Of a DNA stretch of 64,000 bases, positions 1-64,000 are shown in pieces. Location of the stretch: NCBI RefSeq assembly GCF_027409185.1, contig NC_084478.1, positions 83,993,624-84,057,623 of the forward strand. Direction: 5' to 3'. Position 1 is the first letter of the stretch; each line of letters opens with the position of its first letter. The notes under the pieces are model-generated. The model was not told where the DNA came from, did no database searches, and saw only the letters and a list, made by a program, of their open reading frames with translations. The DNA is from Cynocephalus volans. Taxonomy: Eukaryota; Chordata; Mammalia; Dermoptera; Cynocephalidae. A program made the position numbers and the translations under genes.

Positions 1-250
1 GATACAGGTGCAGAATGTAGCCTGATATATGGCAATCCAGCTAAGTTTCAAGAAGCCACAGTTCATATAGATGGCTATGGATGACATACTGTTGAGGTCA
101 AAGCCGTGTCATTGCCATTGGGCACAGGAAGATTACCCCCTTGTGTATACACTGTATATATATATCACATGTAGCTGAATACATCTTGGGTATGGATGTA
201 CTTTATGGTTTGCACCTGCAAACAACAGTTGGAGAGTTTCGGCTGTGAAT
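1..250 (+). pseudogene. Retroviral aspartic protease remnant
   Basis: The first codons read DTGAEC, the catalytic aspartate motif (DTG/DSG) of retroviral proteases, followed by SLIYGNP, the same flap-proximal stretch seen at 46058 and on the minus strand near 54250. The frame meets a TGA at about 82, so the reading is broken. The 5' end of the domain is outside the window. Confidence 0.8.
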
Positions 251-299
251 ATGGACAGTAAAGCCTCTGTTATGAGGATATGCTAAACATGACTCACAG

Positions 300-950
300 G
301 TGTTACCCAAGCCAAGATGTGTAGTTAACGTAAAACAGTATCATGTACTGGGAGGACATGCAGATATAAATGTCACTATATTGGAATTAGAAAAAGTTGG
401 CATTATTTGTCCAGTTCATAGCTCATTTAGTGCTCTGGTGTGGTCAATGAAAAAGCCTGATGGTACCTGGAGAATGACTGTAGACTATCGAGAATTAAAC
501 AAAGTAGTGCCTCCTTTGCATGCAGCTGTGACTCCAGTTCACAACTTGATGGATCAGCTGATGACTCAGCTGGGGTCTTATCATTATGTATTGGACCTTG
601 CAAATGCTTTTTTGTCTATTCCAATCTCGGCTGGTAGCCAAGATCAGTTCAACTTCACCTGGGAAGAGGGACAGGGACCTATCACAGAGAAAGCTTGGTA
701 TACAGATGGCTCTAGCATGGGACCTTCACCATCGTGGGCAGCTGTTGCTGTCCAGCCCTCAACAGATACTATGTGGTATGAAAATGGCACAGGGCAAAGC
801 TGTCAATGGGCTGAACTGAGAGCAGTTTGGATGGTGATAAAAAATGATCCTGGGCCATTAACTGTCTTTACTGACAGCTGGGCTGTGTACAAAGGTTTAA
901 CCCTTTGGATCTCTACTTGGAAATATCGATGGTGGATGGTAGGCCCCTGA
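300..950 (+). pseudogene. pol remnant: RT fingers/palm fused to RNase H
   Basis: This 216-codon open stretch starts with RT fingers sequence (WRMTVDYRELNKVV), includes the first catalytic palm aspartate block (LDLANAF), then passes directly at about 665 into RNase H sequence (YTDGSSMG, later FTDSWAVYKG). The RT palm part holding the YIDD box, the thumb and the connection domain are absent, although present in the related provirus at 46436-47720. The frame stays open across the junction, so the deletion is in frame. Without the YIDD aspartates no polymerase activity would be expected. A stop follows at 948-950. Confidence 0.85.
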
Positions 951-1137
951 CCCCTGTGGGGACAAGCCATGTGGCAAGAGTTATGAGAATTGGGACATGA
1001 GAAAGAACTAACTCTTCCATGTTACAGGACACTTTCCCTTAGCCAGTCCAGGAAATGATGTAGCCGATGCCTTGGCTAAGGTAAGATGGCTAGAGAGAGC
1101 CCCAGATGCTGATGTAGCCCAGCGATTACATCGATGA

Positions 1138-1713
1138 ATGCAGCATGCTGGCAGTAGGACCATGTGGATGATGGCTCAAAGGTGGGTCCTGACTATAAAA
1201 TGGGAAGATGTAGTGAATGCATGTCGTGTTTGTCCAGTGTGTGCTCAAGAGAGTCCACATCCCCGATGGGTACCCCATACAGATGGGCAAATAACTCGAG
1301 GAAGGGTACCCCCGACTCGATGGCAGGTGGACTTTGTCAGACCACTGCCAAGGTCAGAGAATTTCAGATACATCTTAACAGCTGTTGATATGGCTACTGG
1401 TCTTCTGTTTGTATGGCCTTGTAAGGCCGCAGACCAGGTAAACACTGTGAAGGCACTGAATAGCCTTACGGCTATGTTTGGCCGGCCTGTAGTCATAGAG
1501 AGTGACAATGGAACCCACTTTACTGGACATGGGGTTCAGAGGTGGGCCTCCCAGTTGTCTATTCAATGGAAGTTACATATGCCATATCATCCCCAAGCAG
1601 CAGGAATGATTGGATGGTACAGTGTTCTTTTTAAAAAGGGACTAAGGCTATCTGCCCAACCCCCATCCCTGAAGGGGTGGACATGGTGGTTATGGCCGAC
1701 AGAAGGATTCTAA
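1138..1713 (+). pseudogene. Retroviral integrase remnant
   Basis: The open frame shows the CxxC half of the N-terminal zinc finger (CRVCPVC), then a core with the first aspartate (WQVDF) and the second (ESDNGTHF). The segment YHPQAAGMIGW follows where the catalytic glutamate is normally found, and no glutamate is present there, so the DDE triad is incomplete. The frame drifts after about 1650; integrase-like sequence continues in another frame to about 1800. Confidence 0.85.
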
Positions 1714-1824
1714 ATGAGAGACCCCGCAAGGGTGGGTCCTCTACAGTGGAAGCTCTGTTGCATAGGGCTGCAGCACCTATACAACTGCAAGTCACTACTA
1801 AAGATGAGCTTTTGAAGCCAGGAT

Positions 1825-2220
1825 ATGGCAGGAATAGAAATATTCTCTTACCAGCCCCAACCTGTTTGCAGGGAATGGCCTTGGAGAATAAAATCCCCCC
1901 ATATATGCTGGGTTGGCTTAATAGGACCTTGGGGAAAAGGATTCGAGGAAGGCTTGCAAGTTTCACCTTGGGTGACAAGTACCTGGCCTCCTCAAGTAAA
2001 GGTAACATGGCCTGGAACAGATAAGTGCTCTATTCTAAAGGGCACATTTGTATTATCATTACGGCCAATTATGAGTTCCCCTATACTGTTGCATGTAGAA
2101 CCTACATATCCCACAGTGTTAGCGGATAAAGTATGGTATCATAAACCAGGTAAGATACCTATTCCTGCAACCATCCCTTCTCAGGATGGCAAACTGGCAT
2201 GTATCTTACCAGAGGGGTGA
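1825..2220 (+). pseudogene. Post-integrase frame of the ERV, function unknown
   Basis: A 131-codon open frame lies between integrase and the 3' LTR. It overlaps the end of the integrase-like sequence in another frame and contains KVTWPGTDK and ACILPEG. A closely similar stretch occupies 48950-49400 in the fuller provirus, and a more distant one (CALPDKHDLPL) sits at 51808-52032 on the minus strand. I see no signal peptide, transmembrane segment or furin site, so I do not call it env. It may be an extended integrase C-terminus or a small accessory frame. Confidence 0.5.
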
Positions 2221-2584
2221 GAACTTCCCCTACTGGTACCAATAACCCTTCTGTCTTTTCGCCCATAGTGTTCTGGCTGTGGGCACTGCACCAGAGTCGA
2301 CTGGTACATACATACATTGGCGTGATCATCTACTGATTATGCACTGAACTTCACATCAGTATGACTACAAGATTCCCATGGAAAATCACACCAGTCATGA
2401 CTACTAACTGGACATGTGTGACTAAAGGACAGAACTACAGGACAAGCCAGAAGGACAAGCCTTAAGCCATATTGAACAGACGATACATTGTATAAATAAA
2501 AGGGTCATTTATCCTTGCTAAGGGAACATCACGGAAGATTTTGAACATGTGGATTGTATGGCGAGGGACCCTGAAGGGGTAGAT

Positions 2585-3012
2585 TGTGGGGAAAATAGGA
2601 TAATTTAGTCAGGCTCCCTGGACATTTCTTGTAAACAAGTTGTGTGTGCGTGGAGTTAGTGCACATGTGCACACATGTATCTTTCTAGTTAATTGCTATT
2701 GTGTGTTCTTCAGAGTTTGGGAAGCAGAGCTGGCTGGCAGAGCTGGAGTCTAAAAATAGAGAATGTTTACTCTGCTGGTAGCTGCTCAGTTTCAGTTTCT
2801 CTTTGGACTTTGCCAGTAGCAGTTGAGTTTCTGAGTTTCTCTTTGTACTGCCTAGCTCCTAGTGTTGTATGTGCTGAATAAAGACTATTCTTTCTTCAAC
2901 CAAGGCTCCAAGGACCTTTTTGCCAGTTACCTACCTCATAGACCTGCATGGGAGGGGTTTGTGAATGGGCTGGAGAGGTCTGTGGGCTCCAGACCCTAGC
3001 CCTAGCTCTACA
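2585..3012 (+). repeat. 3' LTR of the 5'-most provirus
   Basis: Starts TGTGGGGAAAATAGG and ends CCCTAGCTCTACA, the TG...CA form of a retroviral LTR. A polyadenylation signal AATAAA lies at about 2877 and an A/T-rich possible TATA element near 2751. The distal part (tagctcatagacctgc-like, gggtctg repeats) is shared with the LTRs at 34818, 44074 and 49720. This copy ends at the short U5 boundary, without PBS-like repeats. Confidence 0.85.
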
Positions 3013-3029
3013 GATGTCTAATAGGCATC

Positions 3030-3705
3030 TCAATCTTAACAAAACTGAATGCTTGATTTGCACCTCACCCTAAAATCTACTTTATCCATAGTCTTCTCTA
3101 TCTTGGTAAACAGAAATTCTCCCTGTTGTTTTAGTCCGAAACCTTGGAGTCATTCTTGGCTCCTTTCATTTTCTCTTAACCCACATCCAATCTGCTAGCA
3201 AAATTTGTGGGCTTTATCTTTAAAACATAACAAGATTTGACCACTTCTCACCACTTCCAACCAGGTTCAAGCCACTGTTATCTCTCCCCTAATTATTGCC
3301 ATAGCTTCCTAACTGGTCCCTTTGTGCCTACCCTCACCATGATTCTACTTCCTTCTACCTCCTAACATGTCAGAGGGATACTGTTAAAACCTAAATTGAA
3401 TCATGTTACCCCTCTGCTTAAAACCGTTTCACGTCTTACCACCTCAGAGAAAAAGTTTATGCTCTTACAAAAGCCTAAAAACCTTCACAGTATCTGAACA
3501 CTCCATGACCGGTTTGCTCTGTGACCTCATCTGCTGTTACTGTAGTCCTTCACTCGCTCTGCTACATTCCACTCTGCTCCTTAAAATGCCAACCTTGCTT
3601 TCATCTCAGGTCCTTTGTACTTGTAATCCCCTTTCTCAGAAACACTCTTTTCTCAGCTATCTTCACAGATTGCATCCTTACCTCCTTCAGGTCTTTATTC
3701 TTTTG
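3030..3705 (+). repeat. LINE-2 fragment, 5' part
   Basis: The stretch around 3284-3330 (attattgccatagcttcctaac-type wording, followed by the atcatgtta...ctctgctcaaaa-type block at 3400) resembles the C-terminal coding part of L2 ORF2. The 3' tail of the same element appears to resume at 10944 after an L1 insertion. Confidence 0.65.
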
Positions 3706-4019
3706 TTTGTTTGTTTGTTTTAAAATTTTTTTATTACTATATTTATCATTACACAATGTGGTCAATTTTTGTGGCCCTTTACCAAATTCTTGCTAACCTC
3801 CCCCCACCCTTTCCCACCTCTGTGGCCGCAGTTCTGTTATCTCCTTCTGAAAGATATATGAATTATTATGATTGTTTTGTCTTCCTTCCTTTTTAAAAAA
3901 CTTGTTTATTATTATTATTTTTAGCTCCCACTTATGAGTGAGGACATGCAGTATTTCTCTTTCTCTGCCTGGCTTATTTCACTTAACATAATTTTCTCTA
4001 AGTTTATCCATGTTGTTGC

Positions 4020-6900
4020 AAATGGCAGAATTGCATTCTTTTTTATGGCCGAGTTCTATTCCATTGTGCTTATATACCACACTTTCTTTTCCAGTCGTCT
4101 GATGATGGACATTTAGGTTGGTTCCAGCTATAGCTCTTGTAAATAGACCTGCGATAAACATGAGAGTGCAGGTATCCCTTTGACATGATGATTTCCATTC
4201 CTTTGGTATACACCCAACAGTGGAATTGCTGGATCATATGGCAGTTCTATCATTGTTTAAGAAACTTACATACTGTTTTCCATAATGGCTGCTCTAATTT
4301 ACAGTACCACAACAGTGCAGAGTGTTTCCCTTTCTCCACATCCTCACCAGGATGTTTTATTCTCTGTCTTTTTGATAATAGCCAGTCTAACTGGGGTGAG
4401 ATGATATCTCAATGTGGTTTTGATTTGCATTTCCCTGATGCTGAGTGATGTTCAGCATTTTTTCATGTGTCTGTTGGCCATTTGTATATCTTATTTGAGA
4501 AATGCCTATTCAGCTCCTTTGCCCATTTTTTAATCAGTTATTTGTTTTTTTACTGTGAAGTTGTCTGATTTCCTTGCATATTCCCTTGTTGGTTGCATAG
4601 TTTGCAAATATTTTCTCCCATTCTGTAGGATATCTTTTCACTATGTTAACTGTTTCTTTTGTTGTGCAGAAGCTTTGTTGTTTGATATAATCCCATTTGT
4701 TTATTTTTTCTTGTGTTGGCTATGCTTTGGGGGTCTTATTCATAAAGACTTTGCCCAGTCCTACTTCCTGAACTATTTCCCCTGTTTTATTTTCATGGCT
4801 ATAAAGTTTTGGGTTTTATGTATAAGTTTTTTATTCCATTTTGCGTTGATTTTGATATATGGTGAGAGGTATGAGTCTAGTTTCATTTTTCTGCATATGG
4901 ATGTCCAGTTTTCCCAGCACCATTTTTTGAAGAGGCAGTCCTTTCCCCAATGTATGCTCCTGTTGTCCATGTCAAATATCAATTGGCTTTAAGTATGTGG
5001 TTTGATTTCTGGGTTCTCAATTCTGTTCCATTGGTCCAAGTGTCTGTTTTTATACCATCTGTTTTGGTTACTATAGCTTTGTGGTATAATTTAAAACCAT
5101 GTAGTATAATGCCTCCAGCTTTATTTATTTATTTTACTCAGGAATGCTTTGGCTGTTTGGGGTCTTTTGTTATTCCATATGAATGTTAGTTTTTCTATTT
5201 CTGTGAAGAATGTCTTTAGTATTTTGATGGGGATTGCATTGAATCTGTAGATAACTTTGGGTAGTATGGACATTTTTGCAATGTTAATTCTTCCAATCTA
5301 AGAGCATAAATGTCTTTCCTCTTCTCTTTAATTTCTTTCAACAGTGATTTGTAGTTCTCATTGTACAGATCTTTCACCTCCTTGGTTAAATTGATTCCTA
5401 GGTATTTTATTTGTTTTTGGTAACTATTGTAAATGGGCTTGCTTTCTTGATTTTTTTTTCTGCTAGTTTGTTGTTGGAATTTAAAATTGCTACTGATTTT
5501 TGTGTGTTGATTTTGAATACTGCAACTTCACTAAAATCATTTATCAACTGTAAGAGGTTTCTTTGTAGAGTCTTTAGGCTTTTCTATATATAGGATCATG
5601 TCATCTGCAGACAGAGACAGTTTGACTTTTTTCCAATCTTGATGCCCTTTGTTTCTTTCTCTTGCCTGATTGCTCTGGCTACTACTTCTAATACCATGTT
5701 AAATAGGAGTGTTAAGAGTGGACATCCCTGTCATTTCCTGTTCTTAAGGGAAAGGCTTCCAGCTTTTCCTCATTCAGGATGATGTTGGCTATGGGTTTGT
5801 CATATGTGGTTTTAATCATGTTGAGAAATTTTCTTTCTATTCTTTGTATTTGTGTGGTATTTGTTGTGTTGTCTCCTTTTTCATTTCTGATTTTTGTTAT
5901 TTGGATCTTTTCTCTTCTTTTTGTGGTTACCCTATTTAATGGTTTGTCTATTTTGTTTACCTTCTCAAAAAACCAACTTTCTGTTTCATTGATCTTTTGT
6001 ATCATTTTTAAGGTCTCTATGCCATTAAGTTCTGCTCTGATCTTAATTATTTCTTTTCATCCACTTATTTTGGGATTGAATTGGTCTTGTTTTTCTAGTT
6101 CTTAGAGTGTAACAATAGGTTGTTGGTTTAAAATCTTTCTATTCTTTTGACGTAAACATTTATTTCAAAAAAACTTTTCTCATAATACTGCTTTTACCTT
6201 ATCCCACGGGTTTCAAAATGTAGTGTCTTTGTTCCAGTAGTTTAAAGAAATTGTTTGATTTCCTGTTTAATTTTTTCTTGGATCCATAGGTCATTCAGTT
6301 GCGTGCTGTTAAATTTCCATGTGTTCGTACAGTTTCCAGAATTTCACTTGCTTTTGATTCCTAGTTTTAATCTGTTGTGGTATAAAAAGATATTTGAAAT
6401 AATTTCATTTTTCAAAAATTAGTTGAGTCTCGATCTGAGACCTAACATGTAGTCTATCCTGGAGAATGTTCCATGTGCTGATGAGAATAATGTATATTCT
6501 GTAGTTGTTGGATATAATGTTCTGTAGATATCTGCCAGGTCCAATTTGTCTGAAGTGTAGTTTAAATACTATTTCTCTATTAATTTGTTGCCTAGATGAT
6601 CTGTCCAGTGTGGTTTTTGTTTAAAGTCTATTTTATCTGGTATAAGAATAGCTTGTTTTTGGCTTCCATTTGCATGGTAAATCTTTTTCCATTCCTTCAC
6701 TATTATTCTGTGTGTGTCTCTACAGGTGAGGTGAGTCTCTTGAAGACAGCATATAGTTGGGTCTAGCTTTTTAATCCAATCAGTCAGTCTGTGTCTTTTG
6801 AGTGGGGAATTTAATCTATTTACATTTACGGTTGTTACCGAAAGTTACTGTCTTACTCCTGTCATTTTGTTGATTTTCATTTGGATGTTTTAAATATCTT
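4020..6900 (-). pseudogene. L1 ORF2 remnant (endonuclease/RT)
   Basis: Minus-strand fragments line up with the ORF2 of the L1s at 13915-20699 and 27846-32560. Examples are [11 protein letters not shown] near 4930 and [15 protein letters not shown] near 5950. No uninterrupted frame exceeds about 100 codons. It is an old, inactive ORF2 copy. Confidence 0.75.
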
Positions 6901-7352
6901 TTTTTCCTTTCTTTCCTTTTTATTGTTTGCCCTTATGTTTTTGGGCTTTTTGAGATGTTAAGACTTTTTCTTTCTTGTTTGCATCTTTTCTTTTACCAAT
7001 GGGTTTTGTTCTTTCTTTTGTATTCATGGTAGTGATTATTATTTTTAGGGTTCCAGATGCAGGACTCCTGTGTGGATTTCTTGCAAGGCTGGTCATGTGG
7101 TAGTGAACTCCCACAGTTTTTTTTTTGGGAAATATACTATTTCTCCCTCATTTCTGAAGGACAGCTTTGCTGGGTATAGTACTCTTGGCTAGCTGTTCTT
7201 TGATTGTTTGTTCGTTTAGTACTTGGTATATATCATCCCATTTTCTTCTTGTCTGTAGAGTTTCTGTTGAGAAGTCTTTTGTTATTCTAATGGGGCTCCC
7301 TTATAGGTGACTTGATGCTTGTCTCTTGCTACTTTTAGGATTCTCTTTGTGT

Positions 7353-7541
7353 TCAAGCTTTGCCATTTTGACTGTAATGTATCTTAGAAAGGACCTTTTT
7401 GGATTGAATCTGTTTGGAGACCTTTGAGCCCTGGATCTTAAGGTCCATATCTCTCTGTATACCTGGGAAGTTTTCCATTACCATTTCATTGAGTTGGTTT
7501 TCAATGCCTTTTCCTTTCTCCTCCCCTTTTGAAACACCCAT
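7353..7541 (-). pseudogene. L1 ORF1 fragment
   Basis: The minus-strand frame reads MGVSKGEEKGKGIENQLNE, then NFPGIQRDMDLKIQ, matching the MGIPEGEE...ENFPGI block of L1 ORF1p (RNA-binding chaperone) seen at 18600-18672 and 22158-22300. It is broken upstream and downstream. Confidence 0.75.
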
Positions 7542-8410
7542 GATTTGGATGTTTGTGTGTTTATGATTATCTGCTAGCTCTCTTAGATTTTCTTCATTTA
7601 AAAAAATTCTTTTTTCCTTTTTTTATCCACCTGGGTTATTTTGAAATAACTGTCTTTGATTAGAAATTCTTTCTTGTGCTTGCTCTAACCTGCTGCTTAA
7701 GCTCTTGGTTGTTTTTTATTTCATTGAGTAAATCCTTAAGTTCCAGGAGTTTTGCTACATTCTTTTTTTAGGTGTTAATCTCTTTGTAAACTTCCTCCTT
7801 CATATCCTGGATCTTTTTTCTTCAATTTGTTTTGTATCCATTGTGGTTTTATTTCTTATTTTTTATTGTATTTTATATTGAATCATAATTGATTATACAT
7901 ATTTTGGGGGTTCAGTGTTGATGTGTGTTGATAAAATCAATATTATTAGCACATATATTATTACAAATTGGACTTATTCTTTATGCCCCTTATCCAGTCT
8001 CTCCCCTTCTCCCTCTCCCTCCCATCTCTCAGCTCTGAAAACCCCAGGTTTCTTCTCTCCTTCTGAAAGAGTAAGGTTACTCTGTTGAGTTGTTGCCTAG
8101 ATATGATCTGTCCAGTGCTCAGAGAGGTGTGTTCAGGTCCCCCACTATTATCATAGGGTAGATGCTTCTTCTTTCACTTGAAATGGGCTTTGTGGAGAGA
8201 GCCATCTTCTTCTTTTCTTTGTTCTCCACTGGTGACTCTCCTTGTGTCAATGCACTTGAGAGGCCATCTGCATGGCGGTTGTGGCATCTAGCCACTTTTG
8301 CAGTGTCTGTGGCTATTGTGGTGGCTGTGGTGGGCCACCCACATGGAAGTGGTGTTTTTGGCATGCTTCTTTCTTGGTTAGGGGAGGAGGCGTTTGTCCA
8401 CAGATCCATG

Positions 8411-8722
8411 CCTCACATTCCTGGGTAGGCCCAAGGCATTGGCAGTGCTCCTGGATGTGGAAGGAGGGTCATTCTCAGCTCTGTGCCTCAGAACCCTGGG
8501 TGAGCCCTGTAGCAGTGGCAGCATGCCTGGTTGTGGGAGGAGGGGTCAGTCCTCAGCTCCATGCCTCAGGATCTTGGGTGGTCCCCATGGTAGCAGTCGC
8601 ATGACTGGCTGTGAGAGGTGGGGTCAGTCCCCAGGTCCGGACCTCAGGAACCCAGGAAGGCCCCATGCCAATGGAAGCATGCTTGGATGTGGAAAGAGGG
8701 GTTGGTCACCAGCTCCATCTGT
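8411..8722 (-). repeat. Tandem array of about 78-bp units in an L1 5' UTR
   Basis: Four imperfect units start at 8411, 8486, 8564 and 8642 (spacings 75, 78, 78). On the + strand each begins cctca, has a cctgggt/cttgggt-like block, and ends ggaggggtcagt-like. The array sits in the region that would hold the promoter of the nested L1. Confidence 0.75.
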
Positions 8723-8886
8723 TTTTACATTCTTAGATGTTGTGGTGGAGCAGTTGGTTGAGAGGGGGAGATGGAGGGGGAAAGGAAAAAGGGTGGGAGA
8801 AGGAGGAAGTAGGGGGCTGTGGTTGAGACCCATGGCACCCCCCCTCATTACCACAGGGGAGATCAGAGAGCTTCCATTGGTGGCTT

Positions 8887-9405
8887 GGTCATTGCTGGGC
8901 TGAATACAGATGTCGGGGGGATATGGCTGAAGCCCTCATCCCCCACTGCCCTGGCTCAGGAGACCAGGGGGCTTCCAGCAGTGGTTTGGTGGTCATTGCT
9001 GGGCTGGTTGCAGATATTAGGGTATGTGGTCAAAGCCCTCGGCCCCCCACTGACACAGCGTAGGAGCTGAGGGTGTTTTCTGTGGCAGCTCAGTGGTTGT
9101 TGCCGGGCTGGTTGTAGGTGTTGGGGGTGTGTGGCAAGGCCCAAGGCCCCCCACTGCCCCAGCCCAGAAGCCCAGAGCACTTCCTGTCATGGCTCGCTGG
9201 TCATCACTGGGCTGGGTGCAGGTGTTGGGGGGACATGGGTGAGGCCTTGGGCTCCCCACCATCCTGGCTAGTGACTCTGGGGAACTTCCTGTAGCACCTT
9301 GTTGGTCATCACTGGGCTGGATGTGCGTGTTGGGGAGCATGGCCTAAGCCCCAGCACTCTTCCTCCCTGGCTTTGGGGCCCAGGGGGCTTCTGATGCACC
9401 TGGAT
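8887..9405 (-). repeat. Tandem array of about 104-bp units in an L1 5' UTR
   Basis: Five units begin with ggtcattgctgggctg-like sequence at 8887, 8991, 9095, 9199 and 9304. The period is strikingly constant (104, 104, 104, 105). Each unit ends with a ccccactgccctgg-like C-rich stretch. The sequence differs from the 78-bp array just before it. Confidence 0.8.
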
Positions 9406-10338
9406 TTTATAGGTGTTCTTTGGTGAAGTGAGAACTTTACTAGTTAATATCAAACTTTGTCTCTGTTCTGTGGATATTTTGTTTTTTCTTTCAGTTATAT
9501 GTTGGATTATTCACTGTTTCCACTACTTAAACTCTGCACTGGAACTAGTTTGTTGTCCTTTGATTCTAAAATGGGAAACTTCCTGTAGGGACTAGCACTT
9601 AAGCCCTGTAGTTGAGCTAAATTGCTGCTTTGCTGCTGATTCCCTGGGGAAGGCTTTTTGTGCAGCTCAGGTTTTAATGGTTTACTTTGTAAGTACATCC
9701 AGGTCTTGTGAGATCCAGTACACCTGGGCTGTATAGGAACTCTGGTCTGGACTTGAGTCTTTTCAGCAAACTGCTCACCCTGCAGATCTATATCCCTGAC
9801 CAGTCTATGCAGAGCAGTCCTGTGCTGATTGGAGGACAGATTAGCTATTCTTGCTGTGCCCCAGTGTTCCCCTGGTGGCCCATTTCCCCATCGCCCATAC
9901 TCCAAACACTTCCCATGGGATGGTCCATGCACTGGTCCCTTGTGATGACTCACCAGCCTCTGACAGCTCCTTTTTTCAGTTGTGGCTCCTCGCTCCTATG
10001 TGGGCCCATGGGAACTATGTTAGTTGTCTTGCTGTACTGAGGGCCACCAAGGCTGTCTTCTCCCCATTGCCTCCAGGAAACTTCATATGAAATGCACAGC
10101 AGCAGCTTTTGTTAGCTCTTGCTCCATGCAATCACCAGCTCCAGGCTTGAAGCAGCTGGGATTCAAAATGGTGGGAGTGATCTTTCTTTCTCTCATCATG
10201 GCTTCTCCTGCCTTCATGCACTCCATAGCTCTCTCCTTCTCTTCCCCTGAGCTCTAAACAGCTTGGCTGTCATTGCTTTTTAATAGTCATAAATTGATTG
10301 ATTTGTGGGAGAGAGTGACACCGGGGAACATGTATTTC

Positions 10339-10347
10339 ACCATCTTG
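10339..10347 (-). promoter_or_regulatory. YY1-like motif at an L1 5' end
   Basis: On the minus strand CAAGATGGT lies within about 15 nt of the inferred 5' terminus of the nested L1. Human L1 5' ends carry a YY1 site of this form that sets the transcription start. The same motif recurs at 20683-20691. Confidence 0.55.
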
Positions 10348-10943
10348 ACTGGTAGCTCATTTTTTCTCCTTTCATTATGTTTTCTAACTGAGTCTTCTTG
10401 TATCTCATTGAGTTTCTTTAAGATTGTTGCTTGGAATTCCTTTTCAGTCGTTTCAAGAGTTTCCTATTCTATGGGGTTTGGTACTTGAGAATTTCTGTAT
10501 TCTTTTGGTTGGGTTATATTTTCTTTTTCTTTTTTACTTTTTTTCCTGTTTCTAGTATCTCTACATTAATGGCTAGTCATCTGGTAGAGCAGTTGTTTCT
10601 TCTATTGCTTTCGAGTGAATTTTGAGGAGAGAGACTGCCTCTTTTTCTGATCTCCACTGGTAGCACTCCTTGTGTTAATACAATCAAGTGGGTGGCAGAC
10701 CACTTGCATGATGGCCATGGCTGCTACTGTGGCAGTAAGCTGCCCTTACAGTGGAGGTGGCTGTGGTGGTGCCTGTGGCTGTGATGTACCACCCACGTGG
10801 AGGTGGTGTTTTTGGTGTGCTCCTGTCTTCTGCCAGGTGTTGGGGTCGGGTCTGCCTATGCTTCCTGTGTAGGACCCCAAGAGTGTTCCTGCCTTCTGCC
10901 AGTGGTGGGGGCTGCCCACGGATCCTCCATAGGACCCTGCCAG

Positions 10944-11305
10944 TTCTTTGTTCTATGTCATCTTCTCTATGAGGCCTTTTCTTCCCACCTCATTTAAAAT
11001 TGGTTTCCTCTCTCTGCCATCACTCTCTATTCCCTTTCCCTGCTTGCCACCATTTAAAATAATGCATATTTCACTTATTTATTTTGTATATTGTCTGTAT
11101 CCCTGCCAATTGGCTGCAACCTCCATGAGGGCAGGGCTATTTTTTTTTGTTTGTTTTGTTTACCACCTAACATCTAAGAAGAGTGTCTGGCACAAGGATG
11201 GTTCTCCCCCTCCTCCTCCTCCTCCTTCTCATCCTCTTCCTTCTAAAGCTGACAAGCAACATTGATTTTATAAATATTTGTTGAATGAATGAAGGAATAG
11301 GTTTC
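10944..11305 (+). repeat. LINE-2 fragment, 3' part
   Basis: The block with cctcatttaaaattg, ctccatgagggcaggg and the terminal ttgttgaatgaatgaa is the classical L2 3' end. It looks continuous with 3030-3705 across the L1 insertion. A (TCC)n stretch lies at about 11208-11226. Confidence 0.7.
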
Positions 11306-11835
11306 AATAGAGGGAGAGAGCATAAGGGTACTTTCTGGAATGGAAGAATTGGACATCAAAATAAAAGGCTTGAGAACTCTTTATTGTCATCACAAATTGG
11401 GCAGAAACCAGCTTTGGGAATTTATATAAACTCAGGTGTGCCTCAGTGCCCAGTACTTCCTTTTTCCCTCTTATGCAGTGAAGTCATTATGTATTTTGTC
11501 TGTAAATCAGTTGACTTGGGCCATGCCAATGCTTCCCGATGGCCATGGGCATAGGCCCCTACTCACCAGGTCTAGACAAATTGTTGGATTTCCAATCCCC
11601 TCCATATCCTGCCAATTGTTATAGTCACATGACTTTGCATGCATATGTGCATAAGATTGAGGGAAGCGGATGAGGGTGGTGTTTGGGATGTAACTATGTG
11701 GGCCTAGAGCCAGAGCCAGAGTTCAATCCAAGTCATTACTTTGCTCAGAACTTTATCCCACTCTGGGGTTTTCCACAGACATGCCATTGTACAGTATCTT
11801 AACAATAGACTACAATCTGAGATTTGCAAGGACCC
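11306..11835. other. No recognised feature
   Basis: AT-moderate single-copy-looking sequence. I see no gene, long frame or known repeat here. Confidence 0.5.
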
Positions 11836-11975
11836 TGAGACCCCATTTTCATATTTAATGAAGAAAAACCTGAGGCCCAGAGAGGGGAAGAAACTTGCCC
11901 AAGTTCCCACATATGGCAAATGTGAGAAATTGAAATCTTTTCTTCTTGCTTCCTAGTCTGATGCTCTTTCAAGTA
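11836..11975 (-). repeat. MIR SINE fragment
   Basis: Contains cctgaggcccagagagggga, then acttgcccaagttcccaca, which is the reverse complement of the MIR core and its 3' side. Confidence 0.7.
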
Positions 11976-13234
11976 GGAGACATTAAATTCTTTCTTTTTG
12001 GTGTACCCTAACTGAAGAGAACCCCTACAATAAGCAGACATATTTTAGCAGAAGACAAATGCAGCGTAATACACAGTGCCTATACTTATCCAGAGAATTT
12101 CGTCTCAGCAATAATTACGGGATATGTGTCGAGACTTTTGTAAGCAGGTGAATGTTAGTTCATAATCTTCTAACTTCATTTTAACAAATCAAAGCCAGAA
12201 ACATTTCATTAATCTTGTCAATCAAATTCACTGATAAGTAGTTTTGATACTGCAATTTTCAAAGTAGGAGTTTAATGAAATGCAGCATTGCCTCTTTCCT
12301 TTTGATTTTTTTGACAGTTTGAAGCATCAGGTTCACACAGGAATTTTGATAGTGGGTTGTTTGGAATTAGGTTTCTTTCTGTCATAGGTTGTGTGAGTCT
12401 GGAAACAGACTCTGAGGTAGAGATTTGTGTGCAAGAAGTTTACTGGGGAGTGCTCTTGAGAACAACCCCTGAGAGGGAATAAAGCAAGCAGGATTGAGTA
12501 GAGGGATAAGTTGTAACAGAGGAATCAGTCAATTTCATGAGGAGTTCTGAGTTGTGATGGCCCTTCAGAGATGTCTCAAATTGAAGCAAGGGTGTTGGGT
12601 CTTTGCATCCTCACATGGACCTGTCAATGGATGCATTCAGAAGGGTCTGTAACATTGAGTAGGGCAGATCTCTCAGCCTAGGACAATTCCTGGGTAGGGA
12701 ATTACTTGTGGGCTTTGACAGGCAACATTCGAGGCAGCTATAGAATTGAGTGCCTGAGTCCTTCACGGGGGATGAGGGTGGCACACTTCATTATCCATCA
12801 CACTTTCTTTTCTTTAGTTTCATCCCTCCTCTACTTCCCCATACTGCCATCTTCAAATGGTTTCTTTCACTCATTCTTTGCCTTACTCTTTGCACTATTA
12901 AGCCTGTAGCAGCGTTCAGCAGAATTTCACTGTCTTTTGGTTTTGAAATATGGCATCTTGTGGTTGATTAAGATCTGCAGGCAGGAAGAAGTGAATGGAA
13001 ATGACCAGCAGCCATAAGCCAGGAACTATGACACCTCAGTTCTTAATATATATCAATATTACAGGTTCTCATTTTTATACCTTTTATGACAGGTACACTC
13101 TTTTATACAAGATCTGCCTATCCTACACTGCCTCCCCCACATTACCAGGAATTGTTTTGGATCTACAGGGAAGGCTTTGTGTTCCCAAGTGAATCAACTT
13201 ATAAGGCTGGCAATATGTACTTGAAAAGTGATTA
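11976..13234. other. Unclassified, probably old repeat-derived sequence
   Basis: No coding frame with recognisable content. The part from about 12390 to 12800 (ggaaacagactctgaggtag onward) has the look of an old LTR or DNA repeat, but I cannot name it and found no terminal pair or duplication. Confidence 0.3.
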
Positions 13235-13820
13235 AAAAATTTTGAAATCCTGCCATTGGTAATAAGATGAATTAACCTGGAGGACATTATGTTAAATGAA
13301 AATAAGCCAGACACAGAAAGACAAACACTGTGTGATCTCACTTATTTGACCCTAAAAAAGTTGAATTCCTAGAAGCAGAGAGTAGAATGGTAGTTGCCAG
13401 GGACTGCGGGGTGTGTGGGATGGGGAGATGTTGGTGAAAGGGTACAAAATTTCAGTTACAAAGTGAATAAGTTCTGGGGATCTAATGTACAGCATGTTAA
13501 CTATTGTTAATAATATTGTATTATGTACCTGAAATTTGCTGAAAGAGTGTGAGAGTACTTCAAAAAGTTTATGGAAAAATGGGATTAAAAGATAATATGA
13601 ATCTTCCCATAAGCTTTTTGAAATATCCTTGTAGATCTTAAGTGTTCTCACCACAAGCACACACACACAAAAATGGTAACCATGTGTTAGTTAGCTTTAT
13701 TGTGGTAGTCATGTCACAATGTGTATCTAATCAACATGTTGTACAATTTAAATGTATATAATTTTTACTTGTCAATTTTACCTCCATAAAGCTGGAAATA
13801 AGCAAACAAAGAGAATAACA
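13235..13820 (+). repeat. Old L1 (L1M-type) 3' end, sense
   Basis: The text agccagacacagaaagaca, ctcacttatttg, agaatggtagttgccaggg and the terminal tgtacaatttaaatg match the end of ORF2 and 3' UTR of old mammalian L1. A palindromic MITE interrupts it at 13551-13628. Confidence 0.75.
13551..13628. mobile_element. About 80-bp palindromic MITE, copy 1
   Basis: The two ends are inverted copies: the left reads gtacttcaaaaagtttatgg and the reverse complement of the right reads atatttcaaaaagcttatgg. It interrupts an L1 tail, so it moved as a unit. A second copy lies at 56990-57059. Size and design resemble mariner-derived MITEs such as MADE1, but the sequence is different. Confidence 0.65.
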
Positions 13821-13900
13821 GGATCAGGCATTAAAGAAAAATTTTGAAAGCAGGGGAAGTAAACAGTAGAGAAGATAAGATATACATTTGAAAAGATAAC

Positions 13901-13914
13901 CAAATAGACTTTTT
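13901..13914. repeat. Target-site duplication of the L1, left copy
   Basis: CAAATAGACTTTTT occurs here and again at 20700-20713, just outside the two ends of the L1 at 13915-20699. Confidence 0.85.
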
Positions 13915-13974
13915 TTTAAAAATTTTATTTTGTCGATATACATTGTGGCTGATTATTGCTCCCCATCACCAAAA

Positions 13975-14010
13975 CCTCCCTCCCTTCTCCCTCCCCCCCT
14001 CCCCCCCAAC
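13975..14010 (-). repeat. G-rich polypurine tract of the L1 3' UTR
   Basis: On the minus strand there are several runs of five or more G separated by single A residues (GGGGGGGAGGGGGGGAGGG-type). Runs like this can form G-quadruplexes and are a conserved feature of mammalian L1 3' UTRs. The equivalent tract at 27910-27940 is similar. Confidence 0.7.
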
Positions 14011-14080
14011 AATGTCCTTTCTGTTTGCTTGTCGTATCAACTTCAAGTAATTGTGGTTGTTATATCTACTTCCCCCCCGT

Positions 14081-14109
14081 TTTTTGTTTTGTTTTGTTTT
14101 GTTTTGTTT

Positions 14110-14150
<41 letters not shown>
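14081..14150. repeat. (TTTTG)n(TG)n compound microsatellite
   Basis: About six TTTTG units followed by about 17 TG units, inside the L1 3' UTR close to the ORF2 stop. A shorter TG run occupies the same place in the L1 at 28024-28040, so it expanded from a family feature. Confidence 0.9.
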
Positions 14151-14152
<2 letters not shown>

Positions 14153-14166
14153 TTATATATTAATTT

Positions 14167-17100
14167 TTAGCTCCCACCAACAAGTGAGAACATGTGGTTT
14201 TTCTCTTTTTGTGCCTGACTTGTTTCACTTAATATAATTCTCTCAAGGTCCATCCATGTTGTTGCAAATGGCAGTATTTCATTCGTTTTTATAGCTGAGT
14301 AGTATTCCATTGTGTAGATGTACCACATTTTCCGTACCCACTCATCCGATGATGGACATTTGGGCTGGTTCCAACTCTTGGCTATTGTAAAGAGTGCTGC
14401 GATGAACATTGGGGAACAGGTATACCTTCGACTTGATGATTTCCATTCCTCTGGGTATATTCCCAACAGTGGGATAGCTAGGTCATATGGCAGATCTATC
14501 TGCAATTGTTTGAGGAACCTCCATACCATTTTCCATAGAGGCTGCACCATTTTGCAGTCCCACCAACAATGTATGAGAGTTCCTTTTTCTCCACAACCTC
14601 GCCAGCATTTATCGTTCAGAGTCTTTTGGATTTTAGCTATCCTAACTGGGGTTAGATGGTATCTCAATGTGGTTTTGATTTGCATTTCCCGGATGCTGAG
14701 TGATGTTGAGCATTTTTTCATATGTCTGTTGGCCATTTGTATATCTTCCTTAGAGAAATGCCTACTTAGCTCTTTTGCCCATTTTTTAATTGGGTTGCTT
14801 GTTTTCTTCTTGTCAAGCTGTGTGAGTTCCTTGTATATTCTGGATATTAATCCTTTGTAAGATGTATATTTTGCAAATATTTTCTCCCACTCTGTTGGTT
14901 GTCTTTTAACTCTGTTAATTGTTTCTTTTGCTGTGCAGAAGCTCTTTAGTTTGATATAATCCCATTTGTTTATTTTTCCTTTGGTTGCCCGTGCTTTTGG
15001 GGTCGTATTCATGAAGTCTGTGTCCAGTCCTACTTCCTGAAGTGTTTCTCCTATGTTTTCTTTAAGAAGTTTTATTGATTCAGGGTGTATATTTAAATCC
15101 TTAATCCATTTTGAGTTGAGTTTAGTATATGGTGAAAGGTATGGGTCTAGTTTCATTCTCCTGCATATGGATATCCAGTTCTCCCAGCACCATTTGCTGA
15201 AGAGGCAGTCCCTTCCCCAGTGAATAGGCTTGGTGCCTTTGTCAAAGATCAGCTGGCAGTAAGTGTGTGGGTTGATTTCTGGATTCTCTATTCTATTCCA
15301 TTGGTCAGTGTGTCTGTTTTTATGCCAGTACCATACTGTTTTGGTTATTATAGCTTTGTAGTATAGCTTAAAGTCAGGTAGTGTTATGCCTCCAGCTTTA
15401 TTTTTTTTGCTCAGCATTGCTTTGGCTATGTTTTATTGTTCCATAAAAATGTCTGGATAGTTTTTTCCATTTCTGAGAAAAATGTCTTTGGAATTTTGAT
15501 GGGGATTGCATTGAATTTGTATATCACTTTGGGTAGTATGGACATTTTCACTATGTTGATTCTTCCAATCCAAGAGCATGGGATATCTTTCCATCTTCTT
15601 GTATCCTCTCTAATTTCTCTCAGCAGTGGTTTGTAGTTCTCATTATAGAGATTTTTCACCTCCTTTGTTAACTCAATTCCTAAGTATTTTATTTTTTTGG
15701 TGGCTATTGAAAATGGGCAGGCTTTCTTGATTTCTCATTCTGCATGTTCACTATTGGAGAAAAGAAATGCTACTGATTTTTGTGTGTTGATTTTGTATCC
15801 TGCTACTGTGCTGAAATCATTTATCAATTCCAGCAGTTTTTTTGTAGAGGCTTTAGTCTGTTCACTATATAGGATCATGTCATCTGCAAACAGGGACAGT
15901 TTGACTTCATCTTTTCCAATCTGGATGCCCTTTATTTCCTTCTCTTCTCTGATTGCTCTGGCTAGTACTTCCAACACTATGTTGAATAGGAGTGGTGAAA
16001 GTGGGCATCCTTGTCTAGTTCCTGTTCTTAAAGGAAAAGCTTTCAGCTTTTGCCCATTCAGGATGATATTGGCAGTGGGTTGACATATATGGCTTTAATT
16101 ATGTTGAGATACTTTCCCTCTATACCTAACTTATAGACGGTCTTTGTCATGAATGAGTGCTGAACTTTATCAAATGCTTTTTCAACATCTATAGAGATGA
16201 TCATATGGTCCTTGTGTTTGAGTTTATTAATATGGTGTATCACATTTATTGATTTGCGTATGTTGAACCAACCTTGCATCCCTGGGATGAATCCCACTTG
16301 ATCGTGATGAATAATTTTTTGTATGTGTTGCTGTTTTCTGTTTGCTAGTATTTTAGTGAGGATTTTTGCATCTATATTCATCAAGGATATCGGCCTGTAG
16401 TTTTCTTTTTTGGTTATATCTTTACCTGGTTTTGGTATCAGGATGATGTTTGCTTCATAGAATGAGTTTGGGAGATTTGTGTCCGTTTCAATCTTTTGGA
16501 ATAGTTTGTGAAGAATCGGTGTCAATTCCTCTTTGAATGTTTGGTAAAATTCTGCTGTGAATCCATCTGGTCCTGGGCTTTTCTTTGTTGGGAACCTTCT
16601 GATAAAAGCTTCAATCTCCTTTATTGTTATTGGTCTGTTCAAATTTTCTACGTCTTCATGGTTCACTGTTGGGAGCTTGTGTGTGTCCAGAAATTTATCC
16701 ATTTCCTCCAGATTTTCAAATTTTTTGGCGTATAGTTGTTTATAGTAGTCTCGAATGATTCCTTGTATTTCAGATGAATCAGTTGTAATATCGCCTTTTT
16801 CATTTCTAATTTTGGTTATTTGAGTCTTCTCTCTTCTTTTTTTTGTTAGCCATGCTAATGGTTTGTCAATTTTATTTATCTTTTCAAAAAACCAACTTTT
16901 TGATTCGTTGATCTTTTGAATTGTTTTTTGGTTTTCAATTTCATTCAGTTCTGCTCTGATCTTAATGATTTCTTTCCATGTGCTAACTTTAGGTTTGGAT
17001 TGTTCTTGTTTTTCTAGTTCTTTAAGGTGAAGTGTTAGGTTGTTCAATTGCCATCTTTCCATTCTTCTGAAGTGAGCATTTAATGCAATAAATTTCCCCC

Positions 17101-17984
17101 TCAATACTGCTTTTGCAGTATCCCACAGGTTTTGGTATGATGTGTCATTGTTTTCGTTAGTTTCAATAAATTTTTTGATTTCCTGCTTGATTTCTTCTTG
17201 GACCCATATGTCATTAAGAAGAATGCTGTTTAATTTCTGTGTGTTTGTATAGTTTCCAGAGTTTCGTTTGTTATTAATTTCTAGTTTTCATCCATTGTGG
17301 TCTGAGAAGATACATGGGATAATTCCAATTTTTTTGAATTTATGGAGACTTGATTTGTGACCTAATATGTGATCTATCCTGGAGAATGATCCATGTGCTG
17401 ATGAAAAGAATGAATATTCTGAGGTTTTTGGGTGGAATGTTCTGTATATATCTTCCAATTCAAATTGGTCTAGAGTCTTGTTTAGATCGTGTTTCTCTAC
17501 TGATTCTTTGCCTAGATGATCTGTCTAATATTGACAGTGGGGTGTCCAGGTACCCTGCTATTATGGTATTAGTGTCTATTTCCTTCTTTAGGTCTAATAG
17601 AGTCTGTTTTATAAATCTGGCTGCTCCAACATTGGGTGCGTACATATTTATGATTGTTATGTCTTCTTGATGGGTCAGTCCTTTTATCATTAAGTAGTGT
17701 CCCTCATTGTCTCTTTTTATGGTTTATAGTTTAAAGTCTATTTTGTCAGATATAAGAATAGCTACTCCAGCTCGTTTTTCTTTTCTGTTTGCATGGTAAA
17801 TCTTTTTCCATCCTTTCACTCTTAGTCTGTGTGAATCTTTATGGGTGAGGTGAGTCTCTTGTAGGCAGCACATAGTTGGGTCCTCCTTTTTGATCCAGTC
17901 AGCCAATCTGTGTCTTTTGATTGGGGAATTTAAGCCTTTTAGATTAAGAGTTGTTATTGAAAGGTGTTGATTTATTCCTAGCAT
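14167..17984 (-). pseudogene. L1 ORF2 (endonuclease-reverse transcriptase), interrupted
   Basis: ORF2p nicks target DNA with an APE-type endonuclease and copies L1 RNA at the nick. The N-terminal block starts MLGINQHLSITTLN at 17984. The endonuclease catalytic motif, GDLNTPLS in the L1 at 31400, reads GYLDTPLS here (about 17535). RT sequence runs 17104-16058 ([25 protein letters not shown]) and continues with the LFADDMILY box at about 15890. A 416-codon C-terminal block with the HCWWDCK cysteine region ends at 14167. Frames change at about 17724, 17460, 16058, 15735 and 15426. The endonuclease change alone would probably abolish canonical insertion. Confidence 0.9.
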
Positions 17985-18202
17985 TTTATTGGTTGTTTGG
18001 TTGTCTTAGGTGTCTTTTGTTCCTTGCTTTCTGATTTACTGTTTGTTTTCTGTGTTTGTTGGTTTCTTAGGTTGTAGATAGCGTTTTTGTTTGCTTGTTT
18101 TCTCTTCATGAATGCCATTTTTATTATACTAGTGGGTATTGATTTTTCTTAGGTTTTTATGGCAGTGGTAGTTATTTTTCAGGAACCAAACCCAGTACTC
18201 CC

Positions 18203-19045
18203 TTGAGGATTTCCTGTAAGGGTAGGTGTGTGGTAGTGAACTCCTGCAGTTTTTGTTTGTCTGAGAAATATACTATTTGCCCTTCATTTCGGAAGGATAA
18301 CCTTGAAGGGTCGAGTATTCTTGGCTGGCAATCTTTGTCTTTTAATATTTTGAATGTATCATCTCATTCCTTTCTAGCTTTTAGGGTTTGTGATGAAACA
18401 TCTGATGTTAGCCTGATTGGGGCTCCCTTATAGGTGATTTGACGCTTCTCTCTTGCAGCTTTTAAGATTCTCTCTTTGTCTCTGAGTTTTGCCAATTTGA
18501 CTATGACATGTCTTGGAGAAGGCCTTTTTGGGTTGAATACGTTTGGAGATCGTTGAGCTTCCTGGATCTGAAGATCTGTGATTTTTCCTATACCTGGGAA
18601 GTTTTCTGCCACTATTTTGTTGAATATGTTTTCAATGGAATCTCCATTTTCCTCCCCTTCTGGAATACCCATGACTCGGATATTTGAGCACTTAAGGTTG
18701 TCTGATTGATATCTCTCTCAGATTTTCTTCAATGTCCTTGATTCTGTTTTCTTTCTTTTTGTCTGCTTGTGTTATTTCAAACAGCCCATCTTCAAGTTCA
18801 GAGGTTCTCTCTTCAACTTCAACAAGCCTGCTGGTTAAACTCTCCGTTGTGTTTTTTATTTCGCTGAATAACTTCTTCAGTTCAGCAAGTCCTGCTACAT
18901 TTTTTTTCAGGACATTGATTTCCTTGTACATTTCCTCTTTCAGATCCTGTATACTTTTCCTCATTTCATCATGATGTCTAGCTGAGTTTTCTTGTATCTC
19001 ATTCAGTTTCCTTAGAATTATCACTCGAAATTCCTTGTCCGTCAT
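18203..19045 (-). pseudogene. L1 ORF1 (RNA-binding chaperone), frameshifted
   Basis: The start MTDKEFRVIILRKLNEIQEN at 19045 leads into a long coiled coil (heptad pattern up to about residue 110), as in ORF1p trimers. The frame stops at 18692. The next block, MGIPEGEE...ENFPGI and the RNA-recognition part with KRPSPRHVIVKLAK, is in another frame at 18672-18364. A small insertion near 18705 relative to the L1 at 32110 explains the break. A further shift lies at about 18363. Confidence 0.9.
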
Positions 19046-20699
19046 TTCAAGGGCTTCTTGTTCTATAGGATCTAGAGTTTGAGATTTATTAACTTTTGGT
19101 GGTGTACTTTCTTGATTTTTTGTATTTCTGGTATCTTTTTTTGGTGTTTATTCATTGTGGCAGGGGGTTTCACAGTTCACCGGTTTGAGACTAATGACTA
19201 ACTAGGATGTTGCTGTGATTGCCAATTTCGTATGGCTCCCTCCGTGACTGCTCAGTTGGCCTCTAGTGCCTTGTGTGTGTGATTGCCTGGGGTCTTGGGC
19301 TTCTCTGGGGAGCCACCTTTCTGGGCAGCTTGGACTCTGCTGGGCTGGTGGATCATGTACCGCAGGGTGTGTGATCTCTGTTGAGCTTTCACATCCTGTG
19401 CAGGACTTCTCCCTGTTCCGTGTGCTCTGGCCCAGGCTGTTGGATCATGCAGTGGCAACCCCACAGGGTGTGTGGTTTCTGTCGAGTGTCCGCCTCCCTG
19501 GCCGCATGTCTCTCCACTCTTTGCACACTGTGCTGGGCTGGGACGTGTCTTCTGCAACCCTCGTCTATCAGCTGGGCCTTCAAGACCCTGCTCAGCACCG
19601 ACTTGCCGAGGAAGTCTACCAGGTTTCTGGTAGGCACAGACGACTGGTTGCTCTGGGTGCCTTTGTAGCACTGTGTAGATCTTTCTCGGGACTTGTTCAC
19701 CTTTGTATCCCCCCGGCATAGACCGAATCTAGCGCCCACCTGCAGCCAGCTCCCCAGCAGGTTCAAGCGGATGTGGGAACTCTCCTACCACATTATTCCC
19801 AACCAGAAATTGGTTAGGCTTTTTTGAGAACTGGTGGCCGTAGAGATGGTATCTGCCTCCCAGTAACAGGAAGTTTACCGGGGGCCAGAGTCCAGGGTGT
19901 GGTGGAGTGACAGTCAGCCCGCCCGTACTTCCTTGCCCTCCCAACACTGTCCGGGGACGCCCCACGCCACCAGCCTGCCAGAGAACCACGGAGGGAGTCG
20001 GAGGGGAGGCCGGCCCGCAGGCTCCAGAAAGCCCCGCGCCAGGCCAAGCAAGTGGGAAGGCTCAGTGATGGCCGAGCCGGGCGGAGCTGCCAGTACCTGG
20101 GAAAATGGAGGCAGCCCCGGGGTGGTGAGTGAATCAGTGATGCAGGCGGGAGTCGGGTGGGTGTCTGCCCCCCGAACAGGGCTGGGCCAGGGGTCACTCA
20201 GAGCGCTGTGCCAGGTCGGGTGCTCACTCTCTGCCCCTGTTTTGTCACCTTCCCAGTTCTCGGCCGCTGCCTCCTCTGGCTTTTCAGTCGCGGCACGGCT
20301 TGGGCGCTCCCAGGAATCTTCTTTAATGCCGGCCTGAAACCTCGAATCCTGAATAGGGCAGCTGGTCGCCTTCAGCGCGGCCCCAGCCTCCGGGATCCTG
20401 TCTGCATCCACAGCAGCCCTGGCACCGTGTTCCCTGTTTCGAGACTCACTTTTGCAGCTAAGAAACAGTTCTTTTCCTGCTCCACCCTTCAAAGCTGTTG
20501 CCTGTAAATGAGGCAGCCTCTCCTGCCGGGGGCCAAGTGGCAGTCAGCCCCCACGACCGGCCAGCAGCTGCGGTCTTCCCTTAAGAGATGGCAAGAGGAA
20601 GGTCCACAATTTTCTCAGCTGCCTGAGGCCCAGTGGCCGCCTTTTCCACCTCAGCTACTCCGCGCCAACTGCCGCAGCCACCGCCATCTTGAAACCCTC
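19046..20699 (-). promoter_or_regulatory. L1 5' UTR / internal promoter region
   Basis: About 1.65 kb, GC-rich with many CpGs between 19900 and 20690. Two related segments of about 92 bp sit at about 19343 and 19435 (ggatcatg...cagggtgtgtg). L1 5' UTRs hold the sense promoter and often an antisense one. No protein reading is likely, although open frames of 100-190 codons arise from the GC content. Confidence 0.75.
20683..20691 (-). promoter_or_regulatory. YY1-like motif at the L1 5' end
   Basis: CAAGATGGC on the minus strand, within about 10-17 nt of the 5' terminus fixed by the target-site duplication. It matches the YY1 site at the start of human L1. Confidence 0.65.
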
Positions 20700-20713
20700 C
20701 AAATAGACTTTTT
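20700..20713. repeat. Target-site duplication of the L1, right copy
   Basis: CAAATAGACTTTTT, identical to 13901-13914. Confidence 0.85.
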
Positions 20714-21139
20714 GAGACCCAAGATAAGAACCAAGGTAAGGTAGACATATGAAAGGTGATACAGATATTCATGTGGAAAGAAAAGCCAATTATAATATTT
20801 GTTCAGAGAACTAGCTCTCTTTTTAATTAATAGATTTTTGCTCATGAGATATTTAAGATTACTGTGCAGTGGCTTAAGCATAACTAAAGTAAACTTGATT
20901 TAATGGATTCTGAGACTTTAGGGCACAAAGAGATTGCCAAAGTGTTCATCAGAGGACTCAGAATTAATAGAAAATTATCTCAGGAGCTCAGGAATCCCTG
21001 GTTCAGTTATACAGCACAATTTTTGATTTGTAGATTAAATCCAGTATTGCAGGTGAGATACTATCTAATACAAACATAAAGCATGGTATACATTAGAGAA
21101 ATATAACCTTGACTAATTTGAAGACCTGCATTGTAGAAA
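20714..21139. other. No recognised feature
   Basis: AT-rich sequence directly after the L1 duplication. No gene or named repeat seen. Confidence 0.5.
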
Positions 21140-21289
21140 CACTCAGACTGACCTGATCAAACTAAGTTTGGGGTTCTCTGTTCCACCATTTTCTGCCACA
21201 TGAGACAACTGCACTGTAAAGCCACCACCAAGGACGACCCTAACCAGATGTATTCCCTGGACTTTAGACTTCCCACCCTCTGAAATTAT

Positions 21290-21610
21290 AGGCACTGCCA
21301 CAGGACTCCCAGCTCAGGCCAGTGCACACCACCCAGAAAGGACCCAGAGAGGCCTGAGAGCTGTCAGGCCCACATGCCCCAAGCCACCCATGCCAGAGAA
21401 GGTAGGCGCCACTGCAAGACACCCAGCGCAGGCCAGTGAACACCACCCAGAGAAGCCCTAAAGCCAACAGTCCCACAGAGCCCCACGCCACCCATGTCAC
21501 AACAGGTAGGCACTGCTGCAGGACTCCCAGCCAGGCCAGTCTCCACAGCCCAGAGAGGCCTGAGCTGCCAGCCCACAGGCCCCAAGGCAGCTGTGCCAAA
21601 TTGGCAGTCC
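21290..21610 (+). repeat. Imperfect tandem units (about 95-115 bp) in an L1 5' UTR
   Basis: Units start ggc-gccactgc near 21290, 21404 and 21507, with a partial fourth at 21601. They share caggccagtg, aacaccacccag and ccaccca(tgcc/tgtc). The sequence is not obviously related to the arrays at 8411-9405. Confidence 0.65.
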
Positions 21611-21805
21611 CTGTAGGATGCTAGCCAGACCCAAGTGTCAAATGAGTGGACTGGGAAATCCCCTGCCAAAATGAGTAAACACCAAAGCAAGATACCAGAA
21701 CTATGAAAAATCAAGAAAGTACACCACCACCACAGGGTAAGAATAACTCTCAAGCTCTAGATCCTATAGACAGGAAGTCCTTGTAATAACTGACAGGGAA
21801 TTTCA

Positions 21806-22555
21806 AGCAACAATTCTAAGGAAACTAAATGAGATACAAGAAAACTCAGTTAGACAACAAAATGATATGAGAAAAAGTATACAGGACCTGAAAGAAACTT
21901 ACAAAGAAATCAATGCCCTGAAAAAGAATGTAGCAGAGGTTTTGGAGCTGAAGAATTCATTCAATGAAATAAAAAACACAACAAAGAGTTTAAACAGCAG
22001 GCTAGAACAGATAATTTCTGACCTTGAAGATAGGCTGTTTGAAATAGCACAGGCAGACAAAAAAAGAAAAAAAAAAAAAAAAAAGGAAAGAAATAAAAAC
22101 ATTGAAGAAAATCTGGGAGAGATAACAGATACCCTTAAGTGCTTAAATGTCTGAATCATGGGTATTCCAGAAGGGGAAGAAAAAGGAAATGGCATTAAAA
22201 ACATATTCAATGAAATAATGGCAGAAAACTTCCCAGGAATATGGAAAGACACAGATCTTCAGATTCAGGAGGCTCAAAGTTTCCCAAACTTATTCAGCCC
22301 AAAAGGCCCTCTCCAAGACATGTTATACTCAAATTGGCAAAACTTAAAGACAAAGAGAGAATCATAAAAGCTGCAAGAGAGAAGCATCAAGTCACATATA
22401 AGGGAGCCCCAATCAGAATAACATCAGATTTTTCATCAGAAACCGTAAAAGCCAGAAAAGAATGGGATGATACATTCAAAATACTAAAGACAAATATCGC
22501 CAGCCAAGAATACTTTACCCAGCAAGGCTATCCTTCTGAAATGAAAGACAAATAG
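21806..22555 (+). pseudogene. L1 ORF1 remnant
   Basis: Begins with TDREFQATILRKLNEIQEN-like sequence, then a coiled coil (21867-22154) containing a long A run at about 22068-22086, then MGIPEGEEKGNGIKNIF at 22158 and KRPSPRHVILKLAKLKDKER at 22280-22555. The blocks lie in three frames, so the gene is broken at least twice. Confidence 0.8.
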
Positions 22556-22839
22556 TCTATTTCTCAGACAAACAAACATTGAGGGGAATTGACTACCACA
22601 CAACCAGCCTAACAAGAAATTCTCAAGGGAGTAATGGGTTTGATAGCTGAAAAACAACCAACACTGCCATAAATAATCAAAAAAAAAAAAAAACCCACTA
22701 GTAAAATAAAACTGCTAACAATGAGAAGAAAAAAAGTTTATCTACCAACTCAAGAAACCAACAAATACAGAAGACAAATAGTAAATCAGAAAGAAAGGAA
22801 CAAAAGATACATAAGACATCCAAACAAAAATCAATAAAA

Positions 22840-25800
22840 TGCTAGGAGTACATCAACACTTTTCACTAACAACTCTTAATGTAAAAGGATTAAATTCCCC
22901 ACCCAAAAGACACAGACTGACTGACTGAATAAAAAAGGTGGACCCAACTATATGCTGTTTTCAGCAGACTCACCTCACCTGTAAAGACACACATAGACTA
23001 AGAGTGAAAGGGTGGAAAAAGATATGTCATGCAAATAGAAATGAAAAACGAGCTGGAGTAGCTATTCTTATATTGGATAAAATAGACCTTAATCTAAAAA
23101 CCATAAAAAGAGATAAAGAAGGCCACTATATAATGATAAAAAGATTGACCCATCAAGAAGACATAACAATCATTAATATATATGCACCCAATATCAGAGC
23201 AGCCAGATTTATAAAGCAAACACTATTAGACGTAAAGAATGAGATAGACACTAATGCCATAATAGCAGGGGACCTGAACACCCCACTCTCAATATTGGAC
23301 AGATCATCTAGGCAAAGAATCAGCACAGAAACACAAGATCTAAACAACATGTTACACCAATTGGACTTGGCAGATATCTACAGAACATTCCATCCAACAA
23401 CCACAGAATAAACATTATTCTCATCAGCATATGAAACATTCTCCAGGATAGATCACATCTCAGGTCACAAATCAAGTCTTGACAAATTCAAAAAAATTGG
23501 AATTATTCTATGTATTTTGTCAGATCACAATGGATTAAAATTAGAAATCAGTAACAAATAAAATTCTGGAAACTATACAAACACATGGAAATTAATCAGC
23601 ATTCTACTTAATGACATATGGGTCCAAGAATAAATCAAACAGGAAATCAAAAAATTTATTGAAAGTAATGAAAATAATGATACATCATACCAAAACCTGT
23701 GGGATACTGCAAAATCAGTACTAAGGGGGAAATTTATCACATTACATGCTTACTTCAGAAGAATTGAAAGTTGGCAAGTAAACAACCGAAGACTTCACCT
23801 TAAAGAACTAGAAAAACAAGAACAATCCATCCCAAAGTTAGCAGACGGAAAGAAATAATAAAGAGCAGAGCAGAACTTAATAAACTAGAAACCCGAAAAA
23901 CGGTATAAAAGATCAATGAATCGAAAAGTTGGTTTTTTGAAAAGATAAATAAAATTGACAAACCATTAGCAAGGCTAAAAAAAGAAGAGAGATGACCCAA
24001 TTAACAAAAATTACAAATGAAAAAGGTGATATTATAACTGATACTTAAGAAATACAAGATATCATTAGAGACTCCTATAAACAACTATATGCCAACAAAT
24101 TTGAAAATGTGGAGGAAATGGATACATTTCTGGACACACTAAAACTACCAAAACTGAGCCAAGAAGATGTGGAAAATCTGAACAGACCAATAATGATAAA
24201 AGAGATTGAAGCTGTTATCAGAAGACTCCCAACAAAGAAAAGCCCAGGACCAGATGGGTTCACTGCAGAAGTCTACCGAACCTTCAAAGAGCAATTGATA
24301 CCAATTCTCTACAAACTATTACAAAAGATTGAAATAGAGGATGATGGAGTTTGGATGTGTTGTCCCCTCCAAAACTCATGTGCAAATTTGATCCCCAATG
24401 TGGCAGTGTTGGAAACTGATTGAGTTATGAGGGCGGGTCCCTTATAAATGGATTAATGCTCTCCCTGGGAGAGGGGGAAGTAATGAGTGAGTTCTCACTC
24501 TATGAGTTCCTGTGAGAGCTTGTTGTTTATAGGACCCTGGCATAAACCTCCTATCTCTCTCTCTCTCTCTTTCTTCCTCTCTCTCTCTTTTTCTTCCTCT
24601 CTCTCTCTCTTGCTTCCTCTAACCATGTGATATGCTTGTATCTGCCAGCTGCCTGCCCTGCTTTCTGCAATGAGTAGAAGCAGCCTGAGGTCCATGCCAG
24701 ATGCAGCTGTCCCAGAATCATAAACCAAATAAACCTCTTTCCTTATAAATTACCAAGTCTCAGGTATTCCTTTATTGCAACACAAAATGGACTAATACAG
24801 AGGCCATTCTCCCAAACTCATTTTATGAAGCAAACATCACCCTGGTGCCAAAACAAGACGAAGATACAACAACAACAACAAAATTACAGGCCAATATCCT
24901 TGATGAATATAGATGCAAAAATCCTCAATAAAATACTAGCTAACAGAATACAGCAACACATACACAAAATTTTATACCATTACCAAGTGGGATTCATTCC
25001 AGGGATGCAAGGTTGGTTCCACATATGCACATCAATAAATGTGATATACCACATCAATAAAAGCAAAGACAAAGACCACATGATCATCTCTATAGACAGT
25101 GAAAAAGCATTTGACAAAATTCAACATTCATTCATGATAAGGACTCTCTACAAGTTAGGTATAGATGTAAGGTATCAACATAAGTAAAGCCATATATGAT
25201 AAGCCCACTGCCAATATCATCCTGAAAGGGGAAAAGCTTTGCTTTTCCCTTAAGAACAGGAACTAGACAAGGATGCCCAGTCTCACTACTCCTATTCAAC
25301 ATAGTGTTCGAAGTACTAGCCAGAGCAATCAGAGAAGAGAAGGAAGTAAAGGACAACTAGATTGGAAAAGATGGAGTCAAACTGTCCCTGTTTGCAGATG
25401 ACATGATCCTATATATCAAACAGCCTCTACAGAAAATCTCTTAGAATGATAAATGATTTCAGCAAAGTTGCAGGATACAAAATCAACACACAAAAATCTG
25501 TAGCATTTCTATACTCCAACAGTGAACATGCAGAAAAAGAAATCAAGAAAGCTAGGCCCTGTACAATAGTGATCAAAAAAATAAAATACTTAGGATTAAA
25601 GTTAACCAAGGATGTGAAAAATGTCTTCAATGAGAACAACAAACCACTGTTAAGAGAAATTAAAGAGGACACAAGAAGATGGAAAGATATCCCTTGCTCT
25701 TGGATTGGAAGAATTAACATTGTGAAAATGTCTGTACTATCCAGAGTGGTCTACAGATTCAATGCAATCCCCATCAAAATTGCAATGACATTTTTTCTCT

Positions 25801-27110
25801 GCACTGGAAAAAACTATCCTGACATTTATATGGAATAACAAAAAACCACAAATAGCCAAAGCAATTCAGAGGGGGAAAAAAAAAATAAAGCTGGAGGCAT
25901 AACACTACCTGACTTTAAACTATACTACAAAGCTGTAATAAACAAAACAGCATGGTACTGCCATAATAACAGACACATGGATAAATGGAATGGAATAGAA
26001 TAGAGAATCCAGAAATCAACCTATATGCCAACAGCAATCTGATCTTTGTCAAAGGCACAAAGTCTACACACTAGGGAACAGACTGCCTCTTCAGCAAATG
26101 GTGCTGGGAAAACTGGATATTCATAGGCAGGAGAATGAAACTAGACCTGTACCTCTCATCACATACCAAAATCAACTCAAAATGGATTAAAAAGTTAAAT
26201 ATATACCCTGAAACAATAAAACTCCTGAAAGAAAATAGGGGAAACACTCCAGGAAGTAGGATTGGGTATAGACTTCATGAATACGACCCCAAAAGCACAG
26301 GCAACAAAAGGAAAAATAAACAAATGGGATTATATCAAACTAAAAAGCTTCTATACAGCAAAAGAAATAATGATCAGAGTGAAAAGATAACCAACAGAGT
26401 GGGAGAAAATATTTGCAAAATATACATCTGACAAAGGATTAATATCCAGAATATACAGGGAACTCAAACAGCTTTACAGCAAAAAAACCAAGTAACCCAA
26501 TTTTAAAATGGGCAAAGGAGCTGAATAGGCATTTCTCTAAGGAAGATATACAAATGGCCAACAGACATATGAAAAAATGCTCAACATCACTCAGTATTTG
26601 GGAAATGCCAATCAAAACCACACTGAGATACCATCTCACTCCAGTTAAGATGGCTAATATCCAAATGTCTGAGAATGATAAATGCTGGCACGGTTGTGGA
26701 GAAAAAGCAACCCTCCTACACTGTTGGTGCATCCTTTATGGAAAATGGTATGGAATTTCCTCAAACAATTACAGATAGATCTACCATATGACCCAGCTAA
26801 TCCACAGCTTGGAATCTACAGAGAGGAATGGATATCATCATGTCAAATTGATAGCTGTACTCCCATGTTTATTGCAGCACTATTTACTGTAGCCAAGAGT
26901 TGGAACCAGCCCCAATGTCCATCATCAGATGAGTGGATATGGAAAATGTGGTATATCTACACAATGGAATATTATTACTCTGCTATTAAAAAGAATGAAA
27001 TACTACCACCCACAACAACATGGATGGACTTAGAAAAGATTATATTAAGTGAAATCAGTCAGGCACAGAAAGAGAAATACCACATGTTCTCACTTATTTG
27101 TGGGAGCTAA
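22840..27110 (+). pseudogene. L1 ORF2 remnant, split by a MaLR LTR
   Basis: The endonuclease block at 22938-23411 is long and keeps [16 protein letters not shown] sequence with [12 protein letters not shown] runs to 24341, is interrupted by the MaLR LTR, and resumes at 24800. The LFADDMILY box is at about 25390. The C-terminal region with CWHGCGEK at about 26690 ends near 27110 with SLICGS followed by TAA, where the antisense L1s also end. Several frame changes and stops are present. Confidence 0.85.
24342..24799 (+). mobile_element. MaLR (MST/MLT-type) solo LTR
   Basis: Starts TGATGGAGTTTGGATG and ends GGACTAATACA. It contains aataaacctctttccttata and aaattaccaagtctcaggta, the classical 3' part of MST/THE1 LTRs. 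Flanks are gagga (24337-24341) and gaggc (24800-24804), an imperfect 5-bp duplication. It carries a (CT)n-rich stretch at 24551-24612. On removal, the L1 RT reading rejoins. Confidence 0.9.
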
Positions 27111-27326
27111 AAATAACTAAATAAATAAACAAACATTGGAGACAGGGAAGAAGACAGAAAAATCACAGTTCCTTGAACTTGTTGAGACAAGTGAACAGAT
27201 ATTATTTTGATGGGTGGGAGGGGGTAGAGGAAGGGGGTAGTGAGGAATCGGTAAAGGGACACGAAAATTAACTACATTCTATATTGGTAAAATAAAATAA
27301 AATAAAAACAAAACAAAAAGTGCTTA

Positions 27327-27640
27327 GGATTGGAGCTGGCAGTTTAGGTCACTTGGATAGAGCATGTTGTTTGGGGGTTTTTATTTGTTTTTTAAATTTA
27401 ATCTTCATTTTTAATGTCGTAAGTAGAGATAGGAATAACCCACATAAACAAAAGCTTCGTAGGTGTCCTAAATAATTTTATTTTTTTATTTTTAATTGAA
27501 GAATAATTGATTGTACATATCTGTGGTGTACAGCATTGACTATCAATACCTGTTTGCAATACATGACCTAGAGTGTGGTGCTGATAATATCAAGGTCGAG
27601 TATGGATCTCCTTACCAGCCAGCTGCCAAGAAAACTAAAC
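27327..27640 (+). repeat. tRNA-Ile-type SINE, apparently in two pieces
   Basis: At 27332 gagctggcagtttaggtca and tagagcatg resemble the A-box half of the tRNA-Ile-derived SINE. At 27568 tagagtgtggtgctgata, then aatatcaaggtcgagtatgg, gives the anticodon arm and B-box half. About 170 bp of unrelated AT-rich sequence separates them. It could also be two separate truncated copies. Confidence 0.5.
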
Positions 27641-27644
27641 AAAA

Positions 27645-27838
27645 CAAAAATTTAGGTTTGATTCAAATGCCTGTTCCTTCACTTACCACATGTGAAACAT
27701 TATCAAATTATTTAATCTCACTAGGTCTCAGTATTCTTATCTGTAAAATGGGGATAACTGTGCAGCCTACCTCTTAAAGTTGTTGGAAAGTTTAAATGAG
27801 ATAATTAAAGAGTACTGCATGGAAAATAGGGTTTAATA
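27645..27838 (+). repeat. MIR SINE
   Basis: Contains ttatctgtaaaatggggata, cctacctcttaaagttgttg and taaatgagataatta, the MIR core and 3' side. Confidence 0.85.
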
Positions 27839-28057
27839 TATATTTTTTTCCTTGATTTTATTTTGTCGATATACAATGTGGTTGATTATTGTGGCCCATT
27901 ACCAAAACCCCCCTCCCTCCTCCCTCCCCCCCTCCCACCCAACAATGTCCTTTCTGTTTGCTTGTCATATCAACTTCAAGGAATTGTAGTTGTTGTGTCT
28001 TCTTCCATCCCCCTCCCCCCGGTTTGTGTGTGTGTGTGTGAATTTATTTATTAATTT

Positions 28058-31000
28058 TTAGCTCACACAAATAAGTGAGAACATGTGGTATTTCTCTTTC
28101 TGTGCCTGACTTGTTTCACTTAATATAATTCTCTCAAGGTCCATCCATGTTGTTGCAAATGGCAGTATTTCATTCGTTATAGCTGAGTAGTATTCCATTG
28201 TGTAGATATACCATATTTTCCGTATCCACTCATCCAATGATGGACATTTGGGCTGGTTCCAATTCTTGGCTATTGTAAAGAGTGCTGCAATGAACATTGG
28301 GGAACAGGTATACCTTCGACTTGATGATTTCCATTCCTCTGGGTATATTCCCAGCAGTGGGATAGCTGGGTCATATGGCAGATCTATCTGCAATTGTTTG
28401 AGGAACCTCCATACCATTTTCCATAGAGGCTGCACCATTTTGCAGTCCCACCAACAATGTATGAGAGTTCCTTTTTCTCTGCAACCTCGCCAGCATTTAT
28501 TGTTCAGAGTCTTTTGGATTTTAGCCATCCTAACTGGGGTGAGATGGTATCTCAGTGTAGTTTTGATTTGCATTTCCCGGATGCAGAGTGATGTTGAGCA
28601 TTTTTTCATATGTCTGTTGGCCATTTGTATATCTTCCTTAGAGAAATGCCTGCTTAGCTCTTTTGCCCAATTTTTAATTGGGTTGCTTGTTTTTTTCTTG
28701 TAAAGATATTTGAGTTCCTTGTATTTTCTGGATATTAATCCCTTGTCAGATGTATATTTTGCAAATATTTTCTCCCAGTCTGTTGGTTGTCCTTTAACTC
28801 TGTTAATTGTTTCTTTTGCTGTGCAGAAGCTCTTTAGTTTGATATAATCCCATTTGTTTATTTTTCCTTTGGTTGCCTGTGCTTTTGGGGTCGTATTCAT
28901 GAAGTCTGTGTCCAGTCCTATTTCCTGAAGTGTCTCTCCTATGTTTTATTTAAGAGGTTTTATTGTTTCAGGGCATATATTTAATTCTTTAATCCATTTT
29001 GAGTTGAGTTTAGTATATGGTGAAAGGTATGGGTCTAGTTTCATTCTCCTGCATATTGATATCCAGTTCTCCCAGCACCATTTGCTGAAGAGGCAGTCTC
29101 TTCCCCAGTGTATAGGCTTGGTGCCTTTGTCAAAGATCAGATGGCTGTAGGTATGTGGGTTGATTTCTGGATTCTCTATTCTACTCCTTTGATCAGTGTG
29201 TCTGTTTTTATGCCAGTACCATGCTGTTTTGGTTATTATAGCTTTGTAGTATAGTTTAAAGTCAGGTAGTGTTATGCCCCCAGCTTTATTTTTTTTGCTC
29301 AGCATTGCTTTGGCTATGCATGGTCTTTTGTTATTCCATATAAATGTCTGGATAGTTCTTTCCATTTCTGAGAGAAATGTCATTGGAATTTTGATGGGGA
29401 TTGCATTGAATTTGTATATCACTTTGGGTAGTATGGACACTTTCACTACATTGATTCTTCCAATCCAAGAGCATGGGATATCTTTCCATCTTCTTGTATC
29501 CTCCCTAATTTCTCTCAGCATTGGTTTGTAGTTCTCATTGTAGAGATTTTTCATCTCCTTGGTTAACTCAATTCCTAAGTATTTTATTTTTTTGGTAGCT
29601 AATGTAAATGGGCAGGCTTTCTTGATTTCTCTTTCTGCATGTTCACTATTGGAGAATAGAAATGCTCCTGATTTTTGTGTGTTGATTTTGTATCCTGCTA
29701 CTGTGCTGAAATCATTTATCAATTCCAAGAGTTTTTTGGTAGAGGTTTTAGGCTGTTTGATATATAGGATCATGTCATCTGCAAATAGGGACAGTTTGAC
29801 TTCATCTTTTCCAATCTGGATGCCCTTTATTTCCTTCTTTTCTCTGATTGCTCTAGCTAGTACTTCCAACACCATGTTGAATAGGAGTGGTGAGAGTGGA
29901 CATCCTTGTCTAGTTCCTGTTCTTAAAGGAAAAGCTTTCAGCTTTTCCCCATTCAGGATGATATTGGCAGTGGGTTTGTCATATATGGCTTTAATTATGT
30001 TGAGATACTTTCCCTCTATACCTAACTTATAGAGGGTCTTTGTCATGAATGAGTGCTGAACTTTATCAAATGCTTTTTCAACATCTATAGAGATGATCAT
30101 ATGGTCCTTGTGTTTGAGTTTATTAATATGGTGTATCACATTTATTGATTTGCGTATGTTGAACCAACCTTGCATCCCTGGGATGAATCCCACTTGATCG
30201 TGATGAATAATTTTTCGTATGTGTTGCTGTATTCTGTTTGCTAGTATTTTATTGAGGATTTTTGCATCTATATTCATCAAGGATATCGGCCTGTAGTTTT
30301 CTTTTTTGGTTATATCTTTACCTGGTTTTGGTATCAGGATGATGTTTGCTTCATAGAATGAGTTTGGGAGATTTGCGTCCGTTTCAATCTTTTGGAATAG
30401 TTTGTGAAGAATCGGTGTCAATTCCTCTTTGAATGTTTGGTAAAATTCTGCTGTGAATCCATCTGGTCCTGGGCTTTTCTTTGTTGGGAGCCTTCTGATA
30501 AAAGCTTCAATCTCCTTTATTGTTATTGGTCTGTTCAAATTTTCTACGTCTTCATGGTTCACTGTTAGGAGCTTGTGTGTGTCCAGAAATTTATCCATTT
30601 CCTCCAGTTTTCAAATTTGTTGGTGTAGAGTTGTTTATAGTAGTCTCGAATGATTCCTTGTATTTCAGATGAATCAGTTGTAATATCGCCTTTTTCATTT
30701 CTAATTTTGGTTATTTGAGTCTTCTCTCTTCTTTTTTTTGTTAGCCATGCTAATGGTTTGTCAATTTTATTTATCTTTTCAAAAAACCAACTTTTTGATT
30801 CGTTGATCTTTTGAATTGTTTTTTGTGTTTCAATTTCATTGAGCTCTGCTCTGATCTTAATGATTTCTTTCCATGTGCTAACTTTAGGTTTGGATTGTTC
30901 TTGTTTTTCTAGTTCTTTAAGGTGAAGTGTTAGGTTGTTCAATTGCCATCTTTCCATTCTTCTGAAGTGAGCATTTAATGCAATAAATTTCCCCCTCAAT

Positions 31001-31878
31001 ACTGCTTTTGCAGTATCCCACAGGTTTTGGTATGATGTGTCATTGTTTTCATTAATTTCAATAAATTTTTTGATTTCCTGCTTGATTTCTTCTTGGACCC
31101 ATATGTCATTAAGTAGAATGCTGTTTAATTTCTGTGTGTTTGTATAGTTTCCAGAGTTTCGTTTGTAATTGAATTCCAGTTTTAATCCATTGTGGTCTGA
31201 GAAGATACATGGGATAATTCCAATTTTTTTGAATTTATTGAGAGTTGACTTGTGATCTAATATGTGATCTATCCTGGAGAATGATCCATGTGCTGATGAG
31301 AATGAATATTCTGAGGTTGTTGGATGGAATGTTCTGTAGATATCTGCCATGTCCAATTGGTCTAGAGTATTGTTTAGATCTTGTGTTTCTGTGCTGATTC
31401 TTTGCCTAAATGATCTGTCCAATATTGACAGTGGTGTGTTCAGGTCCCCTGCTGTTGTGGTATTAGTGTCTATTTCCTTCTTTAGGTCTAATAGAGTCTG
31501 TTTTATAAATCTGGCTGCTCCAACATTGGGTGTGTACATATTTATGATTGTTATGTCTTCTTGATGGATCAGTCCTTTTATCATTATGTAGTGTCCCTCA
31601 TTGTCTCTTTTTATGGTTTTTAGTTTAAAGTCTACTTTGTCAGTTATAAGAATAGCTACTCCAGCTCATTTTTCTTTTCTGTTTGCATGGTAAATCTTTT
31701 TCCATCCTTTCAGTCTTAGTCTATGTGAGTCTTTATGGGTGAGGTGGGTCTCTTGAAGGCAGCATATAGTTGGGTCCTCCTTTTTAATCCAGTCAGCCAG
31801 TCTGTGTCTTTTGATTGGGGAATTTAAGCCTTTTGCATTAAGAGTTGGTATTGAAAAGTGTTGATTTATTGCTAGCAT
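28058..31878 (-). pseudogene. L1 ORF2, largely open but interrupted
   Basis: Four blocks cover nearly the whole protein. The N-terminus begins MLAINQHFSIPTLN at 31878. Endonuclease with GDLNTPLS and [10 protein letters not shown] is in 31584-30565. RT with [15 protein letters not shown] and LFADDMILY is in a 550-codon block at 30598-28946. The C-terminal 280 codons are at 28900-28058. Breaks: a stop at about 31663 where the sister copy has a CGA codon (CpG decay), a 1-nt deletion near 30606, and a stop near 28943. Catalytic motifs of both enzymes look intact within their blocks. Confidence 0.9.
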
Positions 31879-31959
31879 TTTATTGATTGTTGTTTGGTTG
31901 TTTTAGGTGTCTTTTGTTCCTTGCTTTCTGATTTACTGTTTGGTTTCTGTGTTTGGAGA

Positions 31960-32465
31960 TTGTTGAGCTTCCTGGATCTGAAGATCTGTGATTTTTCCTA
32001 TACCTGGGAAGTTTTCTGCTACTATTTTGTTGAATATGTTTTCAATGGAATCTCCTTTTTCCTCCCCTTCTGGAATACCCATGACTCGGATATTTGAGTG
32101 CTTAAGGTTGTCTGATATCTCTTTCAGATTTTCTTCAATGCCTTTGATTCTTTTTTCTTTTCTTTTTTTCGTCTGCTTGTGTTATTTCAAACAGCCCATC
32201 TTCAAGTTCAGAGGTTCTCTCTTCAACTTCGACAAGCCTGCTGGTTAAATTCTCCGTTGTGTTTTTTATTTCACTGAATAACTTCTTCAGTTTGGCAAGT
32301 TCTGCTACAGTTTTTTTCAGGGCATTGATTTCCTTTTACATTTCCTCTTTCAGTTCCTGTATACTCTTCCTCATTTCATCATGATGTCTAGCTGAGTTTT
32401 CTTGTATCTCATCGAGTTTCCTTAGAATTATCACTCGAAATTCCTTGTCAGTCATTTCAAGGGCT
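31960..32465 (-). pseudogene. L1 ORF1 N-terminal remnant
   Basis: Minus-strand sequence matches ORF1 from its start (the MTDKEFRVIIL-type start near 32450) through the coiled coil to the ENFPGI block, where a deletion at about 31955 joins it to the spacer before ORF2. The RNA-binding and C-terminal domains are lost. Confidence 0.8.
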
Positions 32466-32904
32466 TCTTGTTCTATGGATCTAGAGCTTGAGATTTATTA
32501 TCTTTGGGTGGTGTCCTTTCTTGATTTTTCGTGTTTCTGGTATCTTTTCTTGGATGTCTAACACGCTGATTTATCTGAAGCACGTTAAGGCAATATTGAC
32601 CAAACTGCTGTGTCCCTCACAGCTCCAAAACTTCCCCAGGCCGTCTGGTTGCCCTCCTCTGCTGTGCTGGGTACACGTGACCATCCCGGGTGTGCTCCAG
32701 CCGCCCTTCTTATTTGCTTGTTTATAATTTAGTGTTGGCCCTTTGTAAAAGTTCCTCTGCCCGTGATCTTTACACAATTCTCTGAAATTTCCTGCAGTTA
32801 CATTTTACTCTGTGTGAGAAGCTAATCTGATAGGGTTTAATATTAATTCTCTTTTGTCTTCTCCCAACTCTACTACTTATGATGTGACTCTATTTATCTT
32901 TTGG

Positions 32905-32940
32905 TGATGACTGGCCGGTTTGGGGATCTGAACCCTTGTA
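32905..32940 (-). repeat. tRNA-Ile-type SINE 3' half (fragment)
   Basis: The reverse complement reads aagggttcagatccccaaac followed by cggccag, equal to the B box and acceptor end of the SINE. Confidence 0.5.
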
Positions 32941-32965
32941 TGATGTGACTTTGAATTAGGCTCCT

Positions 32966-33060
32966 GGACTGGCTGGTTAGCTTAGTTGGTTAGAGGACAG
33001 CCTTGTAACACCAAGGTCAAAGGTTTGGTTCTGTACTGACCAGCTACAAAAAAAAAAAAA
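32966..33060 (+). repeat. tRNA-Ile-derived SINE (colugo CYN-like)
   Basis: Reads ggctggttagcttagttggt (tRNA-Ile D arm and A box), then taacaccaaggtcaaaggtt (anticodon stem to B box), then gaccagcta and a run of about 15 A. Flanks share aattaggctc / aatttaggctc (32954-32963 and 33061-33071), a target-site duplication. It sits in a MIR. From memory, a tRNA-Ile origin is characteristic of the CYN SINEs of colugos. Confidence 0.8.
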
Positions 33061-33205
33061 AATTTAGGCTCTTAAGTCTCAATATTCTCACCTGTAAAAC
33101 AGGAATAATCATATAATTATAATGGGCCTAACTATTCCAAAATGTTAAATGAGAAAACCTATATAGAAGTGTTTTGTAAAGGCACTATATACATGAACGT
33201 GAAGG
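33061..33205 (+). repeat. MIR SINE fragment
   Basis: Contains ctcacctgtaaaacaggaat and taaatgagaaaacctatat, the MIR core. It is split by the preceding SINE. Confidence 0.55.
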
Positions 33206-33870
33206 ATTCCTATTAATATATGTAATTTTGCTGTTTCCCATTATTTTTAGGGATCATCTCAAATTTAGAACTCAAAAGCTAAAATGAAGTTTACAGTCAC
33301 CTCAATTATTGCAGAAGAATTTACTAACTTTTTGCTTTATCTGGCTTTGTATCTCCATCAGAAAATGGGAAGCAAGAGAGTTAAACTCAAATTTGTCAAT
33401 TCTGCTGTTAGTATTTATGGTGAAGGTCTCCATGTTGCCTAACATTATCCTTTGGTATTCAAAGATCCATGCTATCCATGACCTCTGTGACCTCCATAGC
33501 AATAGAGAATTAAAAGATATTCACTCATTTTTGGTTGTGTCTGTTCTAGCACCTAGCAACATGCCTGGAAAATAGTGAGGGCTCAACCAGTATATGTTTA
33601 TTGAATCATTTCATGCATCCATAGGCATATGTAAAATAGACTGAATTTATAGTCAAAGACTAGGGTTCCTGGCTTGACAATGTTCCTTTTCGGATTTGTG
33701 ACATTGGACAAGTCATTTTGGGAAAAAGAATTACACAGATATTGTTGTAAATGGAGATTGGCAATCCTCAACTTTTTTTGGGAGAATTAAATGAGAGATT
33801 GTAAATGAAACTCTGTAAATTACAAAATATCAAACTTAAGATTTCATTGATTAGTGAATTTTGCTTTAAT
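33206..33870. other. No clear feature (possible MIR/L2 tail at 33540-33610)
   Basis: Mostly AT-rich unique-looking sequence. The words tagcacctagcaacatgcct and tttattgaatcattt at 33547-33610 resemble a MIR or L2 3' end. Confidence 0.4.
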
Positions 33871-33881
33871 AGAGCCTTAAA

Positions 33882-33996
33882 CTATATATTACATATATTA
33901 TATATATTATTATTATTATTTGCAGCTGGCAGGTATGGGGATCTGAACCTTGACTTTGGTGTTAGCACCACACTCTGAGTGAGCTAACTGGCCAGC
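33882..33996 (-). repeat. tRNA-Ile-derived SINE, antisense
   Basis: The reverse complement reads ctggccagttagctcactca, gagtgtggtgctaacaccaa and ggttcagatccccatacctg, so a complete tRNA-like unit of about 80 bp, followed by an (ATT)n/(AT)n tail. It is bracketed by agagccttaaa (33871-33881 and 33998-34008), an exact target-site duplication. Confidence 0.85.
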
Positions 33997-34009
33997 TAGA
34001 GCCTTAAAT

Positions 34010-34729
34010 TATTAAATTGACTAGATATATAGACCTGATAATGCTTATTGGTTAATATAGGCAAGTGTATGCATGACTGTTTCCTATGAGTGAAAACACA
34101 GACACACTGGCAATTGTGCTGTTCTAATTCACATTCTGTGGCATTGAGAATAAGGCCACTTGCCTGATGAGACACTGGGCAAAACTACAGTGCAATTTTG
34201 GTCCTGGGATGTCTTACAATATCATTTTAAACTAATTACTGCATTTAAAATACTGCTAATAAAACAATACTGTATTTCAGTGTTTTCTCTTAGAGTATTT
34301 ATTGGCAAAGTAACTATTCAATTGTTCCTGCCCACTCTAAGTTAGCGGATGCAGCTTGTAAACCTAGGGACCTTTTGATTGGCATTATGAGCTAGGTGAA
34401 AAGATGTACAGGCTTTCAAAAGAGAGTGGGGTTACAATTCTAGGTTACAATTTGTATAATACAATCAAACCTAAACTCTACATTATACGTACAGGTTATA
34501 AAGGAAAAGAATAAAGGGAGAAAAATGGCACCAATACCAATACCAAAACAACAAACAAAAAATGGAAAACAGAGAGCCAGATCAAGCCTCAAGTCCCACC
34601 AAAGATCTTGATATTCCTGTTACCTATCACTCATCTTTCTCTGAATCTCTGCACGTGTTGGTTATGTTTCTGTGTGGAAAAAGGAATTTTAAGAATTACC
34701 TTTTCGGAAGGCAAAATAGAAGTATAGAA
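34010..34729. other. No recognised feature
   Basis: AT-rich sequence without a recognisable gene or named repeat. Confidence 0.45.
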
Positions 34730-35265
34730 TGTCAAAACTGGAAGAATGTTCAGGGGTCAAATAGTTAATGCATCTTACTTTATAGATGGGGAAAGTCAAG
34801 TCCAGAGAGGGGAAGGGTGTTGGGGAAATACAGGAAAATGGTGAGAGCCCCTCACACGTTCAGAATCCTGCCAAGCATTTGATGTAAATATGCACATGTG
34901 CCCAGGTGTTCCTTGGTTATTGTCTAATGTAATTGTGCATGTGCACCCAGGTGTCCTGGGTTATGGACTTAAGTATAAAGGACTAACGGTTCTGATACAT
35001 GGTGCTTCCCGGGACACTTCGGGAGGTCACTAGGGTGGCCGCTCCTAGCTCTGAATAAAGCCTATTAATTTTTTACTCATGGCTCCCAGGACATTTTCCT
35101 ATTGCCTAGCTCATAAACCTGCGTGTGAAGGGTTGGTGACCCAGTCTGTACAACAGGCTCGAGGAGTCTGTGAGCCTGAGCCCTAGCTTTACAAAGGGTT
35201 GTCAAATGTCACTCAATTATTTTTTGGCAGAGTTAGCAGGTTTCTGACTTTCAGGTTGTAGCTCT
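34730..35265 (-). repeat. MIR SINE split by a solo LTR
   Basis: tatagatggggaaagtcaag and ccagagagggg end at 34817. After the LTR, ttgtcaaatgtcactcaatt and ggcagagttagcaggtttctg continue the MIR reverse complement. This gives an independent check on the LTR ends. Confidence 0.7.
34818..35193 (+). mobile_element. Solo LTR with short U5 (ERV-L/HERV-S-like)
   Basis: Starts TGTTGGGGAAATACAGG and ends CCCTAGCTTTACA. Exact 5-bp duplications aaggg lie at 34813-34817 and 35194-35198. TATA box (agtataaagg) at about 34972, polyadenylation signal AATAAA at about 35053. U3 holds two copies of a gcccaggtgt/acccaggtgt E-box-like unit. This LTR lacks PBS-like repeats, so it shows the short U5 form. Confidence 0.95.
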
Positions 35266-35314
35266 TTTAAAAGGCAGCTTGTAAATCACTCTCTCTCAAA
35301 GAGTACCCTTAAAA

Positions 35315-35460
35315 AAAATCAGATTGCTAGGTTACTTGTTAAAAATGAAGATTCTCATATCTACTGACTCAGAATCTTAAAAGTGGGCCTTGAGAACCTG
35401 CATCTTAACAAACTCTACTATTGTTCTGATACACACTGATGTTTGAAAAGTACTCTTACC
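35315..35460 (+). repeat. MER5-type (hAT-Charlie) DNA relic
   Basis: Contains tactgactcagaatctt, gggccttgagaacctgcat and cttaacaaactc in the order of MER5-type non-autonomous hAT elements. Confidence 0.6.
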
Positions 35461-35869
35461 TTAGGCCTTTATAGTGAGTCCACATACTTTTAAAAAAAGC
35501 ATCTTTCCAAGTTATCTAAAGGAAATAAAGTGATAGTGGATCTGAAATGTTCTCAGAATCCCCATGGTAATGTATACACTGTAGGACCCAACCAATAAAG
35601 CTAAGAAAAGCTTTAGGGGTCAAGCACACTTGGGAAGCTAGTAGAGGGAGGACAGGCTCTTCATCATCTTGCTAGGCATTTTTACTTCCTCCTTCAGTTA
35701 CACAGACAAGCTAACTGAAGATGGAGTTACTGAGGTATTATTTCTCTGCCAACTCACAAAGTCTGAAAACATGGGCCTTACGTGTGTAATCACTTCTCAT
35801 TACCCTCCATCGCCAGCTTTTCCTGGCTCTACCAATCAAAATTCTGAATGCAGAAGCCCTAGGGTCCCC
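35461..35869. other. Upstream flank of UPRT, no recognised feature
   Basis: Single-copy-looking sequence between the repeat cluster and the CpG-rich promoter. Confidence 0.45.
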
Positions 35870-36220
35870 AGAACGCCCCGCAACCAGGCACCCTTGGCCT
35901 CGCTGCGTCTGCCTGGCTACTTGTAGGAACCCACGCAGCAGGAGTGACTCAAAGGGTTAACAAGTTGTGCGCCGCAGAGTGGCAGGAAGAAAAGCCAATA
36001 GGGTGTATGAGCAGGAAGTACGTCTGGTTTGGGCGGGCGTGGGCCAGAGTACAGAAGCGGAATCAAAGGACAGCAGCCTAGGGGTGAGAGGGCAGCTGGG
36101 GTTAGAGGGAGGTTCTGAGGAGGCGGGGGCGACCGGGAGAGCACGTGAGCATCGGCCCCTTCTCTCCGCTCTCTTTTATCTTTAGCGTTTGGTAGCAGCG
36201 GAGACAGCCCGGCCCGGTGT
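35870..36220 (+). promoter_or_regulatory. UPRT: UPRT promoter and 5' UTR, CpG-rich
   Basis: The only CpG-dense stretch outside the L1 5' UTR and the ERV LTRs, leading straight into the UPRT start codon and continuing through exon 1. Visible motifs: CCAAT at 35995-35999, an ETS-like caggaagta at 36012-36020, and a GC box gggcgggcg at 36031-36039. No TATA box is evident, as usual for a housekeeping CpG-island promoter. The exact transcription start cannot be read from the sequence. Confidence 0.75.
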
Positions 36221-36606
36221 ATGGCCACGAAGTTACGGTGTCCGGATTCCATGCCCTGTCACAACCAGCAAGTAAACTCTGCCTCAACCGCAAGCCCGGA
36301 GCCGCCGCGACCTGGTGACTCGATCCCGGACCATGCCGGGGGAGACAGCGCCTCCGTGGCCAAGCTGACACTCCTCGCTGGGCACGCCCATTCTAGCGTG
36401 CCGGCCGAGCGGGATTCTCAGGCCTGCAGCGGCGCCAGCCTCAACTCAGAGAGCAACAGTGGCAGCGATGACAGTAGCAACTATGACGCACCAGCCAGCG
36501 ACTCTCTCCTAGGCGATTGCGAACTCTCCCGGCAGATCGGGGCGCAGCTTAAGCTGCTGCCTATGAATGATCAGATCCGGGAGCTGCAGACCATCATCCG
36601 GGACAA
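36221..36606 (+). CDS. UPRT: UPRT exon 1, coding part
   Basis: The reading starts MATKLRCPDSMPCHNQQ and ends LPMNDQIRELQTIIRD plus two bases of the next codon. I recognise it as the N-terminal exon of UPRT, the uracil phosphoribosyltransferase homologue (about 309 residues in human). About the first 95 residues are a poorly structured tail rich in Ser, Ala, Asp and Asn. The conserved domain begins near ELSRQIGAQLKLL (residue about 100). The family moves phosphoribose from PRPP to uracil to make UMP, but the mammalian protein is reported to lack key uracil-binding residues and its activity is doubtful. The ATG has G at +4. The frame runs into an in-frame TAA created by the splice donor, so it is an exon end and not a complete gene. 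The exon is intact; the remaining exons lie beyond the window. Confidence 0.95.
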
Positions 36607-36612
36607 GTAAAC
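36607..36612 (+). other. UPRT: Splice donor of UPRT intron 1
   Basis: GACAA|GTAAAC: the intron starts GTAAAC, splitting a lysine codon after its second base (phase 2). Everything downstream to 64000 appears to be intron 1. I found no segment encoding the expected continuation of the phosphoribosyltransferase domain. Confidence 0.9.
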
Positions 36613-37349
36613 CAAGCAGAACGGGAAAGGGAGGTGGGGGGTTTTTCAGAGGGTGGGCGGGGATTGGAAGTAAAAGGGCTACTGGGTAGTGTTCTTGGCT
36701 TTGGCAAACTGGTCTTTGCAGATTGCGATAGGGCCTTTTCTCCGGGGAGCGGGAAAGCGGGGGTGAGGGGCGGGTGAGTGTGTGTCATAAGGCTCAAGCC
36801 TCCAACCCTCTCTTTCCTAGACCCAGTGTTTAACCTCGCTTTGTGTAGGGAGGAATCCTTTTAGGTAGCCTGTGGCTTCTTCTTAGTCTCTAAGCTATGG
36901 TGGTGAATCTATAACCCAGAAATGGTTACTACCCAAGGTTATGCCCTACCACCAATCACCTCAGGCTCACAAATGGAGATAAAGCAATTTCAAGGAAATC
37001 CTATTGTGATCCACAGGCCCTTTGACCCTTTAGTGTTTGCTACTGCAAATATTTCATTTTGTCTAATGTCTTTTAGTGTTGGAGTTTAAGTATACCTGGT
37101 CACATGAAAGCTTATCATCCGACTCTTGTCGAGATTATTTTACTGTAAATTTACAGGAGCCTAAAGATCCGTTGGCTCCTTCTAGTCCCACAAACCAATG
37201 TAGTCAAAACTTCATGTTAAAATGCTGGTTTTGAAATTTCTAAACCCATGTTGTAGATGGGTTTGTAAAGGGAAATATGTAACATGATGAGCTACAGCTG
37301 TTTTTTTTTTTTAATTGGCAGCACCTAATTTTTTTATTTTATTTTTTTT
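36613..37349. other. Start of UPRT intron 1, no recognised feature
   Basis: GC-rich at first, then AT-rich. T-rich stretches at 37300-37312 and 37330-37350. Nothing else identified. Confidence 0.5.
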
Positions 37350-37545
37350 TACTGTATGATTCCATTTATAAGAAACATACAGAATAGATCAAACCATAAG
37401 GACAGAAAGCAGACTGGTGGTTTCCAGGGGCTGGGGGCGGAGTAACTGCTTAATGGGTATGGGGTTTAATCTTAGGGTGATAAAAACATTTTGGAACTAG
37501 GCAGAGGTGGTGGTGGTTGCACAGATTATGATCATGCCAAATGTT
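37350..37545 (+). repeat. Old L1 (L1M-type) 3' end, sense
   Basis: actgtatgattccatttata, ggtttccaggggctgggg and ggtggttgcacagatta follow the 3' end of old L1 in order. It is cut by the next L1 at about 37546. Confidence 0.7.
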
Positions 37546-38380
37546 TTATTATTTATTTATTTATTTATTTACTTATTACAAATATTCATGAGATACAAAG
37601 CTGATTGTCCCCCCTCCTGCTCATGATGTTAGGGCCAGATTCATACTGGGGACATACCCATTACCAGAAATTACTTTTGTACCCTTTGTCCCCTCCCAAT
37701 TATCCCCCAACCTCCCTCCCCCTCCCCTACTCCCCTCCACTACAACTTGTAGCCCTAGGAATGTTCCCTCCCTCTGTTGGATCACAGCACTACTGTGATC
37801 TTTCTTTTCTTCCTTCTTTCTCTCTTAGCTCCCACATATGAGTGAGCACATGTGGTATTTATCCCTCTGTGCTTTGCTTGTTTCACTCAACATAAGTTTC
37901 TCCAGGTTCATCCATGTTGTTGCAAATGGGAGTATCTCATTCTTTTTTGTGGCAGAGTAGAATTCCATAGTGTATATATACCTCAGTTTCCTTATCCCAT
38001 CAACTATTGATGGACATTTAGGTTGGTTCCATATCTTGGCTATTGTAAACAGAGCTGCAATAAACATGGGAGTGCAGGTATCTCTGACATGATGATTTCC
38101 ATTCTTCTGGATATATACCCAGAAGAGGGATTACTGGATCATATGGAAGATCTATCTGTAGTTGTTTGAGAAACCTCCAAATTGTTTTCCAAAGTGGTTG
38201 TACTAATTTATAGTCCCACCAACAGTGCAGTAGTGTTCCTTTTTCTCCACACCCTCGCCAGCATTTGTTATTCACCGTTTTTTTGATTATAGCCAGTCTA
38301 ACTGGAGTGAGGTGGTATCGCAATGTGGTTTTAATTTGCATTTCCCTGATGACTAGAGATGTTGAGGATTTTTTCATGTG
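37546..38380 (-). mobile_element. 5'-truncated antisense L1
   Basis: Starts with a (TTTA)n-like tail at 37546-37572. Minus-strand 3' UTR is followed by ORF2 C-terminal blocks ([33 protein letters not shown]) to about 38377. Only the last 180 or so codons of ORF2 remain. More diverged than the L1 at 28058. Confidence 0.85.
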
Positions 38381-38479
38381 TTTGTAAATGAGTATTATAG
38401 CATGTCAAACACTCCTTTTTCAGTGGTGGGGCATGCTTTGATCTTTTAAAAATGGCTAATGAATGACAGGATGCCACTC

Positions 38480-39005
38480 CTTAAATCAGACTCTAGTAAC
38501 TTTTTGTTCCTGCTATTACAGTAGGCTCCTAATTTGTTTTTCCGCCTGCAGTTTTTCTCTCTTCCACATGTACACACACATTACTGTACAATCAATCTTC
38601 TTAATGTACAGCTTTGATTCCGTAACTGCCCTACTCAGCAGACTTCTTTGGCTTCTCAGAGCCTACCAAATAAAGTGCAGCATCTTTAACTTGATATTAA
38701 AGCCTTTCTTAATGGCGCCTAGTAACTATTCTGAAACATTCCCGCTTCAGCTCTTGTCTGGGATTTACTATATCCCCTCTATGCATGTTCAGATCCTACT
38801 TATTCTTCAGGGTCAAGCTCAGCATTAAATGTGCACCTCTGCCAAGAAGATTTCCTTTAATTGTTCTTCCTGGCTGATCATCTCTGGCCTTTTTAGTGCA
38901 AGATTCACTTTCTATTTTGTATATTGTTATTTGTGTATAGATCTTATCTTTTCTTTTAGATTTTAAGCTCCTTGAGGGCAGAATCTTTTACATTTTTGAA
39001 TTCTA
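38480..39005 (+). repeat. Probable LINE-2 fragment
   Basis: Contains cctactcagcagacttcttt, attcttcagggtcaagctca, ccaagaagatttccttt and taagctccttgagggcaga, the order expected of the L2 3' region. Diverged, so only moderately sure. Confidence 0.5.
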
Positions 39006-39239
39006 GCCATGGCTTGGAAATAATAGACCCTCAATTGCTAAAGGTTCTTTCTAGACCTTAAAATTATATTTATGAAAATATACTATTTAACTGATTTTAA
39101 TGAATCAATATCAAAAACTGCTGTTGTTATATGACCTAATAGATGAAGTAGTGATCTTAAAAAATAAGAGGCATAGGTAGTTATGGTGGGAGCAGCTGAA
39201 ATAAAACTTATCTGTAAAACAAAAAGATGATGATTCTTG

Positions 39240-39920
39240 TTTCTGTAGAGCAGGAGTTATTAACCTTGGGTCCAAGACCCCACTGCACCTGTAGATGAGA
39301 TTCAAGGCTTTAGTAAACCCTCAGAAATTATCTGAGAGATTTTACTTGTATGTGCATTTTAAGGGTTTTTAAGGTAACATCTTTATTGAGATATAATTTA
39401 TATACCATACAATTCAAGCATTTAAAGTGTACAATTCTGTTTTTAAGTATGTTCACAGCTGTGTAACCATCACCACAGTCAGTTTTACAACATTTTCATT
39501 ACCCCAAGAAACCCCTTACCCATTAGCAGTCACTCCCCATTTCCCCACAATGCACCCAAAGCCCTAAACAATTACTAATCTACTTTCTGTCTATTGATTT
39601 GCCTATTCTGGACATTTCATATAAAAGGAATCATACAGTATGTGGTTCTTTTGTGACTAGTTTCACTTAGTATAATGTTTTCAAGGTTCATCCACGTTGT
39701 ATCGGTATATCATTCCTTTTTATGGCTGAATGATATTCCATTTTATAGGTATACCACAATTTGTTTATCCATTCATCAGTTGATGGACATTTGAGGGGTT
39801 TCTTCTGTTTGGCTATTATTAATAATGCTGCTATGAACATTTGCATATGTGTCTTTTTTGTGAGGTGAGGATTCCTTAGCTTTCATTAGATTTCACAAAG
39901 AGAACCATTGCTATAGAGCT
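39240..39920. repeat. Old non-autonomous DNA transposon relic split by an L1 tail
   Basis: aggagttattaaccttgggt...gatgagattcaaggcttta at 39249-39315 and gaggattccttagctttcatta...aaagagaaccattgc at 39867-39913 look like two ends of one hAT-like element. The 39362-39862 L1 fragment lies between them. Confidence 0.4.
39362..39862 (-). repeat. Old L1 (L1M-type) 3' fragment, antisense
   Basis: ctttattgagatataattta, ttcacagctgtgtaaccatc and tggctgaatgatattccatt are typical of the antisense 3' end of old mammalian L1. Confidence 0.8.
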
Positions 39921-40059
39921 TTGACATTGAGCATTCACGTGACAATATTAATACCTGATTATAATCACTTCATTATTATATTTCATTATATACTTCATTA
40001 TTCAGAAAAGCCTGGGTTATATAGTAAACCTGAGTGTAAGTGTAATTTTTTTTTTTTCG

Positions 40060-40185
40060 AGTTTGGAAGGAGACAGAAGATCCAGAGGACTGATCTTAGG
40101 CAAGATGTTTAGCATGTCTGTGCTTCAACTTTATTATTTGTAAAATGAGGATGTTGGCAGTATTTCATGGAGCTCTTTGGAGTCT
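40060..40185 (+). repeat. MIR SINE fragment
   Basis: gatcttaggcaagatgttta, tgcttcaactttattatttg and taaaatgagg match the MIR core. Confidence 0.6.
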
Positions 40186-41288
40186 ACAGCAAGATACTGT
40201 CTGTGAACATTTGTTATATACTATGAAGACCTGTGCACATTTAGGCATTTCAAGCCTTCATGTTTGGATTTGTGCATGCTTCTGTACTGGTTTCTTGAGT
40301 TTTCAAAAGACAGTAAAAGGGATTTAACTGTACATAGAACTTACATTCTTATTTTGAAAATCAGTACTGTACTCGGAAATCCTAGATAACTTTTATTCTG
40401 TTTGATATAGTATAGAAATACCCACTACAATTTTCGATAATGAATTGATGCTTATTAAGCTGGGGACAGTGCTTTTGATTTTGTTTTTGTTAACTGAATC
40501 TAACAGAGGATTTCTCTTGTTTCTTTATCTTCAAAAAATTGTCATCCCCCTCACACAGACAAAACCTGTTTCAGCACCTCTAGGGTACTGGTGTGGAGTG
40601 CCTATGCTAAGAGGAGCTATATTTATATAGGTCTAGTTATGGAAGGTACCATCAGTTATCATACCCTGTTCTCTTTGGGGCTGTGTTCTCCTCTGTTTTG
40701 ACGTGACAGCATGTATGTGCACTATAGAGCAGTCTGATAATAAAAGCCATTGGAGTACATGTTTTTTCTTTTATTTTTCCTGGTTCTTAGTATCTTTCAA
40801 GTGAAGGGATTGCTTTATGAATTGACCTTGGCATGGGGAAAAGGAGGTTGAGCTAGAAAGACTGCATGTTGTTGTCTATATAAAGCAGGCAAGATTGAGA
40901 ACATTGTCTTTACTGATTTAAAATGTCCTTTGGTTTTTTGAAATGCACAATATTTGAAACATAACATGGTTTTATTATTAAATTTCATGGAAATGTTTCT
41001 TTTTGAGAGTGCAGTAATCTAAACACCAAATGAGCAGATAATCTACTCAGCCATACATACATAGGTTACTGGTGAACTTGGGAAAAGAAATGACTCCTTC
41101 ATTTCTGGAATTTTGTTGTTGTTGCAATGGATTAAACCACACCTCTTTCCCTTCCTTCCTCCTTTATGTACTAAACCCAGCAAAATCTGAGACTAAGGCA
41201 CTTTTCCCTTGAACATAGTTCATGACCTCAAATTTAAGGCTATGCAGTGTATTTAAAAGATCATCCTCCCTGCCCAGTTTTATGTTTT
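40186..41288. other. Intronic sequence, nothing recognised
   Basis: AT-rich; no frame or repeat I can name. An AATAAA-like aataaaagcc occurs at about 40739 without other gene-end signals. Confidence 0.5.
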
Positions 41289-41293
41289 CTTTT

Positions 41294-41887
41294 TGTCAAG
41301 CTACACGACTATGCCAGTTGTCAGGTTGAGGCAATAGCTACACTAATTGTACGGCTAGGCAGTTTCATAACTAAAGCCAAAATGTTTCATTATTTTAGTT
41401 ATACTAAGTTTCCATTTGTATTGTCAAGGCTAGGGCTCAGATCCTTTAAACCCATTGTACAGACTGGGTCACCAGACCCCTCACATGCAGGTCCATGCTA
41501 GGTAACTGGGAAAGATCCTGGGAGCCATTGACAGATGACACAAGCTCAGTCCTCAGCAGCAGTAGCAGCTTACAGCAGATCCAGCAGTGGTGGCAGTGGC
41601 GGCGGCCTCTTGGAGGGTCCTGGGGATACCGGCAGCAACAGCCTCCAGCAGCAGTAGCAGCCACCCCGTGATCCCCTGGGGGCATCCCAGGGTCGGGGGG
41701 CCTTGTGGATCAGAGCCACTCGTCCTTTATACTTAAGTCCATAACCCAGGACACCTGGGTGCACATGCGCAATTACATTAGACAATAACCAAGGAAAACC
41801 TGGGCGCATGTGCGTATTTACATCAAATACTTGGTAAGATTCTAAACATCTGAGGGGCCGTGACCATTTTCTTATATTTTCCCAACA
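41294..41887 (-). mobile_element. Solo LTR with extended U5, antisense
   Basis: On the minus strand it starts TGTTGGGAAAATATAAG (41887) and ends GTAGCTTGACA (41294). Flanks are ctttt (41289-41293) and ctttg (41888-41892), a 4 of 5 match. It includes a CAG/CTG-rich block at 41545-41665. Beyond the shorter U5 ending (CCGTACA, complement of 41348) it continues with tagtgtagctattg and ACTGGCATAGTCG, PBS-like words that the duplication places inside the LTR. Confidence 0.75.
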
Positions 41888-42164
41888 CTTTGTCTCCTGA
41901 AATATTAAAGTTATTTTGTGAGCTGTGGAATGTTTCCTGTATACTTATCCTAGGAGGGGCTTTGGCATGGCCTCAGAAGGCTACCTGGAAGAAAGTTGAG
42001 CAATCAAGAGTATTTCAGTTGTGATTGTGAAGGAGCACATTCAGCCTTGTGACTTTTTTTTTAAGTCACTTGGAGAGCAGACAGTTAACCTCAGGATGGA
42101 TGAACATCCTTTGCAAACCTAATGTGAGTGCAGTCTAATGTGATTTGAATCATCTGACTAAATA

Positions 42165-42300
42165 ACGTAATGTTCTTAACCAAAACTGTGCATCAGAATT
42201 GCCTGTGGAGTCTTTTTAAAAAAAATACAAGTGCCTGGCCCCATCCTTAGAGGTTGTTAGCATTGTCTTGTGTGGAACCCGACTATCTGTAGCTTTATAA
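42165..42300 (+). repeat. hAT-Charlie (MER5/MER58-like) relic
   Basis: ttcttaaccaaaactgtgca, tcagaattgcctgtggagtc and cctggccccatccttagag follow the left half of this type of element. Confidence 0.55.
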
Positions 42301-42666
42301 ACACCATAGGTAATTATGCTATGCTCAGGCTGGGCCACTGCGTCTGTGGGAATGGTCAGTTTCCCTTTTGTGATTTGCCTGGCTTTGGATTTGGGGTGTA
42401 GGGTGAGCCAGAGATTCCACACACTTAACAGAACCAGCCTAGAGAGCCTGGTCTGGCATCACCCTATGACTGGAGGAATCTCAGAACTTTTCAACTTGTA
42501 CAAAACCAAATGCCCACCACAGAAAAAACTGTGACCTGAAAATTGTTTAAAACATGGACCAGTTTTTGGTTTTTTTGTGTTTCCCATATGAATTTTCTGA
42601 CCTTTAGGGCAGGAGGGAAGAAGTTGCCTCTTTAAACTATACAGGCCTCTGTTATATTTATTGAGC
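42301..42666. other. No recognised feature
   Basis: No gene or named repeat, apart from an L2-like ttatatttattgagca immediately before the solo LTR. Confidence 0.4.
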
Positions 42667-42671
42667 ATATC

Positions 42672-43394
42672 TGTAGGGAAAGTGAAGGAAAATGGTCAGG
42701 GCCCCTCAGATGTTCAGAATCTTGCCAAGCATTTGATGTAAATATGCACATGTGCCCAGGTGTTCCTTGGTTATTGTCTAATGTAATTGTGCATGTCTAA
42801 TGTATTGTCTAATGTAATTGTGCAGGTGTCCTGGGTTATGGACTTAAGTATAAAGGACGAGTGGATCTGATCCCTAGGGTCCACTGCCCCCAGGATGTCT
42901 CCAGGGGAGCCAAAGGGAGGCCCTCGCTGCTACTGTTGCTGGAGGCTATTGTTGCAAGCTGTTGCTGCCAGTGCCCTCAGGATACTCCAAGAGGCCACTG
43001 CAGCTGCTGCTATAAGCTGCTACTGCTCCTGCTGCTACTGCTAAGGACTGAACTCATGTTGTCTTCCAGTGGCTCCTGGGATCTGTCCCAATTACCCAGC
43101 GTGGACCTGCATGTGAAGGGTCTATGGGCATTTGAGGGGTCTGGTGGCCAAGCCTGGCATGTGAGGGGTCTGGTGACTCAGTCTGTACAATGGGTTTGAA
43201 GGATCTGAGCCCTAGCACTGACAATAAAAATGGAAACTTAGTATAACTAAAATAATGAAACGTTTTGGCTTTAGTCAAGAATTGCCTAGCCATACAATTA
43301 GTGTAGCTATTGGCTCAACGGGACAACTGGCGTAGTCATATAGCTTTAAAATTGGCTATGTTGGCAGGATTCCGACAATAACCCCAACCAAACA
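42672..43394 (+). mobile_element. Solo LTR with extended U5 carrying PBS-like units
   Basis: Starts TGTAGGGAAAGTGAAGG and ends CCCCAACCAAACA, with exact duplications atatc at 42667-42671 and 43395-43399. TATA box (agtataaagg) at about 42849, CTG-rich block at 42925-43055. A related 513-bp LTR form (57651) would end at about 43297; this one continues 97 bp further through ACTGGCGTAGTC (43327) and TTGGCAGGATTCCGAC (43361), words of a tRNA-Ser PBS. The target-site duplication proves they belong to the LTR. Confidence 0.9.
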
Positions 43395-43399
43395 ATATC

Positions 43400-44020
43400 C
43401 TAGTGTCTCATCCACTAGGCTGGACCCCGAGGAAGCAGAAAGAGGATCTGGCCTGGAACAGTGTCTGGCATATAAAGGCATTAATGTAGCAACCATGATA
43501 ATGAGAAAATGATAGTTTTTCTTGTTTTTCTACCTGATTTTGAATATTTTCATTGAACTCTGCTTTGAGGTGCAAGTAAATAATTACTGGCACTCTATTT
43601 CATGAGCTTATTGAGGAGGTGTTAAAGAGCTGTGGCCTTGTTGACTTGCACCTGGCAGGTAGTAAAAGCCATTTTTGCTTTTTAAAACTTTACACATTGC
43701 ATTAGATTTGCTCCAACTACTTCACTAGGGGCTTATTTGTGTGATGGTGAAGGGAGGAGGAAATCATTTATAAATCATCTGCATGCTATGGAAAACTTTG
43801 GGGCTATTTATTTTAGCGATCACATAATAACAAAGTAGTTGTGGATGTAGAGCTTATGTGTTTAGAGCTTTCAATAAGCATTAACTTTAAATGAAACATT
43901 CTTTTGGCCTAAACATGCCAGAAAAGCTTTTATGTTCCACTTTCCTTTAATCTGTTGCTTAAAAACAAAAAAAACATGTTAGAGATGAGTTTGAGTCCAT
44001 TTAATTCTTCTTCTTCAACT
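43400..44020. other. Intronic sequence, nothing recognised
   Basis: 43400-43480 may be the tail of an old L2/MIR element (ggaacagtgtctggcatata). The rest is unassigned. Confidence 0.4.
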
Positions 44021-44021
44021 T

Positions 44022-44073
44022 AGGTTGCTAGATAAGATACAGGACACTCAGTTAAATTTGAATTCAGATAAAC
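44022..44073. repeat. Left arm of an old palindromic DNA element
   Basis: aggttgctagataagatac and gttaaatttgaattcagata are mirrored, inverted, by the right end at about 50270-50318 (aatttaattgtgcatcctg, gctaaatctggcaacc). The provirus at 44074-50217 lies between the arms. Confidence 0.65.
44069..44073. repeat. Provirus target-site duplication, left
   Basis: taaac, repeated at 50218-50222. Confidence 0.85.
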
Positions 44074-44531
44074 TGTTGGGAAAATAGAATAATCTAATCA
44101 GGCCCCCTCGCCTTGGGGCAGGTTGGGGGTGGTGCAGCAGTCTTTGTGGGCAGGTTGTGTGTGGGTGGAGTTAGTGCGCTTTTGCAGTGCCATCACATTG
44201 GCTGACTACTGCCTTTGGCGGCCACTGGGCATGCAGCCATGCTTTCCAACCTACAGCTTCCAAGGACCTGTTTGCCAGTTACCTAGCTCATAGACCTGCA
44301 CGTTAGGGGTCTGGTGACCCAGCCTGGTGTGTGAAGGGTTTGTGACCCAGTCTGGACAATGGGCTTGAGCTCCAGACCCGGCCCTAGCTCAACAATTGGC
44401 TGAGTTGGTACAGGATTACGGGCAGGTAAAAGAGCTCCACAATTGGCGACATTGGCAGGATTCTGACAAGAGCCCCAGCTCTACATTTGGCATAGCTGGT
44501 GTGGGATTTCAACATTAGCTGTAGCTGAACA
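44074..44531 (+). repeat. 5' LTR with three PBS-like units in U5
   Basis: Starts TGTTGGGAAAATAG and ends TAGCTGAACA. The ancestral short end (CTAGCTCAACA) lies at 44394. From there to 44531 are three units whose TGG starts are at 44397, 44444 and 44488. The 3' LTR contains the same units, so they are LTR, not leader. An AATAAA signal like that in the LTR at 2585 is missing. Confidence 0.85.
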
Positions 44532-44625
44532 ATTGGTGTAGTTGGCAGGATTCTGACATTAGCCATAGCCGAACAATTGGCGTTGTCTGCGACAGGATTC
44601 TGAGCAGGTGCAGGAGCCGAAAGCC
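44395..44625 (+). repeat. Tandem array of about 45-bp PBS-like units
   Basis: TGG starts at 44397, 44444, 44488, 44534 and 44578 (spacings 47, 44, 46, 44). A typical unit reads TTGGCGTAGTTGGCAGGATT, then CTGACATTAGCC and a TAGCTGAACAA tail. The LTR/leader boundary falls between units three and four, in the same phase as the unit end. Confidence 0.85.
44534..44551 (+). other. Primer-binding site, tRNA-Ser type
   Basis: TGGTGTAGTTGGCAGGAT, two bases after the LTR end. The complement of the tRNA-Ser(AGA/TGA) 3' end as I recall it is TGGCGTAGTCGGCAGGAT, so 16 of 18 match and both differences are CpG-type transitions. Serine-primed class III elements are the HERV-S group. Confidence 0.7.
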
Positions 44626-44860
44626 CTTGAAAGGAGGAAATGTGGCTACTTGTGAATATGCTCTGCCCTATGGCCACTTTCCTGTTGACTGGGATCTGGT
44701 TGCTGCACACTGTACTGCAAGGCAGCATAGACCAGGTATTACAATAAGAAACCCCTTGGGAGGGGGAGGAAATGTGGCTATCTTTGAGCATGTGGTGCCC
44801 GGTGACCACTTTTCTGCTGACTGGAGCCTGGCTACTGCTAACTATGCTGAAAACTGATCA
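44625..44860 (+). repeat. Leader duplication of about 134 bp
   Basis: ggaaatgtggctacttgtga (about 44636) and ggaaatgtggctatctttga (about 44770) begin two diverged copies, each continuing with a gccactttcctgttgactgg-like stretch. The related provirus at 57651 has one copy (about 58344). Confidence 0.7.
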
Positions 44861-46025
44861 AAATTTGCAGCAGAAATCAGAGTTGTTGGAAGCACGGATA
44901 AATGTCTTGGAGGATGACATGCAGTGACTGGCCACTCCTGCCTCTCACACTAGGGAAGACGACCAACCCAGTGGTGAGTTGCGGGAAACCATGTGTTTCC
45001 AGGCATGACCTGTTGTACACAAGAAATTGAGGCACGAGCAGCCTATGGGATGAGACAGACAACTGGTGGGCGATCCACAGGTGACCCAGTTCACTACCTA
45101 TGTCCTGTATACCCTGGTTGAACTGGTTGACTTGGGGAGACAGTTCAGGCAAAAACATGGGGAGACCCTGACTGCTTGGCTGTTGTGGTTATGGGACCTA
45201 GGGGTGGATAGTGTGATATGCTCTGGTGAGGTGGAGACATTGGCCTCCATTACCATATAGCCATCCCTGAGGCAGCAGCTGCAGAATAGCTACAGCTTTG
45301 CACAAGGGTGAGGTAATCACTCCTTGATGGACTGGGTGAATGCAGCTGGCCAAACCATGTGGGCAAATGCTGGAGAACTGTCAAAGATTGTTAGTAAATG
45401 GCAAATGTATGCTGAGTTGGTCCAAATCATTTGGGAGCTGGGGATGCAACAGTCCATGTTTAATGTGAACACTCGTGGCCCAGATGATGAAAACTTTGCA
45501 GGCAGCATGAGAGACATAGTGCTGCAAAATGCCCCATCAAAGTCCTTTGAGTCACTGATGGCCATACTGGCCCCATACATTGGTCGTCCTATACATGAGG
45601 TGACGACCACGATAGCCAGCTTGGGTGAAGTAGAGGATAGAAGACAAGCAAAAGAGGTCCGGAAGGTGGCTAAGACCAAACCCCCAAGAAATACTAGGGA
45701 TTTTATCCTGAAGGGACAAAGCAAGAGTAGCCATAAGTAGATGTGGCTTGACTTGCTTGCAGCAGGGGTTGATAGGAAGAAAACAGACCAGCAGCCAAAT
45801 GCAGTTCTGTTTGCCTTGTGGCAGCAATTGTGCCCTGAACAGTGTTTCACCAAACATCAGGAAACAGGTAGCAAGGTAGACTCAGTGGATTTAAAGGACT
45901 TTTTGGTTGCTCCCGAAGAAGTGGATGAACTGTTCCATTTCAATTGGGGAGCAGGCCAAGGTACTCGTCTTTGGGGGGCAGGCAAGGACCAACGCCTCTT
46001 GTTGAATTGGCAATATACTGGTTGA
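44860..46025 (+). pseudogene. gag remnant
   Basis: The region between leader and protease. 45324-46025 is one frame broken by a single TAG at 45738-45740. The first part (139 codons with its stop) begins MMDWVNAAGQTMWANAGEL. No major homology region or CCHC zinc knuckle is obvious, which is not unusual in decayed class III gag. The part upstream of 45324 is in other frames with stops. Confidence 0.65.
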
Positions 46026-46400
46026 GGACAAATGTGCAGCATGTTTTGGCATTGGTGGATACAGGCACAGAATGTAGCCTGATATATGGCAATCCAGATA
46101 GATTTCCAGGGGCCACAGTTTGTGTAGATGGCTATGGAGGATAGACTGTTAAAGTCAAAGCTGTGTCACTGCCATTGGGCACAGAAAGATTACCTCCTCA
46201 TGTGTATACTGTATATATATTCCCCATAGCTGAATACATCTTGGGTATGGGTGTACTTTATGGTTTGCACCTGCAAACAACAGTTGGAGAGTTTCGGCTG
46301 TGAATATGGACAGTAAAGCCTGTGTTACAAGGATATGCTAAACATGACTCACAGGTGTTACCCAAGCCAAGATGTATAGTTAATGTAAAGCAGTAACGCC
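45944..46400 (+). pseudogene. Retroviral protease remnant
   Basis: ALVDTGTECSLIYGNP gives the catalytic DTG motif at 46058. The frame is offset by -1 relative to gag and is the same as the RT frame downstream. It overlaps the gag frame at about 45929-46025 and is closed by a TAG at 46142-46144. Confidence 0.8.
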
Positions 46401-46435
46401 TACCAGGAGGACATGCAGAGATAAGTGCCACTATA

Positions 46436-47335
46436 TTGGAATTAGAGAAAGTTGGGATTATTCATCCGGCTCAGAGCCCATTTAATGCTCCTGTATGGCC
46501 AGTGAAAAAGCCTGATGGTACCGGGAGAATGACTGTAGATTATCAAGAACTGAACAAAGTAGTGCCTCCTTTGCATGCAGCTGTGCCTTCAGTTCACAAT
46601 TTGATGGATCAGTTGATGAGTCAGCTGGGGGCTTATCATTATGTATTGGACCTTGCAAATGCTTTTTTCTCTATTTCAATCTTGGCTGATAGCCAAGATC
46701 AGTTCAGCTTCACATGGGAAGGAAGACAGTGGACCTTTCAAGTATTGCCCCAAGGTTATCTGTATAGCCCAACCATCTGTCATGGTTTGGTGGCTGGGGA
46801 CCTAGCCAAGTGAACTAGGCCCAGCATGGTTACAGTGTTTCACTACATTGATGATGTGTTACTAACCTCTGATTCTCTTACAGATTTAACTCAGGCAGCT
46901 CCGACACTGTTAAGTCATTTGGAGCAATGTGGGTGGGCTGTGAACACAGCCAAAGTGCAAGGACCTGGGCTGTCAGTCAAATTCCTGGGAGTGGTCTGGT
47001 CAGGTAAGACGAGAGTCATCCCAGAAGCTATTATAGATAAGATACAGGCATACCCTCGACCCACAATGATAGCTCAGCTGCAGACATATTTGGGACTTTT
47101 GGAGTATTGTAGAGCTTTTGTACCCCATGTGACACAAATGGCAAGCCCACTATATGCATTGACAAAGAAAAGAGCCCCCTGGGATTGGACTGAGGAAGTA
47201 GAACAAGCTTACCAGGTTACAAAAAGGGCAATACAGCAAGTACAGGCTTTACAAGTGGTGAATCCCACCAAGCCTTTTGAGTTAGATGTACATATAACCC
47301 AGGAGGGGTTAGAATGGGGTTTGTGGCAGAGATAG
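46436..47335 (+). pseudogene. Reverse transcriptase, one in-frame stop
   Basis: A single frame carries fingers (GRMTVDYQELNKVV), first palm aspartate (LDLANAFFSI), LPQGYLYSPTICHG, the catalytic FHYIDDVLLTSD box and thumb (VKFLGVVWSG) through the connection. The only break is a TGA at 46811-46813 between the LPQGY and YIDD blocks. The next stop is at 47333-47335. This is the best preserved retroviral enzyme in the window. Confidence 0.9.
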
Positions 47336-47639
47336 GATCGATTCCAAACACCTGTAGGACTCCAGTCTCAGCTCTGGAAGGGCACTGAAGTGCGTTATAC
47401 CTTAATAGAAAAGCAGTTAGTAGCTGTATATTCTGCCTTGATAGCCACTGAAGATATCACAGGAACTGCCAAAGTCCTAGTAAGGATGATATACCCCATA
47501 GCAGGTTGGCTGCACACGTGGGCAACTAACTCTAAAACGGGTGTAACTCAGATTCCCACTCTGTCTAAATGGGGAGCATATATAGAACAAAGGAGCACTG
47601 TGTCAATGAGTCCTCTGTCCAAATAGTTGCAAACTGTGC

Positions 47640-48185
47640 TAGGCCCAGTAGAGGTTGTGGAGGAAATTTTGATGCAACTGTTACCCATGGAGGTGGAAGC
47701 TACACTTTTCCATGAGGACAGAGACCTATCACAGAGCAGGCTTGGTATATAGGTGGCTCTAGCATGGGACCCTCAGCATCGTGGACAGCTGTTGCTGTCC
47801 AGCCCTTAACAGATACCATGTGGTATGAAAATGGCACAGGGAAAAGCAGTCAGTGGGCTGAATTGAGAGCAATATGGGTGGTGATAAAAAATGAGCCTGG
47901 GCCATTAACCTTTGTACTGACAGCTGGGCTGTGTACAAAGGTTTAACCCTCTGGATTCCTACTTGGAAATATCAACAATGGATGGTAGGCCACCGACCCC
48001 TGTGGGGACAAGCCATGTGGCAAGATTTATGGGAATTGGGGCATGAGAAAGAAGTAACTCTTTCCCATGTCACAGGACACTTCCACTTAGCCAGTCCAGG
48101 AAATGATGAAGCCGATGCCTTGGCTAAGGTAAGATGGCTGGAGAGAGCCTCAGCTGCTGATGTAGCCCAGTGGTTACATCGATGA
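47640..48185 (+). pseudogene. RNase H remnant
   Basis: 47764-47946 shows SSMGPSASWTAVAVQP and SSQWAELRA (the conserved glutamate). The following block YKGLTLW...HVTGHFHLASPGNDEADALAK is in another frame from 47931, so a frameshift lies near 47915, removing the aspartate region present as FTDSWAVYKG at about 870. Confidence 0.8.
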
Positions 48186-48860
48186 ATGCAGGATGCTGGC
48201 AGTATAAAACCACGTGGATGGTGGCTCAAAGATGGGCCTTGCCTATAAAATGGGAAGGTGTATTGAATGCCTGTCCTGCTTGTCTAGTGTGTGCTCAAGA
48301 GAGTCCACACCACCAGTGCGTGCCCCATACAGATAGGCAAATAACTTGAGGAAAGGTGCCCCTGACTCGATGGCAAGTGGACTTTGTTGTGCTACTGCCA
48401 AGGTCAGAGAATTTCAGATACATCCTCACAGCTGTTGATACGGCTCCTGGCCTTCTGTTTGTGTGGCCTTGTAAGGCCCCAGACCAGCTAAACACTGTGA
48501 AGGCACTGAATAGCCTTATGGCTATGTGTGGTCAGCCTGTAGTCATAGAGAATGATAATGGAACCCACTTTACTGGAATGGGGTTCAGATGTGGGCCTCC
48601 CAGTTGTCCATTCAGTGGAAGTTACATGTGCCATATCCTCCCCAGGTAGTGGGAACGATTAAACAGTAAGATGGCCTTTTAAAAAAGGGACTAAGGCTAT
48701 CTGCCCAACCCCCATCCCTGAAGGGGTGGACATGGCAGTTATGGCCAACAGTCAGGATTCTAAATGAGAAACCCCACAAGGGCGGACCCTCTCCAGTGGA
48801 AGCTCTGTTGCATAGGGCCGTAGCACCTATACAGCTGCAAATCACTACTAAAGATAAGCT
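48186..48860 (+). pseudogene. Integrase remnant
   Basis: WQVDF (first aspartate) and ENDNGTHFTG (second aspartate) lie in 48356-48649. The zinc-finger part upstream has stops. The third catalytic position region (about 48640) is disrupted. RILNEKPHKGG and VEALLHRA at about 48755-48820 continue the C-terminal part in another frame. Confidence 0.8.
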
Positions 48861-48949
48861 TTTGAAGCCAGGATAGGGCAAAAATGGAAATATTCTCTTA
48901 TCAGCCCCAAACTTTTTGCAACAGGGACAGTACAATGGGAATGGCCTTG

Positions 48950-49412
48950 GAGAATAAAAGCCCCCCATATACGCTGGGTTGGCTTAATAGGGCCTTGGGG
49001 AAAAGGATTTGAGGAAACCTTGCAAGTTTCACCTTGGGCGACAAGTACCTGGCCTCCTTGCATAAAGGTAACATGGCCTGGAACAGATAAGCACTCTATT
49101 CCAAAGGGCATGTTTGTATTAAGTACCTGGCCTCCTTGCATAAAGGTAACATGGCCTGGAACAGATAAGCACTCTATTCCAAAGGGCATGTTTGTATTAT
49201 CATTATGGCCAATTATGAGTTCCCCTATACTGTTACATGTAGAACCTACACATCCAACAGTGTTAGTGGATAAAATATGGTATCATGAGCCAGGTAAGAT
49301 ACCTATTCCTGCAGCCATTCTTTCTCAGGATAGCAAACTGCCATGTATCTTGCCAGAGGGGCAAGAACTTCTCCTATTGGTACCAATAACCCTTCTGTCT
49401 TTTCCCCCATAG
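48950..49412 (+). pseudogene. Post-integrase frame with 78-bp internal duplication
   Basis: Homologous to 1825-2220. 49020-49412 is open for 130 codons and keeps KVTWPGTDK, VEPTHPTVLVDK and CILPEGQELLLL. The 78-bp duplication is a multiple of three and keeps the frame. Function unknown, see the entry at 1825. Confidence 0.5.
49043..49198 (+). repeat. Exact 78-bp tandem duplication
   Basis: 49043-49120 and 49121-49198 are identical by eye, both starting aagtacctggcctccttgca and ending gggcatgtttgtatt. The other provirus (around 1980-2055) has one copy. Confidence 0.9.
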
Positions 49413-49719
49413 TATTCTGGCTGCAGGCACTGCACCAGAGTTGACTGGGTACATACATACGTTGGCGTGATCATCTACTGATTATGCATTGAACTTCCCA
49501 TCAGTATGACTGCAGGATTTGCATGGAGGATCACACCAATGGTGACTACTAACTGGACATACGTGGCTAATAGTTAAAAGGAGAGAACTACAAGCCTTAA
49601 GGCATATTGAATGGACAATAGGTTATGTAAATGTAAGGGTCATTTATCCTCGTTAAGGGAACATCGTGGAAGATTCTGAACACATAGATTGTACAGCGAG
49701 GGGTCCTGAAGAGGTGGAT

Positions 49720-50217
49720 TATTGGGAAAATAGAATAATTAAATCAGGCCCCCTCACTTCAGGGCAGGTTGGGGGTGGTGCAGCATTTTTTGTGGGCAGA
49801 TTGTGTGTGGGTGGAGTTAGTGCACCTGTGCAGTGCTGCCACATTGGCTGACTACTGCCTTGGGTGGCCGCTGGGCGTGCATCCATGTTTTCCAACCTAC
49901 AGCTTCCAAGGACCTGTTTGCTGGTTACCTAGCTCATAGACCTGCACGTTAGAGGTCTGGGGACCCAGCCTGGCATGTGTGGGGTCTGGTGACCCAGCCT
50001 GGTATATGAAGGGTTTGTGACCCAGTCTGGACAATGGGCTTGAGGGGTCTGTGAGCTACAGACCCAGCCCTAGCTCGATAATTGCCCCAGTCAGTGCAGG
50101 ATTACAGGCAGGTAAAAGAGCTCCAGAATTGGAGATGTTGGCAGGATTCTGAGAAGAGCCCCAGCTCTACAATTGGCGTAGTCGGTGCAGGATTCCGACA
50201 TTAGCTGTAGCTGAACA
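49720..50217 (+). repeat. 3' LTR with PBS-like units in U5
   Basis: Starts TATTGGGAAAATAG (the usual TG has become TA) and ends TAGCTGAACA, followed by the duplication taaac. U5 units start at 50083 (degenerate), 50130 and 50174; the last, TTGGCGTAGTCGGTGCAGGA, is the closest to the tRNA-Ser complement in the window. No internal region can follow a 3' LTR, so these units must be LTR sequence. Confidence 0.9.
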
Positions 50218-50318
50218 TAAACAATGAATAATTTTTTCATGTAAGTATGAATATTGCATGGATTTCTAAAACAAATTTAATTGTGCATCCTGCATTACTT
50301 GCTAAATCTGGCAACCGT
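50218..50318. repeat. Right arm of the old palindromic DNA element
   Basis: Begins taaacaatgaataatttttt and ends gctaaatctggcaacc. Together with 44022-44073 it rebuilds a palindromic element once one taaac is removed. Confidence 0.65.
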
Positions 50319-50499
50319 ATGCCCAACTCCATCTTCCCCTGCCTCAAATCCTGCAAACAATCCTTGTGTGTAATCCTCCTGTTTTAAATTTTTGAAAAGA
50401 CAATTCAGTTCTACTAGGATTTGATTTAAATTGATGAGTCAGATTTTGCTTTAATCATTGTTAGAAAGGGTGTATTCTTGTATGTGATAATCTTAGCAC

Positions 50500-50839
50500 T
50501 GTTATGGCCAACGTCTGATGGGTAAAAGAAATTTGCCCACGAGAACCGGGTGATAGGAAAAGGAAAAGAGTTTATTTCTGGCAGCCAGGGCTACGCAGGC
50601 CAATCGAGGAGTGCAGCCCCGAGTTGAAACCTCTCGCAGCTTTTATTTTTAGCTAGGCGGGAATTTTTCGTGCCTGACAATCTAGCCAATGCAAGCAAGC
50701 CAGCGGTACATAAGCTAATTTTGTGATTAGCCCTGTAGCCCCTCCCCATCCTGGATTCCCCTATTTATTTTAGCAAGCGATTTGTACAGAAGCAGAATGC
50801 ATATGTTAAGGTCAGTAGTGGTTGGGGTGTCCCTTAACA
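50500..50839 (-). mobile_element. Class I-like solo LTR, antisense
   Basis: On the minus strand it starts TGTTAAGGGACACCCC and ends GGCCATAACA, 340 bp. Flanks gcac at 50496-50499 and 50840-50843 are a 4-bp duplication, typical of gammaretrovirus-like elements. The minus strand has AATAAA (complement of about 50570-50575). Not related to the other LTRs here. Confidence 0.8.
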
Positions 50840-51109
50840 GCACATACTTCTTACAAGCCATATTATCATAAAAGCTTCTCCCTCTTCAGAAAGAACACTT
50901 TAATGATGTTTTATTTGCCTTCCAGGCTCTTTATTTCATTGTTTGCATTGTTTGCATCATGTATACATGCCAATCTGATTCACAAGGAGAGAAATATAAA
51001 AATACCTCTAAAAAATTTGCTACCTTTTAGAAAACATTCCTTTATTAGGGCACAATATAAATGGCTTTACTCAGGCTTGGAATCAGAGAGCTTCAGGCTG
51101 GAAAGGACC

Positions 51110-51262
51110 TCGAAATACTTCACCTTTGTAGGCCTCACCGTTCTCATCACTAAAGTGGTGGTGATAATAGAATCTACCTCTTAAGATCGTGTGAGGATGA
51201 GATAATGCATCTAAAGTGCTTAATACTTGGCATCAAGGAAGCTTATAATAAATGGTGGCCTC
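51110..51262 (+). repeat. MIR SINE
   Basis: ctcatcactaaagtggtggt, atctacctcttaagatcgtg and gaggatgagataatgcat...agtgcttaatacttgg match the MIR 3' half. Confidence 0.65.
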
Positions 51263-51285
51263 TGGGAAAGAAGGTAGTAAAGTAT

Positions 51286-51676
51286 TGTAACATGGGAACC
51301 CGAAATCTGAGAGGGCACTCGTGTCATGTTTACCTATTCTGAAGAAATCACTTGGAGGTCCGGTAGGTAAAGACATGGGTTTATTTGACTTACAAGAGGC
51401 ACCAATGGGAGCTGGTCAGTAAAAAGTCTGCCCCACCATGGAGTGCTCACAGCAGTTATGTAGTCAACAGATCAAAGTAAATCACTCTACCAGCTAATGT
51501 AAATCATTTTCACATATTTATTGTCCCGCTTCTTCCAGAATTCTGCTTATCTAAAGAGGATGCCCCCCTCCTTGGGCAACTGCCTTAGCCAGGGGCAGCT
51601 GCCCCAGGGAGGAGGGAGGGGAACTCTAGTATACAAGGGAGGGTGGAATAGAGCTATGTCCAGCATCCACCCTACA
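51286..51676 (-). repeat. 3' LTR of the antisense provirus
   Basis: Minus strand starts TGTAGGGTGGATGCTGG and ends GGTTCCCATGTTACA. The right edge may extend to 51692, where a second CCCTACA occurs. Confidence 0.8.
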
Positions 51677-51807
51677 CTCCATCCCTACATGACTATTCTC
51701 CCCTCACAATCTTTGCATCACATTATCTTGCGTGTGTCCCCTAGGGTGGAGCGCTGAGTCACATATTGCATACAAATTCAGTACACTTGCAGCCACATCC
51801 ATTCAGT

Positions 51808-52032
51808 CTAATTTGCCAATTGCATTGTCCATGGCAGGCCCGACATGGCAGATACCAGGAACTCTGAGTAGAACCAGCAGGCTAATCTGTTATGTATTTG
51901 TGCCTGGATTGCAGCCCACTGAAGATAGGTGTTCCTCATGGTCATGCTAGGGATAAGAAAGATGTTTGTCAGGTACAGTGGTAGGTCATGTTTATCTGGT
52001 AACGCACAAGCAATAGTTTTATCCCGAGACAA
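51808..52032 (-). pseudogene. Post-integrase frame of the antisense provirus
   Basis: The frame of 74 codons begins MSRDKTIACALPDKHDLPLY, comparable in order with SQDGKLACILPEGQELPLL of the other family. The similarity across two LTR families suggests a real, once selected coding region. It ends about 130 bp before the 3' LTR. Function unknown. Confidence 0.4.
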
Positions 52033-52590
52033 TTATAGTTACACTAAGGGGAGGCTTCCCCAGCTTAGCATACCAAACTCTATCAGGCCCAGGGCTATTT
52101 TATCTATGATGAGCGGGGTGTGTGTGTGCACAAATAGTCCCTTTATAATCTGGTCTGTGGGGTTGTGACATCTCATGGTATTTGATCATCATCTTACCAC
52201 TGAGGAGTAGATCTCTAATCCCCTTTCTATTTCTTCACCCCAGGGAGACAACAGGGAGCACCAGTGTGGTTCAGGTTTAAATTTTGCCCAAGGAGTGGAC
52301 TCACTCCAGTTACTTTATCTTGAGGGGTTGGCAACAAGTTATTTTCGCTCTCCCACTGAAGTCTTAGGCCTCTAAAGTCTTAATTTGCAGTCTTATAGCC
52401 GCTGTCCAAGGCTGCATCAGTGTGTCCAGTTGGGAGGGGCATCTGGATCTGGGCCTCTCATTCAGTGTCCGTGGGGATTCTACTAACCTTTGTCCACCCC
52501 TACAGGGTGTGCTGTTCTGTCTTCAAGGCCCCCTTAAGCATTCTGTTGTCAAAATCTTTAGTGGGGTCTTCCTCCAGCCATCTCACACAG
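52033..52590 (-). other. Decayed integrase region, not readable
   Basis: By position this should hold integrase, but I see no convincing DDE motifs. Part may be deleted. Confidence 0.35.
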
Positions 52591-52960
52591 GGTAGGGCGT
52601 TGGCCTTGTCATTGCCCAGACTACCCAGCAGGTTGTGCTCGACATATGGTATATAGTAACTGTTTTATATTGGTTATTGGCTGATAGCATATATATCTTG
52701 CCACAGGTCCTGACCCCACAGGGGCTTATTCATGATTAACAAGTCCTGTTTTTTCCATTGGGGCAGCTACAATGGGAGACCCTTAAAAACTGCCCAACTG
52801 TCAGTACAGATGGTTACCAGACCTTTCTCTTTAGCTATCACCATCCAAACTGCTTGCAGTACAGCTCATTGGCTATTTTGCCTGGTGTCCAGTTCTGTGG
52901 CTAGCAATGCTTGATAAAAAGCATTTACTTGTTGTTTTATGAGGGTGTATCAGGCCTCCG
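52590..52960 (-). pseudogene. RNase H remnant
   Basis: On the minus strand ICTDSWAVFKGLPL (about 52770-52810) gives the conserved TDS motif, followed downstream by LGNDKANALP (about 52610), the C-terminal RNase H aspartate block seen as GNDEADALAK near 48110. Confidence 0.75.
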
Positions 52961-53280
52961 CTCCTTTCCATGTCTGAGATCAAAACCCTATGGGGAGGCG
53001 AGGTTTCTCTTGTTGTTGCCATATCCCTCAAGCATAGCCCTCCTGGGAAATATTTGTGTCCAATTCACAGGGTAGTACTGGATTTAGAACACCCAATGTT
53101 TGCATACCCCCTACTGCTGCTTTTGCAGAACCAAAAGTGGCTTGGCATTCAGAAGTCCAATCCCTTTTTTACTAGCTTATGTAGGGGCCTCACTATTTGA
53201 GCTAGATGGGGAATGAACACCCTTCAGCATCCTGACAATCTTAGAAATTTCTGTAATTGTTTAACATTAGTCGGCCTAGG

Positions 53281-53831
53281 TTATACCTCAATCTTGTCTG
53301 TTACCATGGAGGACATTACTTTTGTCTTACCTGACTGGATAACACCCAAGAATGTGACAGATAACCCAGGTCCCAGGGCCTCATTTTGATTTATAGCCCA
53401 TCCTCTTTTGTAGGTGAGTGTAAGAGACAGCGTGGCCTCTTCCAAATCTGTGAGAGAATCCGAGGTTAACAAAATGTCATCAATATGATGGAATAGTCTC
53501 ACAATGGGGGTGCCGTCCATTTTTCCAAGCCTTTGGCAAACATTCCATGACAGATGGTAGGGCTATGCAGGTAGCCCATCAGCGAAACCATGAATGTCCA
53601 GGGGCATCCTTCCCATATGAAGGCAAATTGGTCTTGACTATCTGGATGGATATCAATACTAAAGAAAGCATTAGCCAAATCTAATACAGCACGATATGTC
53701 CCCAATTGAGTCCCTAATTTAACCATAATATCAGTAATATTAGGTACAGTTGCGTGTGAAGCAGGATTACTTTTAGTTCCCTGTAGTCCATAATCATCCT
53801 CCAGGTGCTGTCTGATTTCCAGATCGGCCAC
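53281..53831 (-). pseudogene. Reverse transcriptase remnant
   Basis: 53831-53499 holds LDLANAFFSIDIHPDSQDQF and LHSPTICHGM. The catalytic FHHIDDILLTSD box is in another frame at 53520-53281. A frameshift lies near 53510. The fingers upstream are broken by stops. Confidence 0.85.
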
Positions 53832-54042
53832 ACTGGGGAGTTATATAGACTATGGGCTGGGCGTATTATTTTCACCTGGGCTAATTCCAGTATAATTTCC
53901 TTGTGACCCCCTTAGATGCCACTACTCACCAGGGTGGTGGCAGTTGCACTGGTGGATGTTATACTTTATTACCTCTTTGTACCTCTTTCACAGCCCTACT
54001 TCATAAGCAAGACTCCTCCATGCTAGTATGCAAACACAAATC

Positions 54043-54336
54043 TTATAGTATATCAATCCCAAGTATATTTTCCCAGATCAGGGGGATACACACAGTATGT
54101 TCCCTAAGAGGGAGCCGACCGATCCTTAATGTTAACTTTACATTTCTTTCTTTAATGGATTGAGCACCATACCCATCTATAATAGTAATTGTTCCCTTGA
54201 ATTTTGATGGATTCCCATATATCAATGTGCACTCAGATCCTGTATCTACCAAGGCAATCACCCTTTGTATATCCCATGAAGACTGGTATATAGTAAGCTC
54301 AACATGGGGCCTCCGGTAGACAGAGACAGCCTGCAT
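54043..54336 (-). pseudogene. Retroviral protease remnant
   Basis: ALVDTGSECTLIYGNPSKF carries the DTG catalytic motif, and LGIDIL near the end matches the LGMDVL-like C-terminal strand. 98 codons including the stop, close to a full retroviral protease. Confidence 0.85.
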
Positions 54337-54585
54337 TAACTCCGTCCCTTGGCCCCACCCCTAGGCTTGGGACCAAGAGAACCCAAAATCTGTCTTGTCT
54401 CCCTCTGGAGGAGCAATTGGCTCCACCTGGGGTAAACTGAAGAGGTCTCCCATAGAGGGCGGCTTGTGAAGTCTTTCAGCTGTGGCTCTGCCTGCTCTTC
54501 CCCCCAAAGAGTTCATTCCCTTCTCAGCCGAGCCTCCAGCCTTTTCTCTGGCAGGGGATGTGTATGGTTATGGCAATAGGACAAT

Positions 54586-55711
54586 TGTATGGTTGGGGCT
54601 ATTGTCAGAATCCTGCTGATGTAGCCAATTGTATTGTTAGGGTTAGGGCCCACAGACCCTTCAAACCCATTGTACAGACTGGTTGTAGGCAAAGTGAAGG
54701 AAAATAGTCAGGGCCCCTCAGATGTTCACAATCTTGCCGAGCATTTGGTGTAAATATGCACATGCACCCAGGTGTTCCTTGGTTATTGTCTAATATAATT
54801 GCGCATGTGCACCCAAGTGTCCTGAGTTATAGACTTAAGTATAAAGGATGAGTGGCTCTGATCCACAGGGGCCCTGCCCCTGGGATGCCCCAGGGGGGCC
54901 GCAGGGAGGCCAGTACTGCTGCTGGAGGCTATTGCTGCAATTTGTTGCTGCCAGTGCTCCCGGGATGCCCCAAGAGGCCACTGCCACTGCTGCTGCTTCT
55001 GCTGAGGACTGAGCTCATGTCATCTGCCAACAGCTCCTGGGATCTTTCCCAATTATCTAGCATGGACCTGCATGTGAGGGGTCTGGTGATCCAGTCTGTA
55101 CAATGGGTTTGAAGGGTCTGTGGGCCCTAACCCCTAGCCCAGACAATACAAATGGAAAACTTAGTGTAATCAAAATAACGAAACATTTTGGCTTTAGTTA
55201 TGAATTGCTTTAGCAATGCACTGGGTCACCAGACCTCTCATATACAGGCTGAGTCACCAGACCCCTCACATGCCTGGCTGGGTCACCAGACCCCTAACAC
55301 GCAGGTCATGAGCTAGGTAATTGGGAAAGATCCCGGGAGCCGTTGGGAGATGACTAGAGCTCAGTCCTCAGCTTCCTCAGCAGCAGCAGCAGCAGCAGCT
55401 TACAGCAATAGTCTCCAGCAGCGGCGGTGACCTCCAGGAACATCCCGAGGGCTTTGGCAGTGGCAGCAACAGCCTCCAGCAGCAGTAATGGCCTCCCTGT
55501 GCCCCCCCCCTGGGGGAAGCAGGCCTTGTGGAACAGAGTCATTAGTTCTTTATACTCAAGTCTGATAACCCAGGACACCTGGGTGCACATGTGCAATCAC
55601 ATTAGACAATAACCAAGGAACACCTGGGTGCATGTGCATATTTACATCAAAATGCCCAGTAAGACTCTGAACCCTCTAGGGACTCTGACCATTTATCTTC
55701 ACTTTCCCTAC
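54586..55711 (-). mobile_element. Solo LTR (extended U5), antisense, split by another LTR
   Basis: On the minus strand the U3 start TGTAGGGAAAGTGAAG is at 55711 and runs to 55220, with a CTG-rich block at 55375-55490. After the inserted + strand LTR, the same LTR resumes at 54684 and continues through a PBS-like TTGGCTACATCAGCAGGATT to about 54586 (ends CCAACCATACA). No matching duplication was found at the outer edges. Confidence 0.7.
54685..55219 (+). mobile_element. Solo LTR, sense, inserted into the antisense LTR
   Basis: Starts TGTAGGCAAAGTGAAGG and ends TTTAGCAATGCA. Flanks ctggt (54680-54684) and ctggg (55220-55224) match 4 of 5. TATA box (agtataaagg) at about 54838, CTG-rich block 54910-55015. 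It ends at the shorter U5 boundary used by the LTRs at 57651 and 60258. Confidence 0.75.
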
Positions 55712-56439
55712 AAGCTGGAATCACTTTTCCTTGGGCAGCTGTTGCCACAGTTTGAGAAATGTCACATTTGGCTGCTTATCTGTTTTTTTGTGGATCAATC
55801 TATGCCTTGGTTAGGTCCACCCACAGCTGTTTTCTAGTAACCTGTTCTGGCTCTTTCTGACTCCCCTTTTCTCTAATGACTTTCATCAGTTTAGTCCTTA
55901 GGGCTTATCTGTAGCATGAACAGACCATTCAGAGTCTTGTCTATTCTGCAAATTTTCTAATTTGTGCTGAAAGTCTAGTCTCATTTTCCATATTTGCGTT
56001 TTTAACTCAGCAAGTTCCACAGTGGCTCACTCCAGTTGACATGCTATCATATCCTTGCTGTCAGCCTAAGTCAAATGAGTCTCTCTTTCTAGCCTTAACT
56101 CTTCCTTCAGCCCTTGTCCTTGGCTCCACAACTCAGTTTCCTTCTCAGTTGCTAACCTGAGCCCACAGAGGAGCAGCAATGCCACCATGGCAGCCACAGC
56201 CTTGTATTCCTTTTTTCCTTGAATACCACCTCTTTCCTTGACTGCCTCCAATACCTCCAGTAGTCCTGCCAGCATTTTCAGGGTGCTGACATTGCTCGGC
56301 AGCAGTCCGTATTTGTTTACCAGGCTGGCAATGTCGGACCACATTGAACCAGTGGCCCACCCAGGTATTTCCCCCTGCCACATTTTCTCATCCTCTTCAT
56401 CTCTCCCGTGGCTGCTTCAACAGAGGTTTTCTCCAGAAT
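55712..56439 (-). pseudogene. gag remnant of the antisense provirus
   Basis: 56383-56066 is open for 105 codons (MWQGEIPGWATGSMWSDI onward), with a leucine-rich middle and an acidic end. Similar in position to the gag start elsewhere but without a named domain. Downstream frames are short. Confidence 0.5.
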
Positions 56440-56457
56440 ATTCTGCCAACTATACCA
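56440..56457 (-). other. Primer-binding site, tRNA-Ser type
   Basis: Minus strand TGGTATAGTTGGCAGAAT, two bases after the LTR end. It differs from the recalled tRNA-Ser complement only by transitions, several of them CpG decay. Confidence 0.55.
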
Positions 56458-56459
56458 AT

Positions 56460-56897
56460 TGTAACATAGGAGCCCCAAATCAGAGAGGGCATTCATGTAG
56501 CATTCACCTATTTTGAAGAAATTATCTGGAGGTCTAAGCAGGTAGATGCATGGGTTTATTAGGCTTACAAGAGACACCAATGATGACTAGTCAATAAGAA
56601 GTCCACCCTACCATGGACTGCACACAGCAATTATATAGTCAGCAGATCAAAGTAAATCACTTTCATTTGCAGGCCCTCAACCAGCTCACTTTCACGTGCA
56701 GGCCCTCAAGCAGCTAATGTAGATCATTTTCATGTAGTTAGTGTCCTTCTTCTTCTAGCATTCTATTTACCTAAAGAGGATGCACCCCTCCCTTAGACAA
56801 CCGCCTTGGCCAGGGGCAGCCCCCTCATGTAGGTGGGAGAGGAACTCTGGTATGCAAGGGAGGGGGGAATAGGGCTATGTCCAACATCTACCCTACA
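56460..56897 (-). repeat. 5' LTR of the antisense provirus
   Basis: Minus strand starts TGTAGGGTAGATGTTGG and ends GGCTCCTATGTTACA. A tandem repeat of about 36 bp (cactttcatttgcaggccct and cactttcacgtgcaggccct) is present here at 56659-56712 but not in the 3' LTR. Confidence 0.85.
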
Positions 56898-56989
56898 TGT
56901 TTGTATAACATTAGGTACCTTCTGGATCTTACGGATCTCGTTTAGAAAGGCTTTATAAAGAAGTCTTTGTGAATTTGGGATATACATAT

Positions 56990-57059
56990 GAGGGTAGTTC
57001 AAAAAGATCATGGAAAAATAGTTAAAATATGAATCTTTCCATGAATTTTTGAAGTACCT
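56990..57059. mobile_element. Palindromic MITE, copy 2
   Basis: Ends gagggtagttcaaaaagatc and, inverted, caggtacttcaaaaattcat. Same design and middle (aatatgaatctt) as copy 1 at 13551-13628. Confidence 0.65.
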
Positions 57060-57071
57060 GCATATATACGG

Positions 57072-57124
57072 TATATACACACACATATACACACGTGTAT
57101 ATATATATATATATACACATATAG
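57072..57124. repeat. (CA)n/(TA)n microsatellite
   Basis: Runs of cacacacata and tatatatata in mixed order. Confidence 0.85.
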
Positions 57125-57159
57125 TTAAGTTGATTTTATTGTAAATAAATGTGGGGTTG

Positions 57160-57475
57160 TGTATTGCTAGAGCAATTGTCAGAATCCTGCTGATGTAGCC
57201 AAACGTATTGCTAGGTTAGGGCTCACAGACCCTTCAAACCCATTATACAGACTGGGTCACAGACCTCTCATATGCCTGGCTGGGTCACCAGACCCGTCAC
57301 ACACAGGTCCACGAACTAGGTAATTGGGAAAGATCCCAGGAGCCATTGGCAGATGAGAGGAGGTCAATCAGCAGCAGCAGTAGCCTCCCAGAGGGTCCTG
57401 GGAGTCCTGGCAGCAATAGCTTGCAGCAACAGTAGCAGCAGCAGCAGTAGTAATAACAGTGAGGCCTAGTAAGAA
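57160..57475 (-). repeat. Truncated LTR 3' part, antisense
   Basis: Left end TGTATTGCTAGAGC (minus-strand end GCAATACA), then a PBS-like GGCTACATCAGCAGGATTC (minus), U5/R and a CTG-rich block ending near 57465. U3 is missing, so it is 5'-truncated. Confidence 0.65.
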
Positions 57476-57645
57476 GAGGGGAGAAGATCTCCACTTAAAG
57501 TCTTAATTTTTTAATATTATAAAAAATTCCACTTTCATATTTCTATATCTTGTGGATGTTAGGTAAATACCTATTAGCCTTTTGAAAGAAAGGTCAGTGG
57601 GACTCCTAAGAGGTTTTGTCTTGGTTTGGGTTTGCTATGAGATAT
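57476..57645. other. No recognised feature
   Basis: Short AT-rich spacer between the truncated LTR and the chimeric provirus. Confidence 0.4.
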
Positions 57646-57650
57646 ACATG
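57646..57650. repeat. Target-site duplication of the chimeric provirus, left
   Basis: acatg, repeated exactly at 60772-60776. Confidence 0.85.
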
Positions 57651-58163
57651 TGTAGGGAAAATGAAAGATAAATGGTCAGGGTCCCTTGGGGGTTTGGAAT
57701 CTTGCTGAGCATTTGATGTAAGTATGCATGTGTGCCCAGGTGTTCCTTGGTTGTCTAATGTAATTGCATATATGCACCCAGGTGTCCTGGGTTATAGGAC
57801 TTATATGGCTCTGATCCAGTGTCCCCTTGCCCCCGGGATGTCCCTGAGGAGGCCATGGGGAGGTCACTACCACTGCCACTGCCACCGCTGCTGGATCTGT
57901 AAGCCGCCACCACTGCCGAGGAAGCTGAGGACTGAGCTCTTGTTGTCTGCCAATGGATCCCAGGACCTTTCTCAGTTACCTAGCGTGGGCCTGCATGTGC
58001 GGGGTCTGTTGACCCAGCCTGGCATGTGAGGGGTCTGTGACCCAGTCTGTACAACGGGTTTGAAGGGTCTGTGAGCCCTAGCCCTAGCAATGCAGTTGGA
58101 AAACTTAGTGTAACTAAAATAATGAAACATCTTGGCTTTAGTTATGAATTGCCTAGCCCTACA
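57651..58163 (+). repeat. 5' LTR of the chimeric provirus
   Basis: Starts TGTAGGGAAAATGAAAG and ends GCCTAGCCCTACA. CTG/CCG-rich block at 57845-57935. The TATA region is degenerate (ttatatggc at about 57802). Confidence 0.9.
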
Positions 58164-58165
58164 AC

Positions 58166-58183
58166 TGGCATAGTTGGCAGGAT
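58166..58183 (+). other. Primer-binding site, tRNA-Ser type
   Basis: TGGCATAGTTGGCAGGAT, two bases after the LTR end, 16 of 18 to the recalled tRNA-Ser complement. Further degenerate copies begin near 58206, 58239 and 58281. Confidence 0.7.
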
Positions 58184-58329
58184 TCCGACAATAACCCCAA
58201 CTAGACAATTAGTGTAGATATTGCTGTAACCCAACAACTGGTGTAGTCATAGCAGGATTAGGCAGGTAAAAGAGCCTGGCAATTGGCATCTTGGGTAGGA
58301 TGCCAAGCAGGTAAAGAAGCAGAAAGCTG

Positions 58330-59290
58330 CTTGGGAGGGGGAGGAAATGTGGCTACCCTTCAGTATGTGGTGCTCTGTGGCCGCTTTCCTTTTTGATGGG
58401 GTTGGGCTGTTGCTCACTGTCCTGTGAGCTAACATGGACCAGAAACCCCATGAAGCAGCGTGGCTTTGACATTTGCAGCAGCAAGCAGACAGGTTGGAAA
58501 TGCAAGTACATGCCCTGGAGGCTGAAGTACAGCAACAGGTCACTCCTGCTTCTGACACTGGGGACAGTGATGAACCCGATGGGTTGGGTGAGACTGCATC
58601 TCCTGAAATGAGCTGTTGCTCATCAGAAAGTGAAGCATGAGCAGCCTATGGGACTGGGTGGACTGGTAGGCAATCCACAGGTGACCCAATTCACTACCTA
58701 TGTCCCATATACCCAGGTCGAATTGGTTGACTTGGAGAAACAGTAAAGTGGCAGAAACAGGGAGAGCTCCTGGCTGCTGCAGTTATGTGACCTAGGGGTG
58801 GATGGTGTAACGTGCTCTGGAGACAAAGTAGTAAACACATGTCATGTTTGTCCAAAGGCAAATATCTCACCAGGTGCCACTTAAACCTAAGAAGACTTGG
58901 AGGGTGCTGCATAAACCCAATGGCTCACTGGGTACCATATAAACCCAAGAAAAGAGTGCCACATGCAGTTGGGCAGATGACCCGAGGATGGGTGCCTCTG
59001 CAGAATTTCAAGTATGTTTTCACCTGGGGAAAAGGTGGAGAAAACAGCCTCTATTACTATGCACCTGTCTCTGTGGCAGTGGTTATAGGATAGCTGCAGA
59101 TATGCATAAGGGCAGGACAACCACTCCTTAATGGGGTGGGTGAATGCAGCTGTTTGAACCGTGTGGGTGAGCACTGCAGAGCTGGCTGAGACTGTGAGTG
59201 AATAGCAGGTATATGCCAAGCTGATTCAAGTAATTCAAGAGCCAGGATGGGGCAGCTAGATGTTAGTAGTCAAGACAATGGGAGAAAGGC
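58330..59290 (+). pseudogene. gag leader/gag remnant
   Basis: ggaggaaatgtggctaccct, tggaaatgcaagtacatgcc and ggtcactcctgcttctgaca parallel 44760-44950 of the fuller provirus, and acccaattcactacctatgt parallels 45078-45100. There are many stops and no frame above 100 codons. Confidence 0.7.
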
Positions 59291-59459
59291 CCTGAGGGTG
59301 TTTCAGAAGTTTGGAGGAGCCCATCTCCCATCATAGGCCTGGAGGCCTAGGAGAACTGGGTTTTTCATTAGGGCAGACCTGGGGCACTCCTGCCCTCAGG
59401 AGACTGCTCCCAGCATTTCAGCTGCTCAATCTGGAGCCGCCCTGCCTCAGGCAGCCCCA

Positions 59460-60157
59460 GGTGTGGTTTGTGCAGCAGCTCCGGACAGCACAAGCCAGAA
59501 ACCTTGGTGGCATTCACGTTGTGTTAAGTTTGCAGGCCGGCAGAACATGAAAGCAGTGGAGGCATGGCAGCCTCCACCCAAATTTCAGAAGATGTATGAA
59601 AAAGCCAGGGAACTCAGGCAGAGATCTGCTGCAGGGGTGGAGCTGCTGTGGAGGTCCTCTATGGAGCACTGTGAAGCAGAAAAGTGGGGTTGGAGCCCCC
59701 ACAGAGAGCCCCTACTTGAGAAATGTCTAGTGGAGCCAGGATGGTGGGACTGCCACCAGGAGCCCAGAACTGTGGGGCTTCTGGCAACATGCACCACCAG
59801 CCTGGAAAAGCCACAGTGCCCAGGGCAGCCCAATGGGCTTCACCTGGTGGAGCTGTAGGAGTGAGGCTGCCCAGTGCTTTGGGGGTCCAGATGCCCCAGT
59901 GTGCTTAATGATTGCCCTGTTTGGGTTTCGGATTTGTTTGGGGCCAGTTTCTCCTCTTTCCTTGTCTATTCTTCCCTTCTGGAATGGGAATGTGTACCCC
60001 ATGTCTGTCCCACTGTATCTCAGAAGTAGATAAACTTGTTTTTGATTTTTTACAGGTACACAGCTGAAAGGACTTTTGTCTTTAGTCTCAGATGAGACTT
60101 TGGACTTTTGAGTTGGTGTTGCAACAAGCTAAAGACTTTTGGGGCTGTTGGGATGGA
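59460..60157 (+). repeat. MaLR (MST/THE1-type) internal sequence
   Basis: In order: ctgctgcaggggtggagctg, ggttggagcccccacagaga, cctggaaaagccacagtgcc, tggaatgggaatgtgtaccc, tcagatgagactttggactt, gacttttggggctgttggga. This is the known order of the 3' part of MST/THE1 internal DNA, sense orientation. No MaLR LTR follows; at about 60158 the sequence passes into the pre-LTR region of the host provirus. The 132-codon open frame at 59463-59858 is incidental, as MaLR interiors are non-coding. Confidence 0.75.
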
Positions 60158-60257
60158 ATGTGTTATAGATACAAGTGTCAATTATCCTCACTAAGGGAAC
60201 ACTGTGGAAGATTCCGAATGTGTAGATTGTACAGTGAAGGACCCTGAAGGGATGGAT

Positions 60258-60771
60258 TGTAGGGAAAATGAAAGATAAATGGTCAGGGTCCCTCAGGGGG
60301 TTTGGAATCTTGCTGAGCATTTCATGTAAATATGTCCGCATGCCCAGGTGTTGCTTGGTTGTCTAATGTAATTGCATATGTGCGCCCAGGTGTCCTGGGT
60401 TATCAGACTTTATAAAGGACAAATGGCTCCCATCCAGGGCTCCCCGCCACTGGGAGGGGAGGGGGGCAGGCACGGGGAGGCCACTGCCGCCGCTGCTGGA
60501 TCTGCTGTAAGCCTCTGCTACTGCCAAGGCAGCTGAGGACTGAGCTCGTGTCGTCTGCCAATGGCTACCAGGACCTTTCCCAATTACCTAGCGTGGACCT
60601 GCATGTGAGGGGTCTGGTGACCCAGCCTGGCCTGTGATGGGTCTGTGACCCCGTTTGTATAACAGGTTTGAAGGGTCTGTGAGCCCGAGCCCTAGCAGTA
60701 CAATTGGAAAACTTAGTGTAACTAAAATGGAGAAACATTTTGGCTTTCGTTATGAATTGCTTACCCATACA
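60258..60771 (+). repeat. 3' LTR of the chimeric provirus
   Basis: Starts TGTAGGGAAAATGAAAG and ends TTACCCATACA, followed by acatg. TATA box (tttataaagg) at about 60409. GC-rich block with CTG/CCG triplets at 60450-60535. Confidence 0.9.
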
Positions 60772-60776
60772 ACATG

Positions 60777-61123
60777 TTTTAAAATAAACACAATTGCTGC
60801 AGCCTTTCTTTCTTTAAAATTTAAAATTTCTTTTTAAATTTTAAAGTGCTTCATCAACAGTAGGGGAGAGTTAGATTTACCAAGTCCATGTTAAAATGAG
60901 GATTTGGCATCCAGTAGGAATCTCATTCTTTTGTTTCACTAAGATCATTTTTTTAATGCTAATTTATTTTATTTACTTTTTTAGCATTTGTAGAGGAATT
61001 CATGTTTCAAGAAAACATAGCACACACAGTATCTTACTGATGCAATTAAACAGGAAAAAGCACAAGGTTGTGGGTATGATAAATTTCCCAAAAGGTGAAA
61101 AATCTGATTTTCTGGTTCATAAC
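60777..61123. other. No recognised feature
   Basis: AT-rich; taaatt/aattta-rich inverted stretches at 60818-60846. Nothing else named. Confidence 0.45.
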
Positions 61124-64000
61124 ACTTTTTTTTTCATTCTATCAGTGTACAGCGAAGTTGCTTTTCGAGTCCTATTACCAATTCCTCTTTCCACCCTCCC
61201 TCTCCCCTCTCCTCCAACATCAACATAATATCTGTTCACTTGTCTTAACAAGTTCAAGGAATTGTTCTGATTGTTGTGCCTTCTTCCCTGCGGAGCCCCT
61301 GCCCACCGTTTGTATATTTACTTATTTATTTTTAGCTCCCACAAATAAATGAGAACATGTGGTATTTCTCTTTCTGTGCCTGACTGACTTCACTTAATAT
61401 AATTTTTTCTAAGTCCATCCATGTTGCTGTGAATGGTAGTATTTCATCCTTTTTTATAGCAGAGTAACATTCCATTGTGTAGATGTACCACATTTTCCAT
61501 ATCCACTCATCTGATGATGGACATTGGGGCTGGTTCCAACTCTTGGCTATTGTAAATAGTGCTGCAATAAACATGGGAGTACAGGTATCTCTTTGACATG
61601 ATGATTTCCATTCCTCTGTGTATACTCCTAGCAGTGAATAGCTGGGTCACATGGTACATCTATCTGTAATTGTTCGAGGAACCTCCATACCATATTATAT
61701 AAAGGCTGCACCATTTTGCTGTCACCAACAGCGTATGAGGGTTCCTTTTTCTCTGAAACCTATCATTCTCAGTGTTTTGAATATGAGCCATCTTAACTGG
61801 AGTGAGATGATATCTCTGTGGTTTTGATTTGTATTTCCCGAATGCCGAGTGACGTTGAGCAGTTTTTCATGTGTCTGTTGGCCATTTGTATATCTTCCTT
61901 TGAGAAATGCCTATTCAGCTCCTTTGCCCATTTTAAAATTGGGTTACTTGGTTTTTTTGCTGTAAAGTTGTTTGAGTTCCCTGTATATTCTGGATATTAA
62001 TCCTTTGTCAGATGTATATTTTGCAAATATTTTCTCCCACTCTCTTGGTTGTCTTTTCACTCTGTTCATTGTTTCTTTTTGCTGTACAGAAGCTTTTTAG
62101 TTTGATATAATCCCATTTGTTTATTTTTCCTTTGGTTGCCTGTGCTTTTGGGGTCATATTTATGAAGTCTGTACCCAATCCTACTTCCTGGAATGTTTCC
62201 CCTATTTTCTTTCAGGGGTTTTATTGTTTCAGGGTATATATTTAACTCTTTAATCCATTTTGAGTTGATTTTGGTATGTGGTGAGAGGTATGGGTCTAGT
62301 TTCATTCTCCTGGCTATGAATATCCAGTTTTCCCAGCACCATTTGCTGAAGAGGCAGTCTGTTCCCTAGTGTATAGACTTGGTGCCTTTGACAAAGATCA
62401 CATGGCACTTGGCATATGGGTTGATTATGGATTTTCTATTCTATTCCATTGATCAGTGTGTCTGTTATTATGGCAGTACCATGCTGTTTTGTTTATTACA
62501 GCTTTGTAGTATAGTTTAAAGTCAGGTAGTGTTATGCCTCCAGCTTTATTTTTTTTTTCCCTCAGAATTGCTTTGGCTATTCATGGTCTTTTGTTATTCC
62601 ATATAAATGTCTGGATAGTTTTTTCCAGTGCAGAGAAAAAATGTCATTGCAATTTTGATGGGGATTGCATTGAATCTGTAGACCACTCTGGATAGTACAG
62701 ACATTTTCACAATGTTAATTCTTCCAATCCAAGAGCATGGGACATCTTTCCATCTTCTTGTGTCCTCTTTAATTTCTCTTAACAATGGTTTGTAGTTCTC
62801 GTTGCAGAGATTTTTTACATCCATGGTCAACTTTATTCCTGAGTATTTTATTTTTTTGGTGGCTATTGTACAGGGCCTAGCTTTCTCGATTTCTTTTTCT
62901 GCATGTTCACTGTTGGAGTATAGAAATGCTACTGATTTTTGTGTGTTGATTTTGTATCCTGCAACTTTGCTGAAATCATTTGTCAACTCTAAGAGATTTT
63001 TTTGTAGAGGCTGTTCGATATATAGGATCATGTCATCTGCAACAGGGACAGTTTGACATCATCTTTTCCAATCTGGGTGTCTTTTACTTCCTTCTCTTCC
63101 CTAATTGCTCTGGCTAGTACTTCCAACACTATGTTGAATAGGAGTAGTGAGACTGGGCATCCTTGTCTAGTTCCTGTTCTTAAGGGAAAAGCAAAGCTTT
63201 TCCCCGTTCAGGATGATATTGGCAGTGGGCTTATCATATATGGCTTTAATTATGTTGATACCTTCCATCTATACCTAACTTGTAGAGAGTCTTTATCATG
63301 AATGAATGTTGAATTTTGTCAAATGCTTTTTCACTGTCTATAGAGATGATCATATGGTCTTTGTCTTTGTTTTTATCGATGTGGTATATCACTTTTATTG
63401 ATGTGCATATGTGGAACCAACCTTGCATCCCTGGGATGAATCCCACTTGATAATGGTATATAATTTTGTGTATGTGTTGCTGTATTCTGTTAGCTAGTAT
63501 TTTATTGAGGATTTTTCCATCTACATTCCTCAAGGATATTGGCTTGCACTTTCTTTTTTGTTGTACCTTTGTCTGGTTTTGGTATCAGGGTGATTTTTGC
63601 CTCACAGATTGAGCTTGGGAGAATGGCCTCTGTTTCAGTCTTTTGGAATAGTTTGTAGAGAATTGGTATCAATTGCTCTTTGAAAGTTTGGTAGAATTCT
63701 GCAGTGAAGCCATCTGGTCCTGGTCTTTTCTTGTTGGGAGTCTTCTGATAACAGCTTCAATCTCTTTTATCAGTATTGGTTTGTTCAGATTTTCTATATC
63801 TTCTTGGCTCAGTTTTGGTACTTTGTGTGTGTCCAGAAATTTATCCATTTCCTGCAGATTTTCAAATTTGTTGGCATATAGTTGTTTATAGTAGTCTCTA
63901 ATGATTCCTTGTATTTGTGAGGTATCAGTTGTAATTCCACCTTTTTCATTTCTAATTTTTGTTATTTGGTTCTTCTCTCTTCTTTTTTTAGGTAGCCTTG
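61124..64000 (-). mobile_element. Antisense L1, runs off the window
   Basis: A T-run at 61125-61133 (the L1 poly-A tail) begins the element. Minus-strand 3' UTR is followed by ORF2 C-terminal, RT and upstream sequence to the end of the window, where the reading is still in ORF2. Sequence is closest to the older sense L1 at 21140-27320 (for example [19 protein letters not shown]). Confidence 0.9.
61332..64000 (-). pseudogene. L1 ORF2 remnant
   Basis: Blocks: C-terminal [13 protein letters not shown]...SFICGS (61574-61332), CWENW region (about 62330), [20 protein letters not shown] block in 63031-62594, and RT with SPGPDGF near 63720. The active-site region near 63040 has lost one base (ctgcaacaggg against ctgcaaacaggg elsewhere), which shifts the frame at the FADD box. 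Inactive. Confidence 0.85.

Follow-up and report, generated by a model that had tools for sequence, protein, structure and literature searches.

The window, a stretch of 64,000 nucleotides of the Cynocephalus volans genome, contains an old and broken endogenous retrovirus (ERV) provirus at 44074-50217. It is flanked by TAAAC target-site duplications (TSDs) at 44069-44073 and 50218-50222, which match at 5/5 positions by reading of the sequence, and remnants of a reverse transcriptase (RT) lie inside it. These features, the LTRs, RT pieces and array units located below, and the related piece at 57958-58564 are on the forward strand. The 5′ LTR (44074-44531, TGTTGGG...GAACA) was delimited by alignment to the 3′ LTR and by the TSD, and has three units of a repeat within its end. 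The 3′ LTR (49720-50217), which was set by alignment to the 5′ LTR and by unit scores, also has three internal units (50083, 50130 and 50174). The K2P distance between the two LTR bodies is 0.095. Broken RT pieces were found at 46436-47332 with PF00078, the two open reading frames being searched apart (E = 4e-8 and 2.2e-7). The family to which the provirus belongs has paired LTRs with a TSD, an RT, and a primer-binding site (PBS) for a host tRNA directly after the 5′ LTR, as ERVs do. Its TSD is 5 bp long, the defining value of class III ERV-L/HERV-S-like elements. When the RT of the window was compared with solved sequences, the best matches were Gag-Pol and RT p80 entries (85-81 bits), which we take to be of the murine-leukaemia type, and the others reached at most 48 bits; the set compared contained no recognised ERV-L.

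An older related LTR/leader piece was found by alignment at 57958-58564 (about 66% identity in the longest match), and several PBS-like units were seen in it by eye. Other LTR-like fragments occur on both strands of the window, at 2907, 35084, 41420-41523, 43135, 54582, 55045, 55245, 57160-57331 and 60570. In the leader of the provirus, two diverged direct copies of a stretch of about 105 bp (44619-44720 and 44748-44852, 72% identity) stand just after the PBS array, and cross-matches to this repeat occur in other copies. A 78-bp unit stands twice, at 100% identity, at 49043-49199 in this provirus of about 10% LTR divergence; it is either a recent duplication or an effect of the assembly. The 3′ LTR holds 2.7 copies of a 29-bp tandem repeat (49954-50030), and the 5′ LTR has one copy fewer.

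The five-unit array in the window

The initial annotation had described five TGG starts across the boundary of the 5′ LTR and the leader, and reading of the sequence placed them exactly at 44397, 44444, 44488, 44534 and 44578. They begin five PBS-type units, which span 44397-44605 with TGG spacings of 47, 44, 46 and 44. The units are in tandem as described, but not of 45 bp each: they are unequal, and across the family units measure about 47, 25, 33 and 44-50 bp. TRF detected only the last two copies (44512-44603). The 3′ LTR ends ..GAACA after its third unit, where the 5′ copy continues AT-TGG. Thus, units 1-3 belong to U5, unit 4 occupies the PBS position and the leader contains unit 5. Together with the TAAAC TSD, this bears out the proposal of three units in the LTR, a fourth (44534) that serves as the working PBS and a fifth beyond it.

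The first three units are decayed. Unit 1 (module A, 44397-44443) and unit 2 (module D type, 44444-44487) were assigned as decayed PBSs in U5 by sequence reading and unit scores, the module letters being labels given by eye. Unit 3 (44488-44531), also in U5, was assigned by unit scores and by comparison with other LTRs; its counterpart in the 3′ LTR (50174) is a PBS for tRNA-Ser(AGA/TGA) with a 2-nt insertion. The working PBS (44534-44551) matches the host tRNA-Ser(AGA/TGA) at 18/18 positions when CpG sites are allowed to have changed from C to T or from G to A. The last unit (44578-44605), identified by unit scores and a motif search, is a PBS-like leader copy with an inserted TGCGA-type stretch. 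Its motif is present in 21/21 five-prime copies, and the insertion is absent in some of them, such as L020, L021 and L026.

Against the PBS of tRNA-Ser(AGA/TGA), the units scored 19, 24, 18, 32 and 28 in order. In the shuffled control (best score per region, 210 shuffles), the mean was 11.0, the 95th percentile 16 and the maximum 19. The expectation that the units surpass shuffled sequence therefore holds for the five in register, but units 1 and 3 singly were not above the highest shuffle (19).

LTR ends and leaders in other copies

We analyzed the window together with 20 loci of about 9.9 kb and 68 short pieces of the same 2.81-Gb genome, all chosen by likeness to the window. Twenty-one proviruses (window included) were mapped, and 48 LTR tails were compared. 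L011 and L014 (3′ LTR not found) and L018 and L028 (TSD not convincing) were excluded. Among 39 of the short loci, L035, L037, L040, L057 and L059 (5′ LTRs), L043, L045 (a duplicate of L044), L048, L049 and L064 were left out of the tails. L044 and L045, nearly identical including their flanks, represent a segmental duplication on a single contig, with about 0.9 Mb between them. L073-L089 supply no tail themselves, and two of them gained a 3′ partner. Twelve 3′ LTRs were sought at a guessed distance; nine were missed, L096 and L098 were used, and L092 was without a TSD. In the TSD survey of 19 loci, a 5/5 duplication at an ACA-like end was present in 15 and a 4/5 one in L026 and L027, and none was convincing in L018 and L028; the LTR start itself was searched in L013, L017 and L025, and two candidate ends were considered in L017 and L022. 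For the 31 tails outside this TSD-search set, the ends were placed by the ..ACA end motif. TSDs of 4/5 were found in L036, L038, L051, L054, L058 and L067 (L038 and L054 read by eye), and L039, L041, L042, L046, L063 and L066 have no TSD of their own. In 17 of the 18 loci with both LTRs (L009-L028), the LTR starts are 2.0-3.1 kb apart, versus 5.6 kb in the window; the short-spaced copies are probably the non-autonomous majority form.

Each of the 21 five-prime regions contained one to six units scoring at least 14, and 20 of them at least two (L028 one, L019 two), at a threshold that is lenient, since it lies below the 95th percentile of the shuffled maxima (16). In 20/21 proviruses, all but L017, a unit start directly follows the mapped 5′ LTR end, in agreement with the earlier claim that the LTR end is in register with the repeat. 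The array part within the 48 tails ranges from 0 (L036, 4/5 TSD) to 201 bp and comprises 0 to 7 junctions (shuffled tails, mean 0.72), so that the copies do not nearly all share one unit number. Junctions common to the longest LTRs are at 23, 70, 95, 128 and 178. Thirty of the 48 tails end at 25, 67-74, 93-98, 127-133, 168-180 or 223-226, and the other 18 (50, 89, 101-120, 138-162 and 187-188 bp) lie outside these nested classes and have other module orders. LTRs had been expected to grow in 45-bp steps; length classes at unit steps were indeed found, but the steps are 25, 33 and 44-50 bp.

When each shorter LTR was set against its best longer relative, the end of the shorter one was ≤3 bp from a junction of the longer one in 27/45 cases versus 7.5 expected (nominal p = 4e-11), a value that is too small because 31 ends were placed by the ..ACA motif and the junctions carry CA. 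The same test on the 16 tails with TSD-search ends gave 7 versus 2.7 expected (p = 0.01). For L012, L023, L058 and L069, the end is 5 bp away from a junction. LTRs of the A+D class (L020, L053, L062, L068, L072 and L096) stop exactly at the start of the third unit of the window LTR, which looks like an A+D LTR that absorbed its former PBS.

The more the two LTRs of a provirus have diverged, the shorter is its array (rho -0.49, p = 0.033, n = 19), so that longer arrays are found in younger proviruses. The value was rho -0.64 (p = 0.004) without L017, and rho -0.52 (p = 0.048) without L009, L016, L017 and L027. LTR growth as predicted is consistent with this trend (rho -0.49, p 0.03), which was obtained on copies selected for their resemblance to the window. 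The tree of LTR bodies has hardly any resolution (11/59 branches starred). For all class labels it required 36 changes versus a shuffled mean of 44.9 (0/200 shuffles as low), partly because paired LTRs share a label. For single classes, the number of shuffles as low, of 500, was 1 for ABCD, 53 for ABC, 50 for ABCDE and 241 for AD; classes A, AB and CD (500/500) and AD were not clustered beyond shuffles in this tree.

The leaders of the 21 proviruses contain one to about five units, most often two. The distance from the LTR end to a fixed leader anchor is 57-58 bp in 3/21, 99-112 bp in 11/21 and 147-148 bp in 2/21; single values are 115 (L017, uncertain), 166 (L010), 178 (L016), 192 (L009) and 213 bp (L026), those of L016 and L009 being ambiguous. 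The initial annotation had predicted that the unit number in the leader changes inversely with that in the LTR. No correlation was found (LTR tail versus leader, rho -0.21, p = 0.37, n = 21). Since the leader does not shrink with LTR growth, duplication must refill the array as it is consumed.

A unit that serves as working PBS or leader in some copies lies in U5 of others, as had been supposed; the same module thus has two roles. In L026, whose LTR tail has one unit, and in L010, the leader unit adjoining the LTR is the working PBS with a module A spacer and has 1 mismatch to the tRNA over 18 nt. This spacer fits the first LTR module better than the last in 33/38 (L026) and 30/38 (L010) comparisons, and module A inside the LTRs of other copies is more decayed. 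A likeness also exists between the module A spacer and the one that follows the last unit (mean score 16.9 versus 11.0 shuffled). Judged from these likenesses, the array may have originated by duplication of the LTR end, the PBS and the leader start. Likeness of the spacer to the LTR end preceding the array is weak (18/46 copies beat 95% of shuffles, median 0.13).

tRNA-Ser types matched by the units

Comparison with the host's own tRNA-Ser genes showed that the units fit them. Genes with the 3′ end GCCGACTACG were called by ARAGORN as TGA in L029 and L031 and as AGA in L032; L030 was not called. The tRNA-Ser (AGA) of L033 ends CTACA. Two tRNA-Ser(CGA) genes, L103 and L104, have different acceptor stems. 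The three tRNA-Ser PBSs are alike at both ends, and their middle heptamers are TAGTCGG (AGA/TGA), TCACGAA and CTGTGAG. A tRNA pattern with terminal Ns yielded no tRNA types.

With CpG decay forgiven, the TCACGAA-type (CGA) PBS was found at ≤1 mismatch in 22/48 tails and the CTGTGAG-type (CGA) PBS in 7/48, and some internal CGA-type units match at 0 mismatches. The AGA/TGA type was rejected as the source of all internal units, since it was found at ≤1 mismatch in only 1/48 tails (13/48 at ≤2), versus 22/48 at ≤1 for one CGA type. Twenty other PBSs (including 2 from PMC8775094) matched 0/48 tails at ≤2 mismatches; at ≤3, two of the 20 matched a few tails (Leu 1/48, His 3/48). A fourth Ser-like host 3′ end matched 3/48 tails at ≤2 mismatches and 11 at ≤3. 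When the heptamers were permuted (290 permutations), the observed count was reached by 3 for AGA/TGA, 0 for the first CGA type and 8 for the second; some permuted heptamers resemble real ones, so that this control is weak for two of the three types. Modules D and E match none of the identified tRNAs, and of the 46 last internal units, 29 have >2 mismatches to each of the three types with no indels allowed.

The working PBS is of the AGA/TGA type (≤2 mismatches) in 15/21 proviruses. At the remaining working sites, the last unit stands in L022, L059 and L087, and the mapping is uncertain in L009, L016 and L017. The median mismatch cost was 1 for the working PBS (16 units) and 3 for the last internal unit (46 units; p = 7.5e-9). 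For this fit of working units to the tRNA, L009 was taken by its three-unit reading, L016, L017, L022, L059 and L087 were left out, and L026 entered only the median-cost comparison. Among the 21 mapped proviruses, no CGA-type working PBS was found in a firmly mapped one. In the ambiguous mappings of L009 and L016, a TCACGAA-type unit is at the working site with 1 and 0 mismatches, respectively. Both are among the older proviruses (K2P 0.157 and 0.151), and a CGA-type working site in them would be the earlier stage that the model below predicts.

The PBS is the part of a provirus that is rewritten from the tRNA. Thus, each CGA-type unit in U5 either was a working PBS at some time or is a copy of one that was. 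The internal matches to three tRNA-Ser acceptor types, which the earlier reading did not contain, are the strongest evidence that the internal units are former PBSs.

Origin of the array and comparison with known systems

Most probably, the end of U5 in this ERV family is made up of stacked, fossil primer-binding sites. A unit consists of a PBS and a short spacer ending ..ACA, and the junction can double as LTR terminus and PBS start. Since a unit ends in ACA, a usable LTR end results at the junction. Replication would duplicate units, by RT slippage or by misaligned strand transfer. When the tRNA primes at a downstream copy, the upstream stretch including the old PBS would enter minus-strand strong-stop DNA and hence U5 of both LTRs, and the new working PBS would be rewritten from the tRNA. 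LTRs would gain units and lose some by deletion, with net growth over time, a direction that we infer from the age correlation (p 0.03-0.05, or 0.004 without L017). Each internal unit would record the tRNA-Ser that primed in its working period. The end of an LTR is determined by the start of minus-strand synthesis. LTRs will therefore vary in length where the leader offers several usable PBSs. This established setting of retroviral LTR ends points to downstream priming as the cause, and the positions of the LTR ends suggest that two PBSs may have started DNA synthesis in one system. From the downstream-priming model of the initial annotation, the copies of a tRNA-Ser PBS, the register, the length classes, the dual roles and the age trend are retained, whereas the uniform 45-bp steps and the inverse leader count are abandoned. 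We also lean towards a ratchet, in which a bypassed duplicate PBS is locked in U5, the U5 end is a time-ordered record of primers and the LTR boundary is movable. In this order, AGA/TGA-like modules would come first and CGA types next, with AGA/TGA at the working site.

The variation could also have come from plain tandem-repeat slippage within U5, with a fixed PBS and an LTR boundary that never shifts relative to it. A two-unit leader that is kept in 11/21 proviruses while the LTR tails vary agrees with such slippage, as do the LTRs of L024, which differ from each other as expected. However, there are leaders of one unit (L022, L059 and L087), of three (L025 and L035) and of more (L010 and L026), and a PBS unit inside the LTR implies priming downstream of a PBS. 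Moreover, the different tRNA-Ser sequences in the internal units argue for several PBSs that were written at different times and then absorbed. We thus regard slippage alone as a rather unlikely explanation. Change of the integrated copies in host DNA, through unequal recombination or replication slippage, is still less probable. Within a provirus, the tails of the two LTRs differ by no more than 3 bp in 16/21 cases, by a mapping that takes the best-fitting 5′ end and so favours agreement, whereas tails range from 67 to 224 bp between proviruses; this agreement indicates that most of the variation predates integration. The tails differ by >3 bp in the other five (L010, L016, L017, L020 and L024), as change in host DNA would produce; these may result from deletions that came later or from slippage during the second strand transfer. 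L009 has tails of equal length, but by eye the final bases of the one unit in its 3′ LTR match the third 5′ unit better than the first, and this LTR may once have had three units.

It is very hard to believe that the units are a regulatory or packaging repeat resembling tRNA-Ser by chance. Modules D and E and the last unit do fit the tRNA imperfectly, and units 1 and 3 of the window are no better than the best shuffle. In contrast, units start directly after the LTR end, and matches at 0-1 mismatch were found to three host tRNA-Ser types and at ≤2 to none of the 20 other PBSs.

If the stack of former PBSs is real, the 3′ end of an LTR is not fixed over evolutionary time, and the family would be a natural case of multiple-PBS priming. 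Past primer choice would also be preserved in it as a fossil record that makes the history of tRNA use readable; as a speculation, escape from tRNA-fragment silencing could perhaps be read from it as well. Annotation that assumes a fixed LTR length would misread such families. The literature search, which most subscription papers lie outside, found no precedent for a natural PBS array inside an LTR, and novelty is unproven.

In the dual-PBS retroviral vectors of Voronin and Pathak (2004), to judge by the title, two PBSs on one RNA are reportedly both able to start reverse transcription. Those vectors were engineered, whereas the PBSs of the present family are natural, repeated and heritable. 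HERV-S, a class III ERV with a serine PBS, resembles the present family in its tRNA-Ser PBS after the LTR, and the same is true of CERV 40 and XtERV-S. In the parts of the reports considered here, CERV 40 is described as a class III ERV with a serine PBS (PMC1779541), and XtERV-S as a class III ERV with a PBS for tRNA-Ser(AGA/TGA) (PMC8278194), the type of most working PBSs in the present family. One PBS is described for each of the two in those parts (PMC1779541, PMC8278194), whereas the present family has an array inside the LTR. Tandem repeats of LTRs that possibly regulate transcription are described in a portion of PMC3601003; these lie in U3, whereas those of the present family are PBSs at the U5 end. 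For SERV, and for VL30 as cited there, the sections considered of PMC8775094 describe PBS switching, with different tRNAs used within one family. The PBS is replaced in those elements as so described, whereas in the present family the old PBSs remain in U5.
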